43,944 nt of DNA, taken from NCBI GenBank assembly GCA_028875125.1, contig JAPPGC010000069.1, positions 1 to 43,944 of the forward strand. The letters are read 5' to 3'. Under the pieces are notes generated by a model, which worked only from the letters and a program-made list of their open reading frames with translations, made no database searches and was not told the origin of the DNA. Of the stretch, positions 1-43,944 are shown piece by piece (position 1 is the first letter of the stretch; each line of letters opens with the position of its first letter). The stretch comes from Bacteroidota bacterium. Lineage in GTDB: Bacteria; Bacteroidota; Rhodothermia; Rhodothermales; Bin80. Both the position numbers and the translations under genes were made by a program.

Positions 1-900
1 CCTGAAAACAGGGCCTTTTTGGCCTTCAGAGAGTTGCAAACTGTCGAAGTCAGGCTCCAACGAGTAAAGAAGGAAGACATGCGGATCTCCACGCCCACCG
101 TACGCCCTGCTCGAGCGATCAAGTTGCCGGTAGTATTCCGCACGGGTAAGGTTGTAGTGGTCGCTAAGAAGATGGGCGCAAGGAGATGGCACACCTTCTC
201 GAGCAAGAATCATGAATTCCGCCAATCGGGCAGTCCTCCCATTGCCATCGCCAAATGCGTGGATCCACGCGAGATATAAATGGACGAAGATAGCCCGAAG
301 AATCGCTGATGCGATGCGATCTTCGTCTCGGTCGGGGCGCATTATCCAGTCGTCACTCTCCAACCACTTGCAGAGTCTGTCTAGAAGGTAAGTACAATCC
401 TGTCTGGGTGCACCTCTATAGCGAAAGACACCAACAGGGTGTGTCGAAATCTGCCCTGGAACTACACCTTCCTCAAGATGCTCTTCGAGACCGGCAAGCA
501 GGATTCGATTCGCTCCAGCAATCCATTCAGCTGTCAGTGTCGGGGGTTGACCTCTCATGATGCTCTCAAAGATCTTATTGAAGGCACCGAGAACATTTGA
601 AACCTCCTGCTCCAGATATTTTTGAGATCTCGGTAGATCCAGTCGGTCTTCCAAAATGGCTTCAATTTGCTCTTCGCTAAGCGTATTTCCTTCAATAGCT
701 GTTGTAGCCCGAGCCCCCTTGACTAAGTAGATCTGATGCAGTTTTCGTGCTGTCGAGGGAGGCAGAACAGACTGAGCGACCTGATCACAGCGCGCAACCG
801 CCTCACCAAGCAACGACCAAAATAAAGGATCCATATGCTTCAAATTATGTCGAAAGCTGATCCAAGGGTGCGTACGGATGTATTCGCGATCATTCGGCAT
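1..900 (-). CDS. Fic family protein (C-terminus beyond window)
   Basis: This is a likely AMP transferase (AMPylator) or related Fic-fold enzyme that modifies a protein hydroxyl. I translated it from the minus strand: 300 codons stay open from an ATG at 898-900 to the window edge, so the C-terminus is missing. The core motif IHAFGDGNGRTAR is complete, with the catalytic histidine near residue 214 and the phosphate-binding GNGR after it. Near residues 66-72, TTAIEGN matches the (S/T)xxxE(G/N) inhibitory helix; its position before the Fic core makes this a class II protein, probably auto-inhibited. The first 100 residues resemble the N-terminal helical domain usual in stand-alone Fic proteins. 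No small antitoxin gene lies upstream, which fits internal inhibition. The target is unknown, and a DNA-binding domain could lie in the missing part. Confidence 0.9.
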   Translation of the reverse strand, partial: MPNDREYIRTHPWISFRHNLKHMDPLFWSLLGEAVARCDQVAQSVLPPSTARKLHQIYLVKGARATTAIEGNTLSEEQIEAILEDRLDLPRSQKYLEQEVSNVLGAFNKIFESIMRGQPPTLTAEWIAGANRILLAGLEEHLEEGVVPGQISTHPVGVFRYRGAPRQDCTYLLDRLCKWLESDDWIMRPDRDEDRIASAILRAIFVHLYLAWIHAFGDGNGRTARLAEFMILAREGVPSPCAHLLSDHYNLTRAEYYRQLDRSSRAYGGRGDPHVFLLYSLEPDFDSLQLSEGQKGPVFR

Positions 901-1539
901 GGACTATATCACTTGAGTGAATGAGTATGTTGTAATTCAAGTCCAATGGTGTATCCAACAATTGATTGGAAACTTGATGAAAAACAATACCATTGACGGT
1001 AGTATGGATCGAATTTAATTTAGTTTCAAAATATGACCAATAAAATGTCCATCAGAATGTCCAATTATCCGGCTGACATTTGTAGGTAGAATTCCCATGC
1101 TTTATACGAATGAATGGACTATAGCTGAGTCCCCAGAATAGTACACGCGGACTGGATTCACCATCCGAGCTGCCCTAATCAATCAACAATTCCCCGGGTG
1201 ATTCATTCTGGTTCTTGTCTGCCTCATTGTTCCTGATGAGTATCTATCCTGAATAACTATGACTTATCGGCATGTGAGTAATGTATCCATCGTCACATCA
1301 GCGATGGTTTAACCAATGTAGCTAAACTGAACAATGGCAAACGTTCCGTCAATCGGCAAAACAATTTACTTTTGAAGCCTTCAACCAGTACAGTGATCTT
1401 GTCAAGCTGCAAAACAGTCTCTGGATAGATCCAGAAGGGTCTCGTATTTTGGCCCCTTTCCCTGTAAGACGCAATCATGATCTCCCTACAATGCTGTCAA
1501 CCCCACTACAATGCATTTTCGGGGAGCGAGGCACTCCCT
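901..1539. other. Gene-poor, AT-richer stretch
   Basis: About 640 bases separate the Fic start from the end of the M20 gene. The first 200 bases are visibly AT-richer than the rest of the window. A short inverted repeat, CCATCG at 1287-1292 and CGATGG at 1302-1307, flanks a 9-base loop. A plus-strand frame stays open from 1326 to 1697 and its first 60 codons look protein-like, but it has no good start and runs antisense into the M20 gene. I support no gene here. Both neighbours are on the minus strand, so the stretch should hold the Fic promoter and the M20 terminator. Confidence 0.5.
1522..1538 (-). terminator. Stem-loop just after the M20 stop codon
   Basis: On the minus strand the M20 stop codon (1540-1542) is followed at once by GGGAG, a 7-base loop and CTCCC. 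The stem is only 5 base pairs and no T-run follows on the minus strand, so this is a weak terminator or a 3'-end-protecting hairpin at best. Confidence 0.3.
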
Positions 1540-2847
1540 TTATTCACTTTTTTGTTGGACCATATAGTCAACAGCCAGACTGGCGAGTGCACGTACTCCG
1601 GTCAGTAAAGCTGCCTCATCGGCAAAAAAGTAGGGCGAGTGGTTTCTCGGGACAGTTGCCAGATCAGCGTCCGGTGGCGCAACGCCGAGAAAAATGAATA
1701 ACCCCGGCACTTCGTTGGCAAAGTAGGAGAAATCCTCGGCGCCGGTTATTTTTGCAGTCTGCTTCACAGAATCAGACACGCGCTCCAGAGAAGGAAGCAT
1801 CTGCATGGTTAACTCTGGGTCATTCACGGTAACAGGGTATCCGTAGTCAATTTCGACTTCTGCAGTGGCACCGGCACTAGTTGCGATATGTTCAACCGTA
1901 TGTCGAATGCGGCGCTCTATATCTCGACGGACTTCGGGTAGGAACGTGCGTATTGTGCCGGATAATTCAACCTCGTCTGGAATGATGTTACTGCGTACAC
2001 CGCCATGGAAGGTGCCGATCGTGATGATAGAGGGTGTGGCAGTCACATCCAGTTGCCGGCTGGCGATTGTCTGCAATCCTAGGACAATTTGGCTGGCAAC
2101 AACAATCGGGTCTACGCCTCCCCAGGGAACTGCTCCGTGAGTCTGCCGACCTGTAACTTTGATACGCATTGCGTCTGAACTGGCCATGAATGGGCCGGGC
2201 AGGTAACTGATTTCGCCAACCCTGTTCGGCCAGACATGCAATCCGAAAATAACTTCCGGTCGGGGGTTCTCAAAGGCGCCCTCACGAAGCATGAGATCTG
2301 CACCACCTTCTTCACCGGCAGGTGCGCCTTCCTCTGCAGGTTGAAAGATGAATTTTACGGAGCCAGGCAAATCCTCTTTCATGGTCGTCAGGATACTTGC
2401 AACGCCCATCAGTATGGCCACATGGTTATCGTGTCCGCAGGCATGCATCACACCGACTTCCATTCCGTTGTATGTAGTGCGGACTTTGGAGGCGAAAGGT
2501 AGGTCAACCATTTCGGTGACTGGCAGTGCATCCATATCTGCGCGAAGTGCGACGATTGGGCCCGGCTTGCCGCCCTCCAGGAATCCGACGACTCCTGTGT
2601 GTGCAACTTCGGTTCGTACCTCCAAGCCAAGTGCGCGCAAGTGATCTGCGACAAGCGCAGCCGTCCGAAATTCACGATTACTCAACTCAGGATTCGCGTG
2701 AATATCCCGGCGCCATTCAATCACATCGGATTCAATCGCGGCGGCGTGCGCGTCCAGCGCTTTATGAAGCACACTAAGGTCCTGAGCCTGTACGGGCATG
2801 AGCCCGCCAGCCAGGATGGTCAGACAAAAGAATAATCGTAGCATCAT
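1540..2847 (-). CDS. Exported M20 family amidohydrolase
   Basis: This is a metal-dependent amidohydrolase of the M20D type (hippurate or N-acyl-amino-acid hydrolase group), predicted to cleave acyl-amino acids outside the cytoplasm. Residues 1-22 form a signal peptide ending VQAQ. Metal-site motifs are in order: RADMDALP (102-109), HACGHD with C137 and H139, QPAEEG with the catalytic glutamate near 172, H203, and a late NHSPYFF histidine near 403. GAEDFSYF is also typical. At 435 residues it is full length. The start overlaps the stop of the upstream DUF5916 gene by one base (TAATG), so the two are probably translationally coupled. The substrate cannot be read from sequence. Most M20D enzymes are cytoplasmic, so the signal peptide is the notable point. 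Confidence 0.93.
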   Translation of the reverse strand: MMLRLFFCLTILAGGLMPVQAQDLSVLHKALDAHAAAIESDVIEWRRDIHANPELSNREFRTAALVADHLRALGLEVRTEVAHTGVVGFLEGGKPGPIVALRADMDALPVTEMVDLPFASKVRTTYNGMEVGVMHACGHDNHVAILMGVASILTTMKEDLPGSVKFIFQPAEEGAPAGEEGGADLMLREGAFENPRPEVIFGLHVWPNRVGEISYLPGPFMASSDAMRIKVTGRQTHGAVPWGGVDPIVVASQIVLGLQTIASRQLDVTATPSIITIGTFHGGVRSNIIPDEVELSGTIRTFLPEVRRDIERRIRHTVEHIATSAGATAEVEIDYGYPVTVNDPELTMQMLPSLERVSDSVKQTAKITGAEDFSYFANEVPGLFIFLGVAPPDADLATVPRNHSPYFFADEAALLTGVRALASLAVDYMVQQKSE

Positions 2848-5090
2848 TAGCGAAGTACGTTGAGGAGTCGGCTATACTTAACGGTGATCGTGCGTCCTAG
2901 GCTGTTATGGAACGGTTGACTGGATTCACTCACATCATTCAACACGACGAACAGGCCCGTATTTGCAGTCTGAAGCCAGCCAAGCCTCAGGTTGGCTGAC
3001 CACAGGTCACCTATACTGTTGCTGTACTGAAACAGTCCCTGAACATATAGTCGGGGAGTAAACGAATATGAGATCCGTGTCTGAACTAGGTTGATCACAA
3101 AGTCTCCGCCGGGTAAGCGAACATCATTATGTGACCAGTCAAGTTCTGTGGTGAGTGCTTCATTGGCCCGAATGCGCAGCGTAGTTGACACATTCCGGCG
3201 TGTACCACCGAAGAAGCCACCCAGAACAGCACGTGAGCTGATACTTATCTTGCGCCCCTGGTTCGTAATGAGTACAAGTTGGGCTTCACGGTGATCATAG
3301 GTGCCAGCGGGTATACGTACCTTACCGGAGATCTCAAAGTCTTCCTGAACGCCCTCGCGTGTGAGATTGATACCGGTGTGGACCTCAAACCCGCTTTTCC
3401 ATTCCCAATGGTTGTCGATATGCCAGCGTCCTCCTTCCTGAAATCCTGCAAAATCCCAATAGCCCTGATAGCTCACATGAGGACGCAGTTCCAACAAGCC
3501 GAGCGAGTTTTCCGGCCGCCAGGCGTACAGTACGAGGCCGGTAATTTTCCTGTATTCGTTACTCCGTCGCAGGAAGCCGATTTCTGGATTGAAATCTTCG
3601 GCGACTTCAGTAAAGGTCCCGTTGATACGCCACACGTTCGAAACATAATCGGCATTGATATTATAGGCATGTTCGGCCCCTCCTAAGTGTGGCGAAAATG
3701 TTCGGGCGACAAAGCCGGAGATGGTTGCGAATTCCCCAATCCCCCATCGTCCGTCCACGGCTGCAGCCTGATTATCTTCTTCTAACGGTGTGGCATCTCC
3801 TGCATCCCTATGCAGGCGGCTTGTTGCCATGACGCCGACCGCGGAGCGATTCGCTAGGTCTTTACGGATGCGCGCAACGGAAAAATTTGTCCCGGCAGCA
3901 GCTCCCTGAACTTCACGGGTTTGCATGGTAAGGAGTCCTACATTTACACCGGCCATTTGACCTGAAAGCCGTGTACCTCCAAGGATCGGGATTACTTCTC
4001 CACTCGGTCCGATGCCTATTCGTCGACTGAAAAAGAGTTCAACTTCCTGTCCGCTGAATTCGGAAACGCCAATGGAAAAAAGCCCCGCATTTTCGAGGAA
4101 AAATGGACGTTTCTCCGGGAAGAAGAGATTGAATCGATCCAGGTTAACCTGTTGTTCATCCACTTCGACCTGTGCAAAGTCGGTATTGTAACTTGCATCC
4201 AGTGTGAGGCTTGGTGTAACACTATACTTGAGGTCCAGGCCAAGATCGCCGGAGGTTTCCACCTGGCGGTCTCCCGGCTCAAACGTACGTGTGACCTGTC
4301 CGAGTGTGTAGGGTACAACCTGGAGGTTGCGAGGTTGAGGTACGGTCAGTCCACTTACACGGCCCGCCTGTGATACTCTGCTAAGCTGATGCTGGCGCGG
4401 CATGCGCGTCCAGAAAGCACGTTCATTACGTCGGTGAATGTTTCGCTGGAAGTTTATGCCCCACGTCTGCTGTCGTGAAGCAGGAAAGCGAATCGTTCGA
4501 AAAGGGATCTCAAACTCAGCACTCCAGCCTTCGTCCGTGATGCTTGTCTGAACATCCCAAGATCCGTCCCAGTTGATATTGAAGCCGCCACCACTGCCGG
4601 CTTGTTGTCGTGCACCAAATCCGCCCTGACCCTCCTTGGTAACCTGAGCGTCGTACTCAATTCCTGCAGGATTTGTACCGAAGACGAAGCCATTCTGTCC
4701 GTCTAGGAATGTGTCAAGGATCATCTGAAAACTATCGGTCTCATCAAGAGGTGCATCGCGCCGGGTATCAGAAACAATGATCGCTTCTGGTTCGCGATCG
4801 TAGCATATGACACCGACATAGAGTGCACGATCAGTGTAAATCAGGTATACTTCGGTACGCTCGCTTGCCGGTTGCCCCTCCTGCGGTGTAGTTTGCCAGA
4901 ATTGACTAATGGGAAGGGTCTGTGAGTAAGCAGGATCACCGATGACGAGGCCATCCAGCACGGGAGCCACTTCTGTATGCACCGCAGCTGAAGTCGGTAC
5001 AGGCTCGTCTGGTGCACCGGGCATTGAGTATTGCGCGTTGGCGGTAACAGCCACTGGAAGAAATGCCAAAAGATAGACGAACAGACGCAT
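2847..5090 (-). CDS. CBM9-like / DUF5916 outer-membrane protein
   Basis: This is an exported protein with an N-terminal carbohydrate-binding family 9-like beta domain (roughly residues 35-220 of 747) followed by a DUF5916-type region expected to form a membrane beta-barrel. The frame is open further upstream to 5174, but the ATG at 5088-5090 directly precedes a clean signal peptide (MRLFVYLLAFLPVAVTANAQ), so I place the start there. The middle contains FFPEKRPFFLENAGLF, a hallmark of the DUF5916 family. Alternating aromatic and polar segments and a terminal hydrophobic strand fit a barrel. It is coupled to the M20 hydrolase downstream, suggesting binding or import of a substrate the hydrolase processes; that link is inference. 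The family is common in Bacteroidota and its function is unproven. Confidence 0.88.
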   Translation of the reverse strand: MRLFVYLLAFLPVAVTANAQYSMPGAPDEPVPTSAAVHTEVAPVLDGLVIGDPAYSQTLPISQFWQTTPQEGQPASERTEVYLIYTDRALYVGVICYDREPEAIIVSDTRRDAPLDETDSFQMILDTFLDGQNGFVFGTNPAGIEYDAQVTKEGQGGFGARQQAGSGGGFNINWDGSWDVQTSITDEGWSAEFEIPFRTIRFPASRQQTWGINFQRNIHRRNERAFWTRMPRQHQLSRVSQAGRVSGLTVPQPRNLQVVPYTLGQVTRTFEPGDRQVETSGDLGLDLKYSVTPSLTLDASYNTDFAQVEVDEQQVNLDRFNLFFPEKRPFFLENAGLFSIGVSEFSGQEVELFFSRRIGIGPSGEVIPILGGTRLSGQMAGVNVGLLTMQTREVQGAAAGTNFSVARIRKDLANRSAVGVMATSRLHRDAGDATPLEEDNQAAAVDGRWGIGEFATISGFVARTFSPHLGGAEHAYNINADYVSNVWRINGTFTEVAEDFNPEIGFLRRSNEYRKITGLVLYAWRPENSLGLLELRPHVSYQGYWDFAGFQEGGRWHIDNHWEWKSGFEVHTGINLTREGVQEDFEISGKVRIPAGTYDHREAQLVLITNQGRKISISSRAVLGGFFGGTRRNVSTTLRIRANEALTTELDWSHNDVRLPGGDFVINLVQTRISYSFTPRLYVQGLFQYSNSIGDLWSANLRLGWLQTANTGLFVVLNDVSESSQPFHNSLGRTITVKYSRLLNVLR

Positions 5091-5189
5091 ACTCCCCGGA
5101 TAACTGAATAAGTTTAAGAATAAGATATTACAACCTATTTTGGGTAGTTTCAGTCTGTTGGACACTTTTATCATTAGTCAAGCTTTCAG

Positions 5190-6587
5190 ATGAAGAGTAG
5201 ACAGAAACGTATGTGGGGCGGCCGCTTCACAGAAGATACGGATGCGCTGGTACAGACATTCGGCGCTTCGGTAGACATTGACAAGCGAATTGCACTGGAG
5301 GATATAGACGGTTCAATTGCGCACGCATCGATGCTCATGGCACAAGGGATCTTGACCGAAGAGGAACTTGGTTCTATTCAAGCGGGCTTAGAGGCTATTA
5401 GGGAAGATATTCTCGCGGGGGAATTCGCGTGGGATGAAGCATTTGAGGATGTGCATATGAATATTGAGCATGAGCTTAGCAAGCGCATTGGTCCATTGGG
5501 TGGAAAGCTGCACACGGCGCGGAGTCGTAATGATCAGGTCGCTACGGATTTACGTCTCTGGTTGCGAAGAGCGGGCAGGCAGATTGGCATAGAGCTACGC
5601 ACGGTTCGGGCAACATTGGTAGATCTTGCCGAGGCGCATATGGGGGTGATAATGCCGGGCTACACCCATCTTCAAGTAGCGCAGCCGATCCTGCTCTCTC
5701 ACCACCTGATGGCTTATTACGCGATGTTCTCTAGGGATGCGGAGCGTTTATCTCAGACGTTGGCGCGGATGAACTATTCCCCGCTTGGTGCTGGAGCACT
5801 GGCAGGAACAGGATTTAGTATTGATCGGCACGCAACGGCTCACCAGTTGGGGTTTGACGGGGTGATCCTGAATTCAATGGACGCAGTGAGTGATCGGGAT
5901 TTTGTATTGGATTTTCTATCGTTCTGTAGCATCACGATGGTGCATTTGTCCCGCTTAAGTGAAGAACTCATTTTGTGGTCTAGTCAGGAGTTTGGTTTCG
6001 TTACGTTGCCGGAGAGTCACACTACGGGCAGCAGTATTATGCCGCAGAAGAAAAACCCGGATATGTGCGAACTTGTCCGAGGGAAGACCGGTCGGGTGTG
6101 CGGTAGTCTTATGGCACTGCTTATGACCATGAAGGGCTTACCATTGACGTACAACAAGGATATGCAGGAGGATAAGGAGGGTGTGTTTGATGCGGTTTAC
6201 ACCGTCCAGTCATCCCTGAGAATATATTCAAGTATGCTTGCAGGCATTGAGGTGCATGCGGATCGCATGAGAGCAGCAGCCGGAGCTGCGTTTAGCAATG
6301 CGACGGATCTGGCAGACTATTTGGCACGAAAAGGTCTCCCATTTCGTGAAGCTCATGATGTAGTGGGGCGACTTGTAGCGATTTGCCTAGAGGAAGGGGT
6401 TTCTCTGGAATCATTGCCAGTTAAAAGAATGCAAGTAGTAAGCGCTCTGATCGAGTCGGATGTAGTGGACTGTCTACATCTGGATACAGTTGTTAACGCG
6501 CGTAACAGCTTCGGCGGAACAGCGGCAATAGAAGTTGAGCGTCAAATTGAGCTTGCTCGGGAGGAATTAGCAGTAGAGGACTGGTGA
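5190..6587 (+). CDS. argH: Argininosuccinate lyase
   Basis: ArgH cleaves argininosuccinate to arginine and fumarate in the last step of arginine synthesis, as a cytoplasmic tetramer. The N-terminal MWGGRF is diagnostic. TARSRNDQVATD (109-120), GYTHLQ with the general-acid/base region histidine H160, and the superfamily signature GSSIMPQKKNPD (280-291) with the catalytic serine are all intact. At 465 residues it is full length. The ATG at 5190 gives seven residues before MWGGRF; the ATG at 5211 is a possible alternative start. The gene diverges from the DUF5916 gene across about 100 bases and has no arginine-synthesis neighbours here. Confidence 0.97.
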   Translation: MKSRQKRMWGGRFTEDTDALVQTFGASVDIDKRIALEDIDGSIAHASMLMAQGILTEEELGSIQAGLEAIREDILAGEFAWDEAFEDVHMNIEHELSKRIGPLGGKLHTARSRNDQVATDLRLWLRRAGRQIGIELRTVRATLVDLAEAHMGVIMPGYTHLQVAQPILLSHHLMAYYAMFSRDAERLSQTLARMNYSPLGAGALAGTGFSIDRHATAHQLGFDGVILNSMDAVSDRDFVLDFLSFCSITMVHLSRLSEELILWSSQEFGFVTLPESHTTGSSIMPQKKNPDMCELVRGKTGRVCGSLMALLMTMKGLPLTYNKDMQEDKEGVFDAVYTVQSSLRIYSSMLAGIEVHADRMRAAAGAAFSNATDLADYLARKGLPFREAHDVVGRLVAICLEEGVSLESLPVKRMQVVSALIESDVVDCLHLDTVVNARNSFGGTAAIEVERQIELAREELAVEDW

Positions 6588-6700
6588 GCGACAATTAGTT
6601 CTGCCCCGCGCTAGCTGGTAGTTCAGTGGCTTGTGAGATTGTCTTTCCGACCTAGTATATGAGGCGGACAGTGCAAATCGAAGAAACCAACAGGAAAACA

Positions 6701-6728
6701 TCCCCTCACTTGCGAGAAGAGTTGGGGA
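6701..6728 (-). terminator. Possible terminator hairpin between convergent argH and permease genes
   Basis: TCCCC at 6701-6705 pairs with GGGGA at 6724-6728, and ACT at 6708-6710 pairs with AGT at 6720-6722 across a small internal loop. On the minus strand a short T-run (GTTTTCC) follows, so it would serve the permease gene ending at 6784. The stem is imperfect. Confidence 0.35.
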
Positions 6729-6783
6729 GGGCACGTCCAAGACATGAACAATAGAGCCAAGCTATCACCGACAACAGCGTTGG

Positions 6784-7890
6784 TTATGCTCCGGATTCCT
6801 TTGTTTCCTCCTGGTTAGAAGCCCCGTTAACGGAGCCCATAAGCACTGCAATCGGGCGTAAACCATCAATATTTTCAAAGAAAATCTTGATCGTTGCCGT
6901 TAGAGGGACTGCCAGAATCATACCCGCAACACCCCAGAGCCACCCCCAGAAGATTAGGGATACGATGACCAGTACTGGGCTCAGGTTCAGACTGAAGGCC
7001 ATAAGCCGAGGATCAACAACATTTCCCATCACCATCTGGATCAGCCACATTACCAACGCTGCAATAATCGGGGTGGTCAGGCCAGGGAACTGAAGGAGTG
7101 CAAATCCGAATGGAAGAATGACGGCAACAAACGAGCCGATATTTGGAATATAGTTCAACAGAAAGGCTAGAAATCCCCAAAATACTGGATAGTCAACTTC
7201 AAGAATCCAGAGTGCTAGGAAAATCAAAAACCCGGTCCCCAAGCTGACGAGCGTTTTGGCTACCAGATACTGACGAACCTGCTGACTGATATTGTCGGTA
7301 ACAGCGTTAATGCGTTCTGCAATGTGCGCCGGGTACGCTTTCAGGACTTTCACTTTCAGCTCTCCACTGCTAGCTAGGATGAATAGCATGAAGAGGAGAA
7401 CCAGAAAGGTATTGCCGGCAAACGTGAATGCTTCGCCAATGCCGCCCTGCAGAAGCCGGGTAATGATTGAGGGATCAACAACCTGGTTCAAGTCTAGGCG
7501 TCCCTCCGCCAGCCCTAATGCGGCTGCAGATTGTTGCAGGAGTTCCTCAACATCTGCTACAACCCTATCAATGCGTGGCAGATAGACCTCTGTGGCATCT
7601 ATCAGCGATTCAGCACTTGAGTAAACGATGTACCCAACGACGGTAGCCGCTGCAGCCAGTGTAATAAAAACCACGATCAGGGCAACCGCAATCGGGATGC
7701 GCCGGGCTTTAAGATAGAGTACGATGGGTTGGAAGATGAACGCAAGCAACAACGCCACAGAGAAGGGCACAAGCACACTTCGGAGTTCAAGAAGGGTCAC
7801 TCCTACGAAGAATGCCGCAATCAACCCCAGCAGCCCGGAAACGAGTCCCTGGGGTTTAAGATTGGACAGGTTTGTTTTCAGACCAGCCAC
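6784..7890 (-). CDS. AI-2E family transporter (PerM-like permease)
   Basis: This is an inner-membrane protein of the AI-2E/PerM family, whose members include the autoinducer-2 exporter TqsA and sodium/proton antiporters. The 368 residues show two hydrophobic hairpins near residues 15-85, a soluble stretch near 90-150, and a block of membrane helices from about 160 to 345. PVFWGFLAFLLNYIPNIGS and NLSPVLVIVSLIFWGWLWG are typical of the conserved C-terminal half. The GlsB-like gene starts upstream with 23 bases between them, so they may be co-transcribed. The substrate cannot be assigned from sequence. Confidence 0.9.
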   Translation of the reverse strand: MAGLKTNLSNLKPQGLVSGLLGLIAAFFVGVTLLELRSVLVPFSVALLLAFIFQPIVLYLKARRIPIAVALIVVFITLAAAATVVGYIVYSSAESLIDATEVYLPRIDRVVADVEELLQQSAAALGLAEGRLDLNQVVDPSIITRLLQGGIGEAFTFAGNTFLVLLFMLFILASSGELKVKVLKAYPAHIAERINAVTDNISQQVRQYLVAKTLVSLGTGFLIFLALWILEVDYPVFWGFLAFLLNYIPNIGSFVAVILPFGFALLQFPGLTTPIIAALVMWLIQMVMGNVVDPRLMAFSLNLSPVLVIVSLIFWGWLWGVAGMILAVPLTATIKIFFENIDGLRPIAVLMGSVNGASNQEETKESGA

Positions 7891-7913
7891 TTGTCTCTAA
7901 GTTGCTAAGTGAT

Positions 7914-8162
7914 TCATTTTCGGATACGCTCGATGAGCCAGATTACAAACATGGAACCAAGCACGGCAACGAGTATGCTGCGCCAGTCAAATCCACTCAC
8001 GCCCACACCGAAAAATGCACTGCCGGCCCAACCCCCGAGGAGTCCGCCCGCTATACCCACAAGCATTGTGGAAAGCAAACTGCGACCTTGCCGGCCGGGA
8101 TAAATCCATTTGGCTAGTGCACCGGCAATGAGTCCAAAAACAGCCCAACTGAGAATCCCCAT
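7914..8162 (-). CDS. GlsB/YeaQ/YmgE family small membrane protein
   Basis: This 82-residue inner-membrane protein belongs to the transglycosylase-associated (GlsB/YeaQ/YmgE) family. It has three hydrophobic segments, the glycine-rich second one containing the typical VGIAGGLLGGWAGSAFFG, and the conserved early ALAKWIYPG. The family is often linked to stress responses, but its biochemical role is unproven and the transglycosylase name does not imply that activity. It lies 23 bases upstream of the AI-2E-type permease gene on the same strand. Confidence 0.88.
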   Translation of the reverse strand: MGILSWAVFGLIAGALAKWIYPGRQGRSLLSTMLVGIAGGLLGGWAGSAFFGVGVSGFDWRSILVAVLGSMFVIWLIERIRK

Positions 8163-8242
8163 GAAATTATCTGCTTTGTGACAGTAAAGGTACTATCTGT
8201 TACGGAGTTTTCCAAAATGGGATTCACTTACATCGGGTCAAT

Positions 8243-9151
8243 TCACCAGTGATAGAGCAGGCTGAGGATATGTCCCGGACCATCAAAACCACCCTCAAAC
8301 GGGACATACGCATAGTCTGCATAAATACCGTCGAAAGAGAGTCCTAAACCAAATGTATAGTCGCGCAACTCATCACTGGATACGTAGCCTCCACGCAAGT
8401 CTACCAGTTCCATGACCTTTACGGAGATGCCCACATGTAACCTTGTCAGGTTATCGTCAACCAAGTGGGAGGTTTCAAGTGCTAGCGCTAGATCCAGGAG
8501 CCGGACATTATCGGTATATCCCACAATCTGTAGTGGTGACAGGGCTATCCCCCCTTGCAGTAGACGGGGTAGTGGAGTACGTTCAAACTCCAACTCACTC
8601 ATGCGTCCGATATTTCGAACAGATGCGCCGACATTCAGACTCCTGCTAAGCAGGTCTGCCTGAATACCAGCATCAAAGGCATATCCAGATGCATTTGTAT
8701 CAAAGATACGTTCACGTAGGTACCTGCCCGTGATACCTATGCGCAAACCACGAATAGCACGTGCATAGCTTACACCAGCGTTGATAAACTGAGCACTGAA
8801 CATGCCCTCGGGCTCGCCGGGTTGTGTCCGTGCTTCCATATCTCCGCTATCTGTGGCAGTCAGGGACAGGCCCCAGGCGCTATTTCTTCCGGCCGGTAGT
8901 TGGGCGGCAATATCGTAGGCCCGGACATCCCCAACCCATATACGGTGGGATCCGGCAATCGAGCGGCGTTCGCTGGCCAGCCCTGCGGGGTTCCAATATG
9001 TTGCAAAAGCGTTACTCACGCTGGCTACCTGGGCATCCCCCATGGAGCCGCCGTGTGCATTGACTCCGATCCTTAAAAAACTTAGGCCAGTGTCCTGTCC
9101 CACGACAGGGCCAGCAAATAAAGTCAATGCAAGCGTAGCGAGTACACGCAT
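8243..9151 (-). CDS. PorV/PorQ-like outer-membrane protein (second copy)
   Basis: This is a 302-residue outer-membrane beta-barrel protein of the PorV/PorQ type. Residues 1-19 form a signal peptide ending VVGQ. The segment GGSMGDAQVASVSNAFATYW followed by NPAGL is the family hallmark near the start of the barrel, and the protein ends in an aromatic strand (LSLLYHW) as outer-membrane barrels do. PorV shuttles type IX secretion cargo to the attachment complex; PorQ-like relatives have less defined roles. It begins one base after the stop of another PorV-like gene and is the last gene of the operon. The adjacent protein with a possible type IX sorting domain makes a role in surface display likely, by inference. 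Confidence 0.8.
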   Translation of the reverse strand: MRVLATLALTLFAGPVVGQDTGLSFLRIGVNAHGGSMGDAQVASVSNAFATYWNPAGLASERRSIAGSHRIWVGDVRAYDIAAQLPAGRNSAWGLSLTATDSGDMEARTQPGEPEGMFSAQFINAGVSYARAIRGLRIGITGRYLRERIFDTNASGYAFDAGIQADLLSRSLNVGASVRNIGRMSELEFERTPLPRLLQGGIALSPLQIVGYTDNVRLLDLALALETSHLVDDNLTRLHVGISVKVMELVDLRGGYVSSDELRDYTFGLGLSFDGIYADYAYVPFEGGFDGPGHILSLLYHW

Positions 9152-9152
9152 G

Positions 9153-10160
9153 CTACAGGAAGAACCTCAAAGTGACAAGATGCATGGTACCCAGAGCGTA
9201 GGGTTCCAATACGAAAGTATACGCAACTTGTGTGACTAAGAGCCCCAGACTCTGTTCGATCCTAAATCCAGCGCTGGGACGTGGACCCCCATCAGAGATC
9301 TCTTCCAGGCTAGACATCCCCGTTCGAATTACTAAAGCGGGAACAAGCATATATTCCGCACCAACACGAAAGTGGCTTTTGTGAAGGGTAAGTTCCCGTC
9401 GGTTGAACACTTGTTGTGGTCTATTGCTTGAGAAAACAATTTCTGGCTCGAATACATCTCGTACAGAGAATCTGGACTCATACTCAAACAGTAATTGCAA
9501 ACGATTCTCTAACAGTATCCAGGATCCCCCCAGACGCAGGCGTGTGGGAAACTTATCTGTTATCCCCCTGCCACCGGCACCTGCCGTATCCCAGGTATAC
9601 TTGGCCAGCAGGTCGTCCACCACAAAGCCCAGATGCACAGACGGGATAACTCGAATACTTGCGCCGATGTCCAGGCCAAAAGTTTGCACAGGAGAAAGCT
9701 CTTGATGCAGATCATTCCTGAAAAGCTGCAGCCCTATGCCAATAGAGGTGAATTGGCCAACGCGCAGCCCAAAAGCTGCAAAAAAAGCGTACTCGTTCGT
9801 GGAAAGCATACCGGTATGATATCCACTCAAGTCCCGTTGATCAATTTTGCTGACCCCTGCGTGGATGAGACCTGCGGCAATACCTGCCAGTGGTTTGAGA
9901 GGTGTACGGAGTTCTATAAACTGCAGTTGGCGGTCCTGTGTCAACAATGCTGCACTTATCCCGAGGCTTTGGTCTGTCAGGTATGGGGCGAGTGCCGGGT
10001 TATAGAAGGGGCTCGCAGACCCTGATGCGTCGCCCGCCAGGGCATTGCCTATCGCGATACCTCGAGCACCAAATCCCATACTGCCAGGAACGCCCGCAGT
10101 CTGAGCTATGACTGACGTGGGCAAGAGCCACAGCAGGCATAATGTGAGAAGTCGTCCCAT
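9153..10160 (-). CDS. PorV/PorQ-like outer-membrane protein (first copy)
   Basis: This 335-residue exported barrel protein is related to the gene that follows it. A signal peptide (to about residue 20, VIAQ) leads to SMGFGARGIAIGNALAGDAS and then SPFYNPALAPY, matching the PorV/PorQ opening. Its C-terminus, LGTMHLVTLRFFL, ends in phenylalanine-leucine like a barrel strand. It starts four bases after the Asp-box/FlgD gene. The two neighbouring paralogues are diverged, so this is an old duplication rather than a recent one. Whether either is a true PorV for type IX secretion is not decided by sequence alone. Confidence 0.78.
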   Translation of the reverse strand: MGRLLTLCLLWLLPTSVIAQTAGVPGSMGFGARGIAIGNALAGDASGSASPFYNPALAPYLTDQSLGISAALLTQDRQLQFIELRTPLKPLAGIAAGLIHAGVSKIDQRDLSGYHTGMLSTNEYAFFAAFGLRVGQFTSIGIGLQLFRNDLHQELSPVQTFGLDIGASIRVIPSVHLGFVVDDLLAKYTWDTAGAGGRGITDKFPTRLRLGGSWILLENRLQLLFEYESRFSVRDVFEPEIVFSSNRPQQVFNRRELTLHKSHFRVGAEYMLVPALVIRTGMSSLEEISDGGPRPSAGFRIEQSLGLLVTQVAYTFVLEPYALGTMHLVTLRFFL

Positions 10161-10164
10161 CGGG

Positions 10165-11754
10165 CTAGTCTATGATCAGGATTTTGCCCCAGAAAGTATC
10201 TTTCCGTGACTGGATAGCATAGAAGTAAGTACCGTTGGCCAGTCGCACCCCTCCTTCATCGGTACCGTCCCAAGCTACCTCGTTTGCACCGGCAGCTCCC
10301 CCTGAGAAAAAAATCTCCCGGACAAGAGTCATTCCGAAGTCGAATATTCGGATGGTAATTGATTCAGGATTTGACAGGTCGAAGCGCAGGCGGGTCAATC
10401 GGTCTGACGAAGGAGAAAATGGGTTTGGGTACGCGTACGCTGATACGCGAGGAACCTGCTCACTTGGGATGATCGGAGACAGGTCAGATGGATCCAGTGG
10501 TACTGCTGTTCGATAGATCTGCCAGGACTTGCCATGATCCAGGCTCTTGAAAAGTCCGTCTCCAGATCCCACCCATACGGCGTTGCCGACTACTTCTACT
10601 GTATACACGGCTGCACCGGGTCGCATACTACGTGAAGGATCCCGATGATCAACAAAGTCATTCTCCAACAGGAATGTGTAACCGTCGTCGGTTGATCGAT
10701 AGAGCCCACGGTCGCAAGCGATATAGACGCGTGGGCCATCGAAACCAAAATCATAGCATTGCTCGCCCTGCAGAGCTGTTTCAAAGGATATGCCGCCATC
10801 GCGGGTGACGGACACGCCATAGCGCTCATTTCTTCCGTTGCCGAGCCAGTTTGTGGCCCAGATAGCTGGAGGCTGCGTTCCACGCGGCTGTTCCTCGATA
10901 GAGATGATCCAATTTCCGAGCAAGCCGTTTTCTGTTGTGTAATGGTGCCACCGGACACCACCGTCCAGAGAACGATTAAGGCCACCCGCTGTGCCTGCCC
11001 AGATTGTGCCGGTCTGATCTACCAGCACAGCAAAAGCCTGAAAATTGAGACCGTGAAACTGATCCGGTGCAATACCGACAGGTTGTACAGTGAACGGAAA
11101 GTCATATTCCAGCTCGGGCGATAGGTACCGTGTGGTATCTGGCGGTAGAACGATCCGCTCCCAGGTACGCCCGAGGTCAGTACTGCGACGGATCCCGGCA
11201 AGTTGCCCAGCGACCCACAACGTCTCGTTGGTGAGGTCAAAGCTTATATCCCACGGGGGGCTCAGCGCGGAAACAGTTATGGGCAAAGTAGAAAGTTCAA
11301 CCGACCCATAAGTAATAAGTGTATCGTCCGGCGTATCAATCAGACCCGTACTCACCGGATCGGAATCAATTGGCGGTAGATGTGACAAATAATTCCAGGT
11401 ATTCCCACCATCAGATGAGTGCACGAGTCCACGAATCTCGTGAACAAGTTGTGTCTGTCCATCATTACCGGATCTGACGTAGTTACCTCCGAGTCCTCCC
11501 CAGATATGCTGGCCTTTCACTTCCAAAGAGTATACAGAGCTTGCAAATCCTCTGAGGGAGTCAACGTTTGCGACCAGCCAGGTTTCTCCTCCGTCATGGG
11601 AAACATTCAGATACGGACCCACCCAGACGGATTCGCCGGCTGCACTGATATTGGTGATATCATTCGCGAGGATCCCAGGTGAAAAAACGAGATCCTGTGC
11701 GTGCAGTGGAAGCGCGAAGGCGATTAAGAGCCCCGATATTCCGTGGCGAATCAT
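10165..11754 (-). CDS. Exported Asp-box propeller protein with FlgD-like C-terminal domain
   Basis: This 529-residue exported protein is predicted to be a surface or secreted beta-propeller. After the signal peptide (to about residue 19) come repeated Asp-box motifs such as SHDGGETW, SSDGGNTW, STDLGRTW and SLDGGVRW, typical of BNR/VPS10-like propellers. From about residue 440, AYPNPFSPSSDRLTRLRFDL, a VAWDGTDEGG segment and a final FWGKILIID form a FlgD Ig-like domain, commonly used as a type IX sorting region. No sialidase catalytic motif is evident, so I do not call it an enzyme. Its start overlaps the lipoprotein stop by four bases (ATGA), and two PorV-like genes follow, which fits a cargo-plus-export arrangement. 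Confidence 0.82.
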   Translation of the reverse strand: MIRHGISGLLIAFALPLHAQDLVFSPGILANDITNISAAGESVWVGPYLNVSHDGGETWLVANVDSLRGFASSVYSLEVKGQHIWGGLGGNYVRSGNDGQTQLVHEIRGLVHSSDGGNTWNYLSHLPPIDSDPVSTGLIDTPDDTLITYGSVELSTLPITVSALSPPWDISFDLTNETLWVAGQLAGIRRSTDLGRTWERIVLPPDTTRYLSPELEYDFPFTVQPVGIAPDQFHGLNFQAFAVLVDQTGTIWAGTAGGLNRSLDGGVRWHHYTTENGLLGNWIISIEEQPRGTQPPAIWATNWLGNGRNERYGVSVTRDGGISFETALQGEQCYDFGFDGPRVYIACDRGLYRSTDDGYTFLLENDFVDHRDPSRSMRPGAAVYTVEVVGNAVWVGSGDGLFKSLDHGKSWQIYRTAVPLDPSDLSPIIPSEQVPRVSAYAYPNPFSPSSDRLTRLRFDLSNPESITIRIFDFGMTLVREIFFSGGAAGANEVAWDGTDEGGVRLANGTYFYAIQSRKDTFWGKILIID

Positions 11755-12590
11755 TCGATAATCTCTACGGTGTGGCGCACCTGTTGACTGCGAAGTCCGG
11801 CGCGGTCGATTGCTTCAAAGACGAAGGTATTCGTTCCCAGAGCATTGTCACTGGCAATAAAGACGCGGCGCGTGTACAATCCATCGCCGGCAGTCACGTC
11901 TCCGCTCTCCGCACTTGATCCACAGGTACGTCGCCCTCCGTCGTCACAAAGCAGGAACCTGGCCCCCGGAGATGTTTCGTTCCAAAACTCTACTTGCTCT
12001 ATATCACTCAATCCGTCCGCATCGGAAACCTCGGCAACAAACGATAAGCTTCGGGCGGGTTCGCCGGCAGCTGGCCGCTGAATAGTTGCAGGAATCGGCA
12101 GGTTTTCGATTACGGGAGGGGATCCCGGCTCAAAGGAGCGTACGTATGTCACGGAGCCTCTGGCCTCGCCGCCTAACCGGTTGTTTGTATCTGTGACATA
12201 AACGACAACAGGATAAGTTTGAACCTCGAGCGCACTCAAGGTTATATCAACTGCACCGGAGTAGATGTTTGTTGCGGAGCGAGGCAGTACGCCTCCGTGA
12301 ATAGGGGCCGCTGTGGTGTCAGGAGAGAGGATAGCGTAAGTAACCTGTGCAACTGGTATGTCAGAGGCTTGGACCGCGACCGTAAGATTGAGCGCAACAG
12401 TCACACTGTCACCGTCAATGGCGTCTTCATCCAGGAGCGCATACACGATACGTTGGGGCGCTAGAGAGAAAGCCTCAATCTGTGGAGGTCGTTGATCGAC
12501 GGAGGATGCACCTGGCACTGAATCGCACGCGCCAATGGTGACGACCAGGAACAGAAATATGAGGTGATTTGTGTGCTTCAAAGTGATCAC
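11751..12590 (-). CDS. Lipoprotein with Ig-like domains
   Basis: This is a predicted lipoprotein of 279 residues with two Ig-like domains and no recognised enzyme motif. The frame is open to 12836, but the GTG at 12588-12590 shares one base with the upstream protease stop (TAGTG) and gives a good lipoprotein signal with lipobox IGAC, so I chose it. A TTG at 12579-12581 is the alternative. The second half contains GDVTAGDGLYTRRVFI, a motif common in extracellular domains described as choice-of-anchor or cadherin-like. It is coupled on both sides, to the S2P gene upstream and the Asp-box gene downstream. It may be an assembly or anchoring partner for that protein, by inference. Confidence 0.75.
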   Translation of the reverse strand: MITLKHTNHLIFLFLVVTIGACDSVPGASSVDQRPPQIEAFSLAPQRIVYALLDEDAIDGDSVTVALNLTVAVQASDIPVAQVTYAILSPDTTAAPIHGGVLPRSATNIYSGAVDITLSALEVQTYPVVVYVTDTNNRLGGEARGSVTYVRSFEPGSPPVIENLPIPATIQRPAAGEPARSLSFVAEVSDADGLSDIEQVEFWNETSPGARFLLCDDGGRRTCGSSAESGDVTAGDGLYTRRVFIASDNALGTNTFVFEAIDRAGLRSQQVRHTVEIIE

Positions 12591-13777
12591 TATACACTGT
12601 ATAGCGGTTTTATACTGAAGCTGAGCACGAATATTGCCAGCGTTAAATAGCCTATCAATTGACGTTTGCGGGTCAGGGGCAGCGACGCTGGAACAGGTGG
12701 ATGATCCACCTTGATCACAAACACAAGAAGCAGACACCAGGGGAGCCAGCCAAAATAACCGAACCAGTCTAGCGCAGGTGGAATGGCAGCAGCGAACGAG
12801 GCCAAAACTAGAATGGTGAGCGTTACCTGCCACCACAGCTCACCAAATGCACGGCGTGTGCACAAGGCGAGCAGTGCACCAAGTATGAACCAGATTACTA
12901 TGCTTGCCCAAAAGTCATTACCGGCGAAATCAATTAATATTGAGGGCAATACCAATGCACCGCCTACGGCCATAGAGGAAAGCATCAGAAACACGAATGC
13001 ACGGGATATCCGGGCATGCCACCGTGGGCCGAATAGGGCATAGACAATGTGGCCGCCATCCAACTGGCCAACCGGCATCAGGTTGAGTGCCGTAAAAAAG
13101 AGTCCCAGCCAGGCCGCGAAGAGGAGCGGGTAGTGGTACATTTCGTAAAGGGGCGGCACATTCGGGAAGACTTGCGAGATCGCCCAGTACAGTGGGGTCG
13201 ATCCCAGTGTTAGGCGACCTCCAGGTGGAGCGTCAGAAATTGCTGTATCCGGGAATCTGCCGGTAGCCCGGATGAACTCGAGTAGCGACTCATGGCCTCC
13301 AACTCCGAACATGTACTCGGGCGAGGGCAGCGTTCCCATCGCCCAAAATAGCAGGACAAGAACCATGATGAATCCCGCCAAGGGTCCACTGGCTCCGACA
13401 TCAAAGAGTTTAATCCTGTCTGGGATTGGTTCCCGAATGCTAATGACCGCACCGAGAGTTCCAATCCCGATCAAGGGAGACGGGATATAATAGGGCAGAG
13501 AGGTACTGACCTTGTGCACGCGCGCTGCGACATAGTGCCCGAATTCGTGGACCGTCAAAAAGGCAATGAGTGCTCCACCAAAAACAAACGCATCGGCGAA
13601 AAAGGTTGTTGTAATTGGGAATCCGCCGAGATCAAATATAGGATCCCCCGCCGCCCAAGCCTCGCTCCGTCCAATAAACAGTAGAGCACCGGTAAAGGCG
13701 GTAGAGAGCAGTGTTACGACAAAAAGTCCCGCATGGAGCAGGTAGCGATCACGGGTCAACAGTCCAGATGCCGACAA
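12590..13777 (-). CDS. Site-2 protease family membrane metalloprotease (M50)
   Basis: This is an intramembrane zinc metalloprotease that would cut a membrane-bound substrate, as site-2 proteases do in regulated proteolysis. The zinc motif HEFGH appears early inside a helix, and LNLMPVGQLDGGHI supplies the second conserved motif (NxxPxxxLDGG). Several hydrophobic helices surround these, and no PDZ domain is visible, unlike RseP. The 395-residue length suits the long, multi-helix group related to chloroplast EGY proteins. The start is a TTG at 13775-13777; I see no ATG in frame before the aminotransferase stop 54 bases upstream. No anti-sigma factor gene lies nearby, so the substrate is unknown. 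Confidence 0.88.
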   Translation of the reverse strand: MSASGLLTRDRYLLHAGLFVVTLLSTAFTGALLFIGRSEAWAAGDPIFDLGGFPITTTFFADAFVFGGALIAFLTVHEFGHYVAARVHKVSTSLPYYIPSPLIGIGTLGAVISIREPIPDRIKLFDVGASGPLAGFIMVLVLLFWAMGTLPSPEYMFGVGGHESLLEFIRATGRFPDTAISDAPPGGRLTLGSTPLYWAISQVFPNVPPLYEMYHYPLLFAAWLGLFFTALNLMPVGQLDGGHIVYALFGPRWHARISRAFVFLMLSSMAVGGALVLPSILIDFAGNDFWASIVIWFILGALLALCTRRAFGELWWQVTLTILVLASFAAAIPPALDWFGYFGWLPWCLLLVFVIKVDHPPVPASLPLTRKRQLIGYLTLAIFVLSFSIKPLYSV

Positions 13778-13831
13778 TGCGGCTAGGCATATAATGATAG
13801 GCGCGTTCTATGCAGATACCAGCCGAAGTGT

Positions 13832-15037
13832 TCACTTGCGTCTCAGTTGTGACAGGCCAAGTTCTATTCGATCGAATGCTTTCTGCAGATCCTCCATTGA
13901 TGATGCGTAAGAAATTCTGATCCCGTTGGGATCCCCGAAGGCAGCGCCAGGGACTAGTGCCACCAGATGCTCTTCTAGGAGATAGAAGCAAAGATCATCA
14001 CTTGAATTTATGGTCCGACCAGATTCCGCAACCATTCCGTAGTATTCGCTGCATTGTGGAAAGAGATAGAAGGCGCCCTCGGGCTTAGGTGCACGGATCC
14101 CCGGCACAGATCGCATCCTTTGAAGTAAGTAGTCGCGGCGCTCGCGAAAGGCCTGGACCATTTGGCGGATGGGTTCCTTGTCCATATTGAGGGCAGCGAC
14201 TCCGGCACGCTGCGAAATGCTGCTGGGTGCAGAAGTGAATTGCCCTTGCATCTTTGCAGACTGCTTCACGATATCCTCAGGACCGGCCATATAACCAAGC
14301 CGCCAACCCGTCATGGCAAAGCATTTAGAAAATCCGTTTACGGTAACGGTGCGTTCCTGCATACCGGGAATCGTTGCAATGGGAACATGTACGGCATCGT
14401 AGATGACATGCTCATAGATCTCATCCGAGACCACCACGACCTGCTCGTAATCGTGCAGCACTTCTGCGAGGGCCGCCAATTCCTCATGTGTGTACACGGA
14501 ACCGGTTGGATTGGAGGGAGAGCAGAGAATGAGCACACGCGTGCGTTCTGTGAGTGAATCTGCTAATTGCTCGGGTGTGAGGCGGTACTGGGTTTCTGCT
14601 GTTGTATGAGCGATAACGGGCTTCGCGCCAGCGAAGCGGGTCATTTCCGGATAGCTGACCCAGTAGGGGGCTGGAATCAGGACTTCGTCACCTTCGGCAG
14701 CAAGTACGGACACCGCCATAGCCACCGACTGCTTTGCTCCGTTAGAGCAAAGGATCTGACTCGGGGTGTATTTCAGGTTGTTTTCGCGCGCGAATTTTTC
14801 GCAGATAGCCTCCCGAAGCTCTGGCATGCCCGGGTTTTGGGTGTATCGTGTGAAGCCTTCCCGGATTGCCTGGATTCCGGCGTTAGCAATGGGTTCGGGG
14901 GTATTGAAGTCGGGTTCTCCCGCGCTTAATGCAATGACATCGGCGCCAGCACGTTTGAGCTTTTTCGCACGTCCGGCCATGGCCAGCGTAGCGGAGGGTT
15001 GCATGGAGGCAACACGCGGATTAAAGAAGGTAGACAT
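13832..15037 (-). CDS. Class I PLP-dependent aminotransferase (aspartate aminotransferase-like)
   Basis: This is a cytoplasmic pyridoxal-phosphate aminotransferase of fold type I, most like the AspB group (aspartate or prephenate aminotransferases). SAGEPDFNTPEP lies at 38-49, SNPTGSVYTHEE with N176 at 175-186, D205 and Y208 contact the cofactor, and NGFSKCFAMTGWRLGY places the Schiff-base lysine at K238. GIRISYA near residue 375 carries the carboxylate-binding arginine. At 401 residues it is full length. It is the first gene of the minus-strand run to the PorV-like genes, 54 bases before the protease, and may share their promoter. Precise amino acid specificity is not readable. Confidence 0.92.
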   Translation of the reverse strand: MSTFFNPRVASMQPSATLAMAGRAKKLKRAGADVIALSAGEPDFNTPEPIANAGIQAIREGFTRYTQNPGMPELREAICEKFARENNLKYTPSQILCSNGAKQSVAMAVSVLAAEGDEVLIPAPYWVSYPEMTRFAGAKPVIAHTTAETQYRLTPEQLADSLTERTRVLILCSPSNPTGSVYTHEELAALAEVLHDYEQVVVVSDEIYEHVIYDAVHVPIATIPGMQERTVTVNGFSKCFAMTGWRLGYMAGPEDIVKQSAKMQGQFTSAPSSISQRAGVAALNMDKEPIRQMVQAFRERRDYLLQRMRSVPGIRAPKPEGAFYLFPQCSEYYGMVAESGRTINSSDDLCFYLLEEHLVALVPGAAFGDPNGIRISYASSMEDLQKAFDRIELGLSQLRRK

Positions 15038-15056
15038 GGGTTTGATTGACTGCGAG

Positions 15057-15064
15057 CAAAAATA
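15057..15064 (-). promoter_or_regulatory. Possible Bacteroidota-type -7 promoter element
   Basis: On the minus strand TATTTTTG matches the TAnnTTTG -7 consensus of Bacteroidota housekeeping promoters, 19 bases before the aminotransferase ATG. I see no clear TTTG -33 element at the expected distance, so this is a partial match. The surrounding 172-base gap separates the sialidase-like gene from the aminotransferase operon. Confidence 0.3.
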
Positions 15065-15209
15065 CAGATAGGTAATGATTACGCTAATTACGGGAAATTT
15101 AACTCAGAGCGCTGCAATATGAGCCTGGTTCCGTGGCTTCTTTCCGGTTCTAATTGCGACTGAGTTTATTGCCTGCTTGATTTTCCACATTGCTGCGCTA
15201 GCTTCATAG

Positions 15210-16886
15210 TCAGTTCTCGGACGCCTTGCCGTCAAGTTCATCAAATGTAAAGCGGACGCTCATAATGTAAGGGGATTCCATTGGTGTCCAGTGACCATAG
15301 GTAGTGGTGACAACGGTTGCGTCGGGAAGTATCTCAACACCCGGATAGGACGTATCCGCCCCTTCTAGGTTGTCCATGAGTCGTACGCGATATTGTCCTT
15401 CTCGACCGTGTACGATATCCTCATAAGTGCCCACCCATCCGACCCAGTCGCCCCATGTGGGTGAAACATGTGTGCGGTCACGAAATGAAATAAATAGTCG
15501 ACCATCGGGACCGTAGACAGCCTGATGTCGGTCACCGGTGAGGGCACCCGTGACTTCTATTGGTGTGCTCCATGTTGCCCCTTCATCATCCGAAAACGTT
15601 ACGAAGCTATTGAACTGCCGGCTGTTCTCTCTCAACAACATGGCGAGTTGCTGGCCGTCAGGAGACCGAATAACACCCGGCTCGCACAGGTGGGCCACGG
15701 GATGGGTTACGACGACTTCCGGCCTGCTCCAGGTTAGTCCGCCGTCAGACGACACGGTTTTGTACACGTAAAATTGTCCACGCTCTTCCTCGCGCCCATT
15801 AATGAACCTGCCGTCGTCGTGAAAGAATGCCATGTGGCGGCCATCACGCAATCGGATCAGATCCCCCATTACCACGATTCCACCAAAATCCCCAATAGAT
15901 TCCAGCGGGCTCCAGGTATTTCCTTCGTCTTCAGAAACAGCCATGCGGATGGGATACAGCCCGGAAAACATGATCAGACGCTTCGTACCATCTCGATCAA
16001 TGACCGGATAAAGGGTTGGGACCTCCTGCGAAGTTGACCAGTTATCCGGCACCGGGAGGCGATCGCTCCAAGTAAGTCCGCCGTCATGGCTTTTCTTCAT
16101 CACAATCGCACCGCGCCCGTGTCCCTTTGGATAGACGGTTATGATTGTGCGCTGGTCATCCAGCAGTACGGTGGTTGGATGACCAAGGTACTGGTTGGGC
16201 TCACGGTCCACCAACACTTGCCGGTGGGTTTCTTCAGCAAGGTCAACCAGCGGGATACTGAATCCGCCGGGGTCGGTCATGCCACTGGGGGTGAAGGTGC
16301 CTGTGCTGACAAATTCTTGGACGCGGAGTATGCTCTTGGTCACAGGTTCTACGCGGCCAAGGGGGGAGAACGTGAAGCCAAATTGGCCGATGCCTGCAAA
16401 ACTTCCCACCGAATGGACCAACTGGTCATTAATCAGAAACCGGATGGTACCTTCTTTTCGCGTAGCTTCAAATTTAAACCATTCTTCAGGTTCAAAGTGA
16501 TCCCGGGTGGCACCGAGGACTATATGATGCCGGCCTGCCAAGGCGCCAGAGAGGTATAGCTGTTGATTTGGTCCATCGAAACCGAGATAGCTGCTGCCCA
16601 ATTGGAATGCGGCCCCCGACGCATTTAGTTCAGCAATACTGAGCTGCGCTGTGATCTGAAAATCCCCCGTTCCAAGGTCACGGGTAGCGAACAGCCCTGT
16701 CTCACCAGAAGCGTCTGACTGGATCTCAATATATCCATTCCGTTCTGCCCACGTACCCGAGCTGCCCATTTCCACGACACCGTTCTGTGCGATAGTGATG
16801 GTTTCCTGCGCCAGAACTGTCGTTGCCAGTAGCGTTATGCCTGCGAATAGACATGCCAGTTGGCTGATGTAGATGAAGCGTAGCAT
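15210..16886 (-). CDS. Exported Asp-box hydrolase, sialidase-like
   Basis: This protein of about 558 residues is expected to act in the periplasm or on the surface on glycans. The frame extends to a TTG at 16925, but the ATG at 16886 directly begins the signal peptide (to about residue 27, VLAQ), so I place the start there. Residues 30-200 look like a lectin or LamG-type beta-sandwich. A six-bladed propeller follows with four Asp boxes: SHDGGLTW (266-273), SEDEGNTW (318-325), SSDGGLTW (379-386) and SDDEGATW (432-439). Sialidases normally open this fold with an arginine in RIP; here YLGHP occupies that place (233-237), so the substrate is uncertain. The gene follows a sialic acid lyase and a mutarotase-symporter, which favours sialic acid or a similar sugar. 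Confidence 0.8.
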   Translation of the reverse strand: MLRFIYISQLACLFAGITLLATTVLAQETITIAQNGVVEMGSSGTWAERNGYIEIQSDASGETGLFATRDLGTGDFQITAQLSIAELNASGAAFQLGSSYLGFDGPNQQLYLSGALAGRHHIVLGATRDHFEPEEWFKFEATRKEGTIRFLINDQLVHSVGSFAGIGQFGFTFSPLGRVEPVTKSILRVQEFVSTGTFTPSGMTDPGGFSIPLVDLAEETHRQVLVDREPNQYLGHPTTVLLDDQRTIITVYPKGHGRGAIVMKKSHDGGLTWSDRLPVPDNWSTSQEVPTLYPVIDRDGTKRLIMFSGLYPIRMAVSEDEGNTWSPLESIGDFGGIVVMGDLIRLRDGRHMAFFHDDGRFINGREEERGQFYVYKTVSSDGGLTWSRPEVVVTHPVAHLCEPGVIRSPDGQQLAMLLRENSRQFNSFVTFSDDEGATWSTPIEVTGALTGDRHQAVYGPDGRLFISFRDRTHVSPTWGDWVGWVGTYEDIVHGREGQYRVRLMDNLEGADTSYPGVEILPDATVVTTTYGHWTPMESPYIMSVRFTFDELDGKASEN

Positions 16887-16931
16887 AAGTACTAAGAGGT
16901 TTGTTACAGCGTGTGTATAGTTCAAGGATGT

Positions 16932-17858
16932 TCAATTGGAATGTTTTCGGCCCCACTCAAAAAATCCGATCGCTTCCAGCGCCTGGTGCATTTCTGTGAT
17001 TTGTGCGGGCGTAGCGGTGGAGTGGGGCAATCTGTGCGGTCCACAATCCTGACCAATCAATCCCATAACGGCTTTGAAACCGGGGCGTCCGCAGGTTTTC
17101 AGAATGACGTTTATCATCGTAGAGGCGCGCTCCTGATTGAGCCGGGCCTCTTCTATCTGTCCCTGTTCGCAGCAGGCGATAAGACGGTTGTAGAGTGGTG
17201 CAGCAAAATTGTAGGTCGTTCCCACTGCCCCACGCATACCTGTCATCCATGCGCTGAGGAGCATTTCATCAACGCCGCATAAAAAGTCGTACTTCTCGGT
17301 GTAAGCGCACGCCGAGACCGCATGCTGGCGCGTATCAGAAAACTTGACTCCAACAAGCGAGGGCAGTTGGCGGCTTGCCAAACGCAGGAAATCGTTCAGA
17401 TCCAACTCTACCCCGGTCTTTGCCGGGATATGATAGTAATAGAAGGGGAGGTCAGGTGCGCCCGCGGTAATTGTCGCCAGACAGTCTACCAGCGATCTTG
17501 TGGTGTCGGGCCCGAAATAGCTGGGAGGAACAGCCGAAATAGCACTGGCTCCGATCTGCTGTGCGTGCATGGCGAGGGTTTGAGCTTCCTGGAGACAGTT
17601 GTGCCCGACATGAACTACGACAGGCACACGGCTGGCGGCGGCCTTTACAAAAGCTGTAGCAGTCTGTTGCCGCTCGTGGATTGTCAGTGAGATCCCTTCA
17701 CCCGTGCTGCCCAGTACGTACAATGCAGAGACACCGTCTCTCAACAAGTGTTCAACCAGGCCTGGGATGCGGTCAATATCCAGTGTTGCGTCGTTGTTCA
17801 ATGGTGTGAACGCTGCTGCGGTAAGGCCCGTGAGCTGCATTGATTTAACCTGCGTCAT
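16932..17858 (-). CDS. nanA: N-acetylneuraminate lyase (NPL type, DapA superfamily)
   Basis: This is a class I aldolase that would split N-acetylneuraminate into N-acetylmannosamine and pyruvate in the cytoplasm. GSTGE (50-54) binds the pyruvate carboxylate, the tyrosine before HIP at 142 is catalytic, and GVKFSDT carries the Schiff-base lysine K172. The runs FYYYHIPAKTG, VGVKFSDT and GPHRLP are closer to the animal NPL form than to E. coli NanA or DapA, from recollection of those sequences. At 308 residues it is full length. The start overlaps the end of the upstream transporter gene by 14 bases; an ATG at 17840, just past that stop, is an alternative. Related aldolases for other keto acids cannot be excluded. 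Confidence 0.85.
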   Translation of the reverse strand: MTQVKSMQLTGLTAAAFTPLNNDATLDIDRIPGLVEHLLRDGVSALYVLGSTGEGISLTIHERQQTATAFVKAAASRVPVVVHVGHNCLQEAQTLAMHAQQIGASAISAVPPSYFGPDTTRSLVDCLATITAGAPDLPFYYYHIPAKTGVELDLNDFLRLASRQLPSLVGVKFSDTRQHAVSACAYTEKYDFLCGVDEMLLSAWMTGMRGAVGTTYNFAAPLYNRLIACCEQGQIEEARLNQERASTMINVILKTCGRPGFKAVMGLIGQDCGPHRLPHSTATPAQITEMHQALEAIGFFEWGRKHSN

Positions 17859-20370
17859 TCTCGTCTTTGTTCGGCAGTCTGTCTCCCAAGGTATAAATCG
17901 TTAGTCCATTAAGTTGTGCACGCTGGTTTGGGAGGAGGTGACTCATGAAATACCCTACAACAAAGCAGGTAAGGATTCCAATGCTTGCGTACAGGAAGAA
18001 GTGGATTGCAGTAAAAGCACTAACCAAGTAGAGTACGATCGCGCTGGTACAGGCACCAATCAATGCCCCGGTGCTGTTTGCACTGCGTGTGAAGATGCCC
18101 AGAGCAAAGAGACCTGCCAGGCTGCTTCCCAATAAACCCAGCAGTTCAAGGAAAAAGTCGAAGAGTGAAGCAATCTCAATGGTAGCCGTCAATAATCCAA
18201 TGGCTGTGGCCAGGAAACCCAGTCCAACTGTCAACCACTTGGCCAGTCGCAGACGGATTGACGCAGTGGAGTGTGGCCTGAATCTTTTGTAGAAATCACA
18301 TACCAGTGCGGCAACGGCACTGTTGAGGCTACTGTCAAGACTGGACATCGCTGCGGCGAAGATTCCAGCAATCAGGAGTCCTGAAATCCCCTGCGGTAGC
18401 TGTTGTACAATAAACAGTGGAAAGATTGCGTCGGTAGACAATGAAGGCTCCAGCGCGCCTGCATGCTGTTGATAGAATACAAACAGGGCCGTACCCAGAG
18501 AGAAGAAAAGTAGACCGCCCGGGATAGTGAGTGCTGCATTGGTCCAGACAGATCGCGCAGCAAGTTTTTCGGTTTTCGTGGTCAGATATCGTTGTACCAC
18601 AGTCTGGTCCGCCGTGTAGGGGATCAGGTTGCTGAAAATTGAGCCCCCCAGCACCACCCAGACTGCTGTCGTCGTAGCATCCCACGACCAAGTCAGCATA
18701 TGAAATTTGTTCTCAGAGGTCGCAATTTCGATCAAGCCGGAGGCGCCGCCCTCAATGTTCAAAACCATGATAATCAGACTTAATAACGCCCCTCCCAAGA
18801 GCACAATTACTTGCATCACATCAGACCAGATCACAGCTTCCATGCCTCCCAGTGCTGTATAGAAGGTGCTCAGTAAGCCCATCAGCAGGATGGCCAGGTA
18901 AAGGTTGAAGCCTGTGACTGCGGACAAGGCAAGTGCAGGCAGAAAGATCACCACACCCATGCGTCCGAGTTGGAGGAGCACGAATGAGAGGCTGCCGAAA
19001 AGTCGCACGGCTACACTGAAACGCTGCTCCAAATACTCGTAGGCTGTCGTTATCTGGAGTCGACGAAAGAAGGGCAGATAGAGGAAGACGACTATTGGCG
19101 CAACCAGCAGGATGGCAATCTGCCCTAGAAAGTAAACCCAATCCGTAGCGTAGGCCTTGGCGGGTATGGCCATGAAGGTGATTGCGCTTAGCTGTGTTCC
19201 AAAGATGCTGATTCCCGCTGCCCACCAGGGGATGCGTCGGCGGGCTAGGAAGTAGACCGCCACGACCACATAGTTGATGGTGCCGAAAGGAGGAACGGCG
19301 TTGCTCGGTGTGGCCTGCCAGATAGCAGCGGTCCGTACTCCCGGGCGTATTTCACCACTCGGGATAAGAAAATGATCGCCCTGTCGAACTGTTGGAACGG
19401 TAACCTGCCCCATGGGCAAAGTGCCCAGATGTGCCCAGGTGTCCGTAATAACGTGATAGGCCAGCACATTGCGGCTGAATCCCGGATGTAGGTCGCCGAG
19501 TTCCTGAACGCGATCTACATCCGCTCCAGTATTGCCTCCCAACACCAGGAGATGTGAGGGCCCCACGGCGATTGCGGGAGAGGGAGCAGCGGCTGCAGGA
19601 TACGGTAGATCACGAAGTCGCTCCCATCCGTGTGAGGGGTGATATCGATAGGCATCGGTGAGAAACTCGTAAGCTGTTTTACCGGCTGTGTCCGGCTCCA
19701 GCGCGGTGCCGCTAAAGAGGTAGAATGCCCCATCTGATGCGCCCGTTACGGCGCTGTGGCGGGGAGCACCGGGCACAGGTTCAAGTGTTTGCCATTGCGC
19801 GTCTGGACCAGCCAGGTTAAGCGCCCATAAATTGCTGCTTGCGACGGTATCATCGGGGGTTTCCAGGCCTCCGGTGATATAAAGGGTGGTTTCAACTATC
19901 GCTCCGCTGGCAAAGGCGCGGGGTTGTGGGAGAGCTGGTAATGACCGCTGTGAGATGCTCTCGCCATCCCAACGGAATGCAATCACCTCCTCAAAGTGTT
20001 TTTGGGCATCTCCACCACCTGCACAGATCACTTCATCCTCCCATTGGGCAGCTACGGTATATCCCGTTGGGCGGTTGAGTGTAAATCCGCTTTTCCACTC
20101 GCTGAATGAAGAAGTCAAAACGTAGATACTGTCGGTCCACACTTTCTCCCCACCCTGCAAGAACGGATCACGAAAATGTGCACCTCCGGCCACGATCAGT
20201 GCACTGTTTGAGATTCCGGCGCATGGACCGCCTACTCCGATTGAGTCTGGAAGATCGGGCAACCGATGCCAGTCAAGCAACTCTTTGATTGGCGCATCCT
20301 GACCTTGCAACGCAGCGACCGGGAAGAGTAGGGTGCATAATAGAATGACCTTTTTGGCCGCCCCTACCAT
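17845..20370 (-). CDS. Kelch mutarotase fused to sodium:solute symporter
   Basis: This 841-residue fusion joins a periplasmic sugar mutarotase domain to a sodium-coupled transporter. The frame is open to 20403, but the ATG at 20368-20370 starts a signal peptide (VAALQGQ near residue 24), so I use it. Residues 35-355 are a kelch beta-propeller of the NanM/YjhT type, with repeats such as LYITGGLE, FYLFSGTA and LLVLGGN. From about residue 362, roughly thirteen membrane helices follow with SSS-family signatures, including GMEAVIWSDVMQ and SSLDSSLNSAVAAL. An SSS transporter with its N-terminus outside fits a periplasmic mutarotase in front. The lyase gene follows directly, so the cargo is most likely sialic acid: anomer conversion coupled to uptake. 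No separate TRAP or NanT transporter is present in the window. Confidence 0.87.
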   Translation of the reverse strand: MVGAAKKVILLCTLLFPVAALQGQDAPIKELLDWHRLPDLPDSIGVGGPCAGISNSALIVAGGAHFRDPFLQGGEKVWTDSIYVLTSSFSEWKSGFTLNRPTGYTVAAQWEDEVICAGGGDAQKHFEEVIAFRWDGESISQRSLPALPQPRAFASGAIVETTLYITGGLETPDDTVASSNLWALNLAGPDAQWQTLEPVPGAPRHSAVTGASDGAFYLFSGTALEPDTAGKTAYEFLTDAYRYHPSHGWERLRDLPYPAAAAPSPAIAVGPSHLLVLGGNTGADVDRVQELGDLHPGFSRNVLAYHVITDTWAHLGTLPMGQVTVPTVRQGDHFLIPSGEIRPGVRTAAIWQATPSNAVPPFGTINYVVVAVYFLARRRIPWWAAGISIFGTQLSAITFMAIPAKAYATDWVYFLGQIAILLVAPIVVFLYLPFFRRLQITTAYEYLEQRFSVAVRLFGSLSFVLLQLGRMGVVIFLPALALSAVTGFNLYLAILLMGLLSTFYTALGGMEAVIWSDVMQVIVLLGGALLSLIIMVLNIEGGASGLIEIATSENKFHMLTWSWDATTTAVWVVLGGSIFSNLIPYTADQTVVQRYLTTKTEKLAARSVWTNAALTIPGGLLFFSLGTALFVFYQQHAGALEPSLSTDAIFPLFIVQQLPQGISGLLIAGIFAAAMSSLDSSLNSAVAALVCDFYKRFRPHSTASIRLRLAKWLTVGLGFLATAIGLLTATIEIASLFDFFLELLGLLGSSLAGLFALGIFTRSANSTGALIGACTSAIVLYLVSAFTAIHFFLYASIGILTCFVVGYFMSHLLPNQRAQLNGLTIYTLGDRLPNKDENDAG

Positions 20371-20375
20371 GGTAG
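20364..20375. promoter_or_regulatory. 12-base palindrome across the symporter start codon
   Basis: CTACCATGGTAG is a perfect palindrome whose centre is the ATG at 20368-20370 on the minus strand. It could be an operator for a regulator of the sialic acid genes, or a coincidence of the NcoI-like core; no second copy was found by eye. Confidence 0.25.
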
Positions 20376-20708
20376 TACCGGTCGGAAGGCACCAGAGAAG
20401 CAAGCTTTATAGGTAAACAGAAGTCTCTGCCGCATTGGTCGGATATAGCACAACGTATGCTTACTGGAAGATAAGCCCGAATGTGGGCACAGAGGAAGTG
20501 GATGATCCTCGGCGTGATCGTTCTGAGAGTGAGCACGATTCTGCAGAAAGCATTAGCATTTCGGGTCAAAATCGAATTGGGTAGGGAATTTCGGAGCGAT
20601 CCTCGGTTTCTACCGCCGATTGTTCCAGCCGTGAAGGACCAGACTTTTCCCGGGGAGACTGAGATTAACGGTAAAAAGCCGGGTTCAAGGTTCATTTATC
20701 ATTGGCTT

Positions 20709-20714
20709 TTGACA
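20709..20714 (+). promoter_or_regulatory. TTGACA, possible -35 box
   Basis: A perfect TTGACA lies 61 bases before the ATG of the small cysteine protein gene. The -10 region at the usual 17-base spacing is poor (GTCACA), and CACAAT fits only at 19. TGACA and TGTCA also form an inverted repeat around this spot, so it may be an operator rather than a promoter. Confidence 0.25.
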
Positions 20715-20754
20715 GTTGTTGCGTTTATATTGTCACAATTATTGGCAACTCACG

Positions 20755-20769
20755 ACCATTATTAATGGT
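20755..20769 (+). promoter_or_regulatory. Dyad just before the small cysteine protein start
   Basis: ACCATT and AATGGT form a perfect 6-base-pair inverted repeat with a 3-base spacer, ending 6 bases before the ATG at 20776. In RNA it would fold over the ribosome-binding region; in DNA it could be a small operator. No Shine-Dalgarno sequence stands out. Confidence 0.35.
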
Positions 20770-20775
20770 GGCTTC

Positions 20776-21186
20776 ATGATTCGTTCTATCTGTTTTTTTG
20801 TAGTTATTGTTGTCCTTTGCGGGTTTGTGCCTCCGGTGGCTGCGCCATCGGGTTCAATCGGTACGGGACCAGGCCAGATCAGCCCGCGTAAAGCTTACGC
20901 ACAAGGAAAATCGTTGACATTCAAGGTACTGGCTTGTAGGGGATGCCCACTCCAGAAGTCCGAGATAGATCGTGACCGGGCAATGAGTTTGGCCGCCAGC
21001 TTGGAGGCGGTATATGCTGAGGAAGAAACCGGATCGCCAGATGACGAGGTGGTTAAAGCGCTGTGTGGTCCTGATACCGAAGATTGTGGCATTCGCATGG
21101 AGGTTGTTCACTACTTCCTCACCCGGCGTTACAAGCTACAGACTCCAGTTCGCGGCATACAGAATGATGTGATTGATGAAGGATAA
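20776..21186 (+). CDS. Small exported four-cysteine protein, unknown function
   Basis: I do not recognise a family for this 136-residue protein. The frame is open from 20716, but the ATG at 20776 begins a clear signal peptide (MIRSICFFVVIVVLCGFVPP, then VAAPSG), so I chose it. The mature part has exactly four cysteines: a CRGC pair at 54 and 57, and C97 and C104 in LCGPDTEDCG. They could form two disulfides or bind a metal; a thioredoxin fold is not apparent. The middle is acidic and helical. The gene overlaps the following barrel gene by 14 bases, so the two are likely made together, and a DUF547 gene follows. A dyad sits just before its start codon. Confidence 0.7.
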   Translation: MIRSICFFVVIVVLCGFVPPVAAPSGSIGTGPGQISPRKAYAQGKSLTFKVLACRGCPLQKSEIDRDRAMSLAASLEAVYAEEETGSPDDEVVKALCGPDTEDCGIRMEVVHYFLTRRYKLQTPVRGIQNDVIDEG

Positions 21187-22147
21187 TCAAGGCAATAAGA
21201 CTGCGTGCCTGCTCCGCAGGCTGCTCTTGCCGGTCTTCATAGGCGTAGTGGTGTGGTATCCGTCACAGACCGCCCTGTCTCAGGGCACACCATGGATTGC
21301 TGAGCCCCGCACCGGTAGTATCAGCGTTTCGTACTATCAGCAGAAGGCCACAGAGTTCTATCGGGGTACCGAGACTGTTAAAGGCCCCCTGGAGGCCACA
21401 GGGGCAACTCTATCGCAATACACGGTGTGGTTCCATGCCAATTATGCACTTAATGATGCGATTGCAGTGGATTTGCAGACGGCCTGGGCAAAAAGTTTCG
21501 TAAACGGCGCGGTCGGTCCGTCCGGCGGCCAAGAGAGTTACAATGGGCTGTACGACACAAACCTTTCCGTAACTTGGCGTTTTCTGGACGAGTTGGTCTC
21601 CAATACGCCCAGTGTTGCTGCACGCATTGGTGTAACGATCCCCGGTGGGTATGACACAGGCTACATTAATTCGCTTGGAGATGGTGGAAGTGGGATTGAG
21701 GGCTCGCTCATTGTGGGCAAGTTCTGGAATGTCGCTGGTGCATCGGCAGAAATTGGCTATCGTCACAGGGGATCCACGATGGTAAATCCTGATGCAGTTG
21801 GTGCCGCTCAGGGCGAGGATGTTGATATTCCTTCCGAAATATTTATGAATTTTTGGCTCTTCGTTCCGATTCGCAATCGCGTGCGGGTAGGTGCGAACTA
21901 CCGTATGGTTAATGCCACCTCGGGATTGGATATTGGTGGAGCGGGTTTTTCACCGAGTCGATTTCCAGGGTTGGAGGAGGATAGTCAGCTCTTGGGCTTG
22001 CAGTTGTTCGTGCCCGATCTTTTTGGCAGCGTGAGTGTGCACATCTTTGATGGATGGATAGTGGGAGGCCGTAACACGGCAAAGTCCAATGTGATTGGTG
22101 CAGGTCTTACTGTAGGATTGGGCGGTGGCTTCGGTAGTGGACTATAA
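21173..22147 (+). CDS. Exported beta-barrel protein, possible outer-membrane transporter
   Basis: This 324-residue protein has an N-terminal signal region (residues 1-37, TALSQ) and then beta-strand-rich sequence with many glycines and aromatics, as in outer-membrane barrels. SVTWRFLDELVSN, ARIGVTIPGGYDTG and a closing GAGLTVGLGGGF resemble the family often labelled phenol/meta-degradation-pathway outer-membrane transporters, but this is a loose match. Two ATGs in a row (21173 and 21176) are possible starts, both inside the end of the upstream gene. The overlap suggests translational coupling. The substrate is unknown. Confidence 0.68.
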   Translation: MMKDNQGNKTACLLRRLLLPVFIGVVVWYPSQTALSQGTPWIAEPRTGSISVSYYQQKATEFYRGTETVKGPLEATGATLSQYTVWFHANYALNDAIAVDLQTAWAKSFVNGAVGPSGGQESYNGLYDTNLSVTWRFLDELVSNTPSVAARIGVTIPGGYDTGYINSLGDGGSGIEGSLIVGKFWNVAGASAEIGYRHRGSTMVNPDAVGAAQGEDVDIPSEIFMNFWLFVPIRNRVRVGANYRMVNATSGLDIGGAGFSPSRFPGLEEDSQLLGLQLFVPDLFGSVSVHIFDGWIVGGRNTAKSNVIGAGLTVGLGGGFGSGL

Positions 22148-22264
22148 GACCATCAGGGAGGCCGGTGATTTATTCACGCGTTGGACGGAATCTGGCCATG
22201 GAGGACAAAATCACGGAGGTCGGTCGCGACGTAGTGTGTCAAACCAATTGACAAGTAAGTCTGG

Positions 22265-23134
22265 ATGTACACGATAATGACAAGGGTCAGACAGACTCTC
22301 AAGTGCTCTGGGTTCTGTCAAATTGGAGTTTTGGGCCTGCTGACCTTTGCGGCCCCCCTCGGTTATGGTCAGACACTGGAGAGTATTTGGGACAAATCTG
22401 ACGCCACGAATACGGCTACGATTGATCATGCCGATTGGCAGGTGGTTCTAGATACCTACCTGATCACCGACGATCCATCCGGCGTGCATCTGTTTGATTA
22501 CCATGCACTGCAGGCGAACACAGAGGACCGTCAGCGACTCAATGGGTACCTGGAGCATCTTCAGGAGTTGGATCCTCGCCTGTATTCGCGAGATGTTCAA
22601 ATGGCGTACTGGATCAACCTTTACAATGCGTTGACTGTGCGAGTAGTTGTCGATGCCTACCCCGTGGAGTCAATTCTTCAGATCCACAGTGGAGAAACGC
22701 CCGATACGGGGCCATGGAAGGATATTCACGCAACTGTTGCAGGGGTTCCCTTGACGCTTGATAATATTGAGCACGATATCCTGCGTCCGATCTGGCAAGA
22801 CAACCGAATTCATTATGCGGTCAATTGTGCCAGCTTAGGTTGTCCAAATTTAGCATCAGAGGCCTTTACAGCGGCTAACCTGGAGCCGTTAATGGATCAG
22901 TGTGCGAAGGATTTTGTGAACCATCTGCGTGCAGTGGAGCTCCTGGATGAAGCATTCGGGGTTACTTCAAGCCTGTATTTTTGGTACATCGAGGACTTCG
23001 GAAACTCTGAGGCAGGCGTGCTGGCGCATCTGCAGAAGTACGCCGAAAAGGACTTGGCTGAGCAACTGAGAGTTTTTGACGGATCACTGGATCATGAGTA
23101 CGATTGGCGTCTTAATGAGCCAGTCACTCAATAG
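22265..23134 (+). CDS. DUF547 domain-containing exported protein
   Basis: This 289-residue exported protein belongs to the DUF547 family. A signal peptide ends near LGYGQ (residue 36). YWINLYNALTVRVVVDAYPV is the family's main motif, and YAVNCASLGCPNL with two conserved cysteines is its second. The family has a papain/transglutaminase-like flavour in some analyses, but no activity is established to my knowledge. The start is the ATG at 22265 or the ATG at 22277, both in front of the signal. It lies 117 bases after the barrel gene on the same strand and ends 24 bases from the convergent glycosyltransferase gene. Confidence 0.9.
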   Translation: MYTIMTRVRQTLKCSGFCQIGVLGLLTFAAPLGYGQTLESIWDKSDATNTATIDHADWQVVLDTYLITDDPSGVHLFDYHALQANTEDRQRLNGYLEHLQELDPRLYSRDVQMAYWINLYNALTVRVVVDAYPVESILQIHSGETPDTGPWKDIHATVAGVPLTLDNIEHDILRPIWQDNRIHYAVNCASLGCPNLASEAFTAANLEPLMDQCAKDFVNHLRAVELLDEAFGVTSSLYFWYIEDFGNSEAGVLAHLQKYAEKDLAEQLRVFDGSLDHEYDWRLNEPVTQ

Positions 23135-23158
23135 TCAAGTAGCACTTCCCCAGGCCTA

Positions 23159-24493
23159 TTAGTCGGGGTGCGCAGAAGCTTGTTCTGGCATCAGCTTGGA
23201 CTTGCGACGCCGCCTGAATAGGTCGTAGGCCAAAGCCAGGAGAATCAAGCCATACTCCACCGGGCGTACCCAGTCGGGGTGTGCAAATGGGTGCATGTCC
23301 ATATCACTCAGATTCAGTCCGGTGATGTACGACAACAGCACTGCAATGGATGCGGTCCATGCCCAGGCACTTGGACGAATCACTGCAAAAGGAAGAAGCC
23401 ACAACAGGTACCAGGAATTCACGACCGGCCAGAGTGCAAACAGGGCACCATAGATCCAGTCCCCCCGAACAATTGTGCCAGGCGCCATTCGCCTGTAGAC
23501 CAAATAGTATCTGGCGATCACTATTGTGAGCAGGAGGCCGCACAGTGCACGGGCCACCGGGTTAGGCATCCAAGGCTTTACCAAGCTGAACAAGGCAGCA
23601 TTGAACTCCCACTCGCGGGTGAACACAAGTAGCGTCTGCAAGTCTGTGCTACCTTGCAGAACAAAAGGCAGATAGATCAGCGCCAGTACTAAGAAGAAGA
23701 GACCCCAAACACGTAACCGTGCTCGGACCAAGATAAATGGCACAACGAGCACAGCGAGGATTTTGGCGCTCACGGCCAAAGCCAAAAAGATAGCAGCACC
23801 GTAAATCCTATCTCTTTGAGCTAGAACCACCGCAACGAGCACGAGAAATACTGCTACTCCATCAGGATGTGCAGTAAAGGCAACCTCCTTGATTACCAGT
23901 GGACTCCAGGCATACAGTAGGACTAGTCGTGCGGGTGCCAATCGTAGGAGTAGGCCAATGGTCATCAGATCAAAAACCAACATTAGTGCCTGCAGCGCAG
24001 TGACGCTGCCAGGACTAATTCCGTATCCCCCCAGAAAGACAAGTTGCGTTACCGGCCCGTAGATCGTCGGCAATTCGGGGTAGTTGATGCCATCCAGGAT
24101 ACGCTGAAACTGATCCGGTACACTCATGTCGTCAAAGAAGGCCTCAGGCGGCACGCCATAAGGGGTACCGTCCTGAATAAAGCGAAAAGCATCCCATAAA
24201 TATCTGTAAAAGTCATCCTCATAGAAGGGGCCACCAGTCAATCCGCAGATGCGGAATACAACAGCCCAGACGATGAGACGCGTCACAGAGAATCTTTTAT
24301 CAGGACTGCGACGGTGATAGGCGTAAAGGACAAAAGTGATTGAAGCAACGCAGACGGAGAGCCCAAGAAACAGGTGAAGCGAAGGGTCGCCGGAACTTCG
24401 GGTGATCCAGGAGAGCAGACCATAAGCCAACAGGCACAGGAAGCCTGCCATGTCAATCGGAGAGAAAAAACGCGTCAGTCTCGACATGGACAA
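23159..24493 (-). CDS. GT-C type membrane glycosyltransferase (GT87/DUF2029-like)
   Basis: This 444-residue inner-membrane protein has about eleven hydrophobic helices and the layout of GT-C polyprenyl-phosphate-dependent sugar transferases. The first large loop contains FYEDDFYRYLWDAFRF, with the acidic DD pair expected at the catalytic site. A later YPELPTIYGPVTQ and a late WPVVNSWYLLWLLPF are also typical of mannosyltransferase-like members. It would move a sugar from a lipid carrier to a glycan or protein on the outer face of the membrane. Donor and acceptor are unknown. It is convergent with the DUF547 gene. Confidence 0.82.
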   Translation of the reverse strand: MSMSRLTRFFSPIDMAGFLCLLAYGLLSWITRSSGDPSLHLFLGLSVCVASITFVLYAYHRRSPDKRFSVTRLIVWAVVFRICGLTGGPFYEDDFYRYLWDAFRFIQDGTPYGVPPEAFFDDMSVPDQFQRILDGINYPELPTIYGPVTQLVFLGGYGISPGSVTALQALMLVFDLMTIGLLLRLAPARLVLLYAWSPLVIKEVAFTAHPDGVAVFLVLVAVVLAQRDRIYGAAIFLALAVSAKILAVLVVPFILVRARLRVWGLFFLVLALIYLPFVLQGSTDLQTLLVFTREWEFNAALFSLVKPWMPNPVARALCGLLLTIVIARYYLVYRRMAPGTIVRGDWIYGALFALWPVVNSWYLLWLLPFAVIRPSAWAWTASIAVLLSYITGLNLSDMDMHPFAHPDWVRPVEYGLILLALAYDLFRRRRKSKLMPEQASAHPD

Positions 24494-24808
24494 GAGTGCA
24501 GTGAAACGGGCATAAAATTACGCCGAGTGTAGAAATCCCGGTGGAGCTTTCATCTTTTGAGGAACGCGTTTTGGAAATCTCTGAGGACCAATCAAGCCTT
24601 CCCAAGATAGCTTCAATAGCGTTCGCGAATCGTGCCGTGTCGCGTAACCCTTCGCATCAATCCGTGATGGTTTTACTTGCAGTTGGTGCTTTGTACAGGC
24701 CATGGCCGACCGCGGGAATAAATTGTGTCAATGAGGCCATTAGCGACGACGATGATATCCGAGACGCGCTTCGCTGCAAGAAATATTGCAGAACCTCTTC
24801 GGCCGACA
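24494..24808. other. 315-base gap, no supported gene
   Basis: The stretch between coaD and the glycosyltransferase gene, both on the minus strand, holds only weak open frames: a 49-codon GTG frame on the minus strand overlapping the coaD stop by TAGTG, and a 93-codon frame on the plus strand at 24541-24822. Neither has recognisable content, and the plus-strand frame runs into coaD. It may be the remains of a gene or plain spacer with the glycosyltransferase promoter. Confidence 0.4.
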
Positions 24809-25279
24809 CTACTTTTTCATGAGTGCTTCAGCTATCATTGTGGGGACAAAGGGTCGAATATCTCCATTCCAACGCAAGATATCACGAACCAAAGATGAGC
24901 TGGTCAGCGCGTGGGCAGCAGACGTATGGAAAAACACAGTGTCAAGTTCGGGTACCATCCTGCGATTCATATGCGCCATCTGCGATTCGTAGTCGAAATC
25001 ACGTGGAGTACGCAGGCCTCGTACTAGTGCACGTGCACCCAAATCACGTGCGTGCTCGGCAATCAGGCCTTCAAAGCCGGTCACACTGACATTGTCTAGG
25101 TGTGCAGTAGCCTGTTCTATCAGGTCAATACGCACTTCTGAGGATAACAGGGTTGGTTTATCGGAATGGACTGCAACCGTGATAACGAGTCTGTCGAACA
25201 GGCGGAGCGCACGCTCCGTTATGTCCAGATGACCAAGTGTGAAGGGATCAAAAGTCCCCGGATAAACTGCCAATGTCAT
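24809..25279 (-). CDS. coaD: Pantetheine-phosphate adenylyltransferase
   Basis: CoaD joins ATP and 4'-phosphopantetheine to give dephospho-CoA, the fourth step of coenzyme A synthesis, as a cytoplasmic hexamer. The nucleotidyltransferase motif YPGTFDPFTLGHLDI (residues 6-20, with the T/HxGH element), VRGLRTPRDFDYE and TSSSLVRDI are all intact. At 156 residues it has the usual length. It starts four bases after the rsmD stop; rsmD-coaD is a common bacterial pairing. Confidence 0.97.
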   Translation of the reverse strand: MTLAVYPGTFDPFTLGHLDITERALRLFDRLVITVAVHSDKPTLLSSEVRIDLIEQATAHLDNVSVTGFEGLIAEHARDLGARALVRGLRTPRDFDYESQMAHMNRRMVPELDTVFFHTSAAHALTSSSLVRDILRWNGDIRPFVPTMIAEALMKK

Positions 25280-25283
25280 GAGT

Positions 25284-25817
25284 TCATCTCCGGAATATGC
25301 TCACTTTAGTACGACCATAACTGCGTGTAGTATCAAGCGCAGGGTGTTCTAGAAAGTTTACTCGGGCGTCATGTTCAATTGCGAACAAACCGCCCGGACG
25401 CAAACACGCAATTGCAAGATCCGGCAGATCTTGCATCTTTTCAAGTTCATAGGGTGGGTCAGCAATGATGAGGTCCAGCGGAAGTCCCTGATAACGTTTC
25501 AGATAGGTTACGGCATGAGCACATAAGAAATGGCATTTTTGTGAAACACCGAGATGTTCAGCATTTTTTCGCGCAGCGGACACCGCTTTTCGGTCAGCTT
25601 CAACGAGGATAGCATTGGATGCACCGCGACTGATGCCTTCAAGCGCAAGGGCGCCGGTGCCCGAGAACAGATCCAGAAGACGCGCATCCTGCAAGGAGAT
25701 TCTGGCCTCAACAAGTCCGTACAGGGATTCGCGTACGCGATCTGTGGTCGGCCGTGTCTTCAATCCGCTCGGGCGCAATAATCGGCGACCACGCAAGGTA
25801 CCGGCGATTATGCGCAT
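25284..25817 (-). CDS. rsmD: 16S rRNA (guanine(966)-N(2))-methyltransferase
   Basis: RsmD methylates G966 of 16S rRNA in the 30S subunit using S-adenosylmethionine. The N-terminal MRIIAGTLRGRRL, the SAM-binding LDLFSGTGALALEGISRGA and the catalytic DPPY are all present. At 177 residues it is close to the family norm. It starts the two-gene unit with coaD and diverges from the NDUFA9-like epimerase gene across 66 bases that should hold both promoters. Confidence 0.95.
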   Translation of the reverse strand: MRIIAGTLRGRRLLRPSGLKTRPTTDRVRESLYGLVEARISLQDARLLDLFSGTGALALEGISRGASNAILVEADRKAVSAARKNAEHLGVSQKCHFLCAHAVTYLKRYQGLPLDLIIADPPYELEKMQDLPDLAIACLRPGGLFAIEHDARVNFLEHPALDTTRSYGRTKVSIFRR

Positions 25818-25883
25818 AGATTGATTGAGTAATTTAGCATCATAGAGCAGTTGCAGGCGTAATATCCATATTCCCGTATTGCC

Positions 25884-26792
25884 ATGCGCATACTATTAAC
25901 AGGAGGGACAGGTTTTGTTGGCCGCTATGTACTATCAGAACTGTTAGCACAGGGACACGAGGTCCGTGCACTTATTCGGCGGGGTGGAGTGCCGGAAGGT
26001 TTCGAAAGCAGGAATGTGGAAGTCGTTCGCGCTGATATCAATGGTTTACTGGAGCAGTTCATGCAGGGGATGGATGGAGTTGTTCATTTGGTGGGCATCA
26101 TCAAAGAAGTACCGCGCGAGATGGTCACCTTCGAAATTCTTCACACGCAGGCTACCCAGAATGTTGTGAAAGCAGCCAAGGCGGCAGGCGTGCCGCGATT
26201 CGTTTTTGTGAGTGCCAATGGCGTTTCGGAACAGGGTGCAACGCGATATCAAACCACAAAATGGGCGGCCGAAGAAACCGTACGCAATTCAGGGTTGGAG
26301 CATTGGTGTATTCTTCGTCCGGGGTTGATCTTTGGGGATTCTGGAATGGAGCGGGAAGAGTTTTGCACTGTTCTGGCAAGCAATCTGATTAAACCCTTTC
26401 CGATTTTGCCGGTATTTGGGGATGGGCTTTACCAGATGCAGCCGATCTCAGTTGAGGAAGTCGCTCAATCTGTTGTCCAAGCACTGACGCTCCCCAGTGC
26501 CCACGGGCAGACGATTGCTGCAGTTGGCCGTCGACGATTGACCTACATTGAGTTGCTGGATGTAGTCACCCGCGCAATGAATAACAGCCCTCGACCGAAA
26601 GTCAAGGTGCCGCTGTCTTTTTTACGGGCCGGTATGCGTTTTGCGGGAAGTATGTTACCCATCACGCCAGACCAGTTGACGATGCTACTTGAAGGTAACG
26701 TAGCGGACGAAAAAGCCTTCTACAATACGTTTTCGGTGACCGAGCGCCCTTTTGACGAAGAGAACCTAGCATACCTGCATCTCCGATTGTAG
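25884..26792 (+). CDS. NAD-dependent epimerase/dehydratase, complex I NDUFA9-like
   Basis: This 302-residue protein has a Rossmann fold of the atypical short-chain dehydrogenase group. GGTGFVG (7-13) binds the dinucleotide, and YQTTK gives the YxxxK pair. The stretch VVHLVGIIKE and the following pattern match the family that includes the NDUFA9 accessory subunit of complex I. No complex I gene is nearby, so a sugar or quinone-related role is equally possible. The next gene starts one base after its stop, so it is probably co-transcribed with the outer-membrane barrel. Confidence 0.85.
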   Translation: MRILLTGGTGFVGRYVLSELLAQGHEVRALIRRGGVPEGFESRNVEVVRADINGLLEQFMQGMDGVVHLVGIIKEVPREMVTFEILHTQATQNVVKAAKAAGVPRFVFVSANGVSEQGATRYQTTKWAAEETVRNSGLEHWCILRPGLIFGDSGMEREEFCTVLASNLIKPFPILPVFGDGLYQMQPISVEEVAQSVVQALTLPSAHGQTIAAVGRRRLTYIELLDVVTRAMNNSPRPKVKVPLSFLRAGMRFAGSMLPITPDQLTMLLEGNVADEKAFYNTFSVTERPFDEENLAYLHLRL

Positions 26793-26793
26793 T

Positions 26794-28686
26794 ATGTACC
26801 CGCTTCGGGCGGTCCTGTTTTGCGTGGCGGTGTTAAGTGTGCCAGTCGCTTGCGCCCAGATACCGGTAGACACCGTGCGGTCGCTGATGCCCTTCCGCAC
26901 AGACGAGGATTCCCTCCAAGGTGCTATACTATCCGCTGACCACGATATCACGCACGTACTTTCGGGAGCGCCGGGTTCCTTTGTGTATGATTTCGGGGCG
27001 TTTGGCTGGCCGACATCGTGGAGTTTTAATGGGCTTAGCCCTCAGGCAGTACAGCTGTATTTCGGTCCAATCCCTTTTAATGACCTGCTCACTGGAAGGC
27101 CGAGGTACGACCTGCTTCCGACCGCACTCCTGCGATACCCGAAAATAGATCCCGGATTGCCAGGTGCAGTGGTAGGTATTCAAACAGAGCTGCGGACTGT
27201 AGACACCAGGAGGCCGTACACACAATTACATTATCAGGCAGGCGGACATGGACTTCAGCGCGTTACCGGGTTGCACGCACAGCAGAGCAGCAGCATGCTT
27301 GGTTTGCCGGGAAGGTTTCAGGGTTTGTTTGCTTACAGTGGTGCGGCTGCTGCAGGAGACTATCCCGGCAGTAGACTGCGACGACAACGACAGTTACTCC
27401 TGCGGACACGCTACCAGCGCTATACATGGTCTCTGGAACTGCTTTACTTACATAACCAGCGTCGTTTGGGTGCGCACAGTGGAGTACGAGGGGCAGGAGA
27501 CACGCGCTATAATCGCCTGATTGCGCAGGTAACCGATGAGCATCGAACGAGGCGCACTGTCCGCAATGATTTTCTCTCCACACTCAAGACTCGTCTCCTG
27601 ACCGCGTCGGTGAATCTATCCACACAATCCCTGTACTACGAGGGTGTAGGTGCTGCTGCACGCCGTCTGGGCGTAGCAGTCCATCGTGACCTGCGTATAG
27701 GCAGACACAGATTGCATTTACGGGGCGATGCATATACACAGCGGATTTCATCTGGCAGTGCTTTACCAATCGGGCATAGCACATCGCTGATTGAGGTCCA
27801 GATCAGAGACTCATTAAAGTTCAAAACGGGGTACCTGCTTGCTCAGGGAATTGTACGAAAACAGAATGCGGACTGGGGTCCAGGAGGACGCCTTCGCTGG
27901 GAATCGACGCTTCTCAGCTTCCGGCCATACGTGGAATTAAGCCACAGTGCAGCGCCACGACCATTAACCGGATGGGGGAAATATCTAATCAGCGGGAAAG
28001 TGGATACGGGCAGCATTACACAGGCAAGTGGGGGAGCCGGGCTGTATAGGGGACGATTTTCAGTACAGCCGTACGGATTTGTAACAAGCGCACAGAATGC
28101 GCCCGACTATAAGGCGTGGATCACAGGCTCAGCGCAGGTTGTCAACAACACGTATGTTACATATGGTGCGGGAATCCGGGTAAGTTTGTCATCCAAGCCG
28201 GAGCGAGGGCTGTTTGCTGCTCTGAATGCTGCCATGACCGGTACAGGTGAAACCGAGCTTGATTCAGGACGGTTGTTGCCTCAATGGGTATCGTCCGGAC
28301 AAGTAGGGTTCAAGGTCGTTTTGTTCACCGGAGATTTACGCTTGAATACCTCTGTACGTGGGCGTTCATGGAGCACAATGGTCAGCCGCGCACTGCATGC
28401 ACCGACCGGACTACTGGTGATTCCAAGTAAACTGAGGGCTTTGTCAACGCTTGACCAGCCATCGAATGCACTACTGGTGATTCCGTCCACCGACCGTGCT
28501 CCTATTGATGCCTCCTATACTTTAGACCTGATTCTTGAAGGAGGCATCCGTACAGCAACTATTTTCATCATATACGAAAACATTACCAGCGGCACACGCC
28601 TCATGTCGGGCAATGAACTGGTTCCAGACTACCCGCTTCCGGCGCAGCAGTTGCGCTTTGGAGTATACTGGCCCATTGCCAACTAA
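26794..28686 (+). CDS. Exported outer-membrane beta-barrel protein, unassigned
   Basis: This 630-residue protein has a signal peptide (to about residue 21, VACAQ) and long stretches of amphipathic strands rich in arginine, tyrosine and glycine, ending in RFGVYWPIAN. Residues 50-130 look like a short TonB-receptor plug remnant (SFNGLSPQAVQLYFG, PFNDLLTGRPRYDLLPTALL), but there is no TonB box or carboxypeptidase-like domain that I can see. I do not assign a substrate. A 15-base direct repeat, exactly 60 bases apart (28410 and 28470), doubles the LLVIPS segment near residues 540 and 560. It is joined to the epimerase upstream with a one-base gap. Confidence 0.7.
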   Translation: MYPLRAVLFCVAVLSVPVACAQIPVDTVRSLMPFRTDEDSLQGAILSADHDITHVLSGAPGSFVYDFGAFGWPTSWSFNGLSPQAVQLYFGPIPFNDLLTGRPRYDLLPTALLRYPKIDPGLPGAVVGIQTELRTVDTRRPYTQLHYQAGGHGLQRVTGLHAQQSSSMLGLPGRFQGLFAYSGAAAAGDYPGSRLRRQRQLLLRTRYQRYTWSLELLYLHNQRRLGAHSGVRGAGDTRYNRLIAQVTDEHRTRRTVRNDFLSTLKTRLLTASVNLSTQSLYYEGVGAAARRLGVAVHRDLRIGRHRLHLRGDAYTQRISSGSALPIGHSTSLIEVQIRDSLKFKTGYLLAQGIVRKQNADWGPGGRLRWESTLLSFRPYVELSHSAAPRPLTGWGKYLISGKVDTGSITQASGGAGLYRGRFSVQPYGFVTSAQNAPDYKAWITGSAQVVNNTYVTYGAGIRVSLSSKPERGLFAALNAAMTGTGETELDSGRLLPQWVSSGQVGFKVVLFTGDLRLNTSVRGRSWSTMVSRALHAPTGLLVIPSKLRALSTLDQPSNALLVIPSTDRAPIDASYTLDLILEGGIRTATIFIIYENITSGTRLMSGNELVPDYPLPAQQLRFGVYWPIAN

Positions 28687-28733
28687 CAACAATTGGTGAG
28701 AAAATCGTATAAGTACTGGCAATCAGAGAATTA

Positions 28734-29558
28734 TTGAGTACTCCCAGCCTATACGAACAGCGCGTATATCGTGAGATTTATGCTTGGCGGCACCGGGAAC
28801 CATCCTGGTTGCGCAGGAAGGTGCGATGGTTGAACCGGCCGCTCAAACTGGCTTCGAAACGTGCAATGCAGATTCCAGGCGTCGGATGGACACTGGACAA
28901 TCTGGTCGTTGGTTTGGTGCAGTGTGCCAACGAAATCACCCAGGATACAATCTCGCACACGGCCGCCATTGAATCTTTTCGATCAAAGGGGCACCAAGTG
29001 CAGACTTTTTCGGATATTGCACAACTAGACTTGGAAGCTGTCGACCATGTGATCAGCGGTCTGGATCTTCGCTACCAGAGCCTGACGGCTGCGCACGGAG
29101 CAGCTGCGGGACTTGCAGGAGTAGCCGGATTGATTCCGGATATTGTCGCATTGGTAACACTTAATCTTCGGGTCACAGGACAGATCGCATTGTGTTGCGG
29201 GTATGATATAAGCTCCCCGGAAGAGCGTAACTATGCATTGGACGTTCTGAGTGTGGCTGCGCACGAGGGCGGCAAAGAGGAGGGACACACAGGAGCTTTG
29301 GTTCGTAAGCATACGCGTTCCGTAATGGAACAGGCGACTGTTGGTGTTGCGCTGCGTGGCACCGCCCGTGTGCTTGGAATGCGTCTGGTAAAATTGAAAC
29401 TGGCACAAGTGATCCCACTGGCTGCAGTGGTTGCGGGAGGAGGATTTAACGCGTACTATACCGCACGTGTGTGCGAAACTGCACGGCACCTTTATAGAGA
29501 ACGGCGTTTGCATAATAAATATGCTGACAGCGTGCTCAATTCCATTTTGAAGAAATGA
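28734..29558 (+). CDS. EcsC family protein
   Basis: This 274-residue protein matches the EcsC family, named after the third gene of the Bacillus ecsABC cluster; its biochemical role is undefined. The N-terminal YEQRVYREIYAWRHREPSW, the central glycine/alanine-rich hydrophobic AAAGLAGVAGLIPDIVALVT and the C-terminal ARHLYRERRL fit the family. The start is a TTG at 28734; the next in-frame ATG would remove the conserved N-terminus. Its stop overlaps the sulfatase start by four bases (ATGA), so the two are probably translationally coupled. Confidence 0.85.
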   Translation: MSTPSLYEQRVYREIYAWRHREPSWLRRKVRWLNRPLKLASKRAMQIPGVGWTLDNLVVGLVQCANEITQDTISHTAAIESFRSKGHQVQTFSDIAQLDLEAVDHVISGLDLRYQSLTAAHGAAAGLAGVAGLIPDIVALVTLNLRVTGQIALCCGYDISSPEERNYALDVLSVAAHEGGKEEGHTGALVRKHTRSVMEQATVGVALRGTARVLGMRLVKLKLAQVIPLAAVVAGGGFNAYYTARVCETARHLYRERRLHNKYADSVLNSILKK

Positions 29559-30979
29559 GATTTTATACAGGCCTAATATTGCTCGTATTGCTCTCGGGCT
29601 GCAGCATTCAGGAACCGACGAATTTTGTATTCATTCTGGCAGACGACCTGGGTTATATGGACGTTGGTGCTTACAACCCCAACACTTTTTACGAGACCCC
29701 CAATATTGACAGGCTGGCTGCGGAGGGTGTACGTCTCACGCAGGGGTACGCAGCTGCTCCTGTCTGCAGTCCGACGCGAGCCAGCATAATGACCGGGCTA
29801 TATCCTGCCCGGATGGCAACCACGGATTATTTTGGAGCTCCCCAGCCTGATCGCGTATCCGGGCACTGGACACGTAACAAACCGCTGCTCCCTGCAAGAT
29901 ATGAACCCCAGTTGCCGCATGAGAAGATTACCCTCGCAGAGGCGTTGTCGGACTCGGGGTATGTGACTTTCTGGGCAGGTAAGTGGCATTTGGGTCACGA
30001 GGGATCGTATCCAGAAGATCACGGCTTTTCAGTTAACAAGGGTGGTTGGGAAAGAGGTGGACCATATGGACGGGGCAAATATTTTGTGCCCTACGATAAT
30101 CCCAGATTGGAGGATGGGCCGGAGGGGGAGCATTTGCCGGCACGGCTGGCCGCGGAAACGGCTAAGTTTATCGCCGAGAACAGGGAACGGCCGTTTTTGG
30201 CCTTTCTGTCGTTCTATTCTGTGCATACGCCACTTGTCGCGAGGGCCGATCTTGAAGCCAAGTACAATGCCAAGCCTGCCGACTCAACGATTTGGGGTAC
30301 AGAGGGCCAGCGTCAGGTGCGCCAAACACAAAACCATGCCGTTTATGCGGCTATGGTCGAAGCCATGGATCAAGCAGTCGGCACGGTACTTGCGGCACTG
30401 GATGAACTCGATCTTGCGCGGAACACCGTAGTGATTTTTACGTCAGACAACGGCGGTCTGTCGACCTCTGAGGGTCATCCGACGAGCAACCTGCCGTTGC
30501 GGGCTGGCAAGGGATGGCTCTATGAAGGGGGTATTCGTGAGCCGTTGCTCATGCGCTGGCCGGCATTCCTTGCGGGGGGCAGGGTTGAGGATACACCGGT
30601 GACGAGCCCGGATTTTATGCCTACGTTATTGCAAATCGCCCGGCAGCCGTTACCGGGCACTACCGACGGTGTCGGCCTGTTGCCGTTACTTCTCGAACGT
30701 CGCGCACCCGAGCGCGATCTGTACTGGCACTACCCTCACTATGGCAATCAGGGTGGGAGCCCGGGGAGTGTAATACGACGAGGTGACTGGAAACTTATCC
30801 GGTTTTATGAAGATGGAAGAGAAGAATTGTATAACCTAGCCGATGATGTGGCTGAAATGCATGATCTTGCGTCTACTAATGAAGAAACAGTCAATGAACT
30901 TTCGGGAGCATTGGATGCATGGTTGGCACAGGTGAACGCACGTATGCCAACCCCCAATACCAATGCGACCACAGAATAG
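29555..30979 (+). CDS. Lipoprotein sulfatase (S1 type)
   Basis: This is a formylglycine-dependent sulfatase that would remove sulfate from a sugar or other sulfate ester at the cell envelope. The N-terminus is a lipoprotein signal with lipobox LSGC (C16). Calcium-binding aspartates D30 and D31 are in LADDLGYMD, and CSPTRAS at 71-77 is the maturation motif whose cysteine becomes formylglycine. GKWHLGH (K144, H146) and FTSDNGG complete the active site. At 474 residues it is full length. Activity requires a maturation enzyme (FGE or anSME), which is not in the window. It could act on sulfated glycans alongside the sialidase-like protein, but the two loci are 13 kb apart and on opposite strands. 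Confidence 0.94.
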   Translation: MRFYTGLILLVLLSGCSIQEPTNFVFILADDLGYMDVGAYNPNTFYETPNIDRLAAEGVRLTQGYAAAPVCSPTRASIMTGLYPARMATTDYFGAPQPDRVSGHWTRNKPLLPARYEPQLPHEKITLAEALSDSGYVTFWAGKWHLGHEGSYPEDHGFSVNKGGWERGGPYGRGKYFVPYDNPRLEDGPEGEHLPARLAAETAKFIAENRERPFLAFLSFYSVHTPLVARADLEAKYNAKPADSTIWGTEGQRQVRQTQNHAVYAAMVEAMDQAVGTVLAALDELDLARNTVVIFTSDNGGLSTSEGHPTSNLPLRAGKGWLYEGGIREPLLMRWPAFLAGGRVEDTPVTSPDFMPTLLQIARQPLPGTTDGVGLLPLLLERRAPERDLYWHYPHYGNQGGSPGSVIRRGDWKLIRFYEDGREELYNLADDVAEMHDLASTNEETVNELSGALDAWLAQVNARMPTPNTNATTE

Positions 30980-30988
30980 TCTTTAGTC

Positions 30989-32254
30989 ATGGACAATAAC
31001 GGGGACGGCGGTCGACTTAAATGCTCGTTTTGTAATCGTACAAGCGACGAGGTCAACTCTCTAATCGCAGGGCAGGATGTGTTTATCTGTGATCGATGCA
31101 TTACAGATGCCCGGGTCATTTTGGACGACGGTAGTATTCCAGAGAGCGAATCGCTGCCGCGTCGCAAAAAACGACGCAGGAAGCAGATGACACCCAAGCA
31201 AATCAAGGCCGCCCTGGATGAGCATGTGATTGGGCAGGAACGCGCCAAAAAGACATTGGCCGTTGCAGTTTACAACCATTATAAGCGTGTGGAATCGAAG
31301 GATTTCATGCCGAACTTCTCGGAGGTTGAATTGGAAAAATCAAATGTTCTGCTTTTGGGACCGAGTGGAACAGGGAAAACACTACTTGCACGCACGCTCG
31401 CGAGGATTTTGGATGTGCCATTTTCGATTAGTGATGCAACCACACTCACCGAGGCAGGTTATGTGGGAGAGGATGTGGAGACGGTTATATCCAATCTTCT
31501 GGGGGCAGCGGATTTTGAGATCGAACATGCACAACGCGGGATCGTCTTTATCGATGAGATAGACAAGATTGCGCGCAAGAGTGACAACACATCCATCACG
31601 AGGGATGTATCGGGAGAAGGTGTGCAGCAGGCGTTACTCAAGGTAATTGAGGGAACGCAGGCGGCAGTCCCCCCCAAAGGCGGACGCAAGCACCCAGAGC
31701 AAAACCTGGTCCAGGTTGATACGGGAGGGATACTCTTTATTTGTGGTGGTGCATTCGAGGGGCTCCCGGAAATCATTGCACGCAGGCTCAACGTGAACAG
31801 GATTGGCTTTACGTCCGTGGAGAAAATACGTTATGACAAGTCGGATTCCGAGGTGCTGCAGTTTGTGGAACCGGACGATTTGATGCAGTTTGGACTGATC
31901 CCCGAACTGATTGGACGTTTGCCGGTCACCGCCTCACTGGATATTTTATCGGAGGAGGAGATGATACGTATCCTTACGGAGCCCAAAAATGCTATTGTAC
32001 GACAATATCAGAAGTTGTTTGCACTTGATGGGATTAAGCTGGTTTTTGATGAATCTGCACTCCGTGGCATCGTAGCGCGGGCGCTTGACCTGCGTACAGG
32101 GGCACGTGGATTGCGCAGCATACTTGAACAGTCGATGTTGGACATCATGTTCGAGATTCACAGCTTAAGCGATGTTGGCGTCTGTCGCATAACAGGAGAT
32201 ACGATCCTGCTGGGACGATCCCCCATCTACGAAAAGCGTAAAGCCTCGGCCTAA
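30989..32254 (+). CDS. clpX: ATP-dependent Clp protease ATP-binding subunit ClpX
   Basis: ClpX is the hexameric AAA+ unfoldase that feeds proteins to ClpP in the cytoplasm. The zinc-binding domain has C12, C15, C34 and C37. Walker A GPSGTGKT (124-131), pore loop GYVG (157-160), Walker B VFIDE (186-190) and the sensor-2 arginine in GARGLRS are all present. An IGF tripeptide in NRIGFTS is the ClpP-docking loop, so a ClpP partner should be encoded elsewhere; clpP is not next to it here. A basic tract (RRKKRRRK) links the zinc domain to the AAA+ part. The gene starts nine bases after the sulfatase stop. Confidence 0.97.
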
Positions 32255-32260
32255 ATTGTC

Positions 32261-34459
32261 ATGAGGGGCCTGCTCTGGCTCACCCTCCTGTGGGTCGTGC
32301 CGATACCACTGGTTTGGGCGCAGTCAGATCTTCTGGAGGTAGACCAGAACACGGTTGTGCGACGTGTAGCGTTCAGCTACACGGATGCTGATCGTTATGA
32401 CCCGCAGTTTACTGTTTCTGAGTTGCGGGCAGTGACCGCCACACGTGCAATCCCGAGACGCTATTGGTTGCATCGATTGCTTGGACGAGCCGAAGCGGAA
32501 GACTACAGGCTCAATCCCATTGAGCTGCAGAGGGATGTGGTTCGCCTCCGTGAGGCTTTCAGGGAAGCGGGTTACCTGCATACTTATGTGGATTACGGGA
32601 CTTCTACCCTCAACAGAGAATCCAATACCGCCCAGATCCGATTCAGTGTTACCCAGGGTCCTCCAGTGATCATTCAGGATGTCGGGTTTTATTCAGAAGC
32701 AGGATATCTGGCACAGAGCCTGGATCCAGAGTCGAGGGCAGCATGGATTGATTTTCGGGATCGGACGAGCTTTGAAGTCGGTGATATTTTCACACATTTC
32801 GGGAGTGTGCAGATTGAAGATGCGGTTCTGAGTTGGCTGAAAGATCAGGGATATGCCTTTGCCGAGATGAATACCTCGATCAGCATTGATTCAGTTTACA
32901 ATGCCGCAGATATCGGATTTTTTGTGGATGCCGGCCCTCTCGGTTATATTGACAACATCGAAATCACCGGTGCCCCTGGGACCGGCCGGAATATAGTTCG
33001 CAGGGCGTTGTCGCTTGAGCGTGGCGATCTGTTTTCGCAGCGGGCTTTGATTGAAGGTCAGCGCGCCTTGTTTGCCCTGGGGTTATTTAGTGTTGTGCAG
33101 GTGGATACACCGCCGCAAGTGCGCGACAGTACGGTGGACGTTCGGATCAATTTACAGCGTGCGCGTCCCAGGCATATTTCCGCAGAAACCGGCTATCACC
33201 AGCGTCAGGGAATTATTGGCGAAGGTCGCTGGATTCACCGCAATTTCATGGGAGGGGCGCGAATATTGACTCTCTCCGCGCAGATGCAGACCGGCCTGTT
33301 GGCAACGGCCGGGGTTGGAGCATCGGCGGGGCGCCTCGCACGCGGGGCCGTTGCGCTGACGCAGCCTCACCTGGGAGTAAGTGCGCTGCGCGGTATCCTG
33401 GAACCGTTTATTCAGTATGAGCGGGATCCTCTTGCCGGAGAATCTTCAAACTTCTTTGAGTTTAATCGACGGGAGTATGGTATTTCTACTACGTTCATCT
33501 ATGGTCTGGAGCAAACTCGGGTACTTAGCCTGCGGTACAGTCTGAGCCGAACAACTAACTTTACGGCGAATCTCTCGGAGGATGCTTATGACAAGAGTGT
33601 ACTTTTTTTGGGGGGAACAGTAGGTTGGGCCGACAATTTTTTGCGTCCCACTCGCGGGCTGCTCTTCCAGCCGACCGTAGAACAGGGCGGGCGTATTGAG
33701 TCATGGCTTGGTACACGGCCGTTTGGCGTGAATTATTTCAAGCTGCAGTTACAGGTCGCAGCGTATGCTCCTCTCATGAGGACGGTCAGTTTTAGTGGAC
33801 GACTAAAAGCGGGACGGATCTGGCCCGGAGATGTAGAAACGAGGACACTTTACAGTGCGGATGGTGTCCATATGATTGATACGCAGTTTTTGCAGCCTCA
33901 GGAAAACCGCTTTGACCCACTCAGGTATTACATAGGTGGTGCAGATGATGTGCGGGGATGGAGTACAGGCCTGGCAGGTCCGAAGGCTATTCGCACAGAT
34001 GAATTGTCCGGCGATGGGACAACTTCGACAGGAGCAGTGTACGAGCCCATTGGCGGGTTGGCCCGTTTAGCGGCCAGTGCGGAGGTACGTTTTCGCTTGG
34101 TCGGGAAATGGTACGGGGCCACATTCGTTGATGCGGGCGCAGTTTCGACAAAAGTAGCAGAAAATTGCACAGGACAACTTTATGAAGATGTCAACCTGAC
34201 ACGACCGGTAACGGTTCAGTGTGGGTTCAGGGATACTGGAAAAGTTAGCTTTAATGATTTTAAGGTGGGGGCGGGTGTCGGTCTGCGCTACGATACCCCC
34301 ATCGGGTTTATCCGCTTAGATCTTGCAGCCAAACTAAACCCCGACCCGCTTGATTTCCAATCCGCTGCAAATGCTTTGGATGCAGCAGCGACAGGGGAAG
34401 AACAAAGGAATCCATTGTATCGAATTAATGTCCACTTCAGCATCGGGCCGGCGTTTTAG
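32261..34459 (+). CDS. BamA/TamA family Omp85 outer-membrane protein
   Basis: This 732-residue Omp85 protein has a signal peptide (to about residue 21, VWAQ), POTRA-like repeats in roughly residues 60-300 (for example GYIDNIEITGAPGTGRNIVR) and a C-terminal 16-strand-type barrel. YYIGGADDVRGW near residue 558 is the conserved VRGF/W motif that closes the barrel lumen, and the protein ends in phenylalanine. Because tamB follows directly, I read it as the TamA-like partner rather than the main BamA, which would be elsewhere. It starts six bases after clpX, and its last 32 bases overlap the tamB start. Confidence 0.9.
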   Translation: MRGLLWLTLLWVVPIPLVWAQSDLLEVDQNTVVRRVAFSYTDADRYDPQFTVSELRAVTATRAIPRRYWLHRLLGRAEAEDYRLNPIELQRDVVRLREAFREAGYLHTYVDYGTSTLNRESNTAQIRFSVTQGPPVIIQDVGFYSEAGYLAQSLDPESRAAWIDFRDRTSFEVGDIFTHFGSVQIEDAVLSWLKDQGYAFAEMNTSISIDSVYNAADIGFFVDAGPLGYIDNIEITGAPGTGRNIVRRALSLERGDLFSQRALIEGQRALFALGLFSVVQVDTPPQVRDSTVDVRINLQRARPRHISAETGYHQRQGIIGEGRWIHRNFMGGARILTLSAQMQTGLLATAGVGASAGRLARGAVALTQPHLGVSALRGILEPFIQYERDPLAGESSNFFEFNRREYGISTTFIYGLEQTRVLSLRYSLSRTTNFTANLSEDAYDKSVLFLGGTVGWADNFLRPTRGLLFQPTVEQGGRIESWLGTRPFGVNYFKLQLQVAAYAPLMRTVSFSGRLKAGRIWPGDVETRTLYSADGVHMIDTQFLQPQENRFDPLRYYIGGADDVRGWSTGLAGPKAIRTDELSGDGTTSTGAVYEPIGGLARLAASAEVRFRLVGKWYGATFVDAGAVSTKVAENCTGQLYEDVNLTRPVTVQCGFRDTGKVSFNDFKVGAGVGLRYDTPIGFIRLDLAAKLNPDPLDFQSAANALDAAATGEEQRNPLYRINVHFSIGPAF

Positions 34460-37400
34460 TCGTCGCTGGCTATTAGTGCTCGGGATTGTGCTCATACTTG
34501 GGGTTGTGCAAACTCCATGGGGTTTGGGTACGGTGGTACGCTGGGCATTGTACGCTGGCAGGGTGGACATTGAATTTGAATCTCTGCACGGATTCTGGAT
34601 GCATTCACTCGAAGTACGCGGGCTGGAGGGCAGCGTAGGAGGGAACGGCATTCGTGTAGATACAGCGCGCGTGGGGCTGTCTGTGGGAAGGCTACTTACT
34701 GGCCGTCTTCACGCAAGGTACGTGGAGCTGAGTGCTCCCGTGTTGCAACTCGACCGTACATCATCTATTTCAACTGCCGAAACAACAGATGAAACTGATA
34801 CGGGTGCAGGTATCCCGCTGTGGATTGATGACCTTCGAATCAAGGGCGGCAGTTTCAGTTTGAGCGATGAGTTGGTTAATATTTCCGACATTGACTTTCG
34901 GGGCAGCATTTTACCGGATGCAATTCAAGTGGATACGGTACATGGAGAGGTGTCGTGGCAGGATCTCCATATGCGATTCTTTGCTGTTACCCGGATGCAG
35001 TTCGACCGCGGTATGTTGGAATTGGATACCCTTGTACTTAGCGGCTCGGGGTCACACATCGGAATTCATGGACAGGTTGGGCAACAAATCAACTTGGAGG
35101 TTGCCGCAGAACCACTATCTCCCACGATTCTTCGTCCACTGGTACCCAATATTGCGGAGAATTTAGTAGTAGGTGCACGGCTCACTGGAGAGGCGGATTC
35201 ATTATATCTGGCACTTGACGGGGAATCCTCGGCCGGGTCTGCATTAAAATTGCGTGGAAGCACTCGAGTCGGAGCTCCGTATGTGAACTTGGATACATTG
35301 CAGTTTGCAGACCTGGATCTAGCGAATTTGTGGCCCGACATAACGGGAGAGCTGACGGGGTCTATCCATGGGCATGCAAGCGGTGCGTCATGGGATTCGC
35401 TCAGTGGCGGCCTTGAAGTTGCGATTGAAGAGGGAATGCTGGCGAATATTCCAATTGAGTCTGTGCAACTGACAGGAACACTGGAAGCAGGCGACGCACT
35501 GGTTGAATTGAATTCCAGGCTGGCTTCGGGCTCATTGGACCTCTCTGGCGAGATTCGACCTTTTCCGGCCAGCGGGCAGCTCTCCGGTCATTTTTGGAAC
35601 ATCAATACGCGCGCTCTTAATCCTGCACACAGCAGTGATTTGAACGGTGATCTGAACTTGGCTTGGGACAGCACGATGATAGCTCGTGTGGCGTTCTCAC
35701 AAGGGCAAATAGGGCGGCTGGATGTGACGGGTGGAGAGCTGCGGCTGCTTACGGATAACGAGAGGACAGGATTAGCAGCGGCAGTGAATGCTGATTCCTC
35801 ATGGGTCAAACTGGAACTCACTCGTCACGAATCTGGGCTTGCAGGGAATCTCGACATGCACGAATTGGATGTACCCGCACTAATGAATCAGGTGGATGCG
35901 GAGTCCAGTCTCAGTCTTACTGCTGAGTTAACTACCAACTGGCCCCCAGACAGCATAGCAGTTCAGGTAGATATGGAGCCGTCCTCCTGGGGGCAAGTGC
36001 CTGTTGTCGACAGCTATTTGGAAATGGTGCTGCAGGGCTTGGATTTGGATGTGCGAGGCCAAGTGGAATTTCCATCAGGTCGTGTTCTGGTTCAGGGCAA
36101 TACGGACTTCAGCGTAAATCCCCCCAGATGGTTCTTAACACAGGGACAGATTGAGGGTGTAAACCTGTCTGATCTGGGAGTAGATATGGACACAGACTTG
36201 AATGCTCAACTGAAGCTCTCTGGCAACGGGATCAGGAATGCCAATGGAGAATTAATCATCGAGACTTCTATTGTGCGTGACGAGTCTGTCGCTGGTGGAA
36301 CAGTCTTGCTTGATATGACGGATGGGGAAGCTGCGATAGACGGCCGTCTGCAGATAGGGTCAGGAGGGTTGGATGTACTTGCTAGCCTGCAGCCATTCGC
36401 GTCTGTACCAACCATAGATCTTACAGGAAGTGCATTTGAACGCATCAACCTGGGGCCGCTTCTCGGTCTGGATTCGTTGGAGACGCAACTCACAGGACGC
36501 ATAGACCGTGGCTATTGGGGAAATTCAGGGGATGCTGCGCTGACTCTTGAACCCTCAACTGTGAACGCACTGGCAGTTCGTGAGGGGCAGGTGCACGCCA
36601 AAGTATTGGGCGATACGCTCGCGATGACCGTGTCGGTTGCGGCGGATGAGGGATATATTCGGTTGGATAGTCTGTATGTGCAGCCTGGACTGGAATATGC
36701 GGCACGGGGCGAGATTCGAAATCTATCGCTGCAGAATCTTGGCTTTTTGGATGCGCAGTTGACGGGTTCTTTTGACGTAGCTGCCGCTGGCAGTACGTTC
36801 CAGGCAATGACGGTACATCACGCCAGCATCGAAGCCGGGGGTACGGAGATTGGAGAAGTGCAGTTCGACCGATTGAATATCGCAGGGGCTATGAGTGACG
36901 GAATGTTGAGTCTGAGTAATTTTGACCTATCCAGTAACGCCGGATGGTTGCGTGGAGAGGGAGAGGTTGCACTTTTTGGGGGATCGTCAGATACGCTACG
37001 ATTCAGTGGGAGAATCGTCAATGCAACCCCGCTCGCATATTGGACTGGGGGCGAGCCGATATCTGGTGCGCAGACGGATACCCTCTGGGGGCAGGTGATG
37101 CATCATATGGATACGCTTCGATGGGCCGCCGGGGTGACCGTTGAGCCCTTGACATGGAAAACCGTGCGCGTACTTCAGACCTCCGGTTATGCGGAAGGCA
37201 CATTGTTGGACTTCAAGCCCAGGATTGGTCAAGCAGAAATTAACATTGAACGGGCCTCTGTCCCCAACTTGTCCGCACGGCATGCGTGGTTGCGGTTAGA
37301 CGGGCAACAGAGCAGTCTTGGCTATCAGGCGCGCATAGGCGTAGATGAGCGCCGGTCACTCTACATGGAGGGGAGAGTAGACTTTTCGGAGCGTCGTGGT

Positions 37401-39269
37401 GTGCTGGAGCAGCTGGATATGTATCTAAACGAAGATGAGTGGCATCTCGGAGTGCCTGCGGAAATATTGGCCGATGAAGGCATACGCATTCGATACTTCG
37501 TCCTGGAAAGCCAGGAGCAGGAAATCACACTGGATGGTATCCTCAATCCGGACGGGGAGCAGCGTTTGGGGCTCAGTCTATACAATGTTGATCTTGCTCC
37601 TTTCACAGATGTTTTTGGATTCCCTGGTTTAGGCGGGCAAGCATCTGCGGATTTGTTCTTCAGTGGTCCGGCAACAGCCCCGGAGCTAGAAGGATCACTG
37701 AGTCTGATCGTGAACTCAGAAGGCGAGCGTGTAGGAGATGTGTCTGCCCGGGTTCGTTATGGGGACAATGGTTTGAACACAGATGCGCAGTTTACGCATG
37801 TAGACGGCAGTACGCTTTCTATGTCGGGTCTTCTGCCATTTGATCTCAGGCTTAAAAAGCAGGAAGAGGTTTCTTTTCCCGAAGCATCACTGACACTTCA
37901 GGCGGATCGCTTCAATATCGGATGGATCAATCCCTTTTTAAGTCAGGAAGAGATCAGTAATGTTCGGGGTAAGTTAACGGCCGATATCGGTATCGCCGGG
38001 TCCCGCAGTGCCCCCGATATGGTTGGTGAGTTCAGTCTTTCCGATGGATTTGCTAAGTTGCCACAGCTCAGTATTGCCCCTACGGCTTTCCAGTTGGAAG
38101 CAGCTTTGGCGGGTAACACAGTCGATGTTCAGAGGCTGACTGCCGAGAGTGGGCGTGGTACGGTGGAGGGGCGGGGTAAGATAATTCTGACAGAACCTGG
38201 TCAAGAAGATCTGGATTTGGCTGTGGAGCTGGAGGATTTTCGGGTCGTGAATACGTCTCCCTACGCAGCGGATGTTACCGGTTCGCTGGCGTTTGGCGGG
38301 ACAGTGCGCCGCCCGGTACTTACTGGTCACATAGAGATGGCGAATGCGGTCATTCGACCACAGGATGTGCCTGTAGACCTGTCAGATGGAATGATCCACT
38401 TCACCGAAACAGATCTACAGATGTTAGAGCAATATTTTGATATCAGGGCGAGCGTCTGGGATACAACGACATACTCGCTTGTTGATGCACTAACCATGGA
38501 TATATCTGTCGGTATTCCCGGAACGGTACGTCTGCACAGTTTGCAAAATCCAGAAATGAATGTACTACTTAGCGGATCGGTCGCATTGTTTAAAGAACCT
38601 TACCAGGAGCAGGAGCTTCAGGGCACGGTGAGTATTGTACCGGAGCTCAGCTATCTGCGGCAGTTTGGTAGACGTTTCGATATTCGTCGGGGTCGGGTGA
38701 CGTTTGCCGGCCCGGCCACGAATCCATTTTTTGATCTGCAGGCAGCGCTGGATATTCCAAATAGGAGCGGGCGGGATGCACCGGTGACTATTCTTTTGGA
38801 TGCGTCTGGCCTATTGCAGGAACCGGAATCGCTGGTGCTTGAGTTACGCAGCGAACCTGTGCAGCTGGATCGCGCGGACATGATTTCTTATATGGCAACA
38901 GGTCGTCCGGCGGCTGATGCGTTTCAATTGGGGGGTGGCGGTGCACTACAGAGCGGTGGAGATCTGGCATTACGTCAGTTGTCAAGCCTGGTCGCGGGTG
39001 CCGCGGGGGCGGGATTGGGGCTTGATGTCGTACAAATTGATCCAGAAGCCGCGGGCGGAGTGACTGTAACCGCAGGTAAGTATGTATCCCGCAAACTGTT
39101 TGCATCCGTCAAATGGCCGATCACGAAAGAGTCGACCGCGACAAGCACTACGATTGAAAGCAACAAGGAATTGGTCATAGAGTACGCGCTGTACCCATGG
39201 CTTCTGGCCCGAATGCGTGGGGATGCCGGGGCTTTGGGGCTTAGTCTACTGTATCAGTACACTTGGTAG
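34428..39269 (+). CDS. tamB: Translocation/assembly module protein TamB
   Basis: TamB-like (AsmA/DUF490) proteins are anchored in the inner membrane and span the periplasm as a long lipid-groove beta-structure; they are linked to phospholipid transport and outer-membrane protein assembly. The ATG at 34428 starts a short basic segment and one membrane helix (LLVLGIVLILGVVQTPWG), then about 1,500 residues of repeated beta strands. The C-terminal DUF490 region includes ISYMATGRPA and closes with LSLLYQYTW. An upstream TTG at 34350 keeps the frame but would put 26 unlikely residues before the anchor. At 1,613 residues the length is usual. The upstream TamA-like and downstream mlaE genes abut it, pointing to shared envelope lipid duties. 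Confidence 0.93.
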   Translation: MSTSASGRRFSRRWLLVLGIVLILGVVQTPWGLGTVVRWALYAGRVDIEFESLHGFWMHSLEVRGLEGSVGGNGIRVDTARVGLSVGRLLTGRLHARYVELSAPVLQLDRTSSISTAETTDETDTGAGIPLWIDDLRIKGGSFSLSDELVNISDIDFRGSILPDAIQVDTVHGEVSWQDLHMRFFAVTRMQFDRGMLELDTLVLSGSGSHIGIHGQVGQQINLEVAAEPLSPTILRPLVPNIAENLVVGARLTGEADSLYLALDGESSAGSALKLRGSTRVGAPYVNLDTLQFADLDLANLWPDITGELTGSIHGHASGASWDSLSGGLEVAIEEGMLANIPIESVQLTGTLEAGDALVELNSRLASGSLDLSGEIRPFPASGQLSGHFWNINTRALNPAHSSDLNGDLNLAWDSTMIARVAFSQGQIGRLDVTGGELRLLTDNERTGLAAAVNADSSWVKLELTRHESGLAGNLDMHELDVPALMNQVDAESSLSLTAELTTNWPPDSIAVQVDMEPSSWGQVPVVDSYLEMVLQGLDLDVRGQVEFPSGRVLVQGNTDFSVNPPRWFLTQGQIEGVNLSDLGVDMDTDLNAQLKLSGNGIRNANGELIIETSIVRDESVAGGTVLLDMTDGEAAIDGRLQIGSGGLDVLASLQPFASVPTIDLTGSAFERINLGPLLGLDSLETQLTGRIDRGYWGNSGDAALTLEPSTVNALAVREGQVHAKVLGDTLAMTVSVAADEGYIRLDSLYVQPGLEYAARGEIRNLSLQNLGFLDAQLTGSFDVAAAGSTFQAMTVHHASIEAGGTEIGEVQFDRLNIAGAMSDGMLSLSNFDLSSNAGWLRGEGEVALFGGSSDTLRFSGRIVNATPLAYWTGGEPISGAQTDTLWGQVMHHMDTLRWAAGVTVEPLTWKTVRVLQTSGYAEGTLLDFKPRIGQAEINIERASVPNLSARHAWLRLDGQQSSLGYQARIGVDERRSLYMEGRVDFSERRGVLEQLDMYLNEDEWHLGVPAEILADEGIRIRYFVLESQEQEITLDGILNPDGEQRLGLSLYNVDLAPFTDVFGFPGLGGQASADLFFSGPATAPELEGSLSLIVNSEGERVGDVSARVRYGDNGLNTDAQFTHVDGSTLSMSGLLPFDLRLKKQEEVSFPEASLTLQADRFNIGWINPFLSQEEISNVRGKLTADIGIAGSRSAPDMVGEFSLSDGFAKLPQLSIAPTAFQLEAALAGNTVDVQRLTAESGRGTVEGRGKIILTEPGQEDLDLAVELEDFRVVNTSPYAADVTGSLAFGGTVRRPVLTGHIEMANAVIRPQDVPVDLSDGMIHFTETDLQMLEQYFDIRASVWDTTTYSLVDALTMDISVGIPGTVRLHSLQNPEMNVLLSGSVALFKEPYQEQELQGTVSIVPELSYLRQFGRRFDIRRGRVTFAGPATNPFFDLQAALDIPNRSGRDAPVTILLDASGLLQEPESLVLELRSEPVQLDRADMISYMATGRPAADAFQLGGGGALQSGGDLALRQLSSLVAGAAGAGLGLDVVQIDPEAAGGVTVTAGKYVSRKLFASVKWPITKESTATSTTIESNKELVIEYALYPWLLARMRGDAGALGLSLLYQYTW

Positions 39270-40031
39270 ATGCGCTTCATGACATATACGCTTGAGCAGG
39301 TTGGTGCCATTGCAGCGTTCGCGGGAACGTTTTTTGGACAGTTGTTTCGGCGGCCTTTTGAGGGGCGGGAGTTGATAAGGCAGATGGATGAAACCGGCTC
39401 GAAGAGCCTCCTTCTAGTGTTGATTACGGGCTGCTCAATTGGGATTGTGCTTTCCATGCAAAGCCGCGGAACATTGGCACGGTTCGGGGCGGAAGCGGTG
39501 CTTCCCAACATGTTGGCGTTATCAGTGGTAAAGGAGATCGGCCCAGTGATCACGTCACTGGTTCTTGCAGGGCGCCTAGGCGCCGGAATTGCCGCTGAAC
39601 TGGGATCCATGCGTGTAACTGAGCAGATTGATGCACTGGAGGTGGCTGCCCTACAACCCTTCAAGTATCTAGTCGTTACCCGGGTGCTAGCCTGTGTTGT
39701 GATGTTTCCGCTCTTGACGATTGCCTGTGACGTAGTAGCACTCCTCGGTGGATATGCGGAATCATTACTGTCAAGTGATCTGGACTATCGATTGTTTGTG
39801 GATCAGGCGTTTTCGAGCTTACGTCTGTCAGACGTGCTCTTTTCTACGGCAAAGACAAGTGTTTTCGGGTTTCTGGTGTCTATTGTAGGCTGTTATTCGG
39901 GGTATTACGTCCGCGGGGGGACCCGTGAGGTCGGACAAGCTGCCATGCGTGCGGTTGTCATTGGATCACTTCTTGTACTTGTGGCAGATGTTCTCATGGT
40001 TCGTCTCTCGTTGATCCTATTTGGAGGCTGA
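39270..40031 (+). CDS. mlaE: MlaE family ABC transporter permease
   Basis: MlaE is the inner-membrane permease of the MCE lipid transporter. The 253 residues contain five or six membrane helices and the family signature VVKEIGPVITSLVLAGRLGA followed by GIAAELGSMRVTEQIDALE. The ATG at 39270 immediately follows the tamB stop; a second ATG at 39279 is possible. With MlaF and MlaD it would move phospholipids between membranes, and the tamB link suggests a joint lipid-transport unit. Confidence 0.95.
   Translation: MRFMTYTLEQVGAIAAFAGTFFGQLFRRPFEGRELIRQMDETGSKSLLLVLITGCSIGIVLSMQSRGTLARFGAEAVLPNMLALSVVKEIGPVITSLVLAGRLGAGIAAELGSMRVTEQIDALEVAALQPFKYLVVTRVLACVVMFPLLTIACDVVALLGGYAESLLSSDLDYRLFVDQAFSSLRLSDVLFSTAKTSVFGFLVSIVGCYSGYYVRGGTREVGQAAMRAVVIGSLLVLVADVLMVRLSLILFGG
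40023..40027 (+). promoter_or_regulatory. Strong Shine-Dalgarno before mlaF
   Basis: GGAGG lies inside the last codons of mlaE, five bases before the ATG at 40033. It decides that ATG over the in-frame TTG at 40021 as the mlaF start. Most other genes in the window lack such a clear site. Confidence 0.6.
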
Positions 40032-40032
40032 T

Positions 40033-40767
40033 ATGTCAGTGCCCGAAGCGGAGATCATCGTTAAGGACCTACATAAGGCGTTTGGAGATCGGAAGATCTT
40101 GCGGGGGGTGTCTGTGTACGCTGAGCGTGGCAGCACGGTGGCAGTTATGGGAGGGTCCGGTACAGGGAAGAGCGTCCTGCTCAAGCATTTGGTTGGCTTG
40201 ATTGAGCCGGATGCCGGGGAAATCTGGGTACAGGGGAAACGGGTAGATCAACTCAATAGGTCTGATCTTAATGAGTTGCGACTCCGAATCGGCTATCTCT
40301 TTCAGGGGGGCGCATTGTTTGACTCAATGACCGTGGAAGAGAACCTTGATTTTGTTCTGCGTCGGCATAGCAAGCTGTCCAGACGGGAACGGATAGAGCA
40401 GATCCATGAGGCCATCGCATGGGTAAACCTGCCTCACGCGGCCGAACAGTACCCGGCCGAAATGTCAGGTGGCCAAAAGAAACGAATCGCCTTAGCCCGT
40501 GCGATCATCCTGCGCCCGGATATCCTTTTATGCGATGAGCCCACAACTGGATTGGATCCCGCAAGTGTTCGAACCGTGTCCGACCTGATCATGCGACTGA
40601 GGGCTGAACGTGGAATCACGACGATAGCGATCACGCATGATCTGCTGTGCGCGGAAATTATTGCTGATCATGGAATATTTCTATCCCGGGGACGAGTTCT
40701 TGCCGAGGGTACTTTAGATGAATTACGTTCGAGCGAGCATCCTGAACTACAGGCATTTTTCGGATGA
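40033..40767 (+). CDS. mlaF: MlaF family ABC transporter ATPase
   Basis: This 244-residue ATPase powers the MlaE permease. Walker A is GGSGTGKS, the Q-loop is YLFQGGALFDSMTVEEN (the GALFDS run is typical of Mla ATPases), the signature is MSGGQKKR, and Walker B is ILLCDEP with a switch histidine in AITHD. The frame reaches back to a TTG at 40021, but the ATG at 40033 has a strong GGAGG in front of it. The mlaE stop is one base before this start. MlaB, MlaC and MlaA are not in the window. Confidence 0.95.
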   Translation: MSVPEAEIIVKDLHKAFGDRKILRGVSVYAERGSTVAVMGGSGTGKSVLLKHLVGLIEPDAGEIWVQGKRVDQLNRSDLNELRLRIGYLFQGGALFDSMTVEENLDFVLRRHSKLSRRERIEQIHEAIAWVNLPHAAEQYPAEMSGGQKKRIALARAIILRPDILLCDEPTTGLDPASVRTVSDLIMRLRAERGITTIAITHDLLCAEIIADHGIFLSRGRVLAEGTLDELRSSEHPELQAFFG

Positions 40768-41034
40768 CTCCAGAAATAATCCAAGGATGATTGATCTGCC
40801 AGAGAGGGGAGACTCGAGAAACCCTGAGCAAGTGATTCCAAAGAGTGAACTGGGACATACATTGATTGGTGACCATAAGAGTTACGAATCAATCCTGCGA
40901 CCATGACTGGATTCTGTCTGTAATAGATTTAGAGGTATTATGGCGATAGCTTATGGGACCGACATAGTACATTGGTGTCACGGTGCAACATTGAAGATCC
41001 ATCATCTTTCCATAACGACATAACAAACAGATAG
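40768..41034. other. 267-base gap inside the mla cluster
   Basis: No gene is supported between mlaF and mlaD. The one short open frame here, 40718-40906, overlaps mlaF and has no recognisable content. All other gaps in the tam-mla-tgt run are a few bases, so this one probably holds a promoter or processing site, though I cannot point to a clear -10/-35 pair. Confidence 0.45.
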
Positions 41035-42096
41035 ATGTCCAGTAGAGCACGTGTCGGCCTTGTTGTAATCATTTGTTTGGGGCTTTTTGCAGCGGTTTTG
41101 CTCATTGTAGGGAGCCGGACATTGTTGTTCAGTGATCGGTTTCTGGTTCGGTCACAATTTAATTCTGTCGCAGGGCTGAGTGCGGGGGCTGACGTTCAGT
41201 TCCAAGGCGTGAGCGTGGGGGCAGTTCAGAGCGTAGCATTACCTAGCGAGCCTGGTGGAATGATTGAAGTGACTATGGGCATCCGAACGAGTGCTCGCTC
41301 GGTCATGCACCGGGATACGCAAGCTCAAATCAAGACGCAGGGGCTTCTGGGAAGCATGATCATAGTCCTGGTTAACCCCCCGCAGACAGATACTCCGCCT
41401 GCGTCCCTGGAAAGTGGTGACATGATTGTTGGTGTTGATCCTTTCGATTTATTTGAAATAACTGATAAGGCACTAGCTTCTGTACTTCGATTTGAGCAAT
41501 CTGCTACATCCTTTGAAGCTATTGTGGATGATATTCGAGCCGGGGAGGGTACACTGGGTAAGCTGGTTTACGATCCAGAGCTTTATAACAGTATGGTTGC
41601 CACTGCCCAGGAGACCGAGCGTCTGATGGCCAATCTGGGTGATGATGCAGAAGCTTTGGTGGCACTTGCTACCCAGGCTACTGAGGGAGTAGAATCTATT
41701 CTGGGCAAACTTGATGAGGGGGAGGGTACGTTTGCTCAGCTTCTGAATGAGCCGGGACTGTACGAATCTGTACAGACCACAGCGGATACATTACAGCAAA
41801 TTATTAGGGGATTAGGCAACATCACTGCGCGCTTCGAAGTCATGGCTGACTGGGCTTCTCTTGGAGCCTTCAGGTTTGCAGAGCTCATGGAGGCCAGTAA
41901 ACACAATTGGCTGTTCAAACGCTACTTTGAGGAGCGTGGATTTATGGAGCAGGCGCCGTTTGAGATACGTGAACGGGCTATCGCGGAGAGTTTTCAGGCA
42001 TTGGAGGTCAGGGAGTTGGAACTCCTGGACCTGGAAGAGCGCCTCAATCGTCAGCAAGCGAAACTGGACTCTCTTCAGCAGCAACTTGATCAGTAA
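41035..42096 (+). CDS. mlaD: MlaD family MCE-domain lipid-binding protein
   Basis: MlaD-type proteins are anchored in the inner membrane and form a hexameric MCE ring for periplasmic lipid passage. One N-terminal helix (VGLVVIICLGLFAAVLLIVG) precedes the MCE domain (about residues 35-120, with FNSVAGLSAGADVQFQGVSV and QGLLGSMIIVL). Two copies of a G-E-G-T-x-x-x-L-x-x-x-P-x-L-Y repeat, GEGTLGKLVYDPELY and GEGTFAQLLNEPGLY, follow near 170 and 235. The last 40 residues are a coiled coil (LELLDLEERLNRQQAKLDSL). At 353 residues it is longer than E. coli MlaD because of these additions, as is usual in Bacteroidota. Confidence 0.93.
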   Translation: MSSRARVGLVVIICLGLFAAVLLIVGSRTLLFSDRFLVRSQFNSVAGLSAGADVQFQGVSVGAVQSVALPSEPGGMIEVTMGIRTSARSVMHRDTQAQIKTQGLLGSMIIVLVNPPQTDTPPASLESGDMIVGVDPFDLFEITDKALASVLRFEQSATSFEAIVDDIRAGEGTLGKLVYDPELYNSMVATAQETERLMANLGDDAEALVALATQATEGVESILGKLDEGEGTFAQLLNEPGLYESVQTTADTLQQIIRGLGNITARFEVMADWASLGAFRFAELMEASKHNWLFKRYFEERGFMEQAPFEIRERAIAESFQALEVRELELLDLEERLNRQQAKLDSLQQQLDQ

Positions 42097-42098
42097 AC

Positions 42099-42686
42099 GT
42101 GGTTCACGAGATCACCTATTCGGCACGAGCACGCTGGTGTCCCAGTCGTTCGCTCCTGGGTCGCTTTTTCTTGCGCGGGGTTGGTAACCGCCAACAACAG
42201 GCTGAGGCTTGGTACATCATTGCAATATCGTGCATCATCGTAGCAGTGGTTATAGCGCAGTTCATAAGCTGGAGTCTACTGGCAGGAGAGATTGCTGCTA
42301 GTTCCAGAATTGCCTCGTGGTATTGGATTGGGCAGTTGGCCATCGGTAGTCTGATTCTTATTGGTGGTTTTCTGGGTTATTGTCCACGGGTTAGTGTTGC
42401 GGTGACCGAAAATTTGTTTCGGGTTCACCAGGGCAAGCGGTCCATTGAGATCAACCTTGCCAGCCTGAAAGGCTGTCGGGTCGTGCCTTCGCTGCATTAC
42501 CATCGCCATTGGCGGCGGCGGATAGACGTAGAGCATTTCATGACGCATGTTCCCTCTGATGTATTGTTGATTTTTTATGGACAGGGCTGCATAGCAATCG
42601 GTATTGATTCTGATGCACACTCAGATTTACTTGTCGCCTTGAATAAGCCTGACTATGTTGAGGTCGCAGCCCCCAATGTTGTTTGA
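42099..42686 (+). CDS. Two-helix membrane protein with PH-like domain
   Basis: This 195-residue inner-membrane protein begins with a GTG two bases after the mlaD stop. Two hydrophobic helices are near residues 38-62 and 76-95, joined by a short loop. The C-terminal half (VAVTENLFRVHQGKRSIEIN, ASLKGCRVVP, DVLLIFYGQGCIAIG) has the strand pattern of bacterial PH-like domains seen in DUF2244/YcxB-type proteins. I cannot name the family with certainty. Its end overlaps tgt, so it is part of the same transcript. A role next to the Mla transporter is possible but unproven. Confidence 0.7.
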   Translation: MVHEITYSARARWCPSRSLLGRFFLRGVGNRQQQAEAWYIIAISCIIVAVVIAQFISWSLLAGEIAASSRIASWYWIGQLAIGSLILIGGFLGYCPRVSVAVTENLFRVHQGKRSIEINLASLKGCRVVPSLHYHRHWRRRIDVEHFMTHVPSDVLLIFYGQGCIAIGIDSDAHSDLLVALNKPDYVEVAAPNVV

Positions 42687-43800
42687 AGTCTCACACGAAT
42701 CGGAGGGCGCACGGGCAGGCCGACTGGTGACTGGACGTGGTGAGATACAAACGCCGGTATTTATGCCTGTCGGGACGGCTGGAACCGTGAAGGGTTTATC
42801 CCCGCGTGAGTTGAAACATGACCTGGGTGCCCAAATTATTCTCGGGAACACCTATCACCTCTATTTGCGGCCCGGAGCTGAGTGTGTGAAGCGAGCGGGC
42901 GGATTGCACAAGTTCATGGCCTGGAACCGTCCAATTCTGACCGATTCGGGGGGATATCAGGTTTATTCTCTGGCAAGTCGCTGCAAGATTACCGATGAAG
43001 GTGCAATGTTTCAGAGTCACATTGACGGATCCAGACATCTGTTCACCCCGGAAAGTGTGATAGATTTTCAACGCATACTGGGGTCTGACATAATGATGGT
43101 TCTGGACGAATGTCCACCGGCGGGAGTCAGCCGGTCAAGAGCAAAGGAAGCCAACCAGCGGACGGCTGAATGGGCTCAGCGAAGCATGGTGCAGTTTGAG
43201 GCAACCCGCTCAATGTACGGACACCCACAGCTACTCTTTGCAATTGTACAGGGAAGCACGTTTCCAAATCTGCGGCGGGAGTCTGTGGAAGAGCTGGCGA
43301 CTATGGATTTTCCTGGCTACGCAATTGGAGGTCTCTCGGTAGGCGAAGAAGCGGAGACACTCTACAAAATGGTCAGCGTAACCTGTGAAATGTTACCACC
43401 CAATAAACCTCGTTACCTGATGGGGGTGGGCACGCCTGCAAACCTGTTGGAGGTTATTGGTCGTGGTGTAGATATGTTCGACTGTGTGATGCCCACACGC
43501 AATGGACGCAATGGTATGCTGTTCACCACGCATGGCATGATAAATATTCGCAACCGCAGGTGGGCCAGTGATTACACTGCATTGGACAGTGGACTGGGTA
43601 CTTATGTAAGTCAGACCTTCACACGCGCCTATGTGCGACATCTGTTCCAGTGCAACGAAATTCTGGGGCTGCAAATCTCCGCTATGCAGAATTTAGCTCT
43701 GTATGCATGGTTGATGCAAGGTGCACGATTGGCAATTCAAGAAGGTCGTTATGCCCATTTTGCAAGCACTATGAAAGAACAACTAAGCCGTCGACTATAA
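42676..43800 (+). CDS. tgt: Queuine tRNA-ribosyltransferase (bacterial Tgt), zinc ligands substituted
   Basis: Tgt exchanges guanine 34 for preQ1 in tRNAs with GUN anticodons on the way to queuosine. The ATG at 42676 begins the family-like MLFEVSHE; an ATG at 42655 gives seven extra residues, so the overlap with the previous gene is 11 or 32 bases. LTDSGGYQ (D90) and the nucleophile region DMFDCVMPTR (D269) are intact, as is GGLSVGE. The usual zinc site DSxCxCxxC and the later His are missing: here DSGLGTYVS and SAMQNLALY stand at those places (L307, T309, S312, Q338). I recall Bacteroidota enzymes also lacking the cysteines, so this may be a lineage trait rather than loss of function. The length (374) is normal. 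Confidence 0.94.
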   Translation: MLFEVSHESEGARAGRLVTGRGEIQTPVFMPVGTAGTVKGLSPRELKHDLGAQIILGNTYHLYLRPGAECVKRAGGLHKFMAWNRPILTDSGGYQVYSLASRCKITDEGAMFQSHIDGSRHLFTPESVIDFQRILGSDIMMVLDECPPAGVSRSRAKEANQRTAEWAQRSMVQFEATRSMYGHPQLLFAIVQGSTFPNLRRESVEELATMDFPGYAIGGLSVGEEAETLYKMVSVTCEMLPPNKPRYLMGVGTPANLLEVIGRGVDMFDCVMPTRNGRNGMLFTTHGMINIRNRRWASDYTALDSGLGTYVSQTFTRAYVRHLFQCNEILGLQISAMQNLALYAWLMQGARLAIQEGRYAHFASTMKEQLSRRL

Positions 43801-43944
43801 CACCGGCTTAAGCATGCAGTCCTTGGTATGGTAGGATTCTCCATGACTTGCAAGAGGTTATGAGAGGCCATGGCTATTGGCGATTTACGTTAGATCTTAT
43901 AGTAGGGCTTTCCCGGCTGGTTGAGCTACATTAGCTCGAGTTCA
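43801..43944. other. Downstream of tgt, no gene seen
   Basis: The last 144 bases contain no supported gene. A short perfect hairpin, GAGCT, a 5-base loop and AGCTC at 43923-43937, lies near the window edge and may belong to a feature that continues outside. Confidence 0.4.

Follow-up and report, generated by a model that had tools for sequence, protein, structure and literature searches.

Sialic acid transport has mainly been studied in vertebrate commensals and pathogens, in which the mutarotase and the transporter are separate. The locus described here raises the question of whether the two activities can reside in one polypeptide, and whether the copy at hand is still whole. It lies in a 43,944-nucleotide stretch of DNA from a Rhodothermaceae-type bacterium (hereafter the window), contig C26 of a 3.3-Mb, 129-contig assembly. 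A preliminary description had proposed that one frame encodes a signal peptide, a kelch propeller of the NanM/YjhT type, and a complete SSS transporter, and that this frame overlaps an NPL-type lyase gene by 14 bases.

A single frame joins a propeller to a transporter

The fusion gene is a single open frame on the minus strand (Table 1), with its start placed at an ATG (position 20370) and a TTG lying 11 codons upstream. Pfam domains were found in the order expected from the proposal: a signal-like N-terminal helix is followed by NANM (PF24996) and then by SSF (PF00474; 155 bits, residues 373-773). The signal-like helix and propeller in one frame of 841 codons were confirmed, as was the 14-base overlap with the lyase gene. 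Because 88 further proteins in the alignment share this architecture, a chance origin of the fusion is excluded, and a merger of two ordinary genes by a frame error was likewise ruled out. No paper describing a mutarotase-transporter fusion was found in the literature searched; Severi et al. 2008 may reportedly mention NanM-transporter fusions.

Table 1. Features of the fusion locus and its neighbors, with positions counted from the first nucleotide of the window
Feature	Position	Strand	Evidence
BNR (four Asp-box) sialidase-like protein, no FRIP motif	15210..16925	-	PF13088; weak PDB sialidase matches; motif scan
NPL/NanA-type N-acetylneuraminate lyase, 308 aa, 14-bp overlap with fusion gene	16932..17858	-	PF00701; PRK04147 154.9 bits vs dapA 138.1; best PDB matches 6arh, 5afd
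Fusion gene, 841 aa: signal peptide, NanM-type kelch propeller, and SSS transporter lacking half of Tm0	17845..20370	-	PF24996, PF00474, TIGR00813, TIGR03548; AlphaFold2 pLDDT 86.5
SSS (SiaT-type) transporter core, residues 373-816	17923..19254	-	for intact congener proteins, SiaT 5nv9 best PDB match and Foldseek TMt 0.96 to 5nva
Deletion scar: single TACTTCCT, two copies 63 bp apart in congeners; 21 residues of Tm0 and Tm0-Tm1 loop missing	19247..19254	-	window aligned to DNA of four congeners; 89 aligned fusion proteins
Kelch propeller, NanM-type, blades in cyclically permuted order	19291..20283	-	three YjhT (2uvk) segments in permuted order; PF24996
NanM motif GEIRPGVRT, residues 339-347	19330..19356	-	aligns with GEAKPGLRT, E209/R215 of 2uvk chain
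Signal-peptide-like hydrophobic N-terminus MVGAAKKVILLCTLLFPVAALQGQ	20299..20370	-	sequence; helix in AlphaFold2 models

The propeller is of the NanM type with permuted blades

The propeller matched the NANM profile with 117 bits, passing the curated gathering cutoff of 45. It aligned with YjhT/NanM (2uvk) in three pieces, in the order YjhT 229-327, 3-103, and 166-221. The third piece contains GEIRPGVRT aligned to GEAKPGLRT, so the window retains the equivalents of E209 and R215 in the YjhT chain. Severi 2008 reportedly identified these two as the catalytic residues. The GE-x-(K/R)-PG-x-R-T motif is kept, and the NanM-type families of NCBIfam were matched with scores below both cutoffs (102 of 256 bits for TIGR03547 and 118.8 of 243.2 bits for TIGR03548). 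Entry 2uvk was not listed among the top 50 Foldseek matches, probably because of the blade permutation.

Across the 89 aligned fusions, the Glu of the NanM motif is kept in 75 and the Arg in 74; both are present in 73, including the window copy, and one or both are lost in 16. Since those 16 still have the propeller, its role might be non-enzymatic: as a binding or docking domain in the periplasm, it could deliver substrate or hold partners. We consider this very unlikely for the family, given that the 73 fusions with both residues are mostly those beside lyase genes. A propeller without the Glu/Arg motif was seen in the fusions at L045, L047, L048, L050-L052, L106, L125, L138, L140, and L154, which mostly have no lyase gene nearby and possibly have another substrate or a non-enzymatic propeller.

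The transporter half is closest to SiaT

With the intact protein of a congener as query, the best match in the PDB was SiaT (5nv9; 374 bits, with the next at 201), and the model of an intact congener protein aligned to 5nva with a Foldseek TMt of 0.96. Ser60, Thr63, Gln82, and Arg135, a change in any of which abolishes SiaT transport, are all kept in the window sequence, and Asn247 is retained together with Gln82. In SiaT numbering, S60, R135, and D182 are invariant in 89 of 89 fusions, and the position of Thr63 holds Thr or Ser in 88. Thr58, Phe78, Phe243, and Gln250 of SiaT are changed in the window.

A deletion removes half of Tm0 in the window copy

SiaT has a periplasmic N-terminus and 13 helices (Tm0 to Tm12), of which Tm1-Tm10 make up the LeuT-fold core and Tm0 lies outside it (PMC5931594). 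Contrary to the proposal, the transporter of the window copy is not complete: 21 residues (63 bp) are missing from it at residues 372/373. With half of Tm0 gone, it does not have the 13 helices including Tm0 that are typical of SiaT; its congeners do have Tm0.

Alignments of the window protein with its relatives fell into two pieces, with the break at residues 373-384. At this place, the congener G004 (L041) has 21 extra residues, YFLILAGMGLYFWNRGKSDTD, between two YFL copies, and in the DNA the 63 bp were lost in frame between two TACTTCCT repeats of about 8-9 bp. The flanks of the deletion are 96-97% identical to a congener, and on one side the alignment runs without a gap for 10,460 bp at 96% identity. 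The window holds the sole copy without the 21-residue stretch among the 89 aligned fusions, which come from several phyla. By alignment, the missing residues are equivalent to SiaT 17-37, that is, to the latter half of Tm0 and the first part of the intracellular Tm0-Tm1 loop, and they include the inner-gate residue Arg31. In SiaT, Arg31 and Arg44, in the loop behind Tm0, contact Glu176 and stabilize the closed inner gate (PMC5931594).

AlphaFold2 predicted a 22-residue Tm0 (364-385) and a loop helix for the intact congener (mean pLDDT, 91.2). For the window protein, it predicted a 9-residue helix at the site of Tm0, followed by a block with a pLDDT of 46 (mean, 86.5). The apparent insertion energy of the 19-residue span of the first helix rose from about -0.9 (intact) to +3.9 (window) in a simplified calculation, which is an approximation by hydropathy sum and not the output of a validated predictor. 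Because a path from a periplasmic propeller to a cytoplasmic C-terminus needs an odd number of helices, loss of Tm0 would also upset the topology.

Judged by these alignments, the window carries an allele of the fusion that was recently shortened by in-frame loss between two 8-bp repeats, a call that rests on one draft assembly. An error of sequencing or assembly, with an intact fusion in the organism, seems distinctly unlikely. The 129 contigs look like a metagenome bin and the remaining frame is intact and constrained, as such an error would allow; however, a breakpoint repeat of 8-9 bp is too short for the usual short-read assembler to jump, and the loss is clean and in frame, with one flank gapless over 10 kb. 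No second intact fusion copy was found in the genome of the window, so that explanation for a harmless deletion was ruled out.

The window branch carries six non-synonymous and 19 synonymous changes, compared with eight and 21 for G004. Relaxed selection, the sign of an old pseudogene, was thus not seen on the window branch, suggesting that the damage is recent, or tolerated, or limited to part of the population. The shortened protein might even function, if the remaining TINYVVVAVYFLA and the RRR after it span or dip into the membrane or if Tm0 is dispensable. Such a reading fits the preserved frame under unrelaxed selection and the position of Tm0 outside the SiaT core Tm1-Tm10 (PMC5931594). 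It is nevertheless unlikely, as the full helix is kept in 88 of 89 fusions, only about 13 hydrophobic residues are left with low AlphaFold2 confidence there, and the deletion takes the equivalent of Arg31, removing one partner of the Arg31/Arg44-Glu176 inner-gate contacts of SiaT (PMC5931594). With half of Tm0 missing, the fusion protein of the window is probably impaired.

The fusion is widespread and linked to lyase and epimerase genes

A scan of GTDB species genomes returned at least 80 loci, nearly all of them full fusions. The matches listed include Planctomycetota, Verrucomicrobiota, Acidobacteriota, Bacteroidota, Balneolota, Calditrichota, KSB1, Hydrogenedentota, and other phyla. A quick tree placed SiaT, on a long branch, and three unfused relatives among the fusions; no separate propeller gene was found beside the unfused relatives G039, G044, and G054. 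Two fusion genes lie close together at L152 (5152-7734 and 7980-10562) and at L112 (3-2168 and 2658-5426).

Linkage was counted for the 56 fusion loci among the matches listed with flanks of 2.5 kb or more on each side. Of these, 29 have a lyase gene within 4 kb and 13 an AGE epimerase gene, usually within 60 bp of the fusion or overlapping it. Neither gene was found near other SSS genes (0 of 25 loci examined, many with short flanks). Lyase genes are nearby in 40 of the 73 fusions with the Glu/Arg pair versus two of the 16 without it (Fisher p 0.002, uncorrected for relatedness).

Neighboring genes

The lyase gene was assigned to the NPL type. Two outcomes that the preliminary description had named as refuting it, a propeller unlike any NanM-type profile and a lyase grouping with DapA, did not arise. 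The NanA/NPL profiles scored higher than those of DapA (154.9 vs 138.1 bits) and the best solved relatives are the N-acetylneuraminate lyases 6arh and 5afd, so DapA or another keto-acid aldolase was ruled out. The score is below the NCBIfam equivalog cutoffs (281 bits for PRK04147 and 382 for nanA).

Six bases after the lyase gene begins a BNR gene that the preliminary description did not mention. A motif scan of its product for GH33 features found four Asp boxes and no FRIP, and matches to sialidases in the PDB were weak; the protein may or may not be an active sialidase. A QYLGHP motif stands where FRIP might be expected, and homologs are found beside or near other fusion genes (L047, L048, and L116). 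The BNR protein possibly represents a divergent sialidase class.

These neighbors bear on the substrate. Instead of Neu5Ac, it could be another nonulosonic or keto sugar acid, such as KDN, legionaminic acid, pseudaminic acid, or an acid from plants or algae. Many fusion carriers come from environmental, non-vertebrate samples, the pocket residues Phe78, Phe243, and Gln250 of SiaT differ, the adjoining BNR protein has no FRIP motif, and NanM also accelerates the use of KDN (PMC8141875). However, the carboxylate-binding Arg135 and Ser60 are invariant and the lyase is closest to NPL/NAL. AGE, which acts on ManNAc/GlcNAc, recurs as a neighbor, and an N-acetylmannosamine product is thereby implied. 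A substrate other than Neu5Ac is therefore improbable.

The rest of the pathway in the host genome

The fusion is present in five of 10 genomes of the window's genus and absent from the other five. One congener, G009 (L082, intact fusion at 520-3117), is Rhodothermaceae bacterium bin80, which we take to be a sponge metagenome bin and which is likely a sponge symbiont. Sponge symbionts are enriched in sialidase genes, and sialic-acid-linked residues occur in the sponge mesohyl (PMC8163846).

Other sialate genes, expected elsewhere in the genome under the first proposal, were found in part: an interrupted AGE gene, ROK kinases, and NagB are encoded, but NanE is absent and no NagA scored above its cutoff. 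At L075:14278-16272 (C119 of G000, the genome of the window), NagB is fused to a PIG-L-type deacetylase domain that might substitute for the missing NagA.

The gene for AGE-type N-acylglucosamine 2-epimerase occurs in all 10 genomes of the genus and is intact in the nine congeners. In G000 the gene lies in two parts, one at the start of contig C64 (L072:1-982) and one at the start of C65 (L073:1-215). Both contig ends bear similar terminal repeats, and on the intact G004 gene the parts share 5 bp (CAGGT / ACCTG). Evidently, an insertion element interrupted the gene and duplicated its 5-bp target (CAGGT). The terminal repeat occurs 43 times in G000, nearly always at contig ends, and in none of the nine congeners (G001-G009). 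An apparent recent burst of the insertion element, with AATTTTAAYTGTCGTCA end repeats, has fragmented the G000 assembly.

Proposed function of intact and damaged fusions

Taken together, the most probable reading, to which we assign a probability of roughly 0.7, is a conserved family of sialate mutarotase-symporters with a recently damaged allele in the window. The preliminary observation largely holds, apart from the completeness of the transporter, and its functional interpretation has good support at the level of the protein family. The propeller of intact members would be exported to the periplasm and, through its Glu/Arg site, would equilibrate the alpha and beta forms of sialic acid. Tm0 would tether it to a SiaT-like Na+ symporter that presumably imports the sugar. 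An NPL-type lyase of the same gene cluster would then cleave sialic acid to pyruvate and ManNAc in the cytoplasm, with the AGE epimerase as the likely next step. Sialidases set sialic acid free as the alpha anomer, whereas SiaT binds the beta form, and interconversion is accelerated by NanM (PMC5931594, PMC10017367, PMC8141875); a mutarotase tethered before the transporter therefore makes sense. The direct hand-over of the anomer from propeller to transporter that the preliminary description proposed is plausible.

In the window, the loss between the two 8-bp repeats would have cut half of Tm0, the segment that leads the chain out of the periplasmic propeller and into the core of the transporter. 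Since Tm0 of the fusion is damaged and AGE is broken by an insertion element, sialic acid use is probably impaired in this organism. A bolder proposal is that intact fusions are single-polypeptide channeling devices, in which the propeller passes the transported anomer straight to the symporter mouth, used by many environmental phyla for feeding on sialic acids outside vertebrate hosts, with the window allele as a natural Tm0 knockout. We advance this tentatively, as possible but short of even odds.

As a fusion common across environmental phyla, with lyase and epimerase genes linked to it, the protein allows the coupling of anomer conversion and uptake to be tested directly. The window allele provides a natural test of the role of Tm0, and it may show how a sialate route begins to decay in a probable symbiont.

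Comparison with known systems

NanA/NPL gave the best profile and the best structural relatives for the overlapping lyase gene, although its product does not reach the equivalog cutoffs. The transporter half is like SiaT of Proteus mirabilis (SSS, sialic acid transporter family ST5; 5nv9/5nva) in both sequence and fold, and the two have Ser60, Thr63, Gln82, Arg135, Asn247, Asp182, and Ser342 in common. SiaT differs in having no extra domain and in Thr58, Phe78, Phe243, and Gln250, which the window fusion does not match, and its residues 17-37 (half of Tm0 and the loop) have no equivalent in the window copy. For the propeller, the cyclically permuted mutarotase family TIGR03548 has the same blade order and is the best NCBIfam match by E-value, but the score is below the family cutoff and the best stretch covers model positions 1-231 of 323. 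With NanM/YjhT of E. coli (2uvk), the fusion shares the kelch propeller, the GE-x-(K/R)-PG-x-R-T motif, and secretion. Whereas NanM/YjhT is a free periplasmic homodimer, the propeller described here has cyclically permuted blades and is fused to a transporter.
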